Made by a program: the position numbers and the translations under genes. DNA of 64,000 bases from Tranquillimonas alkanivorans. Its GTDB lineage: Bacteria > Pseudomonadota > Alphaproteobacteria > Rhodobacterales > Rhodobacteraceae. This document shows, one piece after another, positions 1-64,000 of this stretch. The stretch is from NCBI RefSeq assembly GCF_900115595.1, contig NZ_FOXA01000012.1:62001-126000 (forward strand), written 5' to 3'. The notes below the pieces were generated by a model, which ran no database searches, was not told the DNA's origin, and worked only from the letters and a program-made list of their open reading frames with translations. The stretch's first letter is position 1. The number at the start of each line of letters is the position of its first letter.

Positions 1-1095
1 CCGGCCATCGTCGGCACCGGGAACGCCACGCACGTGTTGCATGACGAGCAGGAGGTGACGGTCAACTGCTCGGGCGGGGATACCGGCATCGTGCACGAGG
101 GCGTGGCCGAGTACGAGGTCGAGGAACTACGGCTCGACGACATCCCGCAGACGAAGACGCGCATCATGCTCAACCTCGCCAACCCGACGGCCGCCTTCCG
201 CTGGTGGCGCCTTCCGGCCGAGGGCGTGGGACTGGCGCGGATGGAGTTCGTGGTGAACAACGCCGTCAAGGTCCACCCGATGGCGCTGATCGGCTATGAT
301 CAGCTGCGCGACGAAGAGGCGAAGGCGCAGATCGCCGAGCTGACCCGCGGCTACGAGGACAAGCCGAAATACTTCGTCGACGAGCTTGCCCGCGGCCTGT
401 CGCGCATTGCCGCCGTCTACTACCCGAAGCCCGTCATCGTACGGATGAGCGACTTCAAGACCAACGAGTACGCCGAGCTTCTGGGCGGCCGCGCCTTCGA
501 GCCGAAGGAAGAGAACCCGATGATCGGCTTCCGCGGCGCGTCGCGCTATTACTCGCCCGCCTACCGCGACGGCTTCGCGCTGGAGTGTCGCGCCATCCGC
601 AAGCTGCGCGAGGAGATGGGCTTCGACAACGTCATCGTCATGATCCCCTTCTGCCGCACCCCGGACGAGGCCGACCGCGTGCTGGAGGTCATGCGCGAGA
701 ACGGGCTCGAGCGGGGTAGGGACGGGCTTCAGGTCTATGTCATGGGCGAGGTGCCGTCGAACGTGATCCTGGCGCACGCGTTTGCCGAGCGGTTCGACGG
801 CTTCTCGATCGGCTCGAACGACCTGACGCAGCTCACGCTGGGCGTGGACCGGGATTCCGAGGCGCTGGCGGAGCTGTTCCAGGAATCGAACCCCGCCGTC
901 CTGTGGATGATCGAGACGCTGATCGCCCGCGCACACGAGGCCGGGCGCAAGGTTGGTCTGTGCGGGCAGGCGCCCAGTAACGACCCGGCCTTCGCGCGGC
1001 TTCTGGTCAAGGCGGGGATCGATACGATCTCGGTCACGCCGGACAGCTTCGTGCAGGTCAAGCGGCACGTGGCCGAGGCCGAGCGCGGCGCCTGA
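1..1095 (+). CDS. ppsA: Phosphoenolpyruvate synthase, C-terminal part
   Basis: PEP synthase (pyruvate, water dikinase) makes PEP, AMP and phosphate from pyruvate, ATP and water, for gluconeogenesis. The frame is open from base 1, so the 5' part lies outside the window and 364 codons are present. The first residues (PAIVGTGNAT, CSGGDTG) are the end of the swivelling phosphohistidine domain, just after the histidine itself. The remainder is the TIM-barrel PEP/pyruvate-binding domain, including GSNDLTQL and the CGQAPS motif that carries the catalytic cysteine near the C terminus. The next gene is on the same strand 71 bases on. The family assignment is secure. Confidence 0.95.
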   Translation, partial: PAIVGTGNATHVLHDEQEVTVNCSGGDTGIVHEGVAEYEVEELRLDDIPQTKTRIMLNLANPTAAFRWWRLPAEGVGLARMEFVVNNAVKVHPMALIGYDQLRDEEAKAQIAELTRGYEDKPKYFVDELARGLSRIAAVYYPKPVIVRMSDFKTNEYAELLGGRAFEPKEENPMIGFRGASRYYSPAYRDGFALECRAIRKLREEMGFDNVIVMIPFCRTPDEADRVLEVMRENGLERGRDGLQVYVMGEVPSNVILAHAFAERFDGFSIGSNDLTQLTLGVDRDSEALAELFQESNPAVLWMIETLIARAHEAGRKVGLCGQAPSNDPAFARLLVKAGIDTISVTPDSFVQVKRHVAEAERGA

Positions 1096-1166
1096 TTTGA
1101 CATCGCGCCGGACCCGGCCACGTCGTGACGGGTTGAACCTGTGACGCGACGGTTGGGGAGGGCGCG

Positions 1167-2582
1167 ATGAAGGAGAGCGCGGAGATCGTGATCGTCGGCT
1201 CGGGCACGGCGGGCCTGTCTGCCCTGCGCGAGGTGCGCCGCCACACCGACGACGTCCTGCTGATTAACCACGGCGGCTGGGGCACCACCTGCGCCGCCGT
1301 GGGCTGCATGCCGTCGAAAGCGCTGATCGAGGCCGCCGACGCCTTCCACCGCCGCACCTGTTTCGAAGAGTTCGGCATCCGCGGCGGCGACGCCCTGCGC
1401 GCCGATATCCCGGCGGTGCTGGAACGGGTGCGCCGTCTTCGCGACGACTTCGTGAAGGGCCCCGAGTCGGTGCGCACGGAACTGCGCGACCGCGCCATCA
1501 GCGGCTTCGCCCGCCTGCTGGGCCCCGACCGGGTCGAGGTCGACGGCCGTCAGATCCGCGCCCGCCGCATCATCCTGGCCACCGGCAGTCACCCGATCGT
1601 GCCGAAGCCGTGGCAGCGCTTCGGCGACCGCATCCTGACCTCGGACACCATCTTCGAGCAACGCGACCTGCCGAAACGGCTGGCCGTCATCGGCCTTGGT
1701 CCGCTGGGAATCGAGCTGGCGCAGGCCGTCGCGCGACTGGGGGTCGAGGTCGCGGGTTTCGACGGCAACGACAGCATCGGCGGCGTTGGCGACCCTGAGG
1801 TGCAGAAGGCGGCGGCGCGCACCATCGGCGCCGAATTCCCCCTGCACCTGGGCCAGGACGCCGAGGTCACCGAGGACGGTGACGCCCTGCGCGTCACCGC
1901 CGGCGACGCCAGCTTCACCACCCATGCCGTGCTGGCCGCGCTGGGCCGGGCGCCGAACGTCGAAGGGCTGGGGCTCGAGACGCTGGGCGTGCCGCTCGAC
2001 GATCACGGGCTGCCCGAGGTCTCGCCCGCGACCCTGCGCATTGGCGACCTGCCGGTGTGGCTGGTGGGCGACGCCAATGGTGCTCGGCCGATCCTGCACG
2101 AGGCGGCGGATGACGGGCATATCGCCGGGCGGCTGGCCAGCTCGGCCCGCGAAAGCGGGTTCCAGCGGCGCACGAACCTCTCCATCGTGTTCACCGAGCC
2201 CAACATCGCGCAGGTCGGCCGGACGTGGCGCGACCATGGCGGCGAGGGGCTGATCGTCGGCGCAGCCGACTTCCCGCGCCAGGGCCGCGCCCGCACCGCC
2301 TGCCGTGATGCCGGCGTCCTGCGCCTCTATGCCGAGCCCGAGAGCGGACGGCTGGTCGGGGCCGAGATGTGCTGCCCCGGCGCCGAGCACATGGCACACC
2401 TTCTCGCGCTGGCCATCGAGGCCGGGCAGACCGTTGGCTGCATGCTGTCGATGCCGTTTTACCATCCCACGCTGGAGGAGGGGGTGCGGACGGCACTGCG
2501 CGCCCTGTCGCGCCAGTTGCCGGGCCTCGGCGGCTCGGACCTGGCCGAGTGCCCGGACATCGGGATCGAGGCGCTGGACTAG
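1167..2582 (+). CDS. Dihydrolipoyl dehydrogenase-like FAD/NAD disulfide oxidoreductase
   Basis: A 471-residue class I pyridine nucleotide-disulfide oxidoreductase, close in length to Lpd and MerA. The N-terminal FAD-binding motif is GSGTAG (residues 11-16). The redox-active pair is CAAVGC (Cys42/Cys47), and the C-terminal catalytic dyad is HPTLEE (His433, Glu438). A second Rossmann motif, GLGPLGIELAQ, binds NAD(P)H. It stands alone, not beside 2-oxo acid dehydrogenase E1/E2 genes, so it may serve another disulfide substrate. No mercury-binding N-terminal domain or C-terminal vicinal cysteines are present, which argues against mercuric reductase. Its stop overlaps the stop of the convergent methyltransferase gene by 3 bases. 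Confidence 0.85.
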   Translation: MKESAEIVIVGSGTAGLSALREVRRHTDDVLLINHGGWGTTCAAVGCMPSKALIEAADAFHRRTCFEEFGIRGGDALRADIPAVLERVRRLRDDFVKGPESVRTELRDRAISGFARLLGPDRVEVDGRQIRARRIILATGSHPIVPKPWQRFGDRILTSDTIFEQRDLPKRLAVIGLGPLGIELAQAVARLGVEVAGFDGNDSIGGVGDPEVQKAAARTIGAEFPLHLGQDAEVTEDGDALRVTAGDASFTTHAVLAALGRAPNVEGLGLETLGVPLDDHGLPEVSPATLRIGDLPVWLVGDANGARPILHEAADDGHIAGRLASSARESGFQRRTNLSIVFTEPNIAQVGRTWRDHGGEGLIVGAADFPRQGRARTACRDAGVLRLYAEPESGRLVGAEMCCPGAEHMAHLLALAIEAGQTVGCMLSMPFYHPTLEEGVRTALRALSRQLPGLGGSDLAECPDIGIEALD

Positions 2583-3424
2583 CGCCGCCGTCCCCGGAAC
2601 AGCGTGATCTTCGCCGGGATGCGCACGCCGTCGCCGGTCTCGTAGCGGCGGAAGCGCTCGACCACGTCCTCGACGATGGCCTCGCGGTCGGCGTCGGTGC
2701 CGCCCTTGTCGCGCAGGTGCCGGGCGACCGGACCGATACGCGCCGCCACGCGCCGGACCGCGTCCAGCCCGCCGGGGTGGTGCAGGTCGACCTTGAAGGC
2801 GTCGCCCGAAACGTCCTGGAACCCGGCCTCGACCAGCATCTTCTCGACTCTCTTCACGTCGGCGAATCGCAGAGGCCCGGGCGCGTCGGCCTGCGCCGGG
2901 CCGGCGGGGCCCAGCCGCTCTTCGGCGGCGCGGGCGGGGATGTCGAACCACGGGTTCTCGTCGATCCCGGCCCAGGCGGCGAAGGCGATCCGGCCGTCTT
3001 TCTTCAGCGCGTGCAGCACGTTGCGAAGGCCCGCCGTCGTGTCCTCGAAGAACATCATGCCGAAGCGCGACAGCACGGCGTGGTAGCCGTCGGGCGTGAA
3101 GGTGCGCGTCTCGGCGTCGCCGTGCATGAAGTCGACATTCGACAACTCGGCGCGCTCGGCCAGCGCCCGCGCCTCGCGCAAGAGCGGCTCCGAGATGTCG
3201 AGCCCGGTGACGTGCCCGCCGGGCGACACCTCGTGCGCGGCGGCGAAGGTCAGCGCGCCCGCGCCGCAGCCCACGTGGAGCACCCGCTCGCCCGGCGTCA
3301 ACTCGGCCGCTTCGATCAGAAGCTCGGTAACGCCGGCGTGCAGCGCGTCGAGGTCGGGCTGAAGTTCGACCCAGGCCTGGCCCGGCGCCCCGTTCCAGAA
3401 TTCGAGTTGTGCCTGATCGGTCAT
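2579..3424 (-). CDS. Class I SAM-dependent methyltransferase
   Basis: A 281-residue Rossmann-fold methyltransferase of the UbiE/methyltransf_11 type. Motif I is LHVGCGAGALTF at about residues 49-60 and binds SAM. The acidic residue after strand beta-2 lies in TGLDIS, and the segment FMHGDAET is motif II-like. The substrate cannot be read from sequence. The name UbiE would over-reach, because the gene is isolated from quinone or lipid biosynthesis genes. It is co-directional with, and 37 bases downstream of, the aldehyde dehydrogenase gene, so it may sit at the end of the deoC transcript. Confidence 0.8.
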   Translation of the reverse strand: MTDQAQLEFWNGAPGQAWVELQPDLDALHAGVTELLIEAAELTPGERVLHVGCGAGALTFAAAHEVSPGGHVTGLDISEPLLREARALAERAELSNVDFMHGDAETRTFTPDGYHAVLSRFGMMFFEDTTAGLRNVLHALKKDGRIAFAAWAGIDENPWFDIPARAAEERLGPAGPAQADAPGPLRFADVKRVEKMLVEAGFQDVSGDAFKVDLHHPGGLDAVRRVAARIGPVARHLRDKGGTDADREAIVEDVVERFRRYETGDGVRIPAKITLFRGRRR

Positions 3425-3461
3425 GTCGCTCCCCTCCGCTTGAACGTGGGGAGCGATGCGC

Positions 3462-5810
3462 TCACTCCCCGTAGGGCACCCAGATCGTCTTGACCTCGGT
3501 CGCCTCGGTCAGGAACGCGCGCTCCTCGCCCGCCGTTCCGGCCCAGTCGCGGGCGCGGCCGTGGTTGACCCACGTGCGCTTGAGGTTGCGCGCGCTCTCC
3601 TTCTCGATGATGCCCGAGATGTCGGAGGACGAGAAGCTCCAGACCGCGTCGATGTCCATGTGCCCGGCCATCTGCGGCGCGAGTTCGGCGTGCGACCCGG
3701 TGAGGATGTTCACCACGCCTGCCGGCACGTCCGAGGTGTCGAGCACCTGATAGAAGTCCGTCGCCGCCAGCGGGAAGGGCTCGGACGCCACCGTGACCAC
3801 CCGGTTGCCCATGGCAAGCGCCGGCGCGATGACCGAGACCAGGCCCAAGAGCGGCGCCTCGTCCGGCGCGAACTGACCGATGACGCCGACGGGTTCGTTC
3901 ATTGCCAGCGCCACGCCCCGGATCGGCACGCCCTTGGCCGCGCCGTCGAACTTGTCGGCCCAGGCCGCCCAGGTGAACAGCCGGTCCACGGACGCCGCGA
4001 CCTCGGCCTCTGCCTCGGACGCCTTCGCCCCGGTCAGGTCCGAGATGCGGCGGGCGAACTCGTCGCCCCGCGCCGACAGGTTCTCGGCGATGTAGTACAG
4101 GATCTGCGCCCGCAGGTGCCCGGTGCTCTTCGACCACCCCTTGGCCGCCTGCGCGGCCTCGACCGCGTTGCGGATGTCCTTGCGATTGGCGACGCCCGCA
4201 TGCCCGACCAGCGCCCCCTTGGGCGAGAAGACGGGGCGCGAATAGCCGCCGTCCGGTCGCGCCTGCTTGCCGCCGATGTAAAGCTTCGCCGTCCGGTCGA
4301 GCGGCGGCGCGCCAAATTCCTGCGGCGCGGCCTGCGCCGGCATCGGCTTGAGCGTCTTCGGGCTGCCCTTGGGCCTGGTGTAGGCCAGAAGCCCCTCCCA
4401 GCCGCCCTCGCGCCCGAAGCCCGACTCGCGCACGCCGCCGAAGCCTGCGGCCGCGTCGAACATGTTGGTGCCGTTTACCCACACCACGCCCGAGACCAGC
4501 TTGGGCGCGATGTCGAGCGCGAGGTTGACGTTCTCGGTCCAAAGCGTCGCGGCAAGGCCGTAGCGCGTGTTGTTGGCCAGCTCGACCGCCTCGGCCGGGG
4601 TGCGGAAGGTGGTGCCGACGAGGACGGGGCCGAAGATCTCCTCCTGCATCAGCTGGTCCGAGGGAGAGAGGCCGGTGATGAGTGTCGGCGGATAAAAGCA
4701 GCCGTGCTCGGGCACGGCCGTTGCGGCGCGATAGACGTCGCCTGACGCGCCCTCGACCATCTCGGTGATCGTCTTCAGCTGAACCGGGTCCACGATGGCG
4801 CCCACGTCGATGCACTTGTCCAGCGGATCGCCCAGCCGCAGCCCGTCCATCCGGCGCTTCAGGCGGGCGTGGAACGTCTCGGCGATGCCCTCCTGCACCA
4901 GCAGGCGCGAGCCGGCGCAGCACACCTGGCCCTGGTTGAACCAGATCGCGTCCACCAGCCCCTCGATGGCGCTGTCGATGTCGGCGTCGTCAAAGACGAT
5001 GTAGGGCGACTTGCCGCCCAACTCGAGCGTCAGGGATTTGCCCGTGCCCGCCGTCGCCTCGCGGATGCGGCGGCCCACCTCGGTCGAGCCGGTGAAAGCG
5101 ATCTTGTCGACCTCGGCGCCCACGATGGCCTCGCCGGTGCGCCCGTCGCCTGTGACGATGTTGACCACGCCCTTCGGCACGCCCGCCTCGCGGCAGACCT
5201 CGGCGAAGAGCAGCGCGGTGAGCGAGGTATACTCGGCCGGCTTCAGCACCACCGTGTTGCCCATGGCGATGGCCGGCGCGATCTTCCAGGCCAGCATCAG
5301 CAGCGGGAAGTTCCACGGGATGATCTGCCCGCAGACGCCCAGCGGCTCGCGCCCGGCGAGCTCGGCGTCCTGCAGTTGCGCCATCCCGGCGTGGTAATAG
5401 AAGTGCCGCGCGACAAGCGGGATGTCGATGTCCCGGCTCTCGCGAATGGGCTTGCCGTTGTCGAGGGTTTCAAGCACCGCGAACATTCGCGAATGCTTCT
5501 GCACCAGCCGCGCCAGCGCATAGAGCACCCGCGCCCGCGCCTTGCCTCCCGCCTTCGCCCAAGGCCCCTGCGCCTTCCGCGCCGCCGCGACCGCCGACGC
5601 CACGTCGTCGGGCGTGGCCTGCGTTACCTGCGCCAGCACCTCGCCCGTCGCCGGGTTGCGGCTTTCGAACGTCTCGCCCGGCCTGGTGAAGGCCCCGCCG
5701 ACGAACAGCCCGAAGCGGCGCTCGTGGGAGTCGAGCCAGGCGTTCACCTCGGCAGCGCTCTCCGGCGCGGGCCCGTATTCCATGCTGTCGAAGATCTCCG
5801 AGACGTTCAT
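3462..5810 (-). CDS. ALDH16-type tandem-domain aldehyde dehydrogenase
   Basis: A 782-residue aldehyde dehydrogenase with two ALDH-fold regions. The first (about residues 30-500) is complete: IIPWNFPLL, the general-base glutamate in LELGGKSP and the nucleophile in GQVCCAG near residue 295. The second (about 515-782) is shorter and has no recognisable catalytic cysteine, as in the ALDH16 family described structurally from Loktanella. An ATG at 5808-5810, preceded by GAAGAAG, is preferred to the longer reading from 5852. It lies 52 bases downstream of deoC on the same strand. The likely role is oxidation of the acetaldehyde released by DeoC to acetate, which is an inference from context. Confidence 0.9.
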   Translation of the reverse strand: MNVSEIFDSMEYGPAPESAAEVNAWLDSHERRFGLFVGGAFTRPGETFESRNPATGEVLAQVTQATPDDVASAVAAARKAQGPWAKAGGKARARVLYALARLVQKHSRMFAVLETLDNGKPIRESRDIDIPLVARHFYYHAGMAQLQDAELAGREPLGVCGQIIPWNFPLLMLAWKIAPAIAMGNTVVLKPAEYTSLTALLFAEVCREAGVPKGVVNIVTGDGRTGEAIVGAEVDKIAFTGSTEVGRRIREATAGTGKSLTLELGGKSPYIVFDDADIDSAIEGLVDAIWFNQGQVCCAGSRLLVQEGIAETFHARLKRRMDGLRLGDPLDKCIDVGAIVDPVQLKTITEMVEGASGDVYRAATAVPEHGCFYPPTLITGLSPSDQLMQEEIFGPVLVGTTFRTPAEAVELANNTRYGLAATLWTENVNLALDIAPKLVSGVVWVNGTNMFDAAAGFGGVRESGFGREGGWEGLLAYTRPKGSPKTLKPMPAQAAPQEFGAPPLDRTAKLYIGGKQARPDGGYSRPVFSPKGALVGHAGVANRKDIRNAVEAAQAAKGWSKSTGHLRAQILYYIAENLSARGDEFARRISDLTGAKASEAEAEVAASVDRLFTWAAWADKFDGAAKGVPIRGVALAMNEPVGVIGQFAPDEAPLLGLVSVIAPALAMGNRVVTVASEPFPLAATDFYQVLDTSDVPAGVVNILTGSHAELAPQMAGHMDIDAVWSFSSSDISGIIEKESARNLKRTWVNHGRARDWAGTAGEERAFLTEATEVKTIWVPYGE

Positions 5811-5862
5811 GTGCTTCTTCTTCGTAAAAATACTCAAATCCGACGAGCGCAACCTGGCGCCG

Positions 5863-6864
5863 TCAGGCGAGCGGGTGGCGGTAGGAGGCCGAGTAGCGCC
5901 CAGTCACGAAGTGCTCGAGCTGCCGCTCGATGTCGCCCAGCAGCGACGACGCGCCGAAGCGGAACAGGTCGGGCTGCAGCCAGCGGTCGCCCAGCTCGTC
6001 CTTCATCAGCGCCAGGTACAGCAGCGCGTCCTTCGCCTTGGAGATGCCGCCGGCGGGCTTGTAGCCGACCTTGATCCCCGTCCGCTCTTCATAGGCGCGG
6101 ATCGCCCGCACCATGGTCAGCGAGACGGGCAGGGTGGCGTTCACGCTTTCCTTCCCGGTCGAGGTCTTGATGAAGTCCGCGCCCGCCATCATGCAGACGA
6201 GCGACGCGCGCGCCACGTTGCGCAGCGTGCCCAGCTCTCCGGTGGCCAGGATCGCCTTCACGTGCGCCTCGCCGCAGGCGTCGCGGAAGGCGCGCATCTC
6301 GTCATAGAGCGCCTGCCAGTCGCCGGTCAGCACGTGGCGGCGCGAGATCACGATGTCGATCTCGTCCGCGCCGGCCTTCACGCTCTCTTCGATCTCGGCC
6401 AGCCGCAGCCGGAAGGGCGACAGGCCCGCGGGAAAGCCGGTCGAGACGGCGGCGACCGGGATCCCTGAGCCGCGCAGCGCCTCGACGGCGGTCGGCACCA
6501 TCTCGTGGTACACGCAGACGGCTCCTGTGGTAATGCCCGAGACCCCGAGCGCGTCCAGGATGTCGGCCCGCACCGGCTGCCGCGCCTTGGCGCACAGGCG
6601 GCGGACGCGGCCCGGGGTGTCGTCGCCCGACAGCGTCGTCAGGTCGATCAGCGTGATCGCCTTGAGCAGCCAGGCGGCCTGCCACTCCTTCTTCACCGAC
6701 CGGCGGCCGGGCAGGGTGGCGGCGCGGCGTTCGATGGCCGAGGTGTTGGCCTGCACGGCGCGGACCCAGTCGAGGTCGAGCTCCATGCCGGGGTTGCGCT
6801 CGAGGCCGGTGTGCGGCACGGGCGCGATCTGCGTCGCGGGGCGGGTCTGCGTCTCGGCGGTCAC
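5863..6864 (-). CDS. deoC: Deoxyribose-phosphate aldolase
   Basis: DeoC cleaves 2-deoxyribose 5-phosphate to glyceraldehyde 3-phosphate and acetaldehyde in deoxynucleoside catabolism. The 333-residue protein has the Schiff-base lysine in DFIKTSTGK (Lys233) and the activating lysine in VGYKPAGG (Lys269). The EIDIVI segment carries the catalytic aspartate. A GTG start at 6862-6864 is chosen because AAGGA stands 7 bases upstream; an in-frame ATG at 6942 would add 26 low-complexity residues. It is longer than E. coli DeoC (259 residues) through an N-terminal extension, as in the eukaryotic-type branch. It is divergent from rpe and likely co-transcribed with ALDH16. Confidence 0.93.
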   Translation of the reverse strand: MTAETQTRPATQIAPVPHTGLERNPGMELDLDWVRAVQANTSAIERRAATLPGRRSVKKEWQAAWLLKAITLIDLTTLSGDDTPGRVRRLCAKARQPVRADILDALGVSGITTGAVCVYHEMVPTAVEALRGSGIPVAAVSTGFPAGLSPFRLRLAEIEESVKAGADEIDIVISRRHVLTGDWQALYDEMRAFRDACGEAHVKAILATGELGTLRNVARASLVCMMAGADFIKTSTGKESVNATLPVSLTMVRAIRAYEERTGIKVGYKPAGGISKAKDALLYLALMKDELGDRWLQPDLFRFGASSLLGDIERQLEHFVTGRYSASYRHPLA

Positions 6865-7028
6865 GGGAAGGTCCTTGTCGATCAGGGTCACAAGGTCGCA
6901 CGCGCGCGCGGTTGAATGCAAGCGGGGGCGCGGCGTCACCACATGAACCGGGAACGTGCCGCCCGGCGCTGGCCAAGCGCGCCGAACCGGCGTAATCCAC
7001 CCGCGCCCGCAGCAAGGACCCGGAACCG

Positions 7029-7721
7029 ATGAGCTTCGACCGCACCCTCAAGATCGCCCCTTCCATCCTGTCCGCCGACTTCGCCAATTTCGGCGCCGAG
7101 TGCCGCGCCGTCGAGGCGCAGGGCGCCGACTGGATCCATGTGGACGTGATGGACGGACACTTCGTGCCCAACATCACCTTCGGCCCCGCGACCTGCGCCG
7201 CCATCCGTCCGCACATCAAGACGGTGATGGACGTGCACCTGATGATCGCGCCCGTCGATCCCTATATCGACGCCTTCGCCAAGGCCGGCGCCGACATCAT
7301 CACCGCGCATGTCGAGGCCGGGCCCCACATCCACCGCACGCTCCAGGCCATCCGCGGCGCGGGCGCCAAGGCCGGCGTCGCGCTGAACCCCGGCACCCCC
7401 GTCGAGGCCGTGGCCCCCGTGCTCGACATGGTGGACCTCGTCTGCGTGATGAGCGTGAACCCCGGCTTCGGCGGCCAGAAGTTCATCGAGACGACGCCCG
7501 AGCGCGTCCGCCAGCTGCGCGCCCTGATCGGCGACCGCCCGGTGCATATCGAGATCGACGGCGGGGTGGACCCCGCCACCGCGCCAAAGGTCGTGCAGGC
7601 CGGGGCCGACGTGCTGGTTGCCGGCTCTGCCGTGTTCAAGGGCGGATCGGTCGAGGATCCGTCGCCCTACGGCGACAACATCCGCGCGATCCGCGCCGCG
7701 GCCGAGGGCGTCTGGACCTGA
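7029..7721 (+). CDS. rpe: Ribulose-phosphate 3-epimerase
   Basis: Interconverts ribulose 5-phosphate and xylulose 5-phosphate in the pentose phosphate and Calvin-type pathways. The 230-residue TIM barrel has the usual landmarks: APSILSADF at the start, [13 protein letters not shown] (metal and acid/base residues His37 and Asp39), [16 protein letters not shown] and EIDGGVDP near the phosphate-binding end. Length is typical for the family. It starts 164 bases from the divergent deoC start, so both carbohydrate genes could share a control region, and is followed by the glycerate kinase gene after 39 bases. Confidence 0.95.
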
Positions 7722-7748
7722 GGACTTGCCAAGGCGGCGGGTTGGTGC

Positions 7749-7767
7749 CTTCCATATGTCATGGAAG
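7749..7767 (+). other. Inverted repeat containing the glycerate kinase start codon
   Basis: CTTCCAT (7749-7755) and ATGGAAG (7761-7767) are exact inverse complements separated by 5 bases. The ATG of the downstream gene is the first base triplet of the 3' arm, so in mRNA the start codon could be in a 7-bp stem. No clear Shine-Dalgarno sequence precedes it. The effect on translation is inferred only. Confidence 0.4.
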
Positions 7768-9020
7768 ATGCTGACCGCCGCCTGCTGACCGACCTCTTCG
7801 ACGCCGCGGTGCGCGCGGCCGACCCCGAAGAGGCGCTGAGGGACCAGCTTCCCCAGCCGCCGGCCGGCCGCACCGTGGTCATCGGCGCGGGCAAGGGCGC
7901 AGCGCAGCTCGCTCGGGCGTTCGAGACGCTCTGGCCGGCCCCCTGCGACGGCGTCGTCGTTACCCGCTACGGCTATGCCGTCCCGTGTGAGCGCATCCGC
8001 GTCATGGAAGCCGCGCATCCGGTGCCCGACGAGTCGGGGATGCAGGCCGCGCAGGCGCTGCTGGATGCGGTCACCGGCCTCGGACCCGCGGACCTGGTGA
8101 TCGCGCTGATCTGCGGCGGCGGCTCGGCGCTGCTGCCCGCGCCGCCCAACGGCCTGACGCTCGAGGACGAGCAGGCGCTGAACCGCGCGCTCCTGTCCTC
8201 CGGCGCGCCCATCGGCCGGATGAACGCGATCCGCAAGCAGCTCAGCCGGATCAAGGGCGGGCGGCTGGCCGCCGCCGCGCACCCGGCGCGCGTGGTCAGC
8301 CTGATCGTCTCGGACGTGCCGGGCGACGACCCGGCGCAGGTCGCCTCCGGTCCCACCGTGCCGGACGCCACCACGCGCGCGGATGCGCTGGCCGCCATCC
8401 GCGACCACGGCATCGACCTGCCGCCGAACGTTCTGTCTGCGCTCCGGAAGGCGTGTCCTGCCCCCGGACCGTCCGACCCGGTCTACGCCCGCAACGAGGT
8501 GCGCGTGATCGCCTCGGCCCGCCTGTCGCTCGAGGCCGCCGCGCAGGCGGCGCGCGAGGCCGGCGTCACCCCCGCGATCCTGTCGGATGCCGTCGAGGGC
8601 GAGGCGCGCGAGGTCGCCAAGGTTCACGCCGCCATCGCGCGCGAGGTCGCCGCCCGCGACCGGCCCTTCGCCAAGCCCTGTGTCCTGCTGTCGGGCGGCG
8701 AGACCACCGTGACGGTGCGCCAGAAGGGCCGCGGCGGGCGCAATACCGAGTTCCTTCTGTCCCTCGCGCTCGCGCTCGACGGGGCGACCGGCATCTCGGC
8801 CCTCGCCGCCGACACCGACGGCATCGACGGGTCCGAGGACAACGCCGGCGCCTTCGCCGAGGGGACCACCGCCGCCCGCCTGCGCGCGGCGGGGCAGGAC
8901 CCGGCGGCGCTGCTGTCGGCCAACGACGCGTGGGCGGCTTTCGACGCGCTGGACGAGCTGTTCGTCACGGGCCCCACCGGGACCAACGTCAACGACTTCC
9001 GCGCCATCCTCGTGCGCTGA
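7761..9020 (+). CDS. Glycerate 2-kinase (DUF4147/MOFRL family)
   Basis: A 419-residue glycerate kinase of the GckA/TtuD type that phosphorylates D-glycerate to 2-phosphoglycerate. The N-terminal DUF4147 domain contains VIGAGKGAAQLA, ICGGGSALLPAP and the catalytic-lysine region MNAIRKQLSRIKGG. The C-terminal MOFRL domain is recognised by KGRGGRNTEF. Length fits the family. It follows rpe on the same strand after 39 bases with no terminator visible. Glycerate use links glyoxylate and serine metabolism to glycolysis. The start at 7761 is uncertain because no strong ribosome-binding site is visible and the codon lies in an inverted repeat. Confidence 0.88.
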   Translation: MEDADRRLLTDLFDAAVRAADPEEALRDQLPQPPAGRTVVIGAGKGAAQLARAFETLWPAPCDGVVVTRYGYAVPCERIRVMEAAHPVPDESGMQAAQALLDAVTGLGPADLVIALICGGGSALLPAPPNGLTLEDEQALNRALLSSGAPIGRMNAIRKQLSRIKGGRLAAAAHPARVVSLIVSDVPGDDPAQVASGPTVPDATTRADALAAIRDHGIDLPPNVLSALRKACPAPGPSDPVYARNEVRVIASARLSLEAAAQAAREAGVTPAILSDAVEGEAREVAKVHAAIAREVAARDRPFAKPCVLLSGGETTVTVRQKGRGGRNTEFLLSLALALDGATGISALAADTDGIDGSEDNAGAFAEGTTAARLRAAGQDPAALLSANDAWAAFDALDELFVTGPTGTNVNDFRAILVR

Positions 9021-9058
9021 ACCTTGCGCGCCGGGCCGATCCGCGACAGGAGGGGCGG

Positions 9059-9256
9059 ATGAAGGACTTCTTCAACCTCGATCACCCGATGTTCCGCCCG
9101 CTTTGGGTGCGCCTGCTCGTCGTCGCGCTTCTGCTTGGCTGGGCGCTGGTCGAGATCGGGCAGGGCGCGTATTTCTGGGCGCTGATCTTCGGGGCCTCGG
9201 GCCTCTACTGCGCCTGGGGCTTTTTCGTGACTTTCGACCCCGACGGCAAGGGCTGA
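9059..9256 (+). CDS. Small two-helix membrane protein
   Basis: A 65-residue protein of unknown function. After a short N-terminal segment (MKDFFNLDHPMFRPLW) come two hydrophobic segments, about residues 16-36 and 38-60, separated by a few polar residues, and a short charged tail (DPDGKG). A strong Shine-Dalgarno sequence, AGGAGGGG, lies 6 bases before the ATG at 9059, which decides the start against the longer open frame upstream. It is 38 bases downstream of glycerate kinase and probably co-transcribed. I do not recognise a named family. Confidence 0.7.
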   Translation: MKDFFNLDHPMFRPLWVRLLVVALLLGWALVEIGQGAYFWALIFGASGLYCAWGFFVTFDPDGKG

Positions 9257-9260
9257 CCGG

Positions 9261-9300
9261 CCCCTCTTCGGTCCCGAAATATCCCGGGGAGTCGCCGGCG
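9261..9300. repeat. Rhodobacterales-style intergenic motif
   Basis: The segment holds CCCCTCTTCGGTCCCG followed by AAATATCCCGGGG, with complementary CCCC/GGGG ends. I recall similar motifs from intergenic regions of many Rhodobacteraceae. It lies between the small membrane protein and the 5-oxoprolinase gene. Its function is unknown and the identification rests on memory of similar sequences, not on a search. Confidence 0.3.
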
Positions 9301-9394
9301 GTCCCCGGACCGGCGGCGGGGCCGAGCCCCCGGCGCGTTGACATCCGCCCCGGCCTGGACAAGCAACGGGGGCGGAAGGCACGAAAGGCACCCG

Positions 9395-12300
9395 ATGAGC
9401 GCGTGGGAATTCTGGATCGACCGGGGCGGCACCTTCACCGACGTGGTGGCCCGCCGACCCGACGGTACGCTGCTGACCCACAAGCTTCTGTCCGAGAACC
9501 CCGAGCGCTACCGCGACGCCGCAGTGGCCGGTATCCGCGAGATGCTGGGGCTGGGCGCGGGGGATCCCATCCCCGACGCCGCGATCCGGGCGGTGAAGAT
9601 GGGCACCACCGTCGCCACCAACGCCCTGCTCGAGCGCAAGGGCGCGCGCACGCTTCTGTTGATCACCGAAGGCTTCGGCGACCTGCTGCGCATCGGCTAC
9701 CAGACCCGCCCGCGGCTGTTCGACCTGAACATCCGCCGCCCCGACCTGCTGTACGAACGGGTGGCCGAGGTGGCCGAACGGCTGGACGCCGAGGGCGGCG
9801 TCGTCGCGCCGCTCGACGCGCAGGCGGCCGAGGCGGCATCCGCTCGGTCGCCATCGCCTTCCTGCATGCCTACCTGAACCCCGAGCACGAGGCGCGGGTT
9901 GCGCGGATGGCCCGCGACATCGGCTTCACGCAGGTCTCGGCCAGCCACGAAGTCTCGAAGCTGGCCAAGCTGGTCGGGCGCGGCGACACGACGGTGGTCG
10001 ATGCCTATCTCTCGCCGATCCTGCGCCGCTACGTCGACCAGGTGGCCGAGGCGCTCGACGCGGGCCGCGCGGTCGAGCGGCTGTTGTTCATGCAGTCGAA
10101 CGGCGGCCTGACCGACGCGCGGCTGTTCCAGGGCAAGGACGCCATCCTCTCGGGGCCGGCGGGCGGCATCGTCGGCATGGTCAAGACGGGGGAGGCGGCG
10201 GGCTTCGACCGGCTGATCGGCTTTGACATGGGCGGCACCTCGACCGACGTGTCGCACTATGCCGGCGCGTACGAGCGCAGCTTCGAGACCGAGGTCGCGG
10301 GCGTACGGATGCGCGCGCCGATGATGGACATCCACACTGTCGCCGCCGGCGGTGGCTCGGTCTGCACCTTCCGCGACGGCCGCTTCCAGGTCGGCCCAGA
10401 CAGCGCCGGGGCCGATCCCGGTCCCGCCTGCTATCGCCGGGGCGGGCCGCTGACCGTGACCGATTGCAATGTGATGCTGGGCAAGCTGCACCCCGACCAC
10501 CTCCCGCCGGTCTTCGGCCCGAACGGCGATCAGCCGCTCGACGCGGACGTGGTGCGCGAGAAGTTCGCCGCCCTGTCCCGCGAGGTGGCCGAGGCGACGG
10601 GCGAGCCCGCGCAGCCGCCCGAGACCGTGGCCGAGGGATTCCTGCGCATCGCGGTCGAGAACATGGCCAACGCGATCAAGAAGATCAGCGTGCAGCGCGG
10701 CCACGACGTCACCCGCTATACCCTGCAATACTTCGGCGGCGCGGGCGGGCAGCACGCCTGCCTCGTCGCCGATGCCTTGGGGATGGAGCGGGTGCTCGTG
10801 CATCCCTTCGCGGGCGTGCTGTCGGCCTATGGCATGGGGCTGGCCGAGATCCGCGAGCTGACAGAGGTGCAGCTCGACCTGCCGCTGGCCGAGGCCGCGC
10901 GCGCCGAGGCGGCCGAGGCCGCGCTGCGGGGCAAGGCGCTGGCCAAGCTGCGCGAACAGGGGCTGGCCGAGACGGCGCTGAGCTGCCGCGTCTCGGCTCA
11001 CCTACGCTACGATGGCTCGCACCAGGCGCTCGAGGTGCCCTTCGGCTCCGCCTCCGACATGCAGGCCGCGTTCGAGCAGGCGCACCGCCAGCGCTTCGGC
11101 TTCGCCTTGCCCGGGCGGCCGCTGGTCATCGAGATGCTGAGCGCCGAGGCCATCGGCGCGACGGGCGAAGCCCCGGCGGCGCTGGTGCCCGAGGGCGGAG
11201 CGCCGAAGGAAAAGGCGAGGCTTCGGCTGGTGGCCGACGGCGAACGGGTCGAGGCGCCGCTCTACGACCGGGCCGAGCTTCCGGCAGGCTGGCGGGCCGA
11301 GGGGCCGCTGATTGTCACCGAGCCCACCGGCACCAACGTGGTCGAGCCGGGCTGGGTCGCGCGGGTGGACGACCTGGGCAACCTGGTGCTCGAACGCACC
11401 GGGGCTTCGATCCGCGCCCCCGCCGCGGGAACCAACGTCGATCCCGTCACGCTCGAGGTCATGGGCAACCTCTTTATGTCGGTGGCCGATCAGATGGGTG
11501 CGACGCTGGCCAACACCTCGTGGTCGGTGAACATCAAGGAGCGGCTGGACTTCTCCTGCGCAATCTTCGACGCGAACGGCGACCTCGTCGCCAATGCGCC
11601 GCACGTGCCGGTGCACCTGGGCTCGATGTCCGAGTCCATCCGCACCGTGATGCGCGAGAACGCAAGCGATATCCGCCCCGGCGACGCGTTCATGCTGAAC
11701 TCGCCCTACAACGGCGGCAGGCATCTGCCCGACGTCACCGTTGTCACGCCGGTCTTCGTCGGCGACGAGATCCCGTTCTGGCTGGGCGCGCGGGGGCACC
11801 ACGCCGATATCGGCGGGCGCACGCCGGGCTCGACACCGCCCGACAGCCGCCACATCGACGAAGAGGGCGTGCTGATCGACAACGTCCGCCTGGTCGACCG
11901 GGGTCGCCTGCTCGAGGACGCGGCGCGGCGCGTGCTAACCTCGGGCCGGTATCCGGCGCGCAACGTGGACCAGAACCTCGCCGACCTGACGGCGCAGGTG
12001 GCGGCCAACGAAACCGGGCGGCAGGCGCTGATGAAGGTGGTCAACACCTACGGGCTCGATGTCGTGCGCGCCTATACCGGCCACGTGCAGGACAACGCCG
12101 AGGAAAGCGTGCGGCAGGTGATCGGCACGCTCAGGAACGGCAGCTTCTCGTACCCGATGGACCATGGCGCGACGGTCGAGGTGGCGATCACCGTGGACCG
12201 CGCGGCACGCGAGGCGGTGATCGACTTCACCGGCACCTCGCCGCAGCACGACGGCAACTACAACGCGCCGTTCTCGATCTGCCGGGCGGTGGTGCTCTAC

Positions 12301-12963
12301 GTGTTCCGCACGATGGTGGGCAAGGACATCCCCCTGAACGAGGGCTGCCTGAAGCCGCTCAGGATCGTCGCGCCCGAGGGCTCGATGCTGAACCCGCGCT
12401 GGCCGGCGGCGGTGATCGCCGGCACCACCGAGGTCAGCCAGGCGGTGGCCAATGCCCTTTACGGCGCGCTGGGCGTGGTGGCGGGCAGCCAGGCGACGAT
12501 GAACAACTTCGTCTGGGGCAACGACCGATACCAGAACTACGAAACCATCGCCGGCGGCACCGGCGCAGGCCCCGGCTTCGACGGCTGCGACGCGGTGCAA
12601 AGCCACATGACCAACACCCGCATGACCGACCCCGAGATCCTGGAAAAGCGCTTCCCCGTGCGGCTTGAGACGTTCGGCATCCGACGCGGCTCGGGCGGGG
12701 CGGGGCGCTGGCATGGCGGCGACGGCGTGCTGCGGCGGATGCGCTTTCTCGAGCCGGTCACCGTCACCGTGCTGTCGGGCCATCGCCGCATCCCGCCCTT
12801 CGGCGTGGACGGCGGCGCGCCCGGCGCGGTGGGCCGTAACCGGGCCGAGCTGCCGGACGGGCAGGTGGTCGAGCTGGGCGGCAACGACGAGATAGAGCTG
12901 CCGGGCGGCGGTGTGTTCGTGATGGAGACGCCGGGCGGCGGCGGCTGGGGCCGGGCGGAGTGA
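9395..12963 (+). pseudogene. 5-oxoprolinase (single-chain HyuA-HyuB type), frameshifted
   Basis: Encodes an ATP-hydrolysing 5-oxoprolinase of about 1,190 residues with fused HyuA- and HyuB-like halves, as in eukaryotic OPLAH; the enzyme opens 5-oxoproline to glutamate. It begins [16 protein letters not shown] (ATG 9395, AAAGG upstream). This frame is lost near 9825-9840. Homologous sequence resumes one frame back at [13 protein letters not shown] and continues intact through MDIHTVAAGGGS, the hinge near 11430 and the HyuB half (LNSPYNGGRHLPDVT) to the stop. By comparison with the family about 8 residues are missing at the junction, which suggests a deletion of 3n+1 bases in GCGGCC-rich DNA. 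Either this is a real inactivating mutation or a sequence error. Confidence 0.85.
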
Positions 12964-12967
12964 TCTC

Positions 12968-13954
12968 TCAATCCTGCATCAGGATCACCACGCTGCCGCG
13001 CTTGTGCCCGGTGTCGAGCAGGGCGTGCGCCTCGCGGATGCGCGCCAGCGGGAACGTCTCGCTAACCACGGGGCGATAGGCGCCGCTTTCGCACAGGCGA
13101 GCCAAGTCTTCGACCGCCGCGCGCGAGACGGGCGCCGTGCCGCCCAGAACCGTATGCGCGCCGCGCCGGGGGCGCAGGCCGAACGACAGCATCTCGCCCA
13201 GCCCGCCGACCAGCATCAGGTGCCGCCCGCCGTCGTTCAGGATGTCCCGCGTCGCGGGCCAGGGGGCGGCCCCGACGCAATCCATCACCACGTCGAACCG
13301 GCGGGACGAGCGCGTGATGTCCTTCTGGCCGTAATCCACGACCTCGTCCGCCCCGAGCCCGCGCACCAGCTCGGCGTTGCGCGCGCTGCAGGTCGCCGTG
13401 ACGTGCGCGCCAAAATCCTTGGCGATCTGCACCGCCGCCGTGCCCACGCCGCCCGAGCCGCCGAGGATCAGCACCCGCTCGCCCGGCCGGATCTTCGCCC
13501 GGTCGCGCAGGAAGAAAAGCGCCGTGGTCCCGCCGAAGCAGATCGCCGCCGCTTCCGTCAGGCTCAGCGGGGCGGGGCGGTGGAAGATCGGCGCGTCGGC
13601 TTTGACGGCCCGGTACTCGGCGTGGCAGCCCATCCCAAGGCCGGTCGTGGCGAAGACCTCGTCGCCCTCGCGCCACTCGGTCACGCCGTCGCCCGTCGCG
13701 GCCACCGTGCCTGAGCACTCCATCCCAAGGATCGGATTGCGCGGGCGGCGCAAGCCGAGCATCGGCCGCGCCACCAGCTTCATTCCCGGCGGCAGGTCGA
13801 GGCTCCGGATGCGCCAGTCGCCCGAGTTGAGCGCCGCGCCGTGGACCCGGATCAGGACCTCTCCCGCCTTCGGCGCGGGCCTTGGGATCTCGCGCACGTG
13901 GACGACATCGGGCGGTCCATAGCCCTCGCACAGCGCGGCGCGCATTCTGTCCAT
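12968..13954 (-). CDS. NAD(P)-dependent MDR-family (quinone oxidoreductase-like) reductase
   Basis: A 328-residue medium-chain dehydrogenase/reductase. The N-terminal GroES-like domain contains ILGMECSGTVAATG. The cofactor domain has the glycine motif ILGGSGGVGTAAVQIAK, followed by a segment typical of zinc-independent quinone oxidoreductase relatives (LGADEVVDYG). The structural four-cysteine zinc lobe of alcohol dehydrogenases is absent. The substrate is unknown. The start at 13954 has GAGGGGG 8 bases upstream; ATG at 13945 is an alternative. It converges on the 5-oxoprolinase gene with 4 bases between. A 10-bp palindrome lies 36 bases upstream of its start. Confidence 0.85.
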   Translation of the reverse strand: MDRMRAALCEGYGPPDVVHVREIPRPAPKAGEVLIRVHGAALNSGDWRIRSLDLPPGMKLVARPMLGLRRPRNPILGMECSGTVAATGDGVTEWREGDEVFATTGLGMGCHAEYRAVKADAPIFHRPAPLSLTEAAAICFGGTTALFFLRDRAKIRPGERVLILGGSGGVGTAAVQIAKDFGAHVTATCSARNAELVRGLGADEVVDYGQKDITRSSRRFDVVMDCVGAAPWPATRDILNDGGRHLMLVGGLGEMLSFGLRPRRGAHTVLGGTAPVSRAAVEDLARLCESGAYRPVVSETFPLARIREAHALLDTGHKRGSVVILMQD

Positions 13955-13989
13955 CCCGACCGCCCCCTCGTTTCTCCGAGCAGTTTTAC

Positions 13990-13999
13990 CTTACGTAAG
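13990..13999. promoter_or_regulatory. Palindrome CTTACGTAAG, candidate operator
   Basis: A perfect 10-base palindrome, AT-rich against a GC-rich background, 36 bases upstream of the MDR reductase start and 68 bases beyond the end of the convergent EF-hand gene. Palindromes of this form are often TetR- or MerR-family operators controlling MDR reductases. No regulator gene is adjacent, so the partner is unknown. Confidence 0.4.
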
Positions 14000-14066
14000 A
14001 TCGGCGCGTCGCGGTAGAGGATGTGCAGCCTCACGGCAAGCGGATGGCGGGCCGGGAGGAGGCGGG

Positions 14067-14558
14067 TCAGAACCAGTCGGCCCAGCCGTCCTCGTCTTCG
14101 TCGATCGAGCCGTCCGCGTCGTAGTCGGCGGTGTCGTAAAGCCCCGCGTACCACTCGCCGCGGTCAATGCCATTCTCGCCGCCCCACGCCGCGTACAGGC
14201 CGCCGTCTTTCGCCGCCGCCGCGACCTCGCCATTGTCGAGGATGCCGTCCGCATCGGCGTCCCACTCGCCGAACGCGCTGTCGCCGCCGAACCAGCCGCT
14301 GGCGCCGCTCCACTCGCCTTCGGTCAGCACACCGCCGTCGTTCAGGTCGAGCACGTCGTGGACGCCGCCGTAGAACTCGTGGATGCCCAGCCTCCCGCTC
14401 GCGTCGCTGTCGAGGCGGTCGAAGAGGCCGGCCTGCTGGAGCCCGGCGTCGAACTCGGCGCGCGACAACAGGCCGTCGCCGTCGGTGTCGAGCTCCTGCG
14501 CCACCGCCGGGACTGCGGCGAGGATCAGCGCCAGCGCCGTGCGCCCGAACTTCGGCAT
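14067..14558 (-). CDS. Secreted EF-hand calcium-binding protein
   Basis: A 163-residue protein with a signal peptide (hydrophobic residues 6-20, cleavage likely after AVA-Q). Several EF-hand loops follow: DTDGDGLLSRAE, DSDASGRLGIHE, DLNDGGVLTEGE, DADADGILDNGE and DYDADGSIDEDE, plus a degenerate one around ENGIDRGE. It is strongly acidic. The likely role is periplasmic or extracellular calcium binding; no enzymatic domain is visible. The ATG at 14556-14558 has AAGGAGGA upstream, so the much longer frame that continues to 15413 is not used. It stands alone between the MDR reductase and the divergent SDR gene. Confidence 0.82.
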   Translation of the reverse strand: MPKFGRTALALILAAVPAVAQELDTDGDGLLSRAEFDAGLQQAGLFDRLDSDASGRLGIHEFYGGVHDVLDLNDGGVLTEGEWSGASGWFGGDSAFGEWDADADGILDNGEVAAAAKDGGLYAAWGGENGIDRGEWYAGLYDTADYDADGSIDEDEDGWADWF

Positions 14559-14675
14559 GTGGTCCTCCTTCGTTGTGTTGCCGGGCCAACGTGCGCCCGG
14601 TGGCCCCGTTCCGGCGCGGGTGATCACGACTGCGCCGCCGTTGACCGCCGCGCCGCCGCAGCTAGCTCGCCCGGC

Positions 14676-15380
14676 ATGGCAAAGAACACACGCACGGCGC
14701 TTGTCACCGGGGGCGCGCACGGGATCGGGCAGGGCATCGTCCTGCATTTGTTGAAGACGGGCTGGCATGTCGCCGCGCTCGACCGCGACGGCGCCGGGCT
14801 GGAGGGGCTGCCCGAGGGTGTCATGCGGCTGCGGGCCGACGTGGCGGACGAGGCGCAGGTGAAGGCGGCGGTGGAAACGCTCGACCGGCTCGACCTGCTG
14901 GTGAACAACGCGGGCATCGCCGGCCCCGAGGCCGGGCCGGTCGAAGACCTGGCGCTGGCCGACTGGCAGCGCTGGATCGACGTGAACCTGACCGGCGCGT
15001 TCCTGATGGCCAAGCACGCCGTTCCGCTGTTGCGGCAGGGCGGGGGCGCGATCGTCAACATCACCTCGACCCGCGCCCTCCAGTCCGAGCCCGACTGCGA
15101 ACCCTACGCCGCCGCCAAGGGCGGTCTGGCGGCGCTGACGCACGCGCTCGCGGTCTCTCTGGGCCCCGACATCCGGGTGAACGCCATCGCGCCCGGCTGG
15201 ATCGACCCCGGCGGAGAGGAGCTGAGCGAGACGGACCGTGCCCAGCACCCCGCCGGACGCGTGGGCCGCCCGCAGGACATCGCCGAGGCGGTGGAATGGC
15301 TCGCCGACGCGGGCTTCGTGACCGGGCAGACCGTGGTGATCGACGGCGGCATGACCCGGAAGATGATCTATGCCGACTGA
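14676..15380 (+). CDS. SDR family oxidoreductase
   Basis: A 234-residue classical short-chain dehydrogenase/reductase. It has the cofactor motif TGGAHGIGQG, the NNAG motif, a catalytic serine in NITSTRA and the YAAAK active-site pair. The C-terminal signature ends near GQTVVIDGGM, as in FabG-like enzymes. The substrate is unknown. ATG at 14676 was chosen because the protein then begins at the usual family start; the ribosome-binding site is weak. It overlaps the next SDR gene by 11 bases, so the three genes SDR-SDR-photolyase form one operon. Confidence 0.85.
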   Translation: MAKNTRTALVTGGAHGIGQGIVLHLLKTGWHVAALDRDGAGLEGLPEGVMRLRADVADEAQVKAAVETLDRLDLLVNNAGIAGPEAGPVEDLALADWQRWIDVNLTGAFLMAKHAVPLLRQGGGAIVNITSTRALQSEPDCEPYAAAKGGLAALTHALAVSLGPDIRVNAIAPGWIDPGGEELSETDRAQHPAGRVGRPQDIAEAVEWLADAGFVTGQTVVIDGGMTRKMIYAD

Positions 15381-16038
15381 GCGCGCGCTGGTCGTAGGCG
15401 CATCGGGCGGCATCGGCGCGGCCCTTGCGGCCGAACTGGAGGGGCGGGGCGCTGCGGTCGTGCGGTTGTCGCGTAGCGCGGACGGGCTGGACGTGACGGA
15501 CGAGGCGAGCGTGGAGCGTCACCTCGCCGCCCTCGACGCGCCGTTCGACCTGGTCTTCGTCGCCACCGGCGCGCTGGTCATCGACGGAAACCGTCCCGAG
15601 AAATCCCTGAAGCAGCTCGACCCGCAGGCGCTGACCGACCAGTTTCGCCTGAACGCTCTCGGTCCCGCGCTCGTCCTCAAGCACGCCCTGCGCCTGATGC
15701 CGCGCGACCGGCGCGGCGTGTTCGCCGCGCTGTCGGCGCGCGTGGGTTCCATCGGGGACAACCGGCTGGGCGGCTGGTACTCCTATCGCACCGCGAAGGC
15801 CGCGCTGAACCAGTTGATCCACGGCGCGGCGGTCGAGGTCGCGCGCACCCACCGCCACGCCATCCTCGCCTGCCTGCACCCCGGCACCGTCGCCACCCGC
15901 TTCACCGCCGGCTATCCCGACCACGACAAGGTCACGCCCGAGCAGGCGGCCGCCCGCCTGATAGAGGTGTGCGAGGGGCTGGCCCCCGACCAGTCCGGCG
16001 GCTTCTTCGACTATGCGGGGCGGGAGATCCCCTGGTGA
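15370..16038 (+). CDS. SDR family protein (CsgA-like)
   Basis: A 222-residue short-chain dehydrogenase/reductase of the smaller CsgA-like group. Cofactor motif VVGASGGIGAAL; serine in ALSARVGS; active-site YRTAK; a C-terminal segment GGFFDYAGREIPW that replaces the usual substrate lid. CsgA-like SDRs are frequent neighbours of photolyase genes in marine alphaproteobacteria. It overlaps the upstream SDR gene by 11 bases and the photolyase start by 4 bases (GTGA), which indicates translational coupling. Confidence 0.83.
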   Translation: MPTERALVVGASGGIGAALAAELEGRGAAVVRLSRSADGLDVTDEASVERHLAALDAPFDLVFVATGALVIDGNRPEKSLKQLDPQALTDQFRLNALGPALVLKHALRLMPRDRRGVFAALSARVGSIGDNRLGGWYSYRTAKAALNQLIHGAAVEVARTHRHAILACLHPGTVATRFTAGYPDHDKVTPEQAAARLIEVCEGLAPDQSGGFFDYAGREIPW

Positions 16039-17558
16039 GCCGCCTGATCCTCGTCCTCGGCGACCAACTCACGCCGACGCTCTCGGCCCTGCGCGAGGCC
16101 GAAGCGGGGGACGTGATCGTAATGGCCGAGGTCGCGGACGAGGCGGCCTATGTCCCGCACCACCCCAAGAAGATCGCGTTCCTCTTCGCCGCGATGCGCA
16201 AGTTCGCCGCCCGGCTGGAGGCCGACGGTTACCGCGTCGCCTACACCCGTCTCGACGACCCCGACAACACCGGCTCGATTCCCGGCGAGCTTCTGCGCCG
16301 GGCCGAGGAGGTGGGCGCGCGGGAGGTCATCGCGACCCAGCCCGGCGAATGGCGGCTGATCCAGCTTCTGGACGAACTGCCGCTGACCGTCCGGCAACGC
16401 CCCGACGACCGCTTCGTCTGTTCCATCCCCGAGTTCGAGCGCTGGGCCGAGGACCGCAAGACCCTGCGGATGGAGTTTTTCTATCGCGAGATGCGGCGCA
16501 AGACGGGCCTGCTGATGGTTGATGGAGAGCCCGCGGGCGGGCAGTGGAACTTCGACCACGAGAACCGCAAGCCCGCCCCCGACAGCATCGACCACGGCGG
16601 CCCCATGCGCTTTACCCCGGACGAGACGACCGAGGAAGTGCTGGCGCTGGTAGAACGCCGCTTCGGCAACTCCTTCGGTGACCTGCGCCCGTTCCATTTC
16701 GCCACCGACCGAGGGCAGGCGCGCCGGGCGCTCGCGCATTTCGTCAAGCACGCCCTGCCGAAGTTTGGCGACTACCAGGACGCCATGCTCGACGGCGACC
16801 GCTTCCTCTATCACGCGCTGATCTCGTTCTACATGAACGCGGGCCTTCTCGACCCGCTCGAGGTCTGCCGCGCGGCCGAAGAAGCGTGGCACGAGGGGCA
16901 TGCGCCGCTCAACGCCGTCGAGGGTTTCGTCCGCCAGATCATCGGCTGGCGCGAATTCATGCGCGGCATCTATTTCCTGCACGGCCCCGATTACACCAGC
17001 CGAAACGTGCTGGGCCATGACCGCGACCTGCCGTGGTTCTATTGGGGTGGCGAGACGAAGATGCGCTGCATCGCCAAAACGGTCGAACAGACGAAGGAAG
17101 AGGCCTACGCCCACCACATCCAGCGGCTGATGGTGACGGGCAATTTCGCGCTTCTGGCGGGGATCGACCCGTGGCAGGTGCACGAATGGTACCTGGCCGT
17201 CTATGCCGACGCCTACGAATGGGTCGAGGCGCCGAACGTCATCGGGATGAGCCAGTTTGCGGACGGGGGCGTGTTCGCGTCGAAGCCCTATGTTTCGTCC
17301 GGCAACTACATCGCGAAGATGGCGGACTATTGCGGTCAATGCCATTACAGCGTGAAGAAGAAGACGGGGGAGGGCGCGTGCCCGTTCAACCTGCTCTTCT
17401 GGCACTTCCTGAACCGCCACCGCGCGCGGTTCGAAAACAATCCCCGCATGGCGCAGATGTACCGGACGTGGGACCGGATGGCCGAGGACCGGCGCGACAC
17501 CGTGCTGGCCGAGGCCGAGGGTTTCCTCGCCCGCATGTCGGCGGGCGAGGTAGTGTGA
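16035..17558 (+). CDS. phrB: FeS-type bacterial cryptochrome/photolyase (PhrB-like)
   Basis: A 507-residue member of the FeS-BCP family, prokaryotic (6-4) photolyases that use FAD, a ribolumazine antenna and a [4Fe-4S] cluster to repair UV photoproducts. Four cysteines fit the cluster ligands: Cys345, Cys433, Cys436 and Cys449. Their spacing (88, 3, 13) is what I recall for Agrobacterium PhrB, also 507 residues long. The motif GNFALLAGIDPWQVHEWYL and the C-terminal CGQCHYSV region are characteristic. GTG at 16035 overlaps the upstream stop (GTGA), giving the family length. Expression with two SDR genes suggests a light- or oxidative-stress operon. Confidence 0.92.
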   Translation: MSRLILVLGDQLTPTLSALREAEAGDVIVMAEVADEAAYVPHHPKKIAFLFAAMRKFAARLEADGYRVAYTRLDDPDNTGSIPGELLRRAEEVGAREVIATQPGEWRLIQLLDELPLTVRQRPDDRFVCSIPEFERWAEDRKTLRMEFFYREMRRKTGLLMVDGEPAGGQWNFDHENRKPAPDSIDHGGPMRFTPDETTEEVLALVERRFGNSFGDLRPFHFATDRGQARRALAHFVKHALPKFGDYQDAMLDGDRFLYHALISFYMNAGLLDPLEVCRAAEEAWHEGHAPLNAVEGFVRQIIGWREFMRGIYFLHGPDYTSRNVLGHDRDLPWFYWGGETKMRCIAKTVEQTKEEAYAHHIQRLMVTGNFALLAGIDPWQVHEWYLAVYADAYEWVEAPNVIGMSQFADGGVFASKPYVSSGNYIAKMADYCGQCHYSVKKKTGEGACPFNLLFWHFLNRHRARFENNPRMAQMYRTWDRMAEDRRDTVLAEAEGFLARMSAGEVV

Positions 17559-17825
17559 TCAGCGCTCCACGAACTTGTTGAACCGGCTGGTGCCGCCGTC
17601 CGCCGTCTTCTCCTGGTAGAGGAAGGCGAGCTTGCGGTCCTCGAAGATGTGGAAGAACTCGTCCCACTCGATTTCTTCCAGGTTCTCTTCCGGCTCCTGG
17701 AAGTCGATGCGCAGGATGCCGCCCTCGCGGTCGTCCTCGACCTTGGCGGGGCGGCCGTCGCGCTCTTCGACCCACTTGCGGATGGTGTCGTGGTCGGTGG
17801 TGGTCTTGCTGTCGTGATCGCTCAT
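17559..17825 (-). CDS. Small acidic conserved protein
   Basis: An 88-residue acidic protein (MSDHDSKTTTDHDTIRKW...) of unknown function. It is a soluble protein without signal or membrane segment. The N-terminal part TTTDHDTIRKWVEERDG and the central EWDEFFHIFEDRKLAFLYQ recur in small alphaproteobacterial proteins that have sometimes been mislabelled as glucan branching enzymes; they are far too short for that. ATG at 17825 has GGAGGCGAC directly upstream. It converges on the photolyase gene, whose stop ends at 17558, the base before this gene's last base. Confidence 0.7.
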   Translation of the reverse strand: MSDHDSKTTTDHDTIRKWVEERDGRPAKVEDDREGGILRIDFQEPEENLEEIEWDEFFHIFEDRKLAFLYQEKTADGGTSRFNKFVER

Positions 17826-17910
17826 GTCGCCTCCGATGTTTCGGCTTCGGCGATGAAGCGCGTGGCGGGGCCGCAGGGTTCCACCGCCGCACCGGGATGG
17901 GCGGAGGAAC

Positions 17911-17933
17911 GCAATTCTTCGTCGAAGAATTGC
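17911..17933. repeat. 23-base palindrome, first of two
   Basis: Arms GCAATTCTTCG and CGAAGAATTGC (11 bases each) are exact inverse complements around a single T at 17922. It lies 86 bases upstream of the small acidic protein start and downstream of the ABM-domain gene. It could form a hairpin on either strand but has no T-tract. Similar TTCTTCG-CGAAGAA palindromes are, as I recall, common between Rhodobacteraceae genes. Confidence 0.6.
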
Positions 17934-17937
17934 CACC

Positions 17938-17960
17938 GCGATTTTTCGACGAAAAATCGC
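17938..17960. repeat. 23-base palindrome, second of two
   Basis: Arms GCGATTTTTCG and CGAAAAATCGC are exact inverse complements around a single A at 17949. It starts 5 bases after the first palindrome and has the same length and the same GC-NATT...CG/CG...AATN-GC layout with a different core. It ends 12 bases from the end of the ABM-domain gene, so it may act as a transcription terminator or mRNA 3'-end stabiliser for that gene. Confidence 0.6.
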
Positions 17961-17971
17961 TGCCTTGCGGC

Positions 17972-18328
17972 TCAGCTTTCGACCGCGTCGTGGGCCTTCA
18001 GGCTGTCCTCTGGTGCCTGTGCGCGGTCGGTCATGCCGTAGTCGCGCAGCACGTGCGCGACCCGCAGGCGGTAGTCGGCGAAGAGCATGTCGCGCCCCTT
18101 GCGCTGCGCACCGCGATGGGCGGCCAGCGTGCGCCAGCGCTTCACCGCCGCCTCGTCCTCCCAGAACGAGATCGACAGCAGCTTACCGGGATTGGTCAGG
18201 CTCTGGAATCGCTCGACCGAGATGAAGCCCTCGACGCTCTCGGCCAAGGGCCGCATGGTGGCGGCGACGTCGAGATATTCGTCGGTGCGGCCCTCGGCGG
18301 GCTCGACCTCGAAGATGATGGCGATCAT
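17972..18328 (-). CDS. Antibiotic biosynthesis monooxygenase (ABM) domain protein
   Basis: A 118-residue protein with a ferredoxin-like ABM fold: MIAIIFEVEPAEGRTDEYLD at the start, VEGFISVERFQS and LLSISFWEDEAAVKRWR, as in the YgiN/HmoA relatives. Members are cofactor-free monooxygenases or heme-degrading enzymes; the substrate here cannot be told. The start at 18328 is 5 bases from the stop of the MORN-repeat gene, so the two are co-transcribed and probably translationally coupled. The final residues AHDAVES are beyond the domain. It is followed by the two 23-base palindromes. Confidence 0.82.
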   Translation of the reverse strand: MIAIIFEVEPAEGRTDEYLDVAATMRPLAESVEGFISVERFQSLTNPGKLLSISFWEDEAAVKRWRTLAAHRGAQRKGRDMLFADYRLRVAHVLRDYGMTDRAQAPEDSLKAHDAVES

Positions 18329-18333
18329 GTCGC

Positions 18334-19794
18334 TCAGTTGGCCTGCGTCTCGGGGGTGTCGGGCCCGGTGGTGGTGCCGTCGGTCAGCGCGCCGTTCTCC
18401 CACGTGCCGGTCGCCACCTCGCCGCTGGCATAGCGGATGGTGCCCTCGCCCTGGCGCTTGCCGGCGATGAACTGGCCCTCGTAGATGTCGCCGTTGGCGT
18501 AGGTCGCCACGCCTTCGCCTTCGATCTCGCCATCCGCCCACTGGCCGGAATAGGTGAAGCCGTCGGGCATGGTGATGGTGCCTGCGCCCTCGCGCTGGCC
18601 GTCGGCGAACTCGCCCTCGTAGACGGTGCCGTCCGCATAGGTCGCGGTGCCTTCGCCCTCGCGCTCGCCTTCGACCCACTGGCCCTCGTAGCGGTACCCG
18701 TCGGGATAGGTCATCACGCCGAAGCCGTGGTTCTGCGCGTTCTTGAACTCGCCCTCGTAGACCAGCCCGTTGGCATAGGTGGCCACGCCCTCGCCCTCGA
18801 TCACGCCGTTGGCCCACTGACCTTCATAGGTGCTGCCGTCGGCATAGGTGATCTTGCCGGTGCCGTCGGCCACGTCGTTGCGGAACGAGCCCACGTAGAC
18901 CGAGCCGTCGGGATACCGGGCTTCGCCTTCGCCTTCGATCTGACCGGCGACCCAGCTTCCGGTGTAGGTGTAGCCGTCCGCGCCGGTGAAGGTGCCCTGG
19001 CCCTCGCGCCGGTCGTCCACGAAGGCGCCCTCGTAGACGTCGCCGTTGGCGTAGGTCACCTTGCCCTGGCCGTGCCGTTCGCCGTTGACCAGCTCGCCCA
19101 AGTAGACGTCGCCGTTGGGCTGGGTGAGCGTGCCGGTGCCGTTGATCTGGCCGCCGGCCCACTGGCCCTCGTAGACCAGCCCGTCCGGCATGGTGAGCTT
19201 GCCGTCGCCTTCGCGCTGGCCGCGCACCATGTCGCCTTCGTAGACCGCGCCGTCGGGATAGGTGATCTTGCCCTGTCCCTCTTTCACGCCGTCGACCCAC
19301 TGGCCGTCGTAGACATAGCCGTTGGGGCTTTCCATCCGGCCCAGCCCGTGGTGGCGGGCGTTGCGGAAGCCGCCTTCGTAGCGCACGCCGTTGGCGTAGA
19401 TCGCGACGCCCTGGCCGTTGATCTTGCCGTCTTCCCACTCGCCCTCGAATGTGCCGCCGTCGGCGAAAGTGATCTTGCCGATGCCGCCGGGCTTGCCCTT
19501 GAGGAACTCGCCCTCGTAGACCGAGCCGTTGGGGAAGCGCGCGACGCCCTCGCCGCGGATCTCGCCCTCGACCCAGTCGCCCGAATACTCGTAGCCGTTG
19601 GGCAGGCGGTAGGTGCCGGTGCCGTGCTGCTTGCCGTCCTTGAAGGTGCCCTCGTAGACGCCGCCGTCGTCGTACTGCTTGGTCACGACCGCATCGTCGG
19701 ACTGCGCGGCGGCCGCGCCGGCAAGGGCGAGCGCGGCGGCGCTGCCCAGAAGAAAGGCTTTCGCGGTGGCGAGACTGGCCTTGGAATACTGCAC
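18334..19794 (-). CDS. Secreted MORN-repeat protein (about 18 repeats)
   Basis: A 486-residue protein with a signal peptide (hydrophobic LLGSAAALALAGAAAA, cleavage near AAA-Q) followed by about 18 complete 23-residue MORN repeats (YEGxFxxGxxxGxGxxxxxDG) and a partial one ending at EVATGTWENGALTDG. The repeats fill almost the whole mature chain. MORN proteins form elongated beta-hairpin stacks that bind lipids or other proteins; a periplasmic or outer-surface scaffold role is inferred. GTG at 19792-19794 with AAGGGAG 8 bases upstream is the likely start. It is co-transcribed with the ABM-domain gene. The repeats are diverged in DNA, so they are old. Confidence 0.87.
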   Translation of the reverse strand: MQYSKASLATAKAFLLGSAAALALAGAAAAQSDDAVVTKQYDDGGVYEGTFKDGKQHGTGTYRLPNGYEYSGDWVEGEIRGEGVARFPNGSVYEGEFLKGKPGGIGKITFADGGTFEGEWEDGKINGQGVAIYANGVRYEGGFRNARHHGLGRMESPNGYVYDGQWVDGVKEGQGKITYPDGAVYEGDMVRGQREGDGKLTMPDGLVYEGQWAGGQINGTGTLTQPNGDVYLGELVNGERHGQGKVTYANGDVYEGAFVDDRREGQGTFTGADGYTYTGSWVAGQIEGEGEARYPDGSVYVGSFRNDVADGTGKITYADGSTYEGQWANGVIEGEGVATYANGLVYEGEFKNAQNHGFGVMTYPDGYRYEGQWVEGEREGEGTATYADGTVYEGEFADGQREGAGTITMPDGFTYSGQWADGEIEGEGVATYANGDIYEGQFIAGKRQGEGTIRYASGEVATGTWENGALTDGTTTGPDTPETQAN

Positions 19795-19930
19795 CTGATG
19801 CTCCCTTGCGCGCCGGGCGGCGGTGTCCGGATAATCGGCTGTCAACCTAACCAGCGGGCCGGATCCCCGCAACGCTTTTCCCCCCACGGGAAGATCGCGC
19901 TTCGGTGAGCGGCGGGCGTGGTGCGGGGCT

Positions 19931-20008
19931 GGCGAAAGCGTACAATCGGTACAATGAATGGCCAAAGATGTACGTTTCGCCCCGCCGGCCGGAGGGGACA
20001 GGTCCAGC
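19931..20008. repeat. Three-copy intergenic element, copy 1
   Basis: A 47-base core (19931-19977) begins GGCGAAAGCGTACAATCGGT and ends AAAGATGTACGTTT. A GC-rich inverted repeat follows (CCCC...GGGG around GCCGGC), then GACAGGTCC. Of the three copies this has the most different middle (ATGAATGG). Confidence 0.75.
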
Positions 20009-20040
20009 GCGGAGTGCGGAGCGGTGTCGCAGGGCAGGAC

Positions 20041-20119
20041 GGCGAAAGCGTGCAATCGGTACAGGACGCGCGCAAAGATGTACGTTTCCCTCTGCCCGGC
20101 CGGGAGCGGTCAGGTCCGG
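20041..20119. repeat. Three-copy intergenic element, copy 2
   Basis: The 47-base core (20041-20087) begins GGCGAAAGCGTGCAATCGGT and ends CAAAGATGTACGTTT. It is followed by the palindrome CCCGGCCGGG and then GGTCAGGTCC. The distance from core start to GGTCC is 72 bases, against 70 and 68 in the other copies. Confidence 0.75.
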
Positions 20120-20156
20120 ACCCCGATGACCGGAGCGGCGTCGGCGGGGGCTGCAT

Positions 20157-20190
20157 CGGCGGACGGCAGGCGGACGGCAGGCGGACGGCG
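20157..20190. repeat. Short 11-base tandem repeat
   Basis: The unit GCGGACGGCAG is repeated about 2.7 times head to tail immediately before copy 3 of the intergenic element, whose first bases overlap the last partial unit. This looks like slippage in GC-rich DNA. Confidence 0.6.
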
Positions 20191-20261
20191 AAAGCGTGCA
20201 TTCGGTACGGAGCGCGGCCAAAAATGTACGTTTGGCCGGCGCCGCCGGCGGTCAGGTCCAG
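20187..20261. repeat. Three-copy intergenic element, copy 3
   Basis: The 47-base core (20187-20233) begins GGCGAAAGCGTGCATTCGGT and ends CAAAAATGTACGTTT. A GCCGGCG/CGCCGGC inverted repeat and GGTCAGGTCC follow. The right end runs over the stop codon of the cupin gene (stop complement at 20252-20254), so the element may have arisen by duplication from this 3' end. Confidence 0.75.
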
Positions 20262-20779
20262 TGCTCGAAAATCGGGCCGCCGTCGCCGTGGATCGGGTCG
20301 GTGTCGGGGCGCGGCAGAGCCTCGATCCGGGGGAGGGCGGCGCGGGCGGTTTCGTCGTCGGCGCGCACGATCTCGGGGCTCTCCTGCCCCGGCGGATAGG
20401 CGCCGACGACGCGGAAGTCGTCGCTGGCCGCGATGCGCTTGTGCCCGAACCCGGCGGGCAGGATCAGCACGTCGCCGGAGGTCACCTCGACCTGCGGGCC
20501 GTCCGGGCCGCCCAGGTGCAGCGTCGCGGTGCCCGCGGCCACGCCGAGAACCTCGTGGTTGACGGGGTGGTAATGGTGGAAGTCGTAGACCGACCAGTCC
20601 CAGATCCCGCTCCAGCCGTTTTCGGCGAAGAGCGTGCGGAGCGCGTCGACACCGCCGCCGGTCGCGCCGCGGCAGGCCAGGGCCGGCCAGCGGGGGTGGT
20701 TGGGGATGCCGTTATTGAACGGGGTGCGGATCGGCTCCACGCGCGGCTCGGCGGGGGGCGTCGGGTGCGGGTCGGTCAT
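20252..20779 (-). CDS. Cupin-domain protein (YjlB-like)
   Basis: A 175-residue single-cupin protein similar to Bacillus YjlB. The metal-binding cupin motif 1 is FHHYHPVNHEVLGVAAG, with further beta strands GDVLILPAGFGHKRI carrying the motif 2 histidine. The function of the family is unknown; a metal-dependent small-molecule enzyme or sensor is the usual guess. The start ATG at 20777-20779 follows GGAGGAGACCG, which sets it against the longer open frame. It is divergent from wrbA with 108 bases between. Its 3' end overlaps the third copy of the intergenic element. Confidence 0.82.
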   Translation of the reverse strand: MTDPHPTPPAEPRVEPIRTPFNNGIPNHPRWPALACRGATGGGVDALRTLFAENGWSGIWDWSVYDFHHYHPVNHEVLGVAAGTATLHLGGPDGPQVEVTSGDVLILPAGFGHKRIAASDDFRVVGAYPPGQESPEIVRADDETARAALPRIEALPRPDTDPIHGDGGPIFEHWT

Positions 20780-20887
20780 CGGTCTCCTCCGTGCGTCTGC
20801 GCACATGGCATGTGATGGGGAACCTGTCGCGCAGGACCCCACCTTGGGCTTAGGACGCCAACGCACAAACACACGAAAGGACGCCAC

Positions 20888-21481
20888 ATGGCACAGCCGA
20901 AGATCACGGTGCTGTTCTATTCGACCTACGGCAACAACCACCGGGTCGCGACGCTCGCCGCCGAGGCCGCCGAGGCCGCGGGGGCCGAGGTCCGCCTGCG
21001 TCGCGCCCCCGAGACCGCTCCGAAAGAGGTGGTCGAGAGCCAGGAGGCCTGGAAGGCCCAACTGGAGAAGATGCAGGACATCCCCGAGGTCACGCCGGAC
21101 GACATGGCGTGGGCCGACGGCTATTTCCTGTCGAGCCCGACACGGTACGGCAACGTCTCGAGCCAGATGCGGGCCTTCATCGACACGCTGGGGCCGCTCT
21201 GGGCCGAGGGCAAGCTGGCGAACAAGACGTTCACCGCCACCACCAGCGCGCAGAACCCGCATGGCGGGCACGAGACGACGCTGATGAACCTCTACACCAC
21301 CGCGATCCACTGGGGCGCGATCCTGGTGCCGCCGGGGTACAACGACCCGGTGAAGTTCGAGGACGGCGGCAACCCGTACGGCTATTCGTTCGACGCCGGC
21401 GGGCTGGACGAGACCGGCGAGCGTTCGGTGAAGTTCCAGGCCACCCGGCTGGTCGAGGTGACGAAGAAGCTGGTCGCCTGA
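20888..21481 (+). CDS. wrbA: NAD(P)H:quinone oxidoreductase, WrbA type
   Basis: A 197-residue flavodoxin-fold FMN protein of the WrbA (type IV) family, which reduces quinones by two electrons and so limits oxidative stress. The FMN phosphate-binding loop is [12 protein letters not shown] near the N terminus. [18 protein letters not shown] is the second FMN-binding segment, and [18 protein letters not shown] is diagnostic for WrbA. Length matches E. coli WrbA (198). The ATG is preceded by an AAAGGA sequence. A strong GC hairpin follows the stop. Confidence 0.93.
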
Positions 21482-21488
21482 CGACCCG

Positions 21489-21512
21489 GGCGGCGGCCTG
21501 CGGGCCGCCGCC
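21489..21512. terminator. GC-rich hairpin between convergent wrbA and pfkB
   Basis: GGCGGCGGCC (21489-21498) and GGCCGCCGCC (21503-21512) form a perfect 10-bp stem with a 4-base loop, 7 bases after the wrbA stop and 5 bases after the pfkB stop on the other strand. There is no T-tract, but its position between convergent genes suggests a shared bidirectional terminator. Confidence 0.5.
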
Positions 21513-21517
21513 GCGCC

Positions 21518-22468
21518 TTACAGCCGGCGCACCTGCGTGTCGGCCAGCAGACGCTGGGTCGTGGCCCGGTCGCACAGGCGCGTGGCCTCGGTCATCACGG
21601 CATTCGACGCCGCCGCCACGCCGCGGCGCAGGCATTCCTCGGGCGGACGCTCCTCGGCCATGGCCAGCGTGAGTGCGCCCACGAAGCTGTCGCCCGCGCC
21701 GACCTTCGAACGCACCTCGACCTTCGGACCCACCGCGTGCCAGCTTTCGTCGGCCGTGCTGAGCACCGAGCCGTCGGCGCCACGCGCCACGATGATCATG
21801 CGCGCCACGCCGCGTTTCACGAGTTCCTGCGAAAACCCGGCCGTATCCTCGAGCTCAGGCAGCTTGCGCCCGGCGAGTTCCTCGGCCTCGGCGTCATCCA
21901 TGCGCAGCACGTGCAGGCATTCGTGCGGCTTTTCCACGAGGTGGTGCAGGGCGGGGCCCGAGGTGTCGACGATCAGCCGCGCCTGCCGGCCCGCCGCGTG
22001 ATCGGCCAGGATCGACGGGAAATCCTTGGCCACGCCCGGCGGCTGGCTGCCGCTGAGCACCACGAGCGTGCCGTCGCCCGTCGCCTGGTCGATACTTTCC
22101 AAGGCGCGGGTCACGTCGTCTTCCTTCCACGACGGCCCCGGCATCACGAAGCGGTATTGCGCGCCGGTGCTTTCGTCGATGACCGACACGCTCTGCCGCG
22201 TCTCGCCCGGACCCTGGAAGGCCACGGTCGGCACGCCCTCGACCGCGAGCCGCTGGAGAAGCTGGGCGCCCGTGGAGCCGCCGATGGCGATCAGCGCCAC
22301 CGCCTGTCCGCCAAGCTGGCGGATGGCGCGGGCCACGTTGATGCCGCCGCCGCCGGGATCGATGTCGGGTTCCGAGCAGCGCAGCTTGGCCTCGGGCACG
22401 ACCTCGGGCGCGGTGGTCGAGAAGTCGACCGTCGGGTTCAGTGTGATCGTCAGGATATGAGAGCGCAT
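21518..22468 (-). CDS. pfkB: 6-phosphofructokinase II (PfkB-type sugar kinase)
   Basis: A 316-residue ribokinase-family kinase. It matches E. coli PfkB in the substrate-contact segments EAKLRC and PGGGGINVARAI, in QYRFVMPG and in the C-terminal TRLCDRATTQ. The catalytic aspartate is in GAGDSFVGAL. Likely reaction: fructose 6-phosphate plus ATP to fructose 1,6-bisphosphate; 1-phosphofructokinase or tagatose kinase cannot be excluded. The ATG at 22468 has CAGGAGA upstream. The gene stands alone between convergent wrbA and the divergent oxygenase gene, with no PTS genes nearby, which argues against FruK. Confidence 0.85.
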   Translation of the reverse strand: MRSHILTITLNPTVDFSTTAPEVVPEAKLRCSEPDIDPGGGGINVARAIRQLGGQAVALIAIGGSTGAQLLQRLAVEGVPTVAFQGPGETRQSVSVIDESTGAQYRFVMPGPSWKEDDVTRALESIDQATGDGTLVVLSGSQPPGVAKDFPSILADHAAGRQARLIVDTSGPALHHLVEKPHECLHVLRMDDAEAEELAGRKLPELEDTAGFSQELVKRGVARMIIVARGADGSVLSTADESWHAVGPKVEVRSKVGAGDSFVGALTLAMAEERPPEECLRRGVAAASNAVMTEATRLCDRATTQRLLADTQVRRL

Positions 22469-22632
22469 CGGCGGTCTCCTGTCATGGGTCGGGGGCGAGG
22501 GTTGGCCACCGGAGGGCGGGATGCAACCGTCTTTCGCACACGGGTGGAAAACGGCGTTGCAGGTCGCGAACGGGACAGCGGCGCGGCGTGGAAACGGGCA
22601 CAAGGCGCTTCCCGTTCCGGACACCCCTGCGC

Positions 22633-23184
22633 ATGATCCACGTTCACTCCATCGCCTCCGCCTTCACGCCCGACGAATGCCGCCGCATCGTCGCGCATTC
22701 CGACGCCGCGCCTGCCGCCGACGCGCGGCTGGTGGGCGCCACGCGCGACCACGGCCAGCGGCGGGCCGATCTGGTCTGGCTCGACGACATCCCCGAGGCG
22801 GCGTGGGTCATGGACCGCATCATCGACGTGGTGCGCGAGGCCAACCGCGACGTCTTCGGCTTCGACCTGACCGAGTTCGCCGAAAGCCCGCAGGTCGCCC
22901 GCTATGGCGCCGAGCGCGAGGGGCATTTCGACTGGCACTCGGACGTGGGCGAGGGCGCGCTGGCGGCCAAGCGCAAGCTGACGATGGTGGTGCAACTGTC
23001 CGAGCCCGCGGATTACGAGGGCGGTGCGCTGCAGGTCATGCCGTCGGCCCACGTGGTCGAGGCCGGGCGCGCGCTGGGCACGGCGACGCTGTTTCCCAGC
23101 TTCCTGCTGCACCGCGTCACGCCGGTGACGCGCGGCGCGCGGCATTCGCTGACGATCTGGGCGCACGGCCCCGCCTTCCGGTAG
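22633..23184 (+). CDS. 2OG-Fe(II) oxygenase (PKHD-type)
   Basis: A 183-residue Fe(II)/2-oxoglutarate dioxygenase. The facial triad starts with HFDWHSD (His and Asp) and is completed by the distal histidine in FLLHRVTPVTRG. The arginine in the same segment would bind the 2-oxoglutarate carboxylate. It resembles the prolyl hydroxylase-like PKHD group, including PiuC relatives. The substrate is unknown; a TonB receptor, which often accompanies PiuC, is not nearby. ATG at 22633 is preferred to a GTG at 22588, which would add 15 residues and has a weak ribosome site. Confidence 0.84.
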   Translation: MIHVHSIASAFTPDECRRIVAHSDAAPAADARLVGATRDHGQRRADLVWLDDIPEAAWVMDRIIDVVREANRDVFGFDLTEFAESPQVARYGAEREGHFDWHSDVGEGALAAKRKLTMVVQLSEPADYEGGALQVMPSAHVVEAGRALGTATLFPSFLLHRVTPVTRGARHSLTIWAHGPAFR

Positions 23185-23199
23185 GGCCGCGCGGATCGC

Positions 23200-24135
23200 T
23201 CAGCTGTTGAGCATCATCTGGTACGTCTCGGGCACGTAGCGGAAGCCCTGGTCGCGCGCCTCGATGAAGCCGATGCCGGGGAAGGGCATGTGGTAGCCGG
23301 CGAGCGGGATGCGCTCGGACGCGACCATGCCCAGGACATCTTTGCGGGTCCGGGCGGCCTGGCTCTTGTCCATGTCGAAGGTGACTTCCCATTCCGGGTA
23401 GCCCACCGACCAGACGTAGTGGTTGGCGGTGTCGGCCATCAGTAGGAGTTGCTGGCCGTTCGATTCCAGCATGTAGACCATGTGCCCCGGCGTGTGGCCG
23501 AAGGCGTTCATGCCGGTGATGCCCGACGTGACGGACGCGCCGTCGCCGATGAGCTCGAACCGGTCCTGGATCGGCACGACGTTGGCGGTCACGGCTTCGC
23601 TGGGGTTCGAGGTCCAGTAGTCGAATTCGGTCTGGCCGGTGACGTGGCGCGCGTTCTCGAAGGTCGGATTGCCCGCGTTCATCAGCCCGCCGACATGGTC
23701 GGGGTGCATGTGGGTGATGACGACTGTCATCACCTGCTCGGGCGTGTAGCCGGCGCGCGCCATGGCGTCGGTCAGCCCCTCGGCTCCCAGCCCGGTGTCG
23801 AACAGCACGACCTCGGAGCCGGTATCGACCAGCGTGGGGGTGAAGAAGAACTGCGCCACGTCGGCGGGAATGAAGTTCTGGCGACTGACTTCCTGGAACT
23901 CGGCGTCCTCGACGTTGAGGCCGAAGATCGAGTGCGGGTTCTCGACCGGGCGGGTCCCGGCCAGCAGGTTCGAAACGGTGAAATCGCCGAGCTTGAAGGT
24001 GTTCTGCGGCATCACGGGCCCGGCTCCTTCATGGGCGGCGGCGTGCGCCGCGCCGCCGGTGGCGGCGGCCAGGGGCAGGGCGGCGCCGGCGGTCAGGGCG
24101 GCGCGACGGGTCAGCATCGGGGTCTTGAGCGGCAT
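23200..24135 (-). CDS. Tat-exported metallo-beta-lactamase-fold hydrolase
   Basis: A 311-residue MBL-fold protein with a twin-arginine signal (LTRRAALTAGAALPLAAA, cleavage near AHA-A). The metal site is intact: THMHPDHVGG supplies the HxHxDH residues, GHTPGHMVY the next histidine, LMADTA the bridging aspartate and AGYHMPFPG the last histidine. It resembles the periplasmic MBL hydrolases related to quorum-quenching lactonases; the substrate is unknown. ATG at 24135 has AAGGAGGA upstream. It is monocistronic and ends close to the oxygenase gene with 15 bases between. Confidence 0.88.
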   Translation of the reverse strand: MPLKTPMLTRRAALTAGAALPLAAATGGAAHAAAHEGAGPVMPQNTFKLGDFTVSNLLAGTRPVENPHSIFGLNVEDAEFQEVSRQNFIPADVAQFFFTPTLVDTGSEVVLFDTGLGAEGLTDAMARAGYTPEQVMTVVITHMHPDHVGGLMNAGNPTFENARHVTGQTEFDYWTSNPSEAVTANVVPIQDRFELIGDGASVTSGITGMNAFGHTPGHMVYMLESNGQQLLLMADTANHYVWSVGYPEWEVTFDMDKSQAARTRKDVLGMVASERIPLAGYHMPFPGIGFIEARDQGFRYVPETYQMMLNS

Positions 24136-24215
24136 CAGGTCCTCCTTCCTGTCGGAATGAAGGAGGAGTTAGCGGGGCGCGCGCCGTCGTCCATGCGCGC
24201 ACAGGTCTTGTGCGG

Positions 24216-24626
24216 TCACTCCCACCAGCGGTCGATCTGCGCGATGTCGTCGTCGGACCAGCCGAAATGGTGGGCCAGTTCGTGCACGAAGACATGCGCC
24301 ACCAGGTCGCCCAGCGCGATGTCGCCCCGCGCGATCCATTCGTCCAGGATGGGGCGGCGGAACAGCCAGATGGTGTCGGGCTGAAGCGGCTGGTCGAAGC
24401 TGGACTTCAGCGGCAGCGGCACCCCGTCGTAGAGCCCGCTGAGGTCGAAGGCGTCGTCGATCTCCATCTCGTCGAGGATGGCGTCGGGGGCGAAATCCTC
24501 GACCCGCAGGGCCACCTGTTCGGCGGCGGGGCGGAATTCGTCGGGCAGCGCGGCGCGGGCGGCGAGCGCCAGCGCCTCGATCTCTCCGGCGTCGGGGGCG
24601 GTCATGTCCTGAAGCGTGTCGCTCAT
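24216..24626 (-). CDS. Metallopeptidase-like (zincin) family protein
   Basis: A 136-residue protein of the DUF1025/MPN-unrelated zincin-like family. The zinc motif is VFVHELAHHFGWSDDDI, an HExxH followed by a third ligand, near the C terminus. The rest is acidic with LFRRPILDEW in front of it. The proteins are small and soluble and their substrate is unknown. A start at 24626 (MSDTLQD) is used; MTAPDAG at 24605 with CAGGAC upstream is nearly as good. It is divergent from gltX with 61 bases between the starts. Confidence 0.82.
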   Translation of the reverse strand: MSDTLQDMTAPDAGEIEALALAARAALPDEFRPAAEQVALRVEDFAPDAILDEMEIDDAFDLSGLYDGVPLPLKSSFDQPLQPDTIWLFRRPILDEWIARGDIALGDLVAHVFVHELAHHFGWSDDDIAQIDRWWE

Positions 24627-24687
24627 GCCCCCGATATGGACAAAACCGCGCCCTTGTGAAAGAGAGCGCGGCGCAAGGAGAGCTCCC

Positions 24688-26010
24688 ATGACCGTCACAC
24701 GTTTCGCCCCGTCCCCCACGGGATACCTGCACATCGGAAACCTGCGCACGGCGCTGTTCAACTTCCTGATCGCGCGGAAGGCGGGCGGCACCTTCATCCT
24801 GCGGCTCGACGACACCGATCCCGAGCGCTCGAAGGAGGAATACGTCGACGGGATCAAGCAGGATCTCGAGTGGCTGGGCCTGACCTGGGACCGGGTCGAG
24901 CGGCAGTCGCAGCGGCTGGACCGCTATGCCGAGGCCGCAGACAAGCTGCGCGAGATCGGGCGCTTCTACGAGGCGTTCGAGACGCCGGGCGAACTGGACC
25001 TCAAGCGCAAGAAGCAGCTCAACATGGGTCGCCCGCCGGTCTATGACCGCGCCGCGCTGAACTTGTCGGACGCCGATAAGGATAAGCTGCGCGCCGAGCG
25101 GGGGCAGGGCCACTGGCGCTTCAAGCTCGAACACGAGCGGATCGAGTGGGAGGACGGCATCCTCGGCCCCGTGTCGATCGACGCGGCGAGCGTGTCGGAC
25201 CCGGTGCTGATCCGCGGTGACGGGCAGGTGCTCTATACGCTCGCCTCGGTGGTGGACGACACCGAGATGGGCGTGACCGACGTGGTTCGCGGGTCGGATC
25301 ACGTGACCAACACCGCGACCCAGATCCAGATCATCGAGGCGCTGGGCGGGAGCGTGCCGCGCTTCGCCCACCATTCGCTGCTGACAGGCCCGCAGGGCGA
25401 GGCGTTGTCGAAACGTCTGGGCACCCTGTCGCTGCGCGACCTGCGCGAGGCTGGGATCGAGCCGATGGCGCTGCTGAGCCTGATGGCGCGGTTGGGCTCG
25501 GCCGACCCGGTGGAGCTGCGGTCTTCGGTCGACGAACTGGTCGAGGGCTTCGACATCACCCGCTTCGGTGCCGCGCCGACGAAGTTCGACTCGGAGGACC
25601 TCAAGCCGCTGACCGCCCGCAGCCTCGCCGCGCTGCCCTACGAGATCGTGGCGGACGAGCTGCGCGAAATCGGCGTGCCGGACGAGATCGCGCCCCGCTT
25701 CTGGGACGTCGTGCGCGAGAACATCGACACGCGGAAGGACATCGCCCAGTGGTGGACCGTGTTCCGGGACGGCGCGCAGCCCGAGGTCGACGACGAAGAT
25801 CGGGAGTTCGTGCAGGAGGCGTTCGGGATGCTTCCGCCGCACCCCTATGACGGCAGCACGTGGGGCGCGTGGACGGCGATTGTGAAGGATCGCACCGGGC
25901 GCAAGGGCAAGCAATTGTTCATGCCGCTGCGCAAGGCGATCACCGGCCGCGCCCGCGGGCCGGAGATGGCCGAGGTCATGTCGCTTCTTCAGCAGCCCCC
26001 GCGGCTCTGA
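24688..26010 (+). CDS. gltX: Glutamate--tRNA ligase (short paralogue)
   Basis: A 440-residue class I glutamyl-tRNA synthetase. The HIGH signature is PSPTGYLHIGNLRTALF and the KMSKS-type loop is EALSKRLGTLS, with the usual first lysine replaced. The C-terminal anticodon-binding region is short and carries no zinc cysteines. Many alphaproteobacteria encode two GluRS enzymes, one of which may charge tRNA-Gln; this compact form resembles the second type, which is an inference. ATG at 24688 follows AAGGAGAGCTCCC. A GC hairpin follows the stop. Confidence 0.92.
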   Translation: MTVTRFAPSPTGYLHIGNLRTALFNFLIARKAGGTFILRLDDTDPERSKEEYVDGIKQDLEWLGLTWDRVERQSQRLDRYAEAADKLREIGRFYEAFETPGELDLKRKKQLNMGRPPVYDRAALNLSDADKDKLRAERGQGHWRFKLEHERIEWEDGILGPVSIDAASVSDPVLIRGDGQVLYTLASVVDDTEMGVTDVVRGSDHVTNTATQIQIIEALGGSVPRFAHHSLLTGPQGEALSKRLGTLSLRDLREAGIEPMALLSLMARLGSADPVELRSSVDELVEGFDITRFGAAPTKFDSEDLKPLTARSLAALPYEIVADELREIGVPDEIAPRFWDVVRENIDTRKDIAQWWTVFRDGAQPEVDDEDREFVQEAFGMLPPHPYDGSTWGAWTAIVKDRTGRKGKQLFMPLRKAITGRARGPEMAEVMSLLQQPPRL

Positions 26011-26017
26011 CGGCGTT

Positions 26018-26039
26018 GCGCCGGCCCGGCGGCCGGCGC
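26018..26039. terminator. GC-rich hairpin after gltX
   Basis: GCGCCGGCC (26018-26026) and GGCCGGCGC (26031-26039) make a perfect 9-bp stem with a CGGC loop. It lies 7 bases after the gltX stop and 5 bases after the stop of the convergent small membrane gene. There is no T-tract. A bidirectional terminator role is inferred from position. Confidence 0.5.
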
Positions 26040-26044
26040 GGGTC

Positions 26045-26248
26045 TCACGCGAAACCCGAACGTTCTGGCAGGCCCATGCGCTTGAGCAGCCGGACCACCG
26101 GGCAGAACCCGGTGAAGGACGCCTGCACCAGGTGCGCGCCCATCAGCGCCGTTATCCAGAGAAAGCCGGGCGCGACGAACACGCCGAGCAGCAGGCTGCC
26201 CAGGATGACGACGCCGACGACCAGAAGAATTGTGCGTTCCAGACTCAT
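26045..26248 (-). CDS. DUF2892 inner-membrane protein (YgaP-like)
   Basis: A 67-residue membrane protein of the DUF2892 family, the transmembrane part of YgaP-like rhodaneses without the rhodanese domain. It starts MSLERTILLVVGVVILGS and has two hydrophobic segments, followed by FTGFCPVVRLLKRMG, the family's conserved end with a cysteine-proline. ATG at 26248 has AGGGGA upstream; a longer open frame to 26296 is not supported. Function unknown; sulfur-related roles are suggested by the family only. Confidence 0.8.
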   Translation of the reverse strand: MSLERTILLVVGVVILGSLLLGVFVAPGFLWITALMGAHLVQASFTGFCPVVRLLKRMGLPERSGFA

Positions 26249-26401
26249 TGAAAATCCCCTGCGATCGAAAAGTGACGTAGGGGCAGGGTAATCCACCGCG
26301 CGCGACCTGCAAAGACGGCGCGCGCGTGTTGAAAAGGCGCGAGGGCGCGACGCCCTGGCTCTGCCTCGTCCGAAGGCAGACGCGGGCCTGCGCAGGCACG
26401 C

Positions 26402-26962
26402 CTACCCGTGCGCGACGGCCTTCACCTCGCCCAGCCAGTAATCGACCAGCTCGCGCTCGGGCGCGGACAGGGTCTGGTGGCGCGGATAGATCGGCTCGGC
26501 CCGGTCGTTCAGGATCGGCGCGTCCCAGCCGCCGGTGGTGCGGAAGAACCGCTCGACCCCGTCCTCGCCGAACTCGGTCAGGTAGCCCTGCACGACCACG
26601 TCGAGATAGCTCAGAAGGATCGGGTGCGCGGCATCGGGCTTTTCGTGCTTACCCTCGGGGATGGTGTAGACGACCGCCTCGACCGGGTCGGGGACGGGGT
26701 GGCGCAGGCCGTGGGCGGGCACGCGGTCATAGGCGTGTTCGCGTTCGTCCAGCGCGGCCCAGTCGGCGCCGGGAACCGGGGCCATCAGGCCGTCGATCTC
26801 GCCGTTGCCATCGGGGATGGCGGTCAGGAAGGCCACCGGGCGCAGCGCCGTGTGCCGCCAGATGCGCCGCCAGCCGGGCAGGGTGGCGCGGTAGGCCGAG
26901 GTGTAAAGATGCGTCGCGCGGTTCACGAGCGAGCCGTAGCCGAAGAAATACGGATCCTGCAT
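26402..26962 (-). CDS. Gamma-glutamylcyclotransferase-fold protein
   Basis: A 186-residue protein with the GGCT fold. The diagnostic substrate loop is FFGYGSLVN near the N terminus and the catalytic glutamate lies in ALDEREHAYDR. GGCT enzymes release 5-oxoproline from gamma-glutamyl amino acids or glutathione. The 5-oxoprolinase gene 13 kb away would process that product, although the two are not adjacent. ATG at 26962 lies 81 bases before the riboswitch on the other strand. Family assignment is secure, substrate uncertain. Confidence 0.84.
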   Translation of the reverse strand: MQDPYFFGYGSLVNRATHLYTSAYRATLPGWRRIWRHTALRPVAFLTAIPDGNGEIDGLMAPVPGADWAALDEREHAYDRVPAHGLRHPVPDPVEAVVYTIPEGKHEKPDAAHPILLSYLDVVVQGYLTEFGEDGVERFFRTTGGWDAPILNDRAEPIYPRHQTLSAPERELVDYWLGEVKAVAHG

Positions 26963-27003
26963 GGGGGCGAGAGGTGCCGTGACGCGCGCCGGAAGGCAAG
27001 CCC

Positions 27004-27032
27004 TTGCCCGCGCGCGCGGAACCGGCTACCGC
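27004..27032 (+). promoter_or_regulatory. Candidate promoter of the glycine-cleavage operon
   Basis: TTGCCC at 27004-27009 and TACCGC at 27027-27032 with a 17-base spacer would place transcription start just before the riboswitch. The -10 match is weak. Confidence 0.4.
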
Positions 27033-27042
27033 TAGGGGCATC

Positions 27043-27196
27043 CGCGAGGGGAGAATCCGGGGCGACCCGGTGCCGAAGGAGCAACCGCCCCGGTAAACTC
27101 TCAGGCCAAAGGACCCGCGCGAATCAAAACTCTGGAGAGAGGCGCGTCATGCGTCCGCCGAAGGGATAGCGATCTCAGGCGAAAGGACAGAGGGGG
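27043..27196 (+). ncRNA. Tandem glycine riboswitch
   Basis: Two glycine aptamers in tandem upstream of gcvT. Aptamer 1 (about 27043-27120) contains GGGGAGA, TGCCGAAGGAGCAA and CTCTCAGGCCAAAGGACC. Aptamer 2 (about 27130-27192) contains CTCTGGAGAG, CGCCGAAGGG and ATCTCAGGCGAAAGGACAG, closed by CTCTG (27130-27134) with CAGAG (27188-27192). These are the conserved glycine-aptamer signatures. Glycine binding is expected to switch on the downstream glycine-cleavage genes. No clear terminator stem is visible between aptamer 2 and gcvT, so the control may be translational, as an inference. Confidence 0.92.
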
Positions 27197-27264
27197 CATC
27201 GAAGCAGGGCGCAATCGCCCGTGCCGGTGCCCGTGGCTTGGTGTCGGCTTGAGTCGGAGGAACG

Positions 27265-28395
27265 ATGGCCGAACTGAACCGCACCGTGCTTTACGACCTG
27301 CACGTCTCGCTCAAGGCGAAGATGGTCCCGTTCGCGGGCTACGAGATGCCCGTGCAATATTCCCTCGGCGTGATGAAGGAGCACCTGCACACCCGCTCCG
27401 CCGCCGGGTTGTTCGACGTCAGTCACATGGGGCAGGTGATCCTGCGCCCGAAATCCGGCGACGTGGCCGATGCGCAGCGCGCGCTCGAACGGCTGGTGCC
27501 GGTCAGCGTGCTGGGGCTGAAGGAAGGCCGCCAGCGCTATGCCCTGTTCACGAACGAGAAGGGCGGCATCCTCGACGACCTGATGGTGGCGCATTACGGC
27601 GACCACCTTATGCTGGTCGTCAACGCCGCCACCAAGCACGACGACATCACCCACCTGACCACGCACCTGTCCGAGCTGTGCTCGGTCGAGCCGGTGAACG
27701 ACCGCGCGCTCGTGGCGCTTCAGGGCCCGGCGGCCGAGGCGGCGCTGGCGCGCCTGGTGCCGGGCGTAGCGGAGATGCGCTTCATGGACGTGGCGAAGTT
27801 CGACCACGAGGGCGCGGAGCTCTGGGTCTCGCGCTCGGGCTATACCGGCGAGGACGGGTTCGAGATCTCGGTCCCCAACGACGCCGCGCAGGGCTTCGCC
27901 GAGGCGCTGATCGAGATGGAGGAGGTCGCGCCGATCGGCCTTGGGGCGCGCGACTCGCTGCGGCTGGAGGCTGGGCTGTGCCTGTACGGGTCCGACATCG
28001 ACACGACGACCACCCCGGTCGAGGCGGCGCTGGAATGGGCGATCCAGAAGGTCCGCCGCACAGGAGGCGCGCGCGCGGGCGGTTTTCCGGGCGACACGCG
28101 CATCCTGAACGACCTGGCCGAGGGTACGGCGCGCCGCCGCGTCGGGCTTCTGCCCGAAGGACGGGCGCCGATGCGGGCGGGCACGCTGCTGTTCGACGCC
28201 GAGGACGCCTCCGAACCCGTGGGAGAGGTGACATCCGGCGCATTCGGTCCCAGCCTCGAGAGGCCGGTGTCGATGGGCTATGTCCCCACGCCGCTCTCCG
28301 ACGCCGGCACGAAACTCTGGGGCGAAGTGCGTGGCAAGCGGCTGCCCGTGGCGGTTGCCGACATGCCCTTCCGCCCCGCAACCTACAAACGCTGA
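27265..28395 (+). CDS. gcvT: Aminomethyltransferase (glycine cleavage T protein)
   Basis: T protein of the glycine cleavage system: transfers the methylene carbon of the aminomethyl-lipoyl H protein to tetrahydrofolate and releases ammonia. The 376-residue protein has the N-terminal region FAGYEMPVQYS, FDVSHMGQ, SRSGYTGEDGFEI and LGARDSLRLEAGLCLYGSD, all standard for GcvT. Start ATG 27265 follows GGAGGAACG. It lies 68 bases after the riboswitch and leads the operon gcvT-gcvH-gcvP. Confidence 0.96.
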   Translation: MAELNRTVLYDLHVSLKAKMVPFAGYEMPVQYSLGVMKEHLHTRSAAGLFDVSHMGQVILRPKSGDVADAQRALERLVPVSVLGLKEGRQRYALFTNEKGGILDDLMVAHYGDHLMLVVNAATKHDDITHLTTHLSELCSVEPVNDRALVALQGPAAEAALARLVPGVAEMRFMDVAKFDHEGAELWVSRSGYTGEDGFEISVPNDAAQGFAEALIEMEEVAPIGLGARDSLRLEAGLCLYGSDIDTTTTPVEAALEWAIQKVRRTGGARAGGFPGDTRILNDLAEGTARRRVGLLPEGRAPMRAGTLLFDAEDASEPVGEVTSGAFGPSLERPVSMGYVPTPLSDAGTKLWGEVRGKRLPVAVADMPFRPATYKR

Positions 28396-28412
28396 AAACA
28401 GGGATCATCAGC

Positions 28413-28772
28413 ATGAAATATACCGAAGAACACGAATGGCTGCGGCTTGAGGGCGACACCGTCGTCGTCGGCATCACCGAACACGCCGCCGAGCAGCTGG
28501 GCGACCTTGTCTTCGTGGAACTGCCCGACGTGGGCACCACCGTGGCCAAGGACGACGAGGTGGTGGTCATCGAGTCGGTCAAGGCCGCCTCGGACATCCT
28601 CGCCCCCATCGACGGCGAGATCGTCGAGGTGAACGAGGCGCTGCCCGAGAACCCGCAGCTCGTCAACGAGGACCCGACCGGCGACGGCTGGTTCTTCAAG
28701 CTCAAGATCGAGGACAAGAGCGTACTCGACGAGTTCATGGACGAAGAAGCGTACAACGCCTTCATCGAGTGA
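28413..28772 (+). CDS. gcvH: Glycine cleavage system H protein
   Basis: The lipoyl carrier of the glycine cleavage system, shuttling the aminomethyl group from P to T protein. The 119-residue protein carries the lipoylated lysine in [10 protein letters not shown] (Lys57), with the preceding glutamate and serine typical of the site. Start ATG 28413 follows CAGGGATCATCAGC; the reading frame upstream is the antisense-free continuation of another frame in gcvT and not coding. It is 17 bases after the gcvT stop and 7 bases before gcvP. Confidence 0.96.
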
Positions 28773-28779
28773 GGATGCG

Positions 28780-31629
<2,850 letters not shown>

Positions 31630-31632
31630 TCG

Positions 31633-31654
31633 GGGGCGGAGAAACGTCCGCCCC
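31633..31654 (+). terminator. Hairpin after gcvP
   Basis: GGGGCGGA (31633-31640) and TCCGCCCC (31647-31654) form an 8-bp stem with a GAAACG loop, four bases after the gcvP stop codon. No T-tract follows, so termination strength is uncertain. Confidence 0.5.
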
Positions 31655-31663
31655 GGTCACGAT

Positions 31664-31703
31664 CCGGTAACTCCTGTCCCTTAGAGGGGCACGGAGTTAC
31701 CGG
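31664..31703 (+). promoter_or_regulatory. Long leader hairpin abutting the EAL gene ribosome site
   Basis: CCGGTAACTCC (31664-31674) pairs perfectly with GGAGTTACCGG (31693-31703). A further inner stem forms from about TGTCCC (31675-31680) and GGGGCA (31686-31691) with one bulge and a TTAGA loop. The Shine-Dalgarno bases GGAGG at 31702-31706 lie at the 3' edge, with the ATG at 31716. The stem could modulate ribosome access or be part of a terminator. Confidence 0.55.
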
Positions 31704-31715
31704 AGGTGCACGACC

Positions 31716-32537
31716 ATGGGCTACGCTCTCGGCTGCGGAAATTGCCTCGACGGGGCACGGCTCCCGTTCGAGGACGAGATCACGATGGCGTTCCAGCCGA
31801 TCTTCGACCTGTCCACCGGCGGCGTCTTCGCGCAGGAGGCGCTGCTGCGCGGCCGCGACGGGCGCGGCGCGGGCGAGGTCATGGCCGAGGTCGACGAGGG
31901 CGCGATCTATCGCTTCGACCAGACCTGCCGGACCACGGCAATCCGCCTGGCCGCGACCCTTGGGCTGTCCGACGCGCTGTCGATCAACTTCCTGCCCAAT
32001 GCCGTCTACGAGCCGCGCGCCTGCATGCAGTTGACGCTGATGGTGGCCGACGCGCTGGATTTCCCGGTCGAGCGGATCATCTTCGAGTTCAGCGAGGTCG
32101 AGCGCGTGGCCGACAAGGCGCACCTGCAGAACATTGTCCGCGCCTATCGCGACTTCGGCTTCCGCACGGCGATCGATGATTTCGGCTCGGGCTATTCCGG
32201 CCTGTCGCTGATCGCCGACGTGGTGCCCGATATCGTCAAGCTCGACCGCGACCTCGTGCGGGGCGTCCACGAAAGCGCGACGCGCCGCACGATCCTGCGG
32301 GCGCTGCTGAACATGTGCGACGACCTGGGCATCACCGTGGTCGCCGAGGGCGTGGAAGAGGCCGCCGAACTCGACACGTTGGCCGGCATGGGCGTGCGGC
32401 TGGTGCAGGGCTTCCTGACCGCCCGCCCGCAGTTCGAAGCGCTGCAAAACGTTTCGAACCTCGACCTCAGCGGCTATGGCGGCGGGGCCGGTGGGTGTAG
32501 CGCAAAACGTGGAAATTTCGTCGCCCGATCCGCTTGA
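31716..32537 (+). CDS. EAL-domain cyclic-di-GMP phosphodiesterase
   Basis: A 273-residue stand-alone EAL protein that hydrolyses cyclic di-GMP to pGpG. The residues for metal and substrate binding are present: Glu41 (EALLRG), Asn91 (INFLPN), Glu124 (FEFSE), Asp154/Asp155 (DDFG), Lys175, Glu211 and Glu214 (AEGVEEAAE), Gln231 (VQGF). It is therefore likely catalytically active. The N terminus MGYALGCGNCLDG has a Cys-x2-Cys pair and no sensor domain. The C terminus is glycine-rich and unstructured. It follows a strong leader hairpin; GGAGG starts 14 bases before the ATG. No other cyclic-di-GMP gene was seen. Confidence 0.9.
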   Translation: MGYALGCGNCLDGARLPFEDEITMAFQPIFDLSTGGVFAQEALLRGRDGRGAGEVMAEVDEGAIYRFDQTCRTTAIRLAATLGLSDALSINFLPNAVYEPRACMQLTLMVADALDFPVERIIFEFSEVERVADKAHLQNIVRAYRDFGFRTAIDDFGSGYSGLSLIADVVPDIVKLDRDLVRGVHESATRRTILRALLNMCDDLGITVVAEGVEEAAELDTLAGMGVRLVQGFLTARPQFEALQNVSNLDLSGYGGGAGGCSAKRGNFVARSA

Positions 32538-32562
32538 CACCCGGCGCCTCATACGCCAAATG
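32534..32562 (+). promoter_or_regulatory. Candidate promoter of tRNA-Ala
   Basis: TTGACA (32534-32539) overlaps the EAL gene stop codon; 17 bases later CAAATG (32557-32562) is a weak -10. The tRNA begins at 32573. Confidence 0.35.
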
Positions 32563-32572
32563 AGCGCCTGTC

Positions 32573-32648
<76 letters not shown>

Positions 32649-32787
32649 GACATCCCTCACAATCAGAAGTTCCTCGCGGACGTGCCACCGGCCCGACCTG
32701 CGACCGTCGCCGTGCGTCGCCCCCGCGCAGGAACGCGTTGCGCCGGGCGGGGTTGTGTCGCCGAAGCACATTTTTGCGGAGGCTGGT

Positions 32788-32946
32788 ATGGCCGAGAACG
32801 ACAATCCCGAGAAGGTGCCGCCCGGAACGCCCGGCGCGGGTGAGGAGATTTGCCGCAAGTGCGAGGGCACCGGCAAGATCGACGGCGAGACCTGCCCCGA
32901 ATGCGGCGGCACCGGCAAGATCACGGCGCCCATCGGCGGTGCCTGA
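32788..32946 (+). CDS. Small CxxCxGxG zinc-finger protein
   Basis: A 52-residue protein with two DnaJ-type cysteine motifs, CRKCEGTGKI and CPECGGTGKI, that would bind one zinc ion. The N-terminal 20 residues are acidic and proline-rich. The function is unknown; the finger resembles one half of the DnaJ zinc domain without a J domain. Start ATG 32788 follows GCGGAGGCTGGT. It lies 48 bases before the next small gene, so the two may be co-transcribed. Confidence 0.78.
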   Translation: MAENDNPEKVPPGTPGAGEEICRKCEGTGKIDGETCPECGGTGKITAPIGGA

Positions 32947-32993
32947 GACGCGCCGCCCGGTGCGCGCCACTGGGATGAATGGAAGGAAAAGCG

Positions 32994-33137
32994 ATGCCGG
33001 ACAAGACGCACCGCAAGCGCGGCATCTGGCTGTTTCTGGCCGTCGCGGCCGTGGTCGTGATCACGGGCGCGACGCTGATGGTCGACAGCTTCGGCGGGAT
33101 AGGCTCCGAAACCGTTTATGAGCAGGGCTCCGAGTAG
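32994..33137 (+). CDS. 47-residue single-helix membrane protein
   Basis: A 47-residue frame too short for most gene calls. It starts MPDKTHRKRGIW, a positively charged N terminus, followed by one transmembrane segment (LFLAVAAVVVITGATLMV) and a short acidic tail. The ATG at 32994 has AAGGAAAAG just upstream. It resembles a single-pass anchored peptide and has no recognised family. It ends 9 bases before the convergent DUF2783 gene. Confidence 0.6.
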   Translation: MPDKTHRKRGIWLFLAVAAVVVITGATLMVDSFGGIGSETVYEQGSE

Positions 33138-33145
33138 GGCTCGGC

Positions 33146-33337
33146 TCAGACCGTCGCGCGCGCCAGCTCCAGCGCCTCTTTCAGCGCGGCCCGGTTGCCC
33201 ACGTGGTTGGCGAGGATGAGCACCAGCCGGGCGTTTAGCGCGTGGCTGTCCTCGGTGCTCAGCCCCTCGTGCGCGGACAGGAGGTCGGCGTAGAAGCCGT
33301 CGGGGTCGGGCAGGTTGGGCTTGGTGTTCAGGCTCAT
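33146..33337 (-). CDS. DUF2783 family protein
   Basis: A 63-residue soluble protein, MSLNTKPNLPDPDGFYADL..., that matches the small DUF2783 family usually found beside FAD-dependent aromatic monooxygenases. The segment HEGLSTEDSHALNARLVLIL is characteristic. Its start overlaps the FAD monooxygenase stop by 4 bases (ATGA), so it is translated with it and may be a small accessory subunit. No enzyme function is known. Confidence 0.85.
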   Translation of the reverse strand: MSLNTKPNLPDPDGFYADLLSAHEGLSTEDSHALNARLVLILANHVGNRAALKEALELARATV

Positions 33338-34941
33338 TTATCGCGTCCCGTGGCTTTGGCCACCGCCGCGCGGACGGCGGTTTCGTCGAAGGAAGTCCAG
33401 CGCGCGGCGACGTGCTGGTCGGGGCGAAGAAGGTAGACGCCCGAGGCCGCGTCGCCCAAGTAGCGCTCGCGCAGGGTCTCGTTGCCCGCGGCGCTGACCG
33501 CGACGCGCTCGACCTCGATGCCGCCGACGTCCAGCCGGTCCGGCGCGTCCGCATCCACCGTCAGCAACTGGAAGCGTCCGCCCAGCCGGTCGAGCAGCCA
33601 GCCTTGGCCCAGCGGCGTGTCGACCGCTGGCGCGCCGACACGGGTGCGGGCGGGCAGCGCGTCGGTGTCGGGGCCGTTCAGCGTCGAGCCGTCATAGGCG
33701 CAGGGCACCGAAAGGCGGCCGGAATTGACCAGCGGGCGCGCGAACTCGGCCTTCCCGGCCAGCGCCAGCGCGGCGTCACGGAAGGTGCGGCTGATCTGGG
33801 ATTTCGGCGTGATGAAGTCGGTCGAGCGGGTGGAGTTCAGGATGTTCTCGTCCGCGCCGTGCACCCGTTCGTCGGAATAGCTGTCGAGCAGGCTGTCGGG
33901 CGCCTTGTCCTCCAGCACCAGCGCCAGCTTCCACGCCAGGTTCTCGGCGTCCTGGATGCCGGAATTCGCGCCGCGCGCGCCGAAGGGCGAGACCTGGTGC
34001 GCGGCGTCGCCGGCGAACAGCACGCGGCCGTGGCGGAACTTCTCCATCCGCCGGCACTGGAAGGTGTAGATCGACACCCACTCGAGCTCGAACTTCGCGT
34101 CCTCGCCCAGCATCTGTTTCAGGCGGGGGATGACGTTCTCGGGCTTCTTCTCTTCTGCCTTGTCGATGTCCCAGCCCAGTTGCAGGTCGATGCGCCACAC
34201 GCCATCGGGCTGCTTGTGCAGGAGCGCCGATTGGCCCGGGTTGAACGGCGGGTCGAACCAGAACCAGCGCTCGGTCGGGAAGTCGGCGTGCATGATGACG
34301 TCGGCGATCAGGAAGTTGTCCTCGAACACCCGGCCCACGAAATCCAGCCCCATCATCGACCGGATGGGCGATCCCGCGCCGTCGCAGGCGATCAGCCATT
34401 CGGCCTCGATGTCATAGGTGTCGTCCGGCGTCTCGATCTCGAGCGCGACATAGTCGCCGCAATCGTCGATCTCGGTCACCTTGCAGCCGCCGCGCAGTTC
34501 GATCGGCGCGCCCTGCTCCTGCAGCTCGCGCACACGGGCGACCAGGTCGTCCTCGAAGTAGTATTGCTGGAGGTTTATGAAGGCCGGGCGCTTGTGGCCC
34601 TGCTCGGGCAGAAGGTTGAACTCGTACACCTTCTCGTCGCCCTTGAAGACCTTTCCCAGGTTCCAGACCACGCCCCGGTCCACCAGCTTCTGGCCGATGC
34701 CCAGCCGGTCGGCGATTTCCAGCGTGCGCTTGGAAAAGCAGATCGCGCGCGAGCCGAAGGACACCTTGTCGTTCTCGTCCAGCACCACCACCGGCACGCC
34801 CTGCTGCGCCAGGTCGATGGCCACGGCCAGCCCCACGGGCCCGGCGCCGACGACGATCGTCTTGTGGCGGACGGGCGTCTCGGCGTCCTCGTCGGGGTGG
34901 TGGGTATAGGGGTAGAGCGGGGTTTCGAAGATCTTGTTCAT
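33334..34941 (-). CDS. FAD-dependent aromatic monooxygenase (MhpA/PheA type)
   Basis: A 535-residue class A flavoprotein hydroxylase. It has the FAD motif GAGPVGLAVAIDLAQQG, a DG motif (CDGAGSPIRSMM), the GD motif GDAAHQVSPFGARGANSG and a C-terminal thioredoxin-like region typical of phenol/3-(3-hydroxyphenyl)propionate hydroxylases. The substrate is an aromatic acid or phenol. Its context (MBL protein, DUF2783, a MarR regulator and fahA-maiA with the same operator) suggests it feeds a gentisate- or homogentisate-type pathway. ATG 34941 follows GGGAGGAGACCG. The hairpin at 34965-35008 separates it from the upstream MBL gene. Confidence 0.87.
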   Translation of the reverse strand: MNKIFETPLYPYTHHPDEDAETPVRHKTIVVGAGPVGLAVAIDLAQQGVPVVVLDENDKVSFGSRAICFSKRTLEIADRLGIGQKLVDRGVVWNLGKVFKGDEKVYEFNLLPEQGHKRPAFINLQQYYFEDDLVARVRELQEQGAPIELRGGCKVTEIDDCGDYVALEIETPDDTYDIEAEWLIACDGAGSPIRSMMGLDFVGRVFEDNFLIADVIMHADFPTERWFWFDPPFNPGQSALLHKQPDGVWRIDLQLGWDIDKAEEKKPENVIPRLKQMLGEDAKFELEWVSIYTFQCRRMEKFRHGRVLFAGDAAHQVSPFGARGANSGIQDAENLAWKLALVLEDKAPDSLLDSYSDERVHGADENILNSTRSTDFITPKSQISRTFRDAALALAGKAEFARPLVNSGRLSVPCAYDGSTLNGPDTDALPARTRVGAPAVDTPLGQGWLLDRLGGRFQLLTVDADAPDRLDVGGIEVERVAVSAAGNETLRERYLGDAASGVYLLRPDQHVAARWTSFDETAVRAAVAKATGRDK

Positions 34942-34964
34942 CGGTCTCCTCCCTTGGGGCGTGT

Positions 34965-35008
34965 CGCTTCCTCCGGGCGTTCTTTATTGGACGCGACCGG
35001 AGGAAGCG
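34965..35008 (-). other. 12-bp inverted repeat between the MBL and FAD monooxygenase genes
   Basis: CGCTTCCTCCGG (34965-34976) is the exact inverse complement of CCGGAGGAAGCG (34997-35008); inside, GCGT and ACGC add 4 bp. It lies between the stop of the MBL gene and the start of the FAD monooxygenase in one operon. It may be a partial terminator, an mRNA processing site or a stabiliser; there is no T-tract. Confidence 0.5.
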
Positions 35009-35015
35009 GGGAGCC

Positions 35016-35966
35016 TCAGCCCTGCAGGGCGTTCCAGAGCTCGGCGTCGCGCTCGGCGGTCCAGACGCGCGGCGTGTCGATATCGCGCGCCTCGTCATAG
35101 GCGCGGGCGACGTTGAAGGGCAGGCAGTGCTCGTAGATGGCGTAGTCCGAGAACTTCGGGTCGCACTCGGCGCGCACGGCGTCCCAGGCTTCCTTCAGCG
35201 TGCCGCCCGACAGCGCCACCTTGGCGGCGGGGCGATAGGTCGAGCGGACGAAATCGGCGGTGGAATCGAGCGCGGCGTTCACCATCTCGCGGCCCACCAG
35301 CGCGTCGCCCCGGCCCGGCGCGATGGCGTCGAGGTCGAAGGCGCGGATCGCTTCAAGCGTCTCCGGCCAGTCGCCGAAATGCCCGTCGCCGCAATAGCAG
35401 GCGGACTTGTATTCCACGATGTCACCCGTGAACATCACGTTCTGGTCGGGCACGTGGACCACGATGTCGCCCGCGGTGTGGGCGCGGCCCAGGTGCATCA
35501 GGTCCACCCGGCGGTTGCCGAGATAGACGGTCATGCGGTCGTTGAAGGTGGTGGTGGGCCAGGTCAGGCCCGGGATCTCCTCGTGGCCCTGGAACAGGCG
35601 CGGGAAGCGGGCGAATTCGCTGTCCCAGTCTTCCTGCCCGCGCTCGACGACCATGGCGCGGGCCTTTTCGCCCATGATGATCGTGTCGGCGCCATAGGCC
35701 GAGGCGCCCAGAACCCGCACGGCGTGGTAGTGCGTCATGGCGAGGTGGGTGATCGGCTTGTCCGTGACCTCGCGCACTTTCTCGATCACCTTGCGCGCCA
35801 GGCGCGGCGTCGCCTGCGCCTCGACGATCATCACGCTGTCGTCGCCGATGATGACGCCGGTATTGGGGTCACCCTCGGCGGTGAAGGCCCACAGGCCGTC
35901 GCCGACCTCGGTGAAGCTGACCTGCTTCTCTTCCATGTCGCCTTGCGATGCGAATGCCTTGGCCAT
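35016..35966 (-). CDS. MBL-fold protein with altered metal motif
   Basis: A 316-residue metallo-beta-lactamase-fold protein. The usual HxHxDH reads THYHAVRVLGA, so the Asp-His pair is replaced by Val-Arg. The next histidine (GRAHTAGD) and the bridging aspartate (FTGDIVEY) are present, while the last histidine position reads APGRGDAL, with arginine instead of PGHG. Metal binding would therefore be altered or mononuclear. ATG 35966 follows CAGGAGCAAAC. It is the first gene of the MarR-controlled operon with the FAD monooxygenase and DUF2783. The reaction is unknown; ring-lactone hydrolysis is a guess from neighbours. Confidence 0.82.
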   Translation of the reverse strand: MAKAFASQGDMEEKQVSFTEVGDGLWAFTAEGDPNTGVIIGDDSVMIVEAQATPRLARKVIEKVREVTDKPITHLAMTHYHAVRVLGASAYGADTIIMGEKARAMVVERGQEDWDSEFARFPRLFQGHEEIPGLTWPTTTFNDRMTVYLGNRRVDLMHLGRAHTAGDIVVHVPDQNVMFTGDIVEYKSACYCGDGHFGDWPETLEAIRAFDLDAIAPGRGDALVGREMVNAALDSTADFVRSTYRPAAKVALSGGTLKEAWDAVRAECDPKFSDYAIYEHCLPFNVARAYDEARDIDTPRVWTAERDAELWNALQG

Positions 35967-35998
35967 GTTTGCTCCTGTTCGTTCGCGATTTGGTTGCG

Positions 35999-36027
35999 GA
36001 TGTAACAGTTGCACTTGCAACTTTCAA
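35999..36027 (-). promoter_or_regulatory. Promoter of the MBL-monooxygenase operon with operator
   Basis: On the minus strand TTGAAA (36027-36022) and TACATC (36004-35999) are separated by 17 bases. That spacer contains the palindrome AGTTGCACTTGCAACT (36007-36022), so a repressor there would block RNA polymerase. Confidence 0.6.
36007..36022. promoter_or_regulatory. MarR operator 1, GTTGCNNNNGCAAC
   Basis: AGTTGCA-CT-TGCAACT is a perfect 16-base palindrome in the divergent region between the MBL operon and the MarR gene. The same half sites recur at 36036 and 48691. Confidence 0.65.
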
Positions 36028-36035
36028 CGGACATT

Positions 36036-36049
36036 GTTGCGGGTGCAAC
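36036..36049. promoter_or_regulatory. MarR operator 2, GTTGCNNNNGCAAC
   Basis: GTTGC-GGGT-GCAAC, a second copy of the palindrome, 29 bases after operator 1. It overlaps the candidate -35 of the MarR gene (TTGCGG 36037-36042, 17-base spacer, TATATC 36060-36065), which suggests autoregulation. Confidence 0.6.
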
Positions 36050-36071
36050 CATCGCGGTCTATATCCCCGCC

Positions 36072-36512
36072 ATGTCTGATCCGGAATTCGACCTCGGCAC
36101 GTTCCTGCCGTTTCTGCTTAACCAGGCGGCGGAGGCGACGAGCCGTGCGTTCGAGGAGGTCTATGAATCCGAATACGGCATGACCCGCCCGCAATGGCGC
36201 GTGCTTGCCAATCTTGGCACATTCGGCCCGCTGACGGCGACGGAAATCTGCCGCCGCGGCGGGATCGAGAAGACCGCCGTCTCGCGCGCGGTGCAGGCGC
36301 TGGAGGGGCGGGGCCTGCTGAAGCGTCAGCGGGTGGCGGGCGACCGGCGGGCCGAGCAGCTTGAGCTGACAAACGAGGGGCGAGCGGCCTTCGCGCGGCT
36401 GGGCGAGGCGGCGCGCAAGCACGACCGCGAGCTGCGCAATTACATCGGCACCGCGCGGATGGCCGAGGCCGAGCGCGTGCTGCGCGCTCTGGCGGAGTTC
36501 GGCCGGAGCTGA
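36072..36512 (+). CDS. MarR-family transcriptional regulator
   Basis: A 146-residue MarR-type winged-helix regulator. The DNA-binding region is GPLTATEICRRGGIEKTAVSRAVQALEGRGLLKRQ with the wing VAGDRRAEQLELT. Such proteins usually repress until an aromatic ligand binds. The start ATG 36072 is the family start; an upstream frame to 36009 runs through the operators and is not coding. It is divergent from the MBL-FAD monooxygenase-DUF2783 operon, with two GTTGCNNNNGCAAC operators between. A third copy before fahA suggests a regulon. Confidence 0.88.
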   Translation: MSDPEFDLGTFLPFLLNQAAEATSRAFEEVYESEYGMTRPQWRVLANLGTFGPLTATEICRRGGIEKTAVSRAVQALEGRGLLKRQRVAGDRRAEQLELTNEGRAAFARLGEAARKHDRELRNYIGTARMAEAERVLRALAEFGRS

Positions 36513-36596
36513 GACCGCCCGCGCCGAACGCTGGTCGAACGACGCTCGAAAGGATAGGATGCGCCACAGCATCGCAAGCAGAGGCGGGGCGCAGCA

Positions 36597-37205
36597 ATGA
36601 CGCCTGAGACCGCGCCCGAGGTGCCGCACTACGTCCGCGACGTCGTGGACCGGCTGGACGTGCTCGGCGGTCATCCGAACCCGTCGCTGGGCGACGTGGT
36701 CGAGGCGTTCGGCCCGGCGTCGTTCCTGCCGCTGCTCTTGGTGCCGGCGCTTCTGGTCGTCTCGCCCCTGTCGGGCATTCCGCTGTTTTCCAGCATCTGC
36801 GGCCTGACCATCGCGCTGATCGCCGGTCAGATGCTGGCGCGGCGCGACCATGTCTGGCTGCCGGGTTTCCTGATGCGCCGCCGGGTGAAGGGCGAGCGGC
36901 TGCATTGGGCCATGGTGCGGCTGCGCCGGATGGCCGACTGGCTGGACGGGCAGACGCGCGGCCGGCTGGGCCTCCTCGTCTCGCCGCCTTTCGTGATCGT
37001 GCCCGAGCTGACCTGCGTGCTGTGCGGGCTGGCGATGCCGTTCCTGGAACTGGTGCCGTTCTCGTCGTCGCTGCTGGGGGCGACGGTGACGCTGATCACC
37101 GTCGGGTTCCTGTCGCGCGACGGCCTGTTCGTGCTGGCGGGATACATCCTGCTGGGGCTGGCCGCGTGGGTGCCGGTGCTGGTGGCGGGGCAGTTGGTGG
37201 AGTAG
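36597..37205 (+). CDS. exoD: ExoD-family membrane protein
   Basis: A 202-residue ExoD protein, named for an exopolysaccharide effect in rhizobia, whose biochemical function is unknown. The N terminus DVVDRLDVLGGHPNPSLGDV is soluble. About four hydrophobic segments follow: SFLPLLLVPALLVVSPLSG, FSSICGLTIALIAGQ, LTCVLCGLAMPFLELVPF and VLAGYILLGLAAWVPVLV, with the conserved FSSSLLGATVT. Start ATG 36597 matches the family length. It is monocistronic and converges with the FAD oxidoreductase gene. Confidence 0.86.
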   Translation: MTPETAPEVPHYVRDVVDRLDVLGGHPNPSLGDVVEAFGPASFLPLLLVPALLVVSPLSGIPLFSSICGLTIALIAGQMLARRDHVWLPGFLMRRRVKGERLHWAMVRLRRMADWLDGQTRGRLGLLVSPPFVIVPELTCVLCGLAMPFLELVPFSSSLLGATVTLITVGFLSRDGLFVLAGYILLGLAAWVPVLVAGQLVE

Positions 37206-37212
37206 GCGGCGC

Positions 37213-38469
37213 TCAGGTCAGGCCGCCAAGCTCCCGCACCCTGCCCGCGACCTCGGCCCCGTCGGTCAGGCCGGCGGCGGCGGCGATGCCCGCCGCCTCG
37301 CCCGTGGCGAAGGCGGTGCCCATGACGCGGGTCGAGCCATAGGCGATCGGGTCCGCGCCGATGACGCGGCCGGCGAGGTAGAGGTTGTCGAGCCCCTTCG
37401 CCCTGAGCGCGTCGAGCGGGATCGAGGCGAAGCCGGGCCCGCCGATGGAATGATAGACGGGCTTGCCGGCCGCGCCGTGCAGCTCGACCGGCCAAGCCGC
37501 CCGCGCCACGCCGTCTTCGCGCTGGCGTCCGGACAGGATGTCCTCGGCCGTCATTTCGTAGCGGGCCGCCGGGTGCCGCGTTTCGCGGATGCCGATCTGC
37601 GGGCCGGTCTGGGCGAGGAAGGCGCGCTCGAACCCCGGCACGCCGCCCTGCAGGATCTCGACATAGTCGTGCGCCATCTTGCGCGCCGTGCGCTCGGCAT
37701 GGGTGAAGCTGGCCGAGGTCAGGTCGGGCAGGGGCAGGTCGATGACCATCCACCACATCTCGCCCGTGCCGGGCACGCGGGTGTAGATGCCGCCGTCGGT
37801 CCGCGCGATGGGGAACGCGCCGGTTTCGTTGTAGCGGGCGATGGCGGTCTTCACCGCCTCGCGGTCGATCTTCAGGTCGGGGTCGATGCCACCCACGCGG
37901 ATGGGGGCCGAGACCGCCTGGAGCGCGCCCTCGCCGTCGCCCACGCGCATCGGCACGCCCGAGACGAGCGAGAGGTTCGCGTCGCCGGTGGCGTCCACGA
38001 AGCCTTCGGCCACCACGCGGCGGCGGCCCTCCATCCCGGCGAGCGTCGCGGCCTCGATCCGGTCGGCGGTGCGGGTGGCGGCGGCGACGCGGGTGTGCAG
38101 GAGCACGTCGACGCCGTGCGCCTCGAGCACGCGGTCGAGCGCCAGCTTCAGCCCCTCGGGATTGAGCAGGATGATCCAGTTGCCGGTCGTCTCGGACATG
38201 TGCGGCTTGCCGTCCATACCCAGCCGGCGCAGTTCGTCCAGCACCAGTTCGCCCGCGCCGCCCACGGCCTGCGCGGGGGCCTCGCCCTGCTGAAAGAAGC
38301 CGCAATAGGCCAGCACCTGCGAGGTCGTCGCGGCCCCGCCGAGGAAGCCGTACTTCTCGACCAGGCACACCTTGGCCCCGGCGCGGGCGGCGCCCAGAGC
38401 CGCGCCCACGCCGCCCGCGCCGCCGCCGGCGACGAGGACGTCGTACTCTGCCTCGGTCCTGCGGCTCAT
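37213..38469 (-). CDS. FAD-dependent oxidoreductase (PF12831-type)
   Basis: A 418-residue flavoprotein. The N-terminal Rossmann motif is VAGGGAGGVGAALGAARAG; near the C terminus GTAFATGEAAGIAAAAG binds FAD phosphates. DATGDANLSLVSG and YLAGRVIGADPIAYGS are typical of the FAD_oxidored family. Its substrate is unknown. The start at 38469 overlaps the upstream ABC permease stop by 4 bases (ATGA), so it is translated within the GntR-ABC transporter operon; the imported compound is the obvious candidate substrate. Confidence 0.83.
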   Translation of the reverse strand: MSRRTEAEYDVLVAGGGAGGVGAALGAARAGAKVCLVEKYGFLGGAATTSQVLAYCGFFQQGEAPAQAVGGAGELVLDELRRLGMDGKPHMSETTGNWIILLNPEGLKLALDRVLEAHGVDVLLHTRVAAATRTADRIEAATLAGMEGRRRVVAEGFVDATGDANLSLVSGVPMRVGDGEGALQAVSAPIRVGGIDPDLKIDREAVKTAIARYNETGAFPIARTDGGIYTRVPGTGEMWWMVIDLPLPDLTSASFTHAERTARKMAHDYVEILQGGVPGFERAFLAQTGPQIGIRETRHPAARYEMTAEDILSGRQREDGVARAAWPVELHGAAGKPVYHSIGGPGFASIPLDALRAKGLDNLYLAGRVIGADPIAYGSTRVMGTAFATGEAAGIAAAAGLTDGAEVAGRVRELGGLT

Positions 38470-39287
38470 GCGCGCCACCCCAGCAGGCGTTTCTCGATCA
38501 CGCCGATGGTGCCGCTCATCAGCACGCCGAGAAGCGACAGGATCGCGACGCCCGCGAACAGGCGTTCCAGGTCGTAGAGCGACCCGGCCTGAAGGATGTA
38601 GGCGCCGATGCCGTATTCCGCGCCCAGCATCTCGGCCGCGACCAGCAGGATGATCGCGATGGCGAGGCTGACGCGCAGGCCCGACAGGATGCCGGGCATC
38701 GCGCCGGGCAGAACGATGCGCAGGACGATGGTGGACCACGACAGGCTGAAGCTTTGCCCCATGCGGATCAGCGTGCGGTCGACGTTGTCCACCGCGCCGT
38801 AGGTGGCGACCACGGTCGGGGTGAAGGTCCCGAAGGCGATGAGTGCGTATTTCGACGCCTCGTCGATGCCGAACCAGATCACGAAGAGCGGCAAAAGCGC
38901 GATCTTGGGGATCGGGAACAGCGCGGCGACCAGCGGGACGAGCCCGGCGCGGACGACCGAGAAGAGGCCGATCATCACGCCCACGGCGATGCCGACGAAG
39001 GCGCCGATGGCCCCCCCGACCAGCAGCCGGGTGAGGGAGGGGACGAGGTGCGTCCACAGCATGCCGCTGCGCGCGAGGTCGACGAGCGTGGCGAACACGT
39101 CCGAGGGGCGCGGCATCGTGAGGTTCGAGATGAAGCCCGCCCGCGTGCCCCATTCCAGGAACGCGATCAGCACCACGAAGACCAGCGCGCCCACCCAGCG
39201 GGGCGAACTGGGGCGGAAGCCGCCGCCGCGGAAGCGGACGGGGCGGGCCTCGGCCTCGGCGGCGGGGGGGAAGGTGGCGTCAGTCAT
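38466..39287 (-). CDS. ABC transporter permease (SsuC/TauC type)
   Basis: A 273-residue inner-membrane permease of the SsuC/TauC/NMT1 family. About six transmembrane segments, beginning at VGALVFVVLIAFLEWG, and the EAA loop region near SFSLSWSTIVLRIVLPGAMPGI, where the ATPase docks. These importers take up sulfonates, nitrate, thiamine precursors or aromatic acids. It overlaps the FAD oxidoreductase start by 4 bases and its start overlaps the ATPase stop by 8 bases. Confidence 0.9.
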   Translation of the reverse strand: MTDATFPPAAEAEARPVRFRGGGFRPSSPRWVGALVFVVLIAFLEWGTRAGFISNLTMPRPSDVFATLVDLARSGMLWTHLVPSLTRLLVGGAIGAFVGIAVGVMIGLFSVVRAGLVPLVAALFPIPKIALLPLFVIWFGIDEASKYALIAFGTFTPTVVATYGAVDNVDRTLIRMGQSFSLSWSTIVLRIVLPGAMPGILSGLRVSLAIAIILLVAAEMLGAEYGIGAYILQAGSLYDLERLFAGVAILSLLGVLMSGTIGVIEKRLLGWRA

Positions 39288-40047
39288 GGACCAGTTCCTT
39301 GTCGGCGGCCTCGGCCTCGGCCCGCATCAGGTGCCACAGGTGCTTCTGCTTGGCGTCGAGCTCGGGGTTCGCCAGGTCGCGGTCCGCCAGCGGCATGTCG
39401 ATCTCGACGATCTCGTTGACCGCGCCGGGACGGCGCGACAGTACGACGATCCGGTGGCCCAGCCGCACGGCCTCGGCCAGGTTGTGCGTGACGTAGACGG
39501 CGGTGAAGGGCTGGCGCGTCCACAGCGCGATCAGGTCGTCCATCAGCAGTTCGCGCGTCTGGCTGTCGAGCGCCGAGAGCGGTTCGTCCATCAGCAGCAC
39601 CGCCGGGTTCACGGCGAGGGCTCGGGCGATGGCGACGCGCTGCTTCATGCCGCCGGACAGCTGGCGCGGCCACGCCTTGCGGAACTCGGACAGCTTCGTA
39701 CGGGCCAGCACGTCGGCGATGATGCTCTCGGCCTTCCTGCCGCGGATGCCGTGGTCGGACAGGATGAGCGAGATGTTCCCCTCGACCGACCGCCAGGGCA
39801 GCAGGGCGAAGTCCTGGAAGACATAGGTCAGCGGGTTGATGCTGTCGGCGGGCGGCGCGCCGATCTGCACGACCTGCCCCTCGGTCGGACGCTCAAGCCC
39901 GCCGATGAAGCGCAGGAGCGTGGACTTGCCGCAGCCCGACGGGCCGACGATGCAGACGATGCGCCCCGCCGGAATGTCGAGCGAGATGTCGCGCAGGACC
40001 TCCACATCGTCATAGCGATGGGAGATCGACTCGAGCCTGAGGTCCAT
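39280..40047 (-). CDS. ABC transporter ATP-binding protein (SsuB/TauB type)
   Basis: A 255-residue ATPase of the SsuB/TauB family. Walker A GPSGCGKST, signature LSGGMKQRV, Walker B VLLMDEPLSALD, and the H-loop histidine in YVTHNLAEA. ATG at 40047 (MDLRLESISHRY) is preferred to the longer frame to 40146, which has no ribosome site. It is the second transporter gene, between the binding protein and the permease. Confidence 0.92.
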   Translation of the reverse strand: MDLRLESISHRYDDVEVLRDISLDIPAGRIVCIVGPSGCGKSTLLRFIGGLERPTEGQVVQIGAPPADSINPLTYVFQDFALLPWRSVEGNISLILSDHGIRGRKAESIIADVLARTKLSEFRKAWPRQLSGGMKQRVAIARALAVNPAVLLMDEPLSALDSQTRELLMDDLIALWTRQPFTAVYVTHNLAEAVRLGHRIVVLSRRPGAVNEIVEIDMPLADRDLANPELDAKQKHLWHLMRAEAEAADKELVHD

Positions 40048-40102
40048 GGGAATCCTTGGTGTCGGCGGGGCGCGGACGGGCCGCGCCCCGGAGCTTGCGG
40101 TC

Positions 40103-41119
40103 TTAGGAGATGACGTCGACGTAGCTTTCGTCCACGAGCGTGTCATATGCCACGTCGCCGCCGACCAGCCCCTCGGACTTGAACCAGTCGAGCTGGTCCT
40201 GCACCGAGGCGCGGTTGAGGGCCGCGTTCGCGTTTATGCGCATCGCGCCGTTGACGATGGACGGGCGCGCCTCTTCGACCGAGCGGTCGGGATAGACGTA
40301 GCCGGCGATCAGTTCGATGATCGCGTCGCGCTCGGCCTCGTCGGCGGTGTTGTCCACGAGCGCGGCGTTGAAGTCCGCCGCCCCGCGCGAAAACGCCTCG
40401 AGGAAGGCCGCCGTCTGCTCGCGCTTGTTCGCCGCGTTGTCGGCCGAGGTGAAGACGGTCGTGACCTGGTAGTTCGGCAGGTAGTCCGAGACGTCGCCGA
40501 TGATCTTGACCGCCCCCGCATTCGCCAGCGGCTTGGCGATGTGGGGCACGATGGACCAGGCGTCGATCTGGCCGGTCTTGATCGCGCCGATGACGGCGGG
40601 AACCTTCTGGAGCGGCTTGAACGAGACCTCGGCGCCTTCGGCCTGGGCGATCTTCGAGCCCATGTAGTGGAAGGAGGAACCCGCCTGCGTGATGCCGTAG
40701 GTCTTGCCGTCGAGCTTCGAGGGGTCGGTCAGCCCGGCCTCGTAGGCGTCGTTCGAGGCGAGGATCTTCTGCCCGTCGATGCCCGGCTCTTCCGACAGGC
40801 CGCCGCCGATGACCTTGGCCGCGCCCTTCTGGGCCAGCGAGATCAGGCCGCCGGTGACCGCGGTCACGCCGTAATCCGCGTCGCCCGAGGCAATGGCGAT
40901 AGCCATGGGCTGGGCCGCCTGAAAGAACTCGAAGTTCACGTCGAGGCCGGCATCGGCGAAGTACCCGCGCTCGGCCGCGATGAAGGACGGCGCGTGGCTG
41001 GTGAAGCGCAGCGCGCCCACGTTGATCGGGGTCTGGGCCCGGGCGGTGCGGGCGATGAACGGCGTTGCGGCCGTTGCGCCCATCAGCGCCATGGCGCCGC
41101 GTCTGGTGAAGGTGCTCAT
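40103..41119 (-). CDS. ABC transporter substrate-binding protein (NMT1/SsuA type)
   Basis: A 338-residue periplasmic binding protein. It has a twin-arginine signal (FTRRGAMALMGATAATPFIA, cleavage near ARA-Q), followed by LRFTSHAPSFIAAERGYFADAGLDV, the standard beginning of NMT1/SsuA proteins. The ligand is unknown; members bind sulfonates, thiamine precursors, nitrate or aromatic acids. ATG 41119 follows GGGAGGACACCG. It starts 43 bases downstream of the GntR gene in the same direction. Confidence 0.9.
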   Translation of the reverse strand: MSTFTRRGAMALMGATAATPFIARTARAQTPINVGALRFTSHAPSFIAAERGYFADAGLDVNFEFFQAAQPMAIAIASGDADYGVTAVTGGLISLAQKGAAKVIGGGLSEEPGIDGQKILASNDAYEAGLTDPSKLDGKTYGITQAGSSFHYMGSKIAQAEGAEVSFKPLQKVPAVIGAIKTGQIDAWSIVPHIAKPLANAGAVKIIGDVSDYLPNYQVTTVFTSADNAANKREQTAAFLEAFSRGAADFNAALVDNTADEAERDAIIELIAGYVYPDRSVEEARPSIVNGAMRINANAALNRASVQDQLDWFKSEGLVGGDVAYDTLVDESYVDVIS

Positions 41120-41161
41120 CGGTGTCCTCCCTTTCTGAGCATTGGCCCCGGTGGGGGCGGT

Positions 41162-41833
41162 TCAGCGAACTCCGGCGCGCGCCAGATCGCTTTCGATGTC
41201 GGCGACGAGGTGGTCGGTCGCCGCATGTTGGTCGTGGTCGAGGATCGCCGTCAGCAGCGCCTTCTGCCGATGCGCCACCGCGCGGGGGTCACACAGCCCC
41301 TCGCGCAGGTTGGCGAGGCGAAAGCGGCGCGACTGGTCGTAGAGCCGGGCGGTGACGGCAATCAGCCGGGGCGAGCCGCAGGCCTCCATCAGCGCGGCGT
41401 GGAAGGCGCGGCCGGCCTCGTCCCAGGCCAGCGCCGACACCTCGGGCTCGGCCAGTACCTGCTCGGTGGCGCGGTCGGCGGCGTGTCCGGCGGCCATAAG
41501 CCGGCCTTCCCACGCGACGTCGCCGCGCTCCATCGACCAGCGCAGGCCGATCGGGTCGAGCTCGGCGCGCATGCGGATGATGTCGCGCAGGTCCTCCTCG
41601 GTCGCCGAGGAGACGCGGAAGCCGCGCTGCGCGTTCGCCTCGACCAGCCCCTCGGCCGTCAGCTGCGTCAGCGCCTCGCGCACCGAGTGGTTCGAGCCGC
41701 CGTAGCGGCGGCGCAGCTCCTCGATCTTCAGCTTGGCGTCGGGAGGCAGGTCGCCGAACGAGATGTCGCGCCGCACGGCGCCCGCGATGAGCGCCACGAT
41801 CGAGCGGTCGTCTTGTCCCTTGCGCGAAAACAT
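41162..41833 (-). CDS. GntR-family regulator (FCD domain)
   Basis: A GntR regulator of the FadR subfamily, about 223 residues if it starts at 41833. The winged helix contains KLKIEELRRRYGGSNHSVREALTQLTAEGLVE; the FCD domain has the metal/ligand residues in ELDPIGLRW, AFHAALMEACGS and HRQKALLTAILDHD. Starts at 41851 (MGSRSAM) and 41893 are open; none has a clear ribosome site. It is divergent from the AroE paralogue and upstream of the ABC/FAD operon, so it probably controls both. Confidence 0.85.
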   Translation of the reverse strand: MFSRKGQDDRSIVALIAGAVRRDISFGDLPPDAKLKIEELRRRYGGSNHSVREALTQLTAEGLVEANAQRGFRVSSATEEDLRDIIRMRAELDPIGLRWSMERGDVAWEGRLMAAGHAADRATEQVLAEPEVSALAWDEAGRAFHAALMEACGSPRLIAVTARLYDQSRRFRLANLREGLCDPRAVAHRQKALLTAILDHDQHAATDHLVADIESDLARAGVR

Positions 41834-41862
41834 GGCGCTGCGTGACCCCATTGCCAAAACGT

Positions 41863-41879
41863 TACACATTTTGTGAAAT
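41863..41879. promoter_or_regulatory. Candidate GntR operator
   Basis: TTACACA-TTT-TGTGAAA is a 17-base imperfect palindrome (one mismatch) between the divergent GntR and AroE-like starts. FadR-type GntR proteins often bind AT-rich palindromes in this position. It also lies downstream of a candidate plus-strand -35, TTGCCA (41851-41856). Confidence 0.35.
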
Positions 41880-41911
41880 GCGCAACGAAACAAGTCAAGG
41901 GACGTATACGC

Positions 41912-42682
41912 ATGATATCAGGCCGGACAACGCAGGTCGTGGTGCCGATGATCGGCGATCCGGTGGCGCAGGCGGCCACGCCGCCGCTGTGGAATGCGCA
42001 TTTCCAGGGGCAGGGGATCGACGCGGTCTGCGTGCCGGTGCACCTGCCGGCGGCGGGGCTGGTGTCGTTCGTCGAATGGGTGCGGCATGCCCGGAACGTG
42101 CCCGGTTTCCTGACTACCGTGCCGCACAAGGCGGCGCTGCCCGGGCTGTGCGATCATCTGGACGACGAGGTGCACGTGCTGGGCGTGGCGAACACGGTGG
42201 CGAAACGGCCCGACGGCACGCTCGCCTGTGCGATGTTCGACGGGCGGGGCATGGTGGCGGCGCTGAAGGCGGCGGGCTGCGATCTGGCCGCGGCCTCGGT
42301 CGCGATTTGCGGTGCGGGGGCGGCGGGCGCCTCGATCGCCGTACAGGCGGCCCGCCAAGGGGCGCGGCGGCTTCGGCTGTTCGACCTGCACGCGCCGGCG
42401 GCGGTGCGGCTGGCCGAGCGGCTGGGGTACCTGGGCGTCGAGATCGAGCTGGGCCGCGCTCAGCCGGGCGACGTGCTGGTCAACGCCGCGCCTGCCGGCA
42501 GCGCCTCGCCATTCCCCGAAGAGATCGTCGCGACCGCCCCCGCCGTGGCCGATTGCGTGACCGAGCCGGAGGAGACGCCCTTGCTGCACCTCGCCCGTGC
42601 CCACGGCTGCATCGCCGTGCCCGGGCGCGAGATGGCGGCGCACCAGGCGGCGCTGATGCGGGCGTTCCTGGGGCTGGAGTGA
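41912..42682 (+). CDS. Shikimate dehydrogenase-family protein (AroE paralogue)
   Basis: A 256-residue member of the shikimate/quinate dehydrogenase family. The catalytic lysine lies in TTVPHKAALP, where the usual Asn-Val-Thr reads Leu-Thr-Thr. The cofactor motif is CGAGAAGASIAVQAARQ, and INA-type NAAPAGS follows. The catalytic-pocket changes argue against housekeeping AroE. ATG 41912 has AAGGGA 11 bases upstream; a longer frame to 41873 is unlikely. It is divergent from the GntR/ABC/FAD operon, suggesting it works on the imported compound. Confidence 0.84.
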   Translation: MISGRTTQVVVPMIGDPVAQAATPPLWNAHFQGQGIDAVCVPVHLPAAGLVSFVEWVRHARNVPGFLTTVPHKAALPGLCDHLDDEVHVLGVANTVAKRPDGTLACAMFDGRGMVAALKAAGCDLAAASVAICGAGAAGASIAVQAARQGARRLRLFDLHAPAAVRLAERLGYLGVEIELGRAQPGDVLVNAAPAGSASPFPEEIVATAPAVADCVTEPEETPLLHLARAHGCIAVPGREMAAHQAALMRAFLGLE

Positions 42683-42684
42683 CG

Positions 42685-43635
42685 TCAGTCCTTTCGCGGC
42701 AGCGTGTCTGCCTTGACCGCGCCGCGTTCGCCGCGGGGCCGGGGCTTGCCGGTGGTGCTGTCGCGGGCGGTCTGATGCTCCATCTCGGAGTTCAACTCGG
42801 CTCCCAGAAGCACGATGAACGACGACAGCCAGAACCACATCAGCAGGATGATCACCCCGCCGAGCGCGCCGTAGGTCGCGTTGTAGCTGCCGAAGTTGCG
42901 CACATAGACTGAAAACAGGATCGAGCCCGCGACCCACAGGATCGTGGCGATCACCGCGCCGGGCGTGACCCAGCGCCATTTCGGATCTGCGCGCGAGGGG
43001 CCATAGCGGTAAAGGACGGCGAGCCCGAGGATGGCGAACACCCCCAGAAGCGGCCAGCGCAGCCAGTTCACCGCCGTCTGCACGCCCGAGGAGAGGCCCA
43101 TCGACCCCAGCAGGGCCGGGGCCGCGACGGTGACCGCCAGCGCCACGGCGAAGCCCAGGATCAGGCCCAGCGTCAACACCAGCGCCACGACGTTGAGCTT
43201 GATGAGGTTGCGCTTCTCGTCCTCGTCGTACGCGATGTTCATCCCCTCCATCAGCGACTTGGTGCCCTTCGACGCGCTATAGAGGGTCAGCAGGAGCCCC
43301 ACGACGGCCGCGAGCCCCGCGGCGCCCTGGCCCGAGGCGACCTTGGCCGCCTGATCCTGAAGGATGCTTGCCGCGTCTTCGGGCAGCACGCCGGACAGCT
43401 GGGCGACCTGCTGCTCGACCGTGGCGGGGTCGAGGATCATGCCCGCGATCGACACGAGCGCGGCGATGCCGGGGAAGATGGCGAGCAGGCCGAAGAACGC
43501 GACGCCCGCCGACACGATCAAGACGTGGTCGGCGGTCACTTCGCTCATGGTGCGCTTCAGGATCTCGCGCCAGCCCGGCTTGGGAATGTCGCGGGGCCGC
43601 TCGGCGTGGCGGCCCCGGTCGGTGGCCTCGGTCAT
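42685..43635 (-). CDS. YihY/BrkB-family membrane protein
   Basis: A 316-residue YihY protein (once misnamed RNase BN). About six transmembrane segments, starting HVLIVSAGVAFFGLLAIFPGI, with the conserved GVIILLMWFWLSSFIVLLGAELN near the C terminus. The C-terminal tail is charged (GKPRPRGERGAVKADTLPRKD). Function unknown. The start at 43635 has GGAGGACCGAG, whose GGAGGAC is complementary to GTCCTCC 16 bases upstream. It is 57 bases downstream of the acyl-CoA synthetase gene on the same strand. Confidence 0.88.
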   Translation of the reverse strand: MTEATDRGRHAERPRDIPKPGWREILKRTMSEVTADHVLIVSAGVAFFGLLAIFPGIAALVSIAGMILDPATVEQQVAQLSGVLPEDAASILQDQAAKVASGQGAAGLAAVVGLLLTLYSASKGTKSLMEGMNIAYDEDEKRNLIKLNVVALVLTLGLILGFAVALAVTVAAPALLGSMGLSSGVQTAVNWLRWPLLGVFAILGLAVLYRYGPSRADPKWRWVTPGAVIATILWVAGSILFSVYVRNFGSYNATYGALGGVIILLMWFWLSSFIVLLGAELNSEMEHQTARDSTTGKPRPRGERGAVKADTLPRKD

Positions 43636-43639
43636 CTCG

Positions 43640-43669
43640 GTCCTCCTTTGGCGGAAGAACCGGGAGGAC
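43640..43669 (-). promoter_or_regulatory. Shine-Dalgarno/anti-Shine-Dalgarno hairpin before the YihY gene
   Basis: On the minus strand GTCCTCC (43669-43663) can pair with the ribosome-binding GGAGGAC (43646-43640) just before the YihY start codon; the loop is about 16 bases. Sequestration of the ribosome site is possible; a translational switch is an inference. Confidence 0.4.
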
Positions 43670-43692
43670 GCGGCGCGGGTTCCGTCAGATGC

Positions 43693-45576
43693 TTACTGCG
43701 CCCATTCCCAGGGGCGGGTGAATTCGCCCAGCGTCTTCTCGACCGCCTTCACGTCGACTTCGCCGGTCTTGCGCAGGCGGGCGACCAGGCCGCGCTTCTT
43801 GTCTTCGTACACCTCTTCGACCTTCGCGGCGTGGCCCGCCTGTTCCAGCGCGTGGTCGTAGATGCGCGCGATGGCGAGCTTGCGCAGCGCGGGCTTGAAG
43901 ATCTTGCCTACGGCGGTCTTGGGCAGTTCGGGCAGGATCTCGAGGTGCTTGGGATAGGCCGCGCGCTCGTGAATGTGGTCGCGGGCATAGGCCAGGAGGT
44001 CGGCCTCGGTCACCTCGGCGCCCTCGACGAGTTCGACATAGGCGCAGGGCAGTTCGCCCGCGAAGGCGTCGGGCTGGCCGATGGCGCCGACGAAGGCGAC
44101 GGCGTCGTGGCCGGCCAGCGCCTCTTCGATCTCGGCAGGGTCGATGTTGTGGCCGCCCCGGATGATCAGGTCCTTCGCCCGGCCGGTGATCCACAGGTAC
44201 CCGTCCTCGTCGATGCGGCCCAGATCGCCGGTGCGCAGGTAGACATCGTGGTGGAACAGGTCGTGGTTCTTGTCCGCCTCGGTATAGGTCGAGCCCTCGA
44301 AGACGCCGGGGCTGTCGACGCAGATCTCGCCCACGGTGTCGGCCGGCATCTCTTGCGGGCCCTCGGGCGTGTGCTTGAGGATCTTGACGTGCGTGTACGG
44401 AAACGGGATGCCGATCGAGCCGACCTTCTTCGTCCCGCCCGGCGGGTTGATCGAGACGAGGCAGGTCGCCTCGGTCAGGCCGTAGCCCTCGCAGATGGTG
44501 ACGCCGGCGGCGGACTCGAACCGCTTGTAAAGCTCGAGCGGCAGCGGGGACGAGCCGCAGAACGCCAGCTTGAGCGACGAGATGTCGGCGTCCACCTTGC
44601 GCTGCATCAGCGCGGCGATGGCCGTGGGCACCGTAATCATGAAGGTGACGCGGTAGCGTTCGATCAGCTTCCAGAAGTTGTCGAACACGCCTTCGCCGCG
44701 ATAGCCGGCGGGGGTGGGGAACACGATGTGCGCACCCGAGGCGAGCGAGGCGCCGAGCGCCACGATGGTGGCGAAGACGTGGAACATCGGCAGCGGGCAG
44801 ATCAGCACGTCTTCCTCGCGAAACAGCAGCGTCGCGCCCAGCCAGCCGTTGTAGACGATGCCGGAATAGCGGTGCTGCGCCACCTTCGGCATGCCGGTCG
44901 TCCCGCCGGTGTGGAAGTACGCCGCCACGCGATCGCCGGTGCTGTCGGCGAAGGTCAGGTCGCGCGGCTGCTTGGCGAGTTCGCGGTTGAGGTCGAGCAC
45001 CCGCGCCTTGTGCTTGATCGGCATCTTCGGCCGGATCATCGGTACGACGAACCTCTTCACGCCGGTGAGGTAGCGGGTCAGGTCGACCTCGATCACCGTC
45101 TCAACGTTCGGGGCCAGGGCCACCGCCTGCGCGGCCTTCTGCGCCACATCGCTTTTCGGGAAGCTCTTGAGCGTGACCAGCACCTTCGCGCCGGTTTCGC
45201 GCAGGATGCCGGCGATGTGCTCGGGGTCGAGCAGCGGGTTGATCGGGTTCACGATGCCGGCGATCGAGCCACCGATATAGGTCAGCACCGTTTCGTTGCA
45301 GTTGGGCAGCAGGAACGCGACCACGTCCTTTTCGCCCACGCCGAGGCTGCGGAACAGGTTCGCCGCCTGCGCCGACTTCGCGCGCAGGTCATTCCAGTTC
45401 AGCGTTTCGGCCGGGTCGGTGGGGCCGGAGAACAACTGGAAGGTCAGGGCAGGTCGGGTGCCGTGGGCGTCGGCCGTGCGCGACAGCATCTCCCACATGG
45501 TGCGGGGGACGTCGCGCTGTTCCCACGGGATCTCGTTCTGGATCGCGTCGCGGTCCGCGAGGCTGGCGTATGTCAT
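43693..45576 (-). CDS. Fatty-acid/acyl-CoA synthetase
   Basis: A 627-residue AMP-forming acyl-CoA synthetase that activates a carboxylic acid with ATP and CoA. AMP-binding motif YFHTGGTTGMPKVAQH, adenylate-forming motif YGLTEATC, the conserved GDLGRIDEDGYLWITGRAKDLI and the C-terminal NIDPAEIEEAL. The length and the FWK-type acyl pocket region suggest medium- or long-chain fatty acids, but acid specificity cannot be read. The start at 45576 is 111 bases from the ABC exporter stop; the three genes exporter-synthetase-YihY are co-directional. Confidence 0.9.
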   Translation of the reverse strand: MTYASLADRDAIQNEIPWEQRDVPRTMWEMLSRTADAHGTRPALTFQLFSGPTDPAETLNWNDLRAKSAQAANLFRSLGVGEKDVVAFLLPNCNETVLTYIGGSIAGIVNPINPLLDPEHIAGILRETGAKVLVTLKSFPKSDVAQKAAQAVALAPNVETVIEVDLTRYLTGVKRFVVPMIRPKMPIKHKARVLDLNRELAKQPRDLTFADSTGDRVAAYFHTGGTTGMPKVAQHRYSGIVYNGWLGATLLFREEDVLICPLPMFHVFATIVALGASLASGAHIVFPTPAGYRGEGVFDNFWKLIERYRVTFMITVPTAIAALMQRKVDADISSLKLAFCGSSPLPLELYKRFESAAGVTICEGYGLTEATCLVSINPPGGTKKVGSIGIPFPYTHVKILKHTPEGPQEMPADTVGEICVDSPGVFEGSTYTEADKNHDLFHHDVYLRTGDLGRIDEDGYLWITGRAKDLIIRGGHNIDPAEIEEALAGHDAVAFVGAIGQPDAFAGELPCAYVELVEGAEVTEADLLAYARDHIHERAAYPKHLEILPELPKTAVGKIFKPALRKLAIARIYDHALEQAGHAAKVEEVYEDKKRGLVARLRKTGEVDVKAVEKTLGEFTRPWEWAQ

Positions 45577-45687
45577 CTTCGAATCCTCCCCGTGGGCCGC
45601 CTCGTCCCCGTGCGGCCTTCCCTTGCGCCATTTGGTTTAAGGCAGCGGGGGCGAGGGATCAAAGTGTGACGCTGCGAAACGGAAAAG

Positions 45688-47475
45688 TCACTCGGCGGCC
45701 ACGCCCTCGGTGAACTGGAGCCGCGCGAGCCGCGCATAGAGCCCGCCCTCGGCCACGAGGCTGTCATGCGTGCCCTCGGCAACGATGCGCCCGGCCTCGA
45801 ACACCAGGATACGGTCGGCCTTCTTCACGGTGGCCAGGCGGTGCGCGACGATCAGCGTGGTGCGGCCGCGGCTGAGTTCGTCCACCGCGCTTTGCACCGC
45901 ACGCTCGCTTTCGGCGTCCAATGCGCTCGTCGCCTCGTCCAGCAGCAGTACCGGCGCGTCGCGCAGGATGGCGCGTGCGATGGCGATGCGCTGTTTCTGC
46001 CCGCCCGAGAGCATCACGCCCCGCTCGCCCACATAGGTGTCGTAGCCCTGGGGCAGGGCGGTCAGGAAGTCGTGCGCGGCGGCGGCGCGGGCGGCGGCCT
46101 CGACCTGGGCGTCCGTGGCCTCGGGGCGGCCGAAGCGGATGTTTTCGCGCGCGGTGTCGGCGAAGACCACCGGGTCCTGCGGCACCAGCGCCAGCGCCCG
46201 GCGGAAGTCCGAGCGCGCCATGTCGCGCAGGTCCATCCCGTCAAGCCGCACGGTGCCCGCGTCGGGATCGTAGAAGCGCAGCAGAAGTTGCAGGATCGTG
46301 GTCTTGCCAGCACCGGAGGGACCGACCAGCGCCACCGTCTCGCCCGGCTTCACGTCCAGCGAGACGCCGTTGAGCGCCGCCGTCTCGGGCCGGGCGGGGT
46401 AGTGGAACACGACATCCTCGAACGCGATCTCGCCGCGCGCGGGGGCGGGCAGGGGCCGGGGCCGCGCCGGGTCGCGCACCTCGTCCTCGGCGTGCAGAAG
46501 CTCGCTCAGCCGCTCGGTCGCGCCGGCGGCGCGCTGAAGCTCGCCCCAGATCTCGCTCAGCGCGCCGACGGCGCCGGCGACCATGACGGCGTAGATGACG
46601 AACTGCACCAACTCGCCCACGCTCATTGTCTCGGCCCGCACGTCGCGTGCTCCCATCCACAGCACGCCCACGACACCCGCGAAGACCAGGAAGATGACGA
46701 TCGCCGTCATCACCGCCCGCGTCCCGATGCGGCGGCGGGCCGAGTCGAAGCTGCGTTCGGTGACGTCCGAGAAGGTACGCTGGCTGAACGGCTCGTGCGT
46801 GAAGGCCTGCACCGCCTGCACCGAGGTCAGCGCCTCGGACGCGTTGCCGGACGAGGCGGCGATCCAGTCCTGGTTCTCGCGGCTGAGCTTGCGCAGCCGC
46901 CGGCCCAGCACCACGATGGGCACGATCACCAGTGGCACGACCAGCAGAACCATGCCCGTGAGCTTGGGCGAGGTGATGAACAGCAGCACCAGCCCGCCGA
47001 TCAGGATCAGCACGTTGCGCAGCGCGACCGACACCGACGAGCCGATGACGCTGAGGATCAGCGTCGTGTCAGTGGTGATCCGGCTGAGCACCTCTCCGGT
47101 CATGATCTTCTCGTAGAAGCTGGGGCTCATCCCGATGACGCGGTCGAACACCGCCTTGCGAATGTCGGTGACCACCCGCTCGCCCAGCCGCGTGACGAGG
47201 TAGTAGCGCAACGCCGTGCCAATCGCGAGGAGCCCCGCCAGGACCAACGCGGCAAGGAAGTAGCTGTCGAGAAGCTGTTCGCCCGACGTCTCGAAGGCAT
47301 CGACCACCCGCCGCACGGCCAGCGGCAGAGCAAGCGAGACGCAGGCGGTCAGCACCAGGGCCATGAGCGACGCCGCCATCAGCCCGCGATAGGGTGCGAG
47401 GAACGGCCACAGGCCACTCAGCGCGCCGACGCGTTTTGACTTCGCCCGGTCTTCGGATGTCTCTTTCGCGGCCAT
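45688..47475 (-). CDS. ABC exporter, fused permease and ATPase (MsbA-like)
   Basis: A 595-residue half-transporter: an N-terminal six-helix membrane domain (about residues 20-310) and a C-terminal nucleotide-binding domain with Walker A GPSGAGKTTI, signature LSGGQKQRIAIARA, Walker B VLLLDEATSALD and H-loop AHRLATVKKADRI. It resembles MsbA and bacterial multidrug exporters and would act as a homodimer. The substrate is unknown. It lies 91 bases downstream of tRNA-Gly on the same strand and leads acyl-CoA synthetase and YihY. Confidence 0.92.
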   Translation of the reverse strand: MAAKETSEDRAKSKRVGALSGLWPFLAPYRGLMAASLMALVLTACVSLALPLAVRRVVDAFETSGEQLLDSYFLAALVLAGLLAIGTALRYYLVTRLGERVVTDIRKAVFDRVIGMSPSFYEKIMTGEVLSRITTDTTLILSVIGSSVSVALRNVLILIGGLVLLFITSPKLTGMVLLVVPLVIVPIVVLGRRLRKLSRENQDWIAASSGNASEALTSVQAVQAFTHEPFSQRTFSDVTERSFDSARRRIGTRAVMTAIVIFLVFAGVVGVLWMGARDVRAETMSVGELVQFVIYAVMVAGAVGALSEIWGELQRAAGATERLSELLHAEDEVRDPARPRPLPAPARGEIAFEDVVFHYPARPETAALNGVSLDVKPGETVALVGPSGAGKTTILQLLLRFYDPDAGTVRLDGMDLRDMARSDFRRALALVPQDPVVFADTARENIRFGRPEATDAQVEAAARAAAAHDFLTALPQGYDTYVGERGVMLSGGQKQRIAIARAILRDAPVLLLDEATSALDAESERAVQSAVDELSRGRTTLIVAHRLATVKKADRILVFEAGRIVAEGTHDSLVAEGGLYARLARLQFTEGVAAE

Positions 47476-47566
47476 GACGGCTCCTTTCCTGCGGCGCTCG
47501 TCTTAAACGGCAGCCGGGAGCCGGGCAAGCGCAGGGCCTGCGACATCTGGGCAAAGGTTCGGAGGC

Positions 47567-47640
47567 TGGAGCGGGTAGCGGGAATCGAACCCGCACGACC
47601 AGCTTGGAAGGCTGGGGCGCTACCATTACACCATACCCGC
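47567..47640 (-). tRNA. tRNA-Gly (anticodon TCC)
   Basis: A 74-base cloverleaf on the minus strand: acceptor GCGGGTA/TACCCGC with T discriminator and encoded CCA, anticodon stem CCAGC/GCTGG with loop CTTCCAA giving anticodon TCC (reads GGA), T arm CGGG TTCGATT CCCG. The D arm is short as in tRNA-Gly. Confidence 0.95.
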
Positions 47641-47652
47641 TCGGGCGCCTCC

Positions 47653-47681
47653 TAAGTATGCCAAGGCGCGGGGGAGGTCAA
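47653..47681 (-). promoter_or_regulatory. Promoter of tRNA-Gly
   Basis: On the minus strand TTGACC (47681-47676) and TACTTA (47658-47653) are separated by exactly 17 bases, 13 bases before the tRNA 5' end. This is the best-matching sigma-70-type promoter in the window. Confidence 0.65.
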
Positions 47682-47815
47682 CACGGCAGCGGCCGTGCAG
47701 GGCGCAACCGGCCGGCGGCAGGCTGATGGGCGTTGGCAGGGCGCATGCGGAGATGTTTCGGGGTGTGCCCGTCCCACGCTTCGCCGCGGGCAAGCGTGCC
47801 GCCCGCAGCAGGGGG

Positions 47816-48565
47816 TCAGTGGCCGAGGTGGATCTTTTCGATCAGCCGCGCCAAGGCGTCCGGGCGGTCGACGTGGGCGTTGTGGCCCGCGCCCTCCAGG
47901 TTTTCGGCGTCCGGGTCGAAGGCGCGCATCTCCTCCAGCGTCACCATCCTGTCCGCCTCGCCGCGCGCCAGGTGGACGGGGGCGCGGCAGACCTCGAACA
48001 ACTGCGCCACGGGCGGGCCCACGACGAGGCTCGCGGCCATGTCGGCGGACAGGCGGTAGCGGCCGTTCTCCTCGTGCACCCCGGCGGCGACGCAGGCCGG
48101 GACCTCGTCCCCGCGCCCGGCGAGGCCGGTGACTTTCAGGAACCTCTCTTCGGCCGCGGTACGGTCGTCGAACCCGCGGACCTCGGCCTGTGCCATCGCG
48201 CGCGCCTTCGCCTCTTCCTCCGCGGTCCATGTCAGCTTGATGCCGAAGCCGGTGACACGCTTCACGTCGACGCCGAACAGCCCGCTGCCAAGTACCAGCC
48301 CCACCGCACCGCCCATCGAGTGGCCGACGACGTGCACTTCCTCGCCGGGCGAAAGCAGGTCGGCCACGTCCGCCGCGTGGCCGCCGTAGCTGTAGTTGGT
48401 GGCGTGGGGCGAGCGCCCGTGACCGCGCAGGTCGGGGACGATCACCCGGCCCGGCCAGTCAAGGTGCGCGAGCAGCGGCGCGAAGCTCGCCCCGTTGACG
48501 CTGAGCCCGTGCAACAGCACCAGCGTCGGGCCGCCTTGGCCGTGTTCCTCGAAATGCAGATCCAT
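47816..48565 (-). CDS. Alpha/beta hydrolase
   Basis: A 249-residue alpha/beta hydrolase. The nucleophile elbow is GHSMGG (Ser83); the catalytic histidine is in GAGHNAHVDRP (His228); the oxyanion region is LLHGLSVNG. DLRGHGRSPH is a common pre-nucleophile motif. The acid residue is probably in the cap-following strand. The reaction (ester, lactone or C-C hydrolysis) is unknown. The start at 48565 is the family start. It is divergent from fahA, 202 bases away. Confidence 0.86.
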   Translation of the reverse strand: MDLHFEEHGQGGPTLVLLHGLSVNGASFAPLLAHLDWPGRVIVPDLRGHGRSPHATNYSYGGHAADVADLLSPGEEVHVVGHSMGGAVGLVLGSGLFGVDVKRVTGFGIKLTWTAEEEAKARAMAQAEVRGFDDRTAAEERFLKVTGLAGRGDEVPACVAAGVHEENGRYRLSADMAASLVVGPPVAQLFEVCRAPVHLARGEADRMVTLEEMRAFDPDAENLEGAGHNAHVDRPDALARLIEKIHLGH

Positions 48566-48682
48566 GCGTCGCCTCCCTTTCGTTCGCGCCGCACCCTATC
48601 AGGGCGAGCGGCGGGGCAAAGACCTCCCTGCGCGGCCCCTTGCATGGTATCGCTTGCGCGGTGCGCGGGACCCGGGATCGCC

Positions 48683-48711
48683 TTGACTTCGTTGCACCTG
48701 CAACGATACGC
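48683..48711 (+). promoter_or_regulatory. Promoter of fahA with a MarR operator in the spacer
   Basis: TTGACT (48683-48688) is followed by GTTGCACCTGCAAC (48691-48704), then GATACG (48705-48710) as -10 with a 16-base spacer. The operator fills the spacer, as in the MBL operon promoter. Confidence 0.6.
48691..48704. promoter_or_regulatory. MarR operator 3, GTTGCNNNNGCAAC
   Basis: GTTGC-ACCT-GCAAC matches the two palindromes beside the MarR gene at 36007 and 36036, and its centre (ACCT) is close to operator 1 (ACTT). It links fahA-maiA to the monooxygenase cluster 12.6 kb away. Confidence 0.65.
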
Positions 48712-48767
48712 CGAGGCCAACGCGGCATCGCCGCACCAACGCCGAAGCTGCATGAGGGAGCGACAGC

Positions 48768-50009
48768 ATGACCTTGATCAAGTCCTGGGTGGACAGCGCC
48801 AACGACCCGAACGGCCCCTTCCCGGTCAACAACCTGCCCTTCGGCGTCTTCTCGAACGGCGGCGCGCCGCGCTGCTGCACCGCCATCGGCGACAAGGTGC
48901 TGGACCTTCACGCGCTCGAACAGGCGGGGCTGCTGCCCGAGAGCGGCTTCGACCAGCCCGCGCTCAACACCTTCATGGAGAAGGGGCCGAAGGCCTGGGC
49001 GGACGTGCGTGCGAAACTGACCGACCTGCTGTCGGAGGGCTCGGACAAGGCCGAGGAGGTCACGAAGGCCCTCCACGACCGCGAAAAGGTGACCATGCAC
49101 CTGCCGTTCAAGGTCGCCGAGTACACCGACTTCTATGCCGGCAAGCAGCACGCGTTCAACGTGGGCACGATGTTCCGCGGGCCCGAGAACGCCCTGCCGC
49201 CGAACTGGCTGCACATCCCCATCGGCTATAACGGCCGGGCCTCGACCGTGGTCGTCTCGGGCACCGACGTGCGCCGTCCCGTGGGCCAGACCAAGGCGCC
49301 CGACGCCGATGCGCCCGGCTTCGGCCCCTGCAAGCGGCTGGACATCGAGCTCGAGATGGGCGCGGTCGTCGGCCAGCCCTCGCAGATGGGCGAGCCGATC
49401 AGTGTGGACCGGGCCGACGAGATGATCTTCGGCTACGTGCTGCTGAACGACTGGTCGGCGCGGGACCTGCAGGCGTGGGAATACCAGCCGCTCGGGCCGT
49501 TCCAGGCCAAGGCGTTCGCCACTTCCATCGGCCCGTGGGTCGTCACCAAGGCCGCGCTCGAGCCGTTCCGTGTGTCCACGCCCGAGCGCGAGAAGCCGCT
49601 GCTGCCCTACATCCAGGATACCGGCCCGATGCTTTACGACATCGACCTGTCGGTGACGATGGCGCCCGATGGCGGGGAGCCCACGACCATCACGCGCACG
49701 AACTACCGCGAGATGTACTATTCTGCGGCGCAGCAGCTGGCGCACCACGCCAGCTCGGGCTGCAAGATGAACGTGGGTGACCTGCTGGGCTCGGGCACGA
49801 TCTCGGGGCCCGAGAAGGACAGCTTCGGCTCGCTGCTCGAACTGACCTGGGGCGGGAAAGAGCCGGTGACGCTGGACGGCGGGCAGACCCGCAGCTTCAT
49901 CGAGGACGGCGACACGCTGACGCTGCACGGCCACGCGCAGGGCGAAGGCTATCGCATCGGCTTCGGCGATTGCGCGGGCAAGATCGTCCCTGCGCCGAAG
50001 TTCGGCTGA
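48768..50009 (+). CDS. fahA: Fumarylacetoacetase
   Basis: A 413-residue full-length fumarylacetoacetate hydrolase, which splits fumarylacetoacetate into fumarate and acetoacetate at the end of the homogentisate pathway. It starts with the SH3-like N-terminal domain (PFPVNNLPFGVFSNGG). The metal and catalytic residues are in IELEMGAVVGQP, DWSARDLQAWEYQPLGPFQAK and SGTISGPEKDSFGS. ATG 48768 follows GGGAGCGACAGC. It is 28 bases before maiA, and the operator at 48691 precedes it. Confidence 0.95.
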   Translation: MTLIKSWVDSANDPNGPFPVNNLPFGVFSNGGAPRCCTAIGDKVLDLHALEQAGLLPESGFDQPALNTFMEKGPKAWADVRAKLTDLLSEGSDKAEEVTKALHDREKVTMHLPFKVAEYTDFYAGKQHAFNVGTMFRGPENALPPNWLHIPIGYNGRASTVVVSGTDVRRPVGQTKAPDADAPGFGPCKRLDIELEMGAVVGQPSQMGEPISVDRADEMIFGYVLLNDWSARDLQAWEYQPLGPFQAKAFATSIGPWVVTKAALEPFRVSTPEREKPLLPYIQDTGPMLYDIDLSVTMAPDGGEPTTITRTNYREMYYSAAQQLAHHASSGCKMNVGDLLGSGTISGPEKDSFGSLLELTWGGKEPVTLDGGQTRSFIEDGDTLTLHGHAQGEGYRIGFGDCAGKIVPAPKFG

Positions 50010-50037
50010 ACCCGGGGCGCGAGGGAGGAGGCGAGCG

Positions 50038-50667
50038 ATGAGCGACATCCGCCTGTTCGACTACTGGCGCAGTTCGGCGAGCTACCGGGTGCGCATCGCG
50101 CTCAACCTCGCCGGGCTCGACTATGAGACGGTGCCGGTCGACCTGCTCGACCGCGCGCACAAGTCGCCCGAGCACCTAGAGCGGAACCCGCAGGGGCTGG
50201 TCCCGGTGCTCGACATCGACGGGCAGCGGCTCACACAGTCGCTGGCGATGGTTGAGTACATCGACGAGACGCGGAAGGCGGGCTTCCTTCCCGCCGATCC
50301 GGCCGAAAGGGCGCGGGTGCGGGCGCTGGCCTATGCGGTGGCTGTGGACGTGCACCCGGTCTGCAACCTTGGCGTCGTGGCGCACGTGGCGAACCTCGCA
50401 CCCGGTGATACGGTGCGCGAGGACTGGATGCGCCACTTCATCGCCCCCGGCCTCGCCGCCTTCGAGAAATTGCTTGCGGGCTTCCCGCCCGCGCGGTTCT
50501 GCGCGGGCGATGCGCCGGGGCTGGCCGACATCTGCCTGATCCCGCAGCTTTACAACGCGCACCGCTGGGGCGTGTCGCTGGACGATTTCCCGCGTATCCG
50601 AGCGGTCGAGGCCGCCTGCGCCCAGCATCCGGCGTTCGACGCCGCGAAACCCACCAAGCCCGAATGA
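50038..50667 (+). CDS. maiA: Maleylacetoacetate isomerase (zeta-class GST)
   Basis: A 209-residue zeta glutathione transferase that uses glutathione to isomerise maleylacetoacetate to fumarylacetoacetate. The zeta motif SSASYRVRIALNL is at residues 12-24, with the active-site serine-serine pair, and the conserved LIPQLYNAHRWGV and FDAAKPTKPE near the end. It follows fahA by 28 bases in one operon. The dioxygenase (hmgA or gentisate type) that would make the substrate is not in the window. Confidence 0.95.
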   Translation: MSDIRLFDYWRSSASYRVRIALNLAGLDYETVPVDLLDRAHKSPEHLERNPQGLVPVLDIDGQRLTQSLAMVEYIDETRKAGFLPADPAERARVRALAYAVAVDVHPVCNLGVVAHVANLAPGDTVREDWMRHFIAPGLAAFEKLLAGFPPARFCAGDAPGLADICLIPQLYNAHRWGVSLDDFPRIRAVEAACAQHPAFDAAKPTKPE

Positions 50668-50673
50668 CGTGAG

Positions 50674-50704
50674 AGCGCGCCGGTCAGCCCGGCGCGCTTT
50701 CGTT
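50674..50704. terminator. Bidirectional terminator between maiA and the TRAP permease gene
   Basis: AGCGCGCCGG (50674-50683) and CCGGCGCGCT (50689-50698) form a perfect 10-bp stem with loop TCAGC, followed on the plus strand by TTTCGTT. On the minus strand the stem overlaps the last codons and stop of the TRAP gene. The T-rich tail supports termination of maiA. Confidence 0.6.
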
Positions 50705-52726
50705 CCCGCCCGGCGCGCCCTCGCGCCGCCCGCGCAGCCAGTTCACGCCCAGGATCGCCAGCAGCGCCGCCGCGCCCGCGGCCTCGACCGCGTGGTTGGG
50801 GTGGAAGACGGCGATGGTGGCGGGCACCGTCAGCACCCGCGACACCACGTCCATCGGCGCGAAGAGCCACCCTTCGATCGCCGCGGCGAAGGCGACCAGC
50901 GCGAGGATGGCGATGAGCCCCGTCCAGATCACCAGCGCGATCGGGCCGCCCAAGATCATCTCGGGGTTGTAGACCATGAATAGCGGGATCAGGTAGAGGC
51001 CCTTGGCGAACTTCCAGGCCTGAACGCTCGTCTCCATCGGCTTGGCGTTGGCGATGGCCGCTCCCGCGAAGCCCGCCAGGGCTATGGGTGGCGTCACGTT
51101 GCTGTCCTGCGAGTACCAGAACACCACCAGGTGCGCGATCAGAAGCGGGATGCCGAACTCCTCGGAGAGGGCCGGCCCGACGAGCACGATCAGAACGATG
51201 TAGGACGCCGTCACCGGCAGCCCCATCCCCAGGATCAGGCTCGCGATCAGCACCAGCACCAGCGCGGCCACCAAGTTGCCGCCCGAGAGCGCCACCATCA
51301 TCGACGAGAACTTGAGCCCAAGGCCCGTGAGCCCCACGACGCCCACGATGATGCCCGCCACGGCACAGGCCATCGAAACAGCGACCGCGTTGCGCGCGCC
51401 GAGGGACAGCGCCTGGATCAGGAGCCCGGTGCCGGCCTTCACCGCCTCGCCGATCCGCGCGCCCGTCAGCGGCTTGCCCCGGCGCGGGTCGAGGACGAGC
51501 ATCTCGATGCCTGCGCGCAGGACGGCCACGATGATCACCGACAGGATAGCCCAGAAGCCCACGCGCATGGGCGACAGGTTGATCGCCAGAAGCCAGATCA
51601 GCAGGAACAGCGGCAGGATGAACTGCCAGCCCGCCGCCAGAACCGACTTCACATCCGGCAGCTCGGCCTGCGGCATGCCCTTCATCCCCGCCTTCATCGC
51701 GACGATGTGGACGAACAGGTACACGGTCCCGAGATACAGGATCGCGGGGAAGATCGAGATCAGGACGATGTCGATATACGGGATACGCGTGTACTCCGAG
51801 ATCAGGAACGCGCCCGCGCCCATCAGCGGCGGCGTGATCTGCCCGCCGGTCGAGGCCGCGGCCTCAATCCCGCCCGCCTGCGCCGGGCGGTAGCCGAGGC
51901 GCTTCATCAGCGGGATGGTGAAGGCCCCTGTCGTCACCACGTTGGCCAGCGCCGAGCCCGAGATCGAGCCCATGCCGGCCGAGGCCAGCACCGCCGCCTT
52001 CGCGGGGCCGCCGGGCTTGCGGCCCGTGGCGGCATAGGCGAGGTCGATGAAGAACTTGCCCGCGCCGGTCACCTCGAGGAACGCGCCGAACAGCACGAAG
52101 ACGAAGATGTAGGTCGCGGCGACGCCCAGCGGCAGGCCGAAGATGCCCTCCTGCCCGAGGTAGAGCTGGCCCACGAGCCGGTCGAGGCTGTTGCCCCGGT
52201 GCGAAAGGATGCCCGGCAGCCATTCGCCGAGCCACGGCAGCGCGCCGCGGGGGCCGGCCAGGGCATAGAGGATGGCGACGACGCCGATCATCGTCATGCC
52301 CAGACCGATGGCGCGGCGGCTGGCCTCGAGCACCGTCACCGTCGTCAGGATGCCCATCCAGATGTCGGTTTCGCTCCAGAACCCTGCGCGGGCGAAGATC
52401 GCGTCGAGGTTCCAGACGATGTATCCGCCGCTGGCGATGGCGGCGGCGAGGAACGCCAGGTCGATCCCCCAGCCCAGGATGCCGCGCTTGCGGCGGGGGC
52501 CGAAGGCCGGGAACATCAGGAACGCCAGCACCATGATGAAGGCCAGGTGGATCGAGCGCTGGTAGAACAGGCCCAGCGGCTCGATCCCCGCGCCGTACAT
52601 CTGGAACAGCGACAGCGCGACGCCGATCACGACGATGGCGAGCGCGACGGGGCGCGGGTGCTCGGGGCCCTTCTGCGGGTCCGCCTTGGGCGTTCCCGGC
52701 GTGCCGGTGTCCGGGGTCAGGTCCAT
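50684..52726 (-). CDS. TRAP-TAXI transporter fused permease
   Basis: A 680-residue fused small and large membrane subunit (4TM plus 12TM) of a TRAP-TAXI transporter, a secondary importer that uses a periplasmic binding protein. The large-subunit repeats include GSISGSALANVVTTGAFTIP and GGQITPPLMGAGAFLI, and a second similar half near DSNVTPPIALAGFAGAA. ATG 52726 is 7 bases from the DUF1850 stop. It forms one operon with the TAXI binding protein and DUF1850. Ligands of TAXI systems include glutamate-like and other organic acids; here unknown. Confidence 0.92.
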   Translation of the reverse strand: MDLTPDTGTPGTPKADPQKGPEHPRPVALAIVVIGVALSLFQMYGAGIEPLGLFYQRSIHLAFIMVLAFLMFPAFGPRRKRGILGWGIDLAFLAAAIASGGYIVWNLDAIFARAGFWSETDIWMGILTTVTVLEASRRAIGLGMTMIGVVAILYALAGPRGALPWLGEWLPGILSHRGNSLDRLVGQLYLGQEGIFGLPLGVAATYIFVFVLFGAFLEVTGAGKFFIDLAYAATGRKPGGPAKAAVLASAGMGSISGSALANVVTTGAFTIPLMKRLGYRPAQAGGIEAAASTGGQITPPLMGAGAFLISEYTRIPYIDIVLISIFPAILYLGTVYLFVHIVAMKAGMKGMPQAELPDVKSVLAAGWQFILPLFLLIWLLAINLSPMRVGFWAILSVIIVAVLRAGIEMLVLDPRRGKPLTGARIGEAVKAGTGLLIQALSLGARNAVAVSMACAVAGIIVGVVGLTGLGLKFSSMMVALSGGNLVAALVLVLIASLILGMGLPVTASYIVLIVLVGPALSEEFGIPLLIAHLVVFWYSQDSNVTPPIALAGFAGAAIANAKPMETSVQAWKFAKGLYLIPLFMVYNPEMILGGPIALVIWTGLIAILALVAFAAAIEGWLFAPMDVVSRVLTVPATIAVFHPNHAVEAAGAAALLAILGVNWLRGRREGAPGGNESAPG

Positions 52727-52732
52727 CTGGGC

Positions 52733-53206
52733 TCAGTCCTCGTGTATCAGGTGCAGTACGACGCGCTCTCCGGCGGCGATCTGTGACAGCTTATACTCGT
52801 CTCCGCCGATGCGCAGCCGGTGGTCGGTCGAGGGACGGCCGACGCGCAGGGGCAGGCGGTTGTCCGGGATCGGGTCGTTCATGTCCTCGATCCAGTAGCC
52901 GCCGCCCTCGGCCGAACGCAGCGTGCCACGCCCCTGCACCTCGCCCAGACCGGCGGCGAAATCGTGCAGGTAACTGCGCATCAGGACCATCCGGCCGCCA
53001 TCATTGACGAAGCAATCGGCCACGGCGCCGCCGGTGACGGAGTGGTTCCACGACAGGCAGATCTCGGCTCCCTCGGGCGCGGCGTGTTCAAAAAGCGGCG
53101 CGCCGCCCGGCCCCTCGACGCGCAGGACGTCGGCCGGGGCGGCGGCGCAGGTCAGCGTGACGAAAAGGGCGGCCGCGAACGGCCGCCCCATCAGCCTGGT
53201 GATCAA
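52733..53206 (-). CDS. DUF1850 protein (TRAP-associated)
   Basis: A 157-residue exported protein of the DUF1850 family, found almost only beside TRAP-TAXI transporters. It has a signal peptide (AAALFVTLTCAAAPA) and a beta-rich domain with LSWNHSVTGGAVADCF, YLHDFAAGLGE and RLPLRVGRP. Its start overlaps the TAXI stop by 4 bases (ATGA), and the permease starts 7 bases after its stop, so the three proteins are made in fixed stoichiometry. The job in transport is unknown. Confidence 0.85.
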   Translation of the reverse strand: MITRLMGRPFAAALFVTLTCAAAPADVLRVEGPGGAPLFEHAAPEGAEICLSWNHSVTGGAVADCFVNDGGRMVLMRSYLHDFAAGLGEVQGRGTLRSAEGGGYWIEDMNDPIPDNRLPLRVGRPSTDHRLRIGGDEYKLSQIAAGERVVLHLIHED

Positions 53207-54162
53207 GGCTTGAGGTCTTCGGGCACCGTGTTGCCCGCTTCCTCGTAGTAACGCACCGCGCCCGGGTGGAACGGGATCGGGGTCGACGACAGGGCGAAGT
53301 CGACGGTGGTGTCGTTCGCCGCCGGGTGCACCGCGATCAGTTCGTCAACGTTCTCGAACATGTTCTTGGTGATCTGGTAGGCGAGTTCCTCGTCCATCGC
53401 CGAGTTCACCACCAGCACGTTCGGGATCGAGATCGTCGGCACCGGCTCGCCCACGCCCTCGTATATGCCCTCGCGCAGGGTGTAGGGGGCGAAGACGGGC
53501 TCGGCCTCGACGGCGTTGGCGATCTCTTCCTCGGTCAGGGGAATGATGCGGATATCGCGCGTCGCGGCGAGGTTCATGATCGAGCTCGTCGGGGGCCCGA
53601 CGCTCCAGAAGCCGGCGTCGATGTCACCGTCGCGCAGCGCGTCGGCGGTTTCGTTGAAGTTCAGCCGCTGCTCGTCGATGTCGTCATAGGTGATGCCGTT
53701 CGAGGTCAGCAGCGCCTCGGCGTTGACCTCGGTGCCCGAGCCCGGCGCGCCGACTGACACGCGCTTGCCGGCCAAGTCGTCGAGGCTGTCGATGCCGCTG
53801 TCGGCCAGTGTCACGATCTGCACGGCGTTGGGGTAGATGGACGCCAGCGCGCGCGCCTCTTCCACGGGACGGTTGGTGAACGGGTCGATGGTGCCGTTAT
53901 AGGCGGCATAGACCGTGTCGGCGAGCGCGATGGCCAGATCGCTTTCTTCGCGCGCGATCAACGCCATGTTCTCGACCGAGGCGCCGGTGACTTCCGCCGT
54001 GGCCGAGGCGCCGTCAACGTGACGACCGATCAGCTCGGCCAGGCCGCCGCCGTAGGGATAGTAGGTGCCGCCGGTGCCGCCGGTGGCGATCGACAGGTCC
54101 TGCGCGGATGCCGAGGTCGCGAAAGCGGCGAACGCGACCAGCGCGTATTTCATCGGTTTCAT
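53203..54162 (-). CDS. TAXI-family TRAP solute-binding protein
   Basis: A 319-residue periplasmic binding protein with a signal peptide (ALVAFAAFATSASA-Q). The mature start LSIATGGTGGTYYPYGGGLAELI is the diagnostic TAXI motif, followed by EVTGASVENMALI and GAPGSGTEVNA. Ligand unknown. ATG 54162 follows GGGAGGAAAGAC; a second ATG three codons on is possible. It overlaps the DUF1850 start by 4 bases and begins the operon. Confidence 0.92.
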   Translation of the reverse strand: MKPMKYALVAFAAFATSASAQDLSIATGGTGGTYYPYGGGLAELIGRHVDGASATAEVTGASVENMALIAREESDLAIALADTVYAAYNGTIDPFTNRPVEEARALASIYPNAVQIVTLADSGIDSLDDLAGKRVSVGAPGSGTEVNAEALLTSNGITYDDIDEQRLNFNETADALRDGDIDAGFWSVGPPTSSIMNLAATRDIRIIPLTEEEIANAVEAEPVFAPYTLREGIYEGVGEPVPTISIPNVLVVNSAMDEELAYQITKNMFENVDELIAVHPAANDTTVDFALSSTPIPFHPGAVRYYEEAGNTVPEDLKP

Positions 54163-54267
54163 GTCTTTCCTCCCGAATGTGCCCCGTCCGCGAGGGCGCG
54201 GCCCGGGGCGGTGCGGGCGTAAGCTCGACCGAGATGCGCTGTGATGTCAACTCCTTGCCGGATCGAC

Positions 54268-54894
54268 CTATTCCTCTACGCCCGGGAACGGCTGGGCCTT
54301 GAGCAGCCGCACGAGGTGCGCGGCGTTCGACGCCGCCATCTTCAGGTTCGACTCCACCCCCTGCGGCATCTTCTCGAGCTCCTTGTAGTCGGTGCCGGTC
54401 ATCGCCTCGCCCACCCAGTAGACGCCGCCGTTGGCAGGGATGGTGAAGCCGACGTCGTTCAGCGCCTGGAAGCTGAGCGCGTGGCAGGCATGGGCGCCGT
54501 CCTCGTTGCCGACCACGGCGACCAACGCGACCTTGCCCGCCGCAGGCATCCGGCTTCGGTCGTCCATCTCGGACAGGAAGGCGTCGAGGCGTTCCATCAC
54601 CTTCTTCGCCAGGCTCGAAGGCTGGCCAAGCCAGATCGGCGTGCCGAGGATGAAGATGTCGGCGGCGAGGATGCGGCGGCGCAGCTCGGGCCAGGCGTCG
54701 CCCTCGCCCATGTCCGACAGGACGCCGGGCTTCACGTCGTGATCCGCTACCCGCTCGACCGTGCCCGTCACGCCGTGCGGCGCCAGGGCATCGAGCAGGT
54801 CCGAAATCATCTTGTCCGTGGAACTGGTCTCCTCCGAGCTCGAGGGCCGGAGCGAACAGTTCAGGGCGAAGGCGGTGAGGCTGGGATCGGGCAT
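54268..54894 (-). CDS. Flavodoxin-fold NAD(P)H-dependent FMN reductase
   Basis: A 208-residue flavodoxin-fold protein of the NADPH-dependent FMN reductase type. N-terminal phosphate loop NCSLRPSSSEETSSTDKMI; GTPIWLGQPSSLAKKVMERLD is the FMN ring contact. It differs from WrbA. Electron acceptor unknown. ATG 54894 follows GGAGCCCCC. It is monocistronic, with 105 bases to the TAXI operon and 96 to the sulfur cassette. Confidence 0.82.
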   Translation of the reverse strand: MPDPSLTAFALNCSLRPSSSEETSSTDKMISDLLDALAPHGVTGTVERVADHDVKPGVLSDMGEGDAWPELRRRILAADIFILGTPIWLGQPSSLAKKVMERLDAFLSEMDDRSRMPAAGKVALVAVVGNEDGAHACHALSFQALNDVGFTIPANGGVYWVGEAMTGTDYKELEKMPQGVESNLKMAASNAAHLVRLLKAQPFPGVEE

Positions 54895-54961
54895 CGGGGG
54901 CTCCTGCGGGTTGATCTTGCGCTCAACACCGGGAAGCCGGACGGGTTCAGACCGTCGGGTG

Positions 54962-54986
54962 CGGCGGCCGGGCGTACCGGCCGCCG
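54962..54986 (-). terminator. Hairpin after the sulfur cassette
   Basis: CGGCGGCCGG (54962-54971) and CCGGCCGCCG (54977-54986) form a perfect 10-bp stem with loop GCGTA, 4 bases beyond the stop of the 56-residue gene. No T-tract follows on the minus strand. Confidence 0.5.
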
Positions 54987-54990
54987 TCGA

Positions 54991-55161
54991 TCATTCGGGT
55001 AAAGCCGCGCAGTGCGCGCCGCCCGCGCTTTGCCCCGACCCAAGCGCAATCAAGGTCGGCGCCTGGTAGGGATTGAGCGGCGCGCTTTGCGCGAGGTCCA
55101 GCGCGATCAGCCCGGCCAGAAGCGCAAGCGTCAGCGCGGCGGTCAGCTTCCGGGTGGCCAT
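54991..55161 (-). CDS. 56-residue membrane-anchored or exported peptide
   Basis: A 56-residue protein: one hydrophobic segment (LTAALTLALLAGLIALDLA) then a short periplasmic tail with one cysteine (HCAAL). The ATG at 55161 shares its last base with the YeeE stop (TGATG), so it is translationally coupled. No family was recognised. It may be an accessory peptide of the YeeE transporter; this is inference from coupling. Confidence 0.6.
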   Translation of the reverse strand: MATRKLTAALTLALLAGLIALDLAQSAPLNPYQAPTLIALGSGQSAGGAHCAALPE

Positions 55162-56282
55162 CAGCGCGCCTCCAGTCCCAGCGACGGGCGGATCTTCACG
55201 CCGACCCACGAGCCCGCAAAGCCCGCGGCGAACCACGCCCAGCCGTGCAGGCTGCCGGTCGAGATGCCCGAGAAGAACGCCCCCACGTTGCAGCCGAAGG
55301 CCAGCCGCGAGGAATAGCCCAGGAGGAAGCCCGCCACGACAGTTGCCACCCACGCCTTGGCCGGCAGCTTGGGCAGCGGAGCCGAGAAGCCGCCGCGCCA
55401 CGCGGCCACAAGGAACGCCCCGCCGATGATGCCGAGGTTGGTGAGCGAGGTGACGTCGGTGAGGATGCTCTCCTGCAACCGCTCGACGTTGCCCGGCGCG
55501 CTCCAGAAGGCCGAGCCCGAGAGGTCCGCACCGAACAGCGACACGCCCTTCGCGGCCCAGAGGCCAAGGCCGTAGACCACGCCCCACGGCTGTCCCGCGA
55601 CGACGAGGTTGCCGAGCGCCAGCGCCGCCAGCAGGACGGCGGCAATCCAGTAGCGGCGGGGGATGGAGCGGCTGCCCGGCTTGCCCAGCCATAGGACGAA
55701 GGCCGCGACGGCGGCCAGAAGCGCAAGCGTGATGGCCAGCCCCGTCGTGCCCTCGAACACCACCAGCGGCGCGGTGCCCAGGCCGGTCCACCAGAACAGG
55801 TGGTAGGCGCCGGCGAAGCTGCCGATGGCGAAGAAGGGCAGGGCGAGCAGGCTGATCGGGTTGCCGCTGCCCGAGTTGATCAGCGTGCCCGAGCCGCAGC
55901 CCAGAACGATCTGCATCGCCGCGCCGAAGACGAAGGCGCCGCCGATCATGGCCCAGCCGACGGGTGCATGGGCGCCCACCAGCTCGGCCGGGTTCGATGC
56001 GAGCAGCGGGAAGGCGATGACGGCGACGAGCCCGATCGAGACGAGCTGCGCCACGATGCCCCCGGGCTCGCGCCGCAGGATCATCGCGCGCCACGGGCCC
56101 GCGAAGCCGAAGCGCAGCCCCTCAAGCACGAGACCGAAGCCCAGGCCGATCAGCAGCAGCAGGCCGTATCGCGCGCCGGCCAGCGTGGCCACGGCGAGGA
56201 CAAGAAAGAGTGCCGCCCCGATCAGGGCGGCACGCGAAAGCAGTCGGGACGGACGCGCGGGGGCGTCGGCCAATTGGCTCAT
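55161..56282 (-). CDS. YeeE/YedE-family sulfur transporter
   Basis: A 373-residue membrane protein of the YeeE/YedE (TsuA-like) family, which takes up thiosulfate through conserved cysteines. Two internal repeats: VLGCGSGTLINSGSGN in the first half and LAFGCNVGAFFSGISTGS in the second, each with a conserved cysteine. About nine hydrophobic segments. It lies between a sulfurtransferase gene (7 bases upstream) and a coupled 56-residue gene, forming a small cassette for inorganic sulfur import. Confidence 0.88.
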   Translation of the reverse strand: MSQLADAPARPSRLLSRAALIGAALFLVLAVATLAGARYGLLLLIGLGFGLVLEGLRFGFAGPWRAMILRREPGGIVAQLVSIGLVAVIAFPLLASNPAELVGAHAPVGWAMIGGAFVFGAAMQIVLGCGSGTLINSGSGNPISLLALPFFAIGSFAGAYHLFWWTGLGTAPLVVFEGTTGLAITLALLAAVAAFVLWLGKPGSRSIPRRYWIAAVLLAALALGNLVVAGQPWGVVYGLGLWAAKGVSLFGADLSGSAFWSAPGNVERLQESILTDVTSLTNLGIIGGAFLVAAWRGGFSAPLPKLPAKAWVATVVAGFLLGYSSRLAFGCNVGAFFSGISTGSLHGWAWFAAGFAGSWVGVKIRPSLGLEAR

Positions 56283-56289
56283 AACGGCC

Positions 56290-57222
56290 TCAGAACGGGT
56301 TGACCTGGTTCAGAAGGTTGCGCAGCGCGCCCGGCACGTTGGCCATCTCGTAGCCCGCGTTGGACCAGCCGACCATCGACTCGGGGTAGAGCTTGACGTT
56401 CTCGAGCCCCGCCAGCTCGCTCAGCGCGAACCAGTTGGTCGCGGCCCAGTGGCCGGTGTTGCAGAACGAGATCAGCTGATCGGCATCGGTGAAGCCTTGT
56501 TCCTGCGCCAGCTCGCGCGCCGCGTCCGCGTCAACGATGGCTGGGCCGGACGAAAACCAGCCGGCATGCTCAAAGTACTCGGACTGCGGCAGGGTGCCCG
56601 GCTTGGCAGCCGCCGGGTGCGACTGCTCGCCGTTCCAGAAGCTTTCGGGGCGGGCGTCGAGCAGCAGCGCCTCGTCCTCGCCGTTCACCACGGCCTGCAC
56701 GTCCTCGGACGTGGCGAGCCACTGGTCCGAGAAGGTCACGTCGAACTCGGTGGCCTCGGGCGTGGCGGCGTCGGTCGAGAGGTCGTACCCGGCCTCGGTC
56801 CAGGCGTTCACGCCGCCGTTGAGGATGGCGAGCTCGCTCACGCCGCTGGACTTCAGCGTCCAGTAGACACGGGCGGCGGCACCGAAGTCGGTTTCGTCAC
56901 TGCCCTGGTGGACGACGACGGTCGGACGGTCGGCGGTGACGCCCAGATCGCTCAGGATGCGCGACAGCTCGTCCTCGGGCACCAGCTGGCCCGGGTTTTC
57001 GGCCGGGCCGCGGAACAGGCCGTAGGGCGCGTTGACGGCGCCCTCGATGTGGCCCTGCGCGTAGGCGTCGTCTGCCGCGCGGATGTCGATGATCAGCGGA
57101 TCGGCCTCGGTCTGCGCGGCGTTCAGCGCCTCGGGCGTGATCAGCGGGCCGAACTCCTCCTGCGCGAGCGCGGGGGACTGGCTCAGGGCGAAGGCCGCCG
57201 TGGCGGCGAGCAGAAGTTTCAT
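56290..57222 (-). CDS. Exported tandem rhodanese-domain sulfurtransferase
   Basis: A 310-residue protein with signal peptide (AATAAFALSQSPALA-Q) and two rhodanese domains. The second has the active-site loop SFCNTGHWAAT (Cys254), as in thiosulfate sulfurtransferases with a CxxGHW loop; the first lacks the cysteine and is structural. It would move sulfane sulfur from thiosulfate in the periplasm. ATG 57222 follows AAGGAGGCTGAT. It leads the cassette with YeeE and the 56-residue gene. Confidence 0.88.
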   Translation of the reverse strand: MKLLLAATAAFALSQSPALAQEEFGPLITPEALNAAQTEADPLIIDIRAADDAYAQGHIEGAVNAPYGLFRGPAENPGQLVPEDELSRILSDLGVTADRPTVVVHQGSDETDFGAAARVYWTLKSSGVSELAILNGGVNAWTEAGYDLSTDAATPEATEFDVTFSDQWLATSEDVQAVVNGEDEALLLDARPESFWNGEQSHPAAAKPGTLPQSEYFEHAGWFSSGPAIVDADAARELAQEQGFTDADQLISFCNTGHWAATNWFALSELAGLENVKLYPESMVGWSNAGYEMANVPGALRNLLNQVNPF

Positions 57223-57246
57223 ATCAGCCTCCTTGAAGTCTGCGCC

Positions 57247-57275
57247 TTACTTCGGCCGCGGCGGCGAAGTTGCAA
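57247..57275 (-). promoter_or_regulatory. Candidate promoter of the sulfurtransferase operon
   Basis: On the minus strand TTGCAA (57275-57270) and AAGTAA (57252-57247) have a 17-base spacer. An inverted repeat, ACTTCG-N10-CGAAGT (57249-57270), overlaps it and may be an operator. The -10 is weak. Confidence 0.35.
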
Positions 57276-57476
57276 CCCGAAGCTGGGAAGGTCCGGCCAT
57301 CGCACCGCGCCGCGCGTTCCAACGCCGCCGCAGGTCACGCACGGGGGTCTGCGGGGCGGCGGTCCGGCCGGGAAGATGTTCTCGACGGGCCGCGCATGGC
57401 GGAAGTCGTTCCTTTTTCTGCCCCGCGTGAAACCGCGTGTGCCACTTTCGCGCAAGGCTGGATGAGGTGACCGTTC

Positions 57477-58283
57477 CTACTGCCTGCGGTAGAGCCACAG
57501 CGTCACCGGCGCCAGCCCCAGCGTCAGAAGGGCGGGCGCGATGAGGGCGCGCAGGACCTCGCCCAGGTCCGCCGTCCCGCCCATCAGGCCGCGCATCGCG
57601 GTGGTCATCAACGTGACCGGGTTCACCTCGACGAAAGCGCGCAGCCAGTCTGGCATGGTCGCGGGATCGACCATGATGTTCGACGCGAAGACCACCGGGA
57701 ACAGGAAGGTGAAGCTCAGCGTCATCACCGTCGTCGGCGTGCGCACGATCAGGCCCAGGACGATGAAGATCCAGCCGAACCCGAAGCCGATCGCGACGAG
57801 CAGCGCGAACGCCGCCAGCACGCCCGGCACCCCCGCCTCGGGGCGGTAGCCAAGCCCCAGCCCGATTCCAAGGATGATGGTCCCGGCGATCAGGTGGCGC
57901 AGCACGTCGCCCACCATCAGCCCCGCGAACGGCGCCAGCGGCCAGATGGGCAGCGATCGGAAGCGGTCGAACAGGCCCTTGCCGATATCCGTCGACAGGC
58001 CCATGCCCGAGTAGACGGCGTTGAACACCACCGTCTGCACCAGGATGCCCGGCAGGAAGAACTGGAGGTAGTCGCCGCTCGACCCTGCCAGCGCGCCGCC
58101 GAAGACGAAGGTGAAGAGCAGCGTGAACATGATCGGCGTCATCACCAGGTCGAACAGCTGCTCGGGCACGTGGCGGAACTTGAGCACCGCGCGCCAGCCG
58201 AAGACCAGCGCGTTCGACAGGGGCGAGGGCTGCGCGGGCCGTTCGACGCGGGTCAGGGTGGCGGGGGTGACCGCGTCTTTCAT
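57477..58283 (-). CDS. ABC-2 type transporter permease (DrrB-like)
   Basis: A 268-residue integral-membrane permease of the ABC-2/DrrB family. Six hydrophobic segments, beginning with LVMTPIMFTLLFTFVFGG; LPGILVQTVVFNAVYSGMG and FVEVNPVTLMTTAMRGLMGG are typical of DrrB proteins. It pairs with the DrrA-like ATPase, whose gene overlaps by 4 bases. Such pairs export hydrophobic drugs or lipids; the substrate is unknown. A 254-base region without genes lies downstream, before the sulfurtransferase gene. Confidence 0.9.
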   Translation of the reverse strand: MKDAVTPATLTRVERPAQPSPLSNALVFGWRAVLKFRHVPEQLFDLVMTPIMFTLLFTFVFGGALAGSSGDYLQFFLPGILVQTVVFNAVYSGMGLSTDIGKGLFDRFRSLPIWPLAPFAGLMVGDVLRHLIAGTIILGIGLGLGYRPEAGVPGVLAAFALLVAIGFGFGWIFIVLGLIVRTPTTVMTLSFTFLFPVVFASNIMVDPATMPDWLRAFVEVNPVTLMTTAMRGLMGGTADLGEVLRALIAPALLTLGLAPVTLWLYRRQ

Positions 58284-59284
58284 TCCGTGTCCTCCGTCTG
58301 CGGCTCTGCCCGGCCGGTGAGGGAGAAGAACACCTCTTCCAGGCTGGGCGAGCCGAGCGAGAAGTCGGCGGGCGTGATCTCCGCCTCCAACAGCGCCGCC
58401 ACCGCCCGGTTCGCCGCGGCGGGCGAGGGGGCCGCGACGGCCAGCTGCCCGCCCTCGGGGCTGCGGTGCACGGGCGCGTCCAGCGCGCGGCCCAGAAGCT
58501 CGGCCGCCTCGTCCAGCCGCGCGGGGTCGGCCAGAGCCACGTGCAGCACGCCCGAGCCGGTTGCGGCCTTCAACTCGCGGCTGGTCCCTTCGGCGATCTT
58601 GCGGCCGTGGTCGATGACGGCGATGCGCTCGGCCAGCTGGTCGGCCTCTTCCAGGTACTGCGTGGTCAGCAGGATGGTCACGCCGGATCGGGCGAGCCGG
58701 CGGATCATCCGCCAGACCTTCTGCCGCGCAGTCGGGTCGAGCCCGGTCGTCGGCTCGTCCAGGAAAAGCACGCCCGGAGTGACGATCAGCGACGCGGCGA
58801 TGTCCAGCCGCCGGCGCATGCCGCCCGAGTAGTCCTTCACCTGCTTCTTCGCCGCGTGCGACAGGTCGAAGGCCGCGAACAGCTCATCGGCTCGCGCCCG
58901 CGCGGCACGGCCCTGAAAGCCCCAGAGCCGGGCCAGCATGATCAGATTCTCGCGCCCTGTCAGGTCCTCGTCGAGCGAGGCGAACTGCCCGGTCATCGCG
59001 ATGGCGCCGCGCACGGCGTGCGGCGCGCGCACCAGGTCGTGGCCCATCACCGTGGCCGAACCGGCGTCGGGCGGGGTCAGCGTCGCCAGCATCCGCATCA
59101 ACGTCGTCTTGCCCGCGCCGTTGGGACCGAGCACGGCGAAGATGCTGCCCGACGGCACGTCGAGGTCCACGCCAGCGACGGCCCGCGTGTCGCCGAAGCT
59201 CTTGGCGAGCCCCCGTGCCGAGATGGCGAGCCGTCCCGCCGCGCTGCGGTCGGCCTGCGCCGCGTCTGCCGTGTCCTTCATCAT
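58280..59284 (-). CDS. ABC transporter ATP-binding protein (DrrA-like)
   Basis: A 334-residue ATPase of the daunorubicin-resistance family. Walker A GPNGAGKTTLMR, signature YSGGMRRRLD, Walker B VLFLDEPTTGLD, and the DrrA C-terminal domain with the conserved SLEEVFFSLTG near the end. The start is one of two consecutive ATG codons (59284 or 59281) after CAGGACCCG; the much longer frame to 59914 lies over the lectin gene and is a shadow. It is the first gene of the pair. Confidence 0.92.
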   Translation of the reverse strand: MMKDTADAAQADRSAAGRLAISARGLAKSFGDTRAVAGVDLDVPSGSIFAVLGPNGAGKTTLMRMLATLTPPDAGSATVMGHDLVRAPHAVRGAIAMTGQFASLDEDLTGRENLIMLARLWGFQGRAARARADELFAAFDLSHAAKKQVKDYSGGMRRRLDIAASLIVTPGVLFLDEPTTGLDPTARQKVWRMIRRLARSGVTILLTTQYLEEADQLAERIAVIDHGRKIAEGTSRELKAATGSGVLHVALADPARLDEAAELLGRALDAPVHRSPEGGQLAVAAPSPAAANRAVAALLEAEITPADFSLGSPSLEEVFFSLTGRAEPQTEDTE

Positions 59285-59437
59285 CGGGTCCTGACGGTCG
59301 AGTCGGCGCCGCCTTGCGCCGTCGCCCGCTCTATACCACCGCAGCGTCGCCTTGCCTCCCCCCGTCGGTGGCGCAGGGCTTGATTCCGTGCGCGTGCCGG
59401 TGAAGCCTCGGCACGAAGGATATGATTGCGAGGCGGC

Positions 59438-60430
59438 ATGAAAGGGATCGGGATCGCGTGCCTGCTGCTGGTGCTCTCCGCCGCGACGGCGGGCGCGCAG
59501 GTGGCGGACGGCACCTACGACATCCGCGCGGACGACGGCGCCGTCTGCCTTCAGGCGTCGCCGCCCGACGGGGACGCGCCGCCGCAGACCGTTTCGGTGG
59601 CCGTTTGTGACCGCGGAGCCGGGCAGGCTTGGACGGCGGTGCAGGCGTCCGGAGGCTACGTCCGGCTGATGGCTGAGCCGGGGCTCTGCCTCGACGGCAA
59701 CGACCCGGGCGAGGCGGCGCGGGCCGGTGCCGCCTTCCTCGCCCCGTGCGCCGAGGCCGGCACGCAACTTTGGGAGGCAGTCTCTGCGGCGGACGACGCC
59801 GTGCGCCTGAAGACGCGCTTCGGTGGCGGCTATCTGTGCCTGCGCCGCAACCCTGATGCACAGGTCCACGCCGGCGCACCCTTCATGTCCCGTTGTCGCG
59901 ACGGCGCAAGGCAACTCTGGCGGCTGGTGCCGCGCATGGCGGAGGAGGAGGAGGCCGGCGCGATGTCGCCACCGCGCGCCGAGCCCGGAGTTCCGGCAAG
60001 CTGCCGCGTCTCGATCGGCCCGCGCGCCTATACCGGGCCCTGCCGATTCCTGCGGGACAGGTCCCGCGACGACGGCTCCTTCGCCCTCCGTGCGTCGGAT
60101 GGAGGCGCCCTTTTCGACGGCATCGCCGACCTCGCCGTGGAGGTCGCCGCACCCGGCCGCGGCACCCTGCGCGCATACCTCTCCGACGGCACGCCCCGCG
60201 ACCTCGGCCCCGTCACCCGGACCGGCGCTTGCTGGACCGGTGCCGAGGCGACCGTCTGCACGGGCGCCGCGCGTCCGTCACCTGAACCGCGTACGAGCGG
60301 CTCCACGTGCTACGTTGCCGGCGACCTCGTCGGGCGGCTGGACGGCACGTGCATCCTGGGGAAGCACGGGAACCCGCCAACGCGCCGCAGCCGGAGGCTG
60401 TCCATCGGTGGCCTGGTGGTGATCGATTGA
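59438..60430 (+). CDS. Exported ricin-B-type lectin domain protein
   Basis: A 330-residue exported protein. Signal peptide ACLLLVLSAATAGA-Q, then a ricin-B-like beta-trefoil with three QxW repeats: QAW (63-65), QLW (110-112) and QLW (159-161). Each lobe has paired cysteines (CLQAS..VAVC, CLDG..APC, CLRR..SRC). The second half (about 190-330) is a cysteine-containing region of unknown fold. It may bind a carbohydrate or protein on the cell surface. ATG 59438 is preferred, with GAGG upstream. It is divergent from the DrrA gene. Confidence 0.82.
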   Translation: MKGIGIACLLLVLSAATAGAQVADGTYDIRADDGAVCLQASPPDGDAPPQTVSVAVCDRGAGQAWTAVQASGGYVRLMAEPGLCLDGNDPGEAARAGAAFLAPCAEAGTQLWEAVSAADDAVRLKTRFGGGYLCLRRNPDAQVHAGAPFMSRCRDGARQLWRLVPRMAEEEEAGAMSPPRAEPGVPASCRVSIGPRAYTGPCRFLRDRSRDDGSFALRASDGGALFDGIADLAVEVAAPGRGTLRAYLSDGTPRDLGPVTRTGACWTGAEATVCTGAARPSPEPRTSGSTCYVAGDLVGRLDGTCILGKHGNPPTRRSRRLSIGGLVVID

Positions 60431-60534
60431 GCCCGGAAAGGCGCGCGAAATTCCGTGCCGCGGCATACGTGCAACGTTCACGGCATGGGCAGCAGCCTCT
60501 ACGCGCCGGAATAGCTGACTGATCTGGGAGGGAA

Positions 60535-60609
<75 letters not shown>

Positions 60610-60623
60610 AGCGTGTGGGCGGC

Positions 60624-60652
60624 TCAATAGACGCGCCGGGCGGGGGGTGCAA
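60624..60652 (-). promoter_or_regulatory. Promoter of tRNA-Thr
   Basis: On the minus strand TTGCAC (60652-60647) and TATTGA (60629-60624) with a 17-base spacer, 15 bases upstream of the tRNA 5' end. Confidence 0.55.
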
Positions 60653-60777
60653 GGGCATTTTTCAAGGAATCTGACCGGTGCCGGGGCTTCGTGACGTCAG
60701 CGGCGGGGCCGGCGAGTTTCGCCGGTCAACGCGCCGCAATCTGGACCCGCCGCACCGGCTCGGGTAGAAAGGGCGGC

Positions 60778-60924
60778 ATGGCGAAAGACCCGTCGAAGAA
60801 GGAGTCCGGCAAGCCCGCCGGGGAACGCGAAGCGCGGCTGAAGGCGGCGCTGAAGGCGAACCTTGCGCGGCGCAAGGCTCAGGCGCGTGCCCGGAAGTCT
60901 TCGGACGAGGACAAAAAGGCGTAA
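60778..60924 (+). CDS. 48-residue lysine/arginine-rich protein
   Basis: A 48-residue highly charged, helical and basic protein ([20 protein letters not shown]). I do not recognise a named family, though small basic proteins precede murA in several Rhodobacteraceae as I recall. The ATG at 60778 follows AAAGGGCGGC. It ends 10 bases before murA, so it is in the same transcript. It may bind nucleic acid, which is a guess from composition. Confidence 0.6.
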
Positions 60925-60934
60925 AGGCAGGCCC

Positions 60935-62203
60935 ATGGATTCCATCATCGTCAGGGGCGGGCGCGAACTGCGCGGCGAGATCCCTATCGCGGGCGCGAAG
61001 AACGCCTGTCTCACGCTCATGCCGGCCACGCTGCTCAGCGACGAGCCGCTGACGCTGACCAACGCGCCGCGGCTGAGCGATATCTCGACTATGTCGGACC
61101 TGCTGCGCTCGCTCGGGGCCGAGGTGACGGCGCTCCAGTCGGGGCAGGTGCTGGCGATGTCGTCGCACGACCTGTCCAACGTGACGGCGCATTACGACAT
61201 CGTGCGCAAGATGCGCGCCTCGATCCTGGTGCTCGGCCCGCTCTTGGCGCGGATGGGGCAGGCGAAGGTGTCGCTGCCCGGCGGCTGCGCCATCGGGGCG
61301 CGCCCCGTGGACCTGCACCTGCGCGGGCTCGAGGCGCTGGGCGCCGAGTTGGAGCTCGCTGACGGCTACGTCGCGGCGAAGGCGCCGGGCGGGCTCAGGG
61401 GTGGGACGTTCGAGTTCCCGGTCGTCTCGGTCGGCGCGACCGAGAACGTGCTGATGGCCGCGACGCTGGCGAAGGGCACCACGCTGCTGAAGAACGCGGC
61501 GCGCGAGCCCGAGATCGTCGACCTGGCCCAGTGCCTGCGCAAGATGGGCGCGCGGATCGAGGGCGAGGGGACGTCGACCATCGCCATCGAGGGCGTGGAC
61601 GCGCTGCACGGCGCGACGCACCCGGTGGTGGCGGACCGGATCGAGCTGGGTACTTACATGCTGGCCCCCGCGATCTGCGGCGGCGAGGTCGAGTGCCTGG
61701 GCGGCCGCTTCGGTCTGGTCGAGGCGTTCTGCGAGAAGCTGGACGCCGCCGGCATCGCGGTCGAAGAGACGGGGCGCGGGCTGAAGGTCGCGCGCCGCAA
61801 CGGCCGCATCAGCGCCGTGGACGTGACGACCGAGCCGTACCCGGGCTTTCCCACGGACCTGCAGGCGCAGATGATGGCGCTTCTGTGCACGGCCGAGGGG
61901 ACGAGCGTACTGGAGGAGAAGATCTTCGAGAACCGCTTCATGCACGCGCCCGAACTGATGCGCATGGGCGCCTCGATCGACGTGCATGGTGGCACGGCGA
62001 CGGTGCACGGGGTTGAGCGTCTGAAGGGCGCACCGGTGATGGCGACGGACCTGCGCGCCAGCGTGTCGCTGATCCTGGCCGGGCTTGCGGCCGAGGGCGA
62101 GACGCAGGTGAACCGCGTCTACCACCTCGACCGCGGCTACGAGCGGTTGGAAGAGAAGCTTTCGGGCGTCGGCGCCTCGATAGAGCGGGTGCGCGGACAA
62201 TGA
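60935..62203 (+). CDS. murA: UDP-N-acetylglucosamine 1-carboxyvinyltransferase
   Basis: MurA transfers enolpyruvate from PEP to UDP-GlcNAc in the first committed step of peptidoglycan synthesis; it is the fosfomycin target. The 422-residue protein has the catalytic cysteine in [10 protein letters not shown] (Cys118; E. coli Cys115), so it would be fosfomycin-sensitive at that residue. GAKNACL at the N terminus and the internal repeats are normal. ATG 60935 follows AGGCAGGCCC. It overlaps DUF2948 by 4 bases (ATGA). Confidence 0.97.
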
Positions 62204-62676
62204 GCCGGGACGCGACATTCGAGGAGGGCGGCGAGCAGCCCCTGCGCCTGATGGCGCTCGAACCCGAGGATCTGCCGCCCGTGTCCGCGCTGGTGCAGGA
62301 CGCGGTGTTCCCGATCACCGAAATGACGTGGCAGCGCGACAGCCGCCGCTTCGCCCTGCTGCTCAACCGTTTCCGGTGGGAGGATGCGGCCGCGGCCGAG
62401 CGGCTGAAGCGCCCCTTCGAGCGCGTGCGCTCGGTGCTGGCCATCGAGAACGTCGTCCGGGTGCAAAGCCAGAGCGTTGATGCGGCCGACCGCGACCAGG
62501 TCCTGTCGCTCCTGTCCCTGACGTGGGAGCCGGGCGAGGCGCCGGGCGGACGGCTGATCCTCACGCTCGCCGGCGACGGCGCCATCGCCGTCGAGGTCGA
62601 GGCGCTCGAGGTCGTGCTCAAGGACGTCACCCGCCCGTATGCCGCCCCGTCCGGCCGCGCGCCGCGGCACGTTTGA
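62200..62676 (+). CDS. DUF2948 family protein
   Basis: A 158-residue soluble protein of DUF2948, found in alphaproteobacteria between murA and hisD. Conserved segments [40 protein letters not shown] and [10 protein letters not shown]. The function is unknown. Translationally coupled to murA by a 4-base overlap. hisD starts 758 bases further on, with the cytochrome c gene on the other strand between. Confidence 0.86.
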
Positions 62677-62838
62677 GCATACGGTGCTCCGGCGCCGCTC
62701 GCCCCCGCGCGGAACGGATGCAACGCCCGAGGAGAATCGCGCCTCCGGCGCGGTACTTTCGGGAAGAAGAAGGTCCGGATCGCCCGGGCGGGGCTCCGGG
62801 TCGCAACAGGCTCGGCACCCGCTGGTCGAGGTCGGCTC

Positions 62839-63258
62839 TCACTCTTCGGGCGCCGGCGTCTCCTGAAGCGACTCGAGGTAATAGGCCAGCGACAGCACGC
62901 GGCCGCGCACGATGATCTCGGCCGCGTAGGGGCCGGAGGTCTCGATCTCCTCGGCCTTGAACCGCGCTCCCCAGACCGGCATCGGGTAGCCGTGACCGCG
63001 AATCCCGGTGCGCCCGTCGATCACCTGTATGATGTGCAGCAGCGGAAACTCTCCGTCGTTGCGGGCCTCGATCGTCGTGAGGTCGGATACCGGCACGGTG
63101 AGGACGGGGGCGAGTGGGCCGTCGCCCATGCCCGAGGCGCCGTGGCAGACGGCGCAGGAATTCTTGAATTCCTCTTGTCCCAGGTCGTCGGCGCCGGCGG
63201 GAAGAGCTGACAGGCCAAGGGCAATCAGTAGGCGGAACAGGGCGTTGGGCAGTCGCAT
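62839..63258 (-). CDS. Exported class I cytochrome c
   Basis: A 139-residue periplasmic cytochrome c. Signal peptide FRLLIALGLSALPAGA; heme motif CAVCH (Cys35, Cys38, His39); the axial methionine is likely in GYPMPVWG. The distance to the heme motif and the length suit a small electron carrier, similar to those beside copper or sulfur enzymes, but no such gene is adjacent. ATG 63258 follows GGAGGCGCACC; the frame upstream to 63324 is a shadow. It is divergent from hisD. Confidence 0.87.
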   Translation of the reverse strand: MRLPNALFRLLIALGLSALPAGADDLGQEEFKNSCAVCHGASGMGDGPLAPVLTVPVSDLTTIEARNDGEFPLLHIIQVIDGRTGIRGHGYPMPVWGARFKAEEIETSGPYAAEIIVRGRVLSLAYYLESLQETPAPEE

Positions 63259-63377
63259 GGTGCGCCTCCGTGTACGAAGTTGATGCAATGGGCCGAGCGT
63301 CCGCCTGAACCTGCAGCGGATCATTGACGGGCGTCATTGATCCCGGCCCCGCCCGCGGGCAGAAGCGCAGTCATGGC

Positions 63378-63406
63378 TTCAAACAAGCGGCAATAGGGTC
63401 TAGACA
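63378..63406 (+). promoter_or_regulatory. Candidate promoter of hisD
   Basis: TTCAAA (63378-63383) and TAGACA (63401-63406) with a 17-base spacer, 28 bases upstream of the hisD ATG. Confidence 0.4.
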
Positions 63407-63434
63407 CGGCTGAACCGAAAGCCGAGGCCGCGCC

Positions 63435-64000
63435 ATGCCACACTTCCTCTCGACCGCCGACGCCGACTTCGAAGACCGCTTCGCCGCGCTTCTGACCATG
63501 AAGCGCGAGGACAGCCCCGACGTGGACGCCGCGGTGGCCGACATCATCGCCGACGTCCGCGCGCGCGGCGACGCCGCGGTGATCGAGCTGACCTCGAAGT
63601 TCGACCGGCTGGACCTTGCGCCCGAGACGCTGGCCTTCGGTCGCGACGAGTGGGAGGCCGAGATCGCGAAGGTGCCGGACGACGAGCGCGAGGCGCTGGA
63701 ACTGGCCGCCGAGCGCATTCGCGCCTACCACGCGCGCCAGATGCCCGAGAACGAGCAATGGAAGGGTCCGCACGGCGAAACCTTGGGCTGGCGCTGGGGG
63801 CCGGTCTCGGCAGCGGGGCTCTACGTGCCCGGCGGTCTGGCCTCGTACCCGTCCTCGGTGCTGATGAACGCGATTCCGGCGCAGGTGGCCGGCGTCGAGC
63901 GGCTTGTGGTCACCGCGCCGACGCCGGACGGCAAGGCCAACCCGCTGGTGCTGCTGGCCGCAAAGCTTGCCGGGGTCGAGACGGTGTATCGCGTGGGCGG
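63435..64000 (+). CDS. hisD: Histidinol dehydrogenase, N-terminal part
   Basis: HisD oxidises histidinol to histidine in two NAD-dependent steps at a zinc site. The first 188 codons are present and the gene runs off the window. The reading begins MPHFLSTADADFEDRFAALL, the family start, followed by VRARGDAAVIELTSKFD and WGPVSAAGLYVPGGLASYPSSVLM, characteristic of the N-terminal domain. The zinc ligands lie beyond the window. Start ATG 63435 has GAGGCCGCGCC upstream. Confidence 0.95.
   Translation, partial: MPHFLSTADADFEDRFAALLTMKREDSPDVDAAVADIIADVRARGDAAVIELTSKFDRLDLAPETLAFGRDEWEAEIAKVPDDEREALELAAERIRAYHARQMPENEQWKGPHGETLGWRWGPVSAAGLYVPGGLASYPSSVLMNAIPAQVAGVERLVVTAPTPDGKANPLVLLAAKLAGVETVYRVG

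Follow-up and report, generated by a model that had tools for sequence, protein, structure and literature searches.

The window, a 64,000-nucleotide stretch of the genome of Tranquillimonas alkanivorans, carries three copies of an element of 47–50 bp within a single intergenic gap, between a cupin-domain gene and a MORN-repeat protein gene that both lie on the minus strand. This raises the question of what the element is and what it does. The preliminary description had offered a repeated operator, a family of small RNAs or a mobile intergenic repeat; the first and, as a dispersed intergenic repeat, the last of these fit the results described below, while the small RNA family does not. The features of the locus, in window coordinates, are:

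18334–19794, minus strand: MORN-repeat protein gene (Pfam PF02493, E = 3.2e-111; GTG start assigned by eye)
19931–19980, plus strand: element copy 1 (w1), core GGCGAAAGCGTACA...TGTACGTTTCGC, with GTAC at 19940, 19949 and 19970
19981–20010, plus strand: GC-rich inverted repeat and GACAGGTCC tail, 3' of copy 1, assigned to a local duplication
20041–20090, plus strand: element copy 2 (w2), with GTGC at 20050 and GTAC at 20059 and 20080
20091–20119, plus strand: GC-rich inverted repeat and GGTCAGGTCC tail, 3' of copy 2, assigned to a local duplication
20187–20236, plus strand: element copy 3 (w3), with GTGC at 20196 and GTAC at 20205 and 20226
20237–20259, plus strand: GC-rich inverted repeat and GGTCAGGTCC tail, 3' of copy 3, the tail overlapping the cupin stop codon
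20252–20779, minus strand: cupin-domain gene (Pfam PF07883, E = 2.6e-6, 27.5 bits vs. a cut-off of 27.2; start assigned by eye)

In line with what had been described, the core occurred three times at a constant length of 47 bases and aligned without gaps (19931–19977, 20041–20087 and 20187–20233, all on the plus strand). When copy 1 was compared by BLAST with its own genome, copies 2 and 3 were matched at E = 1.5e-11 and 4.1e-9, respectively, and the exact core pattern gave three forward matches in the 4.54 Mb genome, with none for the reversed control. The flanks and tails of the three copies resemble each other, and an inverted repeat with a tail does follow each core in the window, as previously noted; however, neither belongs to the element, since the CAGGTCC tail was present in three of the twelve copies of the genome, all three in the window, and the nine remaining copies had best downstream stems of 3–6 bp with unlike sequences. 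Inverted repeats and tails were therefore assigned to a local duplication, which may be functionless. The reported overlap of the last copy with the cupin stop codon (20252–20254) concerns the GGTCAGGTCC tail and not the core, which ends at 20233; the 3' end of the cupin-domain gene thus adjoins copy 3. On the other side of the gap, copy 1 lies upstream of the MORN start (placed by eye), at a distance of 136 bp. Both sister genomes carry about 2 kb in the place of positions 19797–20251; this DNA is missing here, and the three elements occupy the gap. In the counterpart of one of them (G002), a long open reading frame resembling NAD synthetase was recognized by eye.

The preliminary description had allowed for the case that no further copies exist. 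This was refuted: the whole genome (G000), when searched with the core, was found to contain twelve copies at ten places, mostly between genes. The nine copies outside the window (contig and position: C39:58014, C80:38622, C38:20228, C38:62949, C38:321964, C38:591259, C49:35371, C70:92847 and C90:130335) are spread over six contigs and have only the core in common. All twelve align without gaps across 50 columns and were recovered at E <= 9.1e-8 by a twelve-copy model (R2), in whose training set all of them were included; the fair E-values for the six newer copies are therefore those of a six-copy model (R1) on which they had not been trained, namely 6.7e-7, 3.0e-5, 4.7e-4, 0.0037, 0.009 and 0.10. 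The last value belongs to C38d, the least certain copy, and both C38c and C38d look decayed. The copies have near-inverted ends (GAAAnCGTAC...GTACGTTTC) and occur in either orientation relative to their neighbor genes, some of them between convergent genes. Their places include the 3' end of der, which faces a convergent gene, and the bchY/bchZ and era/DUF1491 gaps.

The C90 copy (L057, G000:C90, 1985–2034) is situated inside a frame that by eye resembles mmsB or a 3-hydroxyisobutyrate dehydrogenase gene and aligns without gaps to G002, which leaves chance likeness or a copy built into coding sequence. Two other dispersed repeats were encountered beside element copies or their neighbors. One of about 66 bp (AAATATCCCGGGGGTGAAT...) is very abundant and was seen just 3' of the DUF1491-like gene (L062, G000:C38); G000 and G002 gave at least 40 matches each, nearly all of them to this repeat, and G001 gave one. 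Another, of about 85 bp, lies beside the element copy in L054 (G000:C49); the search listed 23 other places in G000, and the sister genomes had none.

Comparison of the twelve copies revealed that their constant part consists of three GTRC/GTAC tetramers whose spacing is fixed at 9 and 21 bp. Unit 1 (GTRC) reads GTAC in five copies and GTGC in five, and is decayed in two, while units 2 and 3 are GTAC in 11 and in all 12 copies, respectively. The mean top frequency was 0.94 in the twelve columns of these units vs. 0.71 in the other core columns, a value reached by 4 of 100,000 random draws of twelve columns, and identity between copies outside the GTAC columns averaged 55%. A role of GTAC in methylation or as an avoided motif was considered and rejected, its depletion in the window being mild (76 observed vs. 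100 expected). As a separate observation, CTAG is strongly depleted in the window (5 observed vs. 52 expected).

Selection on RNA structure, as proposed earlier from the inverted repeats, was not borne out. When six copies were folded as RNA, the folds differed, and one of them, C39, clearly beat its shuffled versions, folding better than 199 of 200; copy 1 is also able to form a long hairpin. In the covariance analysis of the hairpins, RNAalifold predicted five pairs from the twelve-copy alignment, with no compensatory changes. A similar picture emerged from 84 distinct GTGCAC arrays of relatives (described below), where pairing exceeded expectation by more than 0.05 in 3 of the 17 listed column couplings, with a maximum of 0.14, and the remaining listed couplings were near or below expectation; clear base-pair coupling was absent in these figures, which cover the columns other than the GTGCAC units, as the latter are invariant in the 84 arrays. 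At the gathering score, the Rfam matches in the window were limited to three tRNAs and one glycine riboswitch, with nothing at the element; the riboswitch aptamer lies at 27038–27126 (62.4 bits). An RNA family was thus rejected as being without support from Rfam, folding or column coupling. Given the differing folds and the lack of compensatory pairs, the target of selection seems to be DNA sites and not RNA structure, and the occurrence of copies in both sense and antisense orientation makes the element ill-suited to a role at the transcript level.

Beyond its own genome, where other Rhodobacteraceae had been suggested as the place to look, the element was not found in any other genome searched. 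Model R1, run over 60 relatives with strict filters that weak copies could escape, gave no match better than E = 0.037; matches with E-values of 0.037–0.9 were obtained in 15 of the 60, and the 13 stretches inspected from these relatives look like chance. Likewise, no match was detected in 84,980 species genomes, the own genome excluded, with a pattern that fits six of the twelve own copies and that distant forms could escape. A phage- or plasmid-borne element was also rejected, as plasmids and phages gave only matches of 24–31 bases and viral contigs none to the element pattern. At the era/DUF1491 gap, both other genomes of the genus are without the element, and the gap measures 9 and 11 bp there vs. 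49 bp here (starts placed by eye); the copy was therefore either inserted, with some 40 bp, or lost in both others.

Many Rhodobacteraceae contain dispersed arrays of a different kind, in which (C)GTGCAC recurs with an 11-bp period. Over 81 genomes, the pattern GTGCACN5GTGCAC gave 57 forward matches in G002, 34 in G020, 15 in G064 and one each in four more genomes, with none in the other 74, T. alkanivorans included; the reversed control did not exceed two per genome. A looser GTNNAC triple had at least four matches in 7 of 149 genomes of the family and none in T. alkanivorans, and as its reversed control gave 12, 10, 5 and 3 matches in four other genomes, G061, G021, G154 and G165, a few matches are not always meaningful. 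The control matches in G061 and G021 are CANNTG units at 11-bp steps, perhaps another type of repeat or array. In G128, GTACAC is mixed with GTGCAC, and the units are therefore direct repeats of (C)GTRCAC followed by four or five free bases. The consensus of the 84 distinct arrays is about GGGGGTGAYATGC-GTGCAC-N4C-GTGCAC-N4C-GTGCAC-CGCC. By the definition of this class (at least three GTGCAC/GTRCAC units at an 11-bp period), the copies in T. alkanivorans fall outside it, having GTRC/GTAC units at 9 and 21 bp.

In the 84,980 species genomes, the GTGCAC triple occurred in at least 120 stretches. Among the 120 listed, 96 were from Rhodobacteraceae, by an assignment of genera to the family that we in part presume, nine came from one metagenome-assembled genome (MAG) and 15 from others, as judged by title. 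This MAG, labelled Flavobacteriia AQU-04, contains Roseobacter-like arrays (L187, L223, L234, L237, L239, L252, L279, L285 and L295); L237 has proteins that are 100% identical to those of L227 from Roseobacter AQU-03, which is probably due to contamination or mislabelling. Twelve loci from outside the Rhodobacteraceae were left out, by title, of the coupling and border comparisons and of a classification of gene context by codon usage, which omitted six AQU-04 loci as well and was discarded as unreliable because it picked many antisense frames. Three such loci (L266, L277 and L286) and a few duplicates, e.g., L225/L360, remained among the 170 loci of the border comparison. Arrays of different genera were also seen to recur beside one gltD-like gene (in Lentibacter, Histidinibacterium, G107 and G128; L183, L225/L360, L355 and L384), at leuC/leuD and rpoA/rplQ, and beside prfC; these and other gene names given without a Pfam or profile test were read from the sequences by eye.

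Some copies of the element occupy the same gene borders as GTGCAC arrays of other genomes. T. alkanivorans has element copies at the borders of der and of bchY/bchZ; in their place, G002, from the same genus, has 11-bp-period GTGCAC arrays with four and two perfect units, respectively. Directly upstream of a chorismate mutase gene, a copy in T. alkanivorans has its counterpart in arrays of five others (Leisingera ANG-M7, L233; Paracoccus CSMAG_1157, L262; uncultured Roseobacter 34-3Z, L282; G107, L348; and G128, L382). On closer look, copy C80b was found between lepA and an entericidin-like gene, like an array of Tranquillimonas rosea (L292).

The genes at the ten places were then compared with those at 170 array loci, a border being counted as shared when similar genes lay within 130 bp of both sites. 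By this fixed criterion, three of the ten places share a border vs. 1 of 25 controls (Fisher's exact test, one-sided, 0.06), the lone passing control being a 48%-identical paralogue; the other seven places, the window's own included, were without a shared border. Addition of the lepA–entericidin border raises the count to four of ten (0.017), with no such closer look given to the controls. When any similar gene within 1.5 kb was accepted, the proportions were 9/10 vs. 8/25 (0.0025). The test was designed when two of the three matches had already been noticed, and 19 of the 25 controls came from other genomes, some of them from other families, which favors the shared-border reading; near matches also occurred among the controls, e.g., L038 and L042 at 74–76% identity.

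In four relatives' loci (L201, L203, L217 and L231), the array precedes a small gene whose product matches Pfam PF14384 (BrnA antitoxin). BrnA has a ribbon-helix-helix fold. A profile made from these four proteins retrieved nine distinct loci from the sequences fetched, i.e., the four used for training and five new ones (L295; L351 in G107; L358 in G064; L366 in G020; and L378 in G128); in each, an array precedes the start codon, and PF14384 was above cut-off in all nine; as the loci were chosen by their arrays, this adjacency comes without an unbiased background. The distance from the array end to the brnA start codon was 69–83 bp in eight loci and 187 bp in L203. Among the array places fetched, one was BrnA-bearing in each of G107 (of 10), G064 (of 8), G020 (of 16) and G128 (of 9), and the profile found none in G002 (13), G099 (4) and G104 (2); for G002, G020, G107 and G128, the fetched places represent part of all arrays. 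Inspection by eye recognized no BrnT or other toxin gene beside the brnA-type genes, and the profile search detected no BrnA-type gene within about 2 kb of the twelve copies in T. alkanivorans. The order in L231 (Ascidiaceihabitans) is lepA, brnA, array and hydrolase gene, and C80b is likewise flanked by lepA and a hydrolase gene. An 87-aa protein encoded directly behind C80b looked by eye like a Phd/YefM antitoxin; this candidate was discarded, as its score to YefM was reached by 697 of 2000 shuffles and it matched no Pfam family and no NCBIfam or PHROG model naming Phd/YefM.

Directly 3' of the brnA-type gene of L366 (G020), at 2120–2611, a gene for a REP-associated tyrosine transposase was observed (NF047646, 1e-51). 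Pfam PF01797 misses this gene (17.9 bits vs. a cut-off of 23), and it is with this insensitive model that no IS200-type transposase was found in T. alkanivorans when 34 genomes were searched; Y1_Tnp matches were obtained in two of the 34, G009 and G128.

Several known systems resemble the element in part. REP/REPIN elements, with their REP-associated transposase, and MITEs are short dispersed repeats, REP sequences having a conserved imperfect hairpin. The element is likewise short, dispersed, mostly intergenic, present in both orientations, seen in one species only and near-inverted at its ends. Unlike them, it conserves units and not a hairpin, the REP-type hairpin being absent given the different folds of six copies and the lack of compensatory pairs in twelve; some of its borders are common between genera, and the insensitive PF01797 search identified no transposase in the genome. 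The sites parS and matS and those of SlmA and Noc are short protein sites dispersed around the chromosome, which the dozen to some tens of sites seen here recall; however, element and arrays are sporadic between genera, their motif changes between species and another protein family is implicated. BrnT/BrnA operators come to mind because the relatives' arrays lie upstream of Pfam BrnA_antitoxin genes, and the review PMC5086665 describes BrnA as the antitoxin of a pair whose BrnAT complex binds and represses its own promoter. In contrast to that pair, inspection by eye recognized no toxin gene next to the brnA-type genes, the majority of arrays lie scattered at a distance from the gene, and none of the copies in T. 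alkanivorans was found to adjoin a BrnA gene. The operator of Escherichia coli YefM-YoeB, as presented in PMC4803016 and PMC3920265, contains a pair of palindromes that have TGTACA cores, lie 12 bp from center to center and are bound cooperatively. The regularly arrayed GTAC cores of the element are reminiscent of it, whereas the spacing of 9 and 21 bp, the dispersal of the copies and the lack of a confirmed YefM-family protein are not.

The explanation that we consider best, and to which the sequence data lead us to give about an even chance, is that the copies are operators arranged in tandem for a small repressor of the antitoxin type, that they have a motif of their own in this species, and that they are a version of the GTGCAC-N5 arrays. 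The element of about 47 bp would be a tandem array of predicted binding sites for a small dimeric repressor of this type, which would contact the GTRC/GTAC units; with distances of 9, 21 and 30 bp, these lie roughly on the same side of the double helix. The twelve arrays of T. alkanivorans would then represent a species-specific version of those scattered in Rhodobacteraceae genomes, where one array may serve a lone BrnA-type gene as its operator and others sit at gene borders, some recurring between genera. Such dispersed sites could act in local repression or as roadblocks, in titration of the repressor or in nucleoid organization. From the observed copies, their spacing and GTAC conservation, some shared borders and the BrnA genes behind arrays in relatives, we infer binding, autorepression and a common lineage of GTAC and GTGCAC arrays; the shared borders suggest that GTGCAC units with an 11-bp period gave way to GTAC units spaced by 9 and 21 bp.

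Against the array reading stand the absence of a BrnA-type gene within about 2 kb of the copies, the seven places that share no border, the differing geometry, i.e., a pair of direct units at 9 bp followed by a third after 21 bp vs. a constant 11 bp, the location of arrays in convergent and operon-internal gaps, which is unusual for operators, and the C90 copy inside the mmsB-like reading frame. We kept our estimate despite the weak border statistic, since it already allows for the missing binder and since the chorismate mutase border and the conserved units count as much. That a lone domesticated antitoxin-type repressor has its arrays at recurring borders across the family, and that the motif of the whole set switched in concert in single species, appears possible at somewhat below an even chance; equally tentative are the motif 'dialects' that this would imply, namely GTGCAC in most genomes, a mixture with GTACAC in G128 and GTAC here.

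The main rival to operator arrays is mobility as the sole reason for the copies, a reading that we consider rather unlikely: a small non-autonomous MITE- or REP-like repeat would have copied itself into intergenic gaps without any host function, its GTAC units being needed by the mobilizing enzyme. It would account for the absence of matches in other species searched, the smaller era/DUF1491 gap of both sister species, by some 40 bp, the near-inverted ends, the location in tight gaps in either orientation and the decayed look of some copies, and the REP-associated transposase gene behind one brnA gene of G020 points the same way. However, the GTAC units are conserved against an average identity of 55% in the remainder, and some borders are common to arrays of other genera. 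Further, no target-site duplication was seen by eye at the junctions inspected, searches of the own genome gave no full-length element with such ends, and PF01797 found no IS200-type transposase in it, a weak point as the model misses the G020 gene.

Ordinary local operators, by which the window copies would regulate the MORN or the cupin gene and single copies their own neighbors, have a still smaller probability in our view: the distance of 136 bp between copy 1 and the MORN start (by eye) and the grouping of three copies in one gap suit them, but other copies lie between convergent genes (der) or in tight gaps (bchY/bchZ, era/DUF1491), and no common gene theme is visible. That the copies are small structured RNAs or elements of 3' untranslated regions is highly improbable, as the C39 fold and the possible long hairpin of copy 1 are set against copy-specific folds, the lack of compensatory pairs, mixed orientation relative to transcription and the absence of an Rfam family at the place. 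Lowest of all stands a functionless local duplication in the window, consistent with the alike tails and flanks of the three copies and refuted for the core by nine more copies on six contigs that share the core only.

If the operator-array reading is true, the Rhodobacteraceae would possess a widespread and apparently undescribed site system, of which we found no description in the open-access full-text literature, with a BrnA-type protein that has no recognized toxin and operator arrays far from its gene. The system would then offer a natural experiment on the joint change of motif in a DNA-binding protein and all of its sites, and the question would arise of what role an antitoxin lacking a toxin plays when it binds chromosome-wide.
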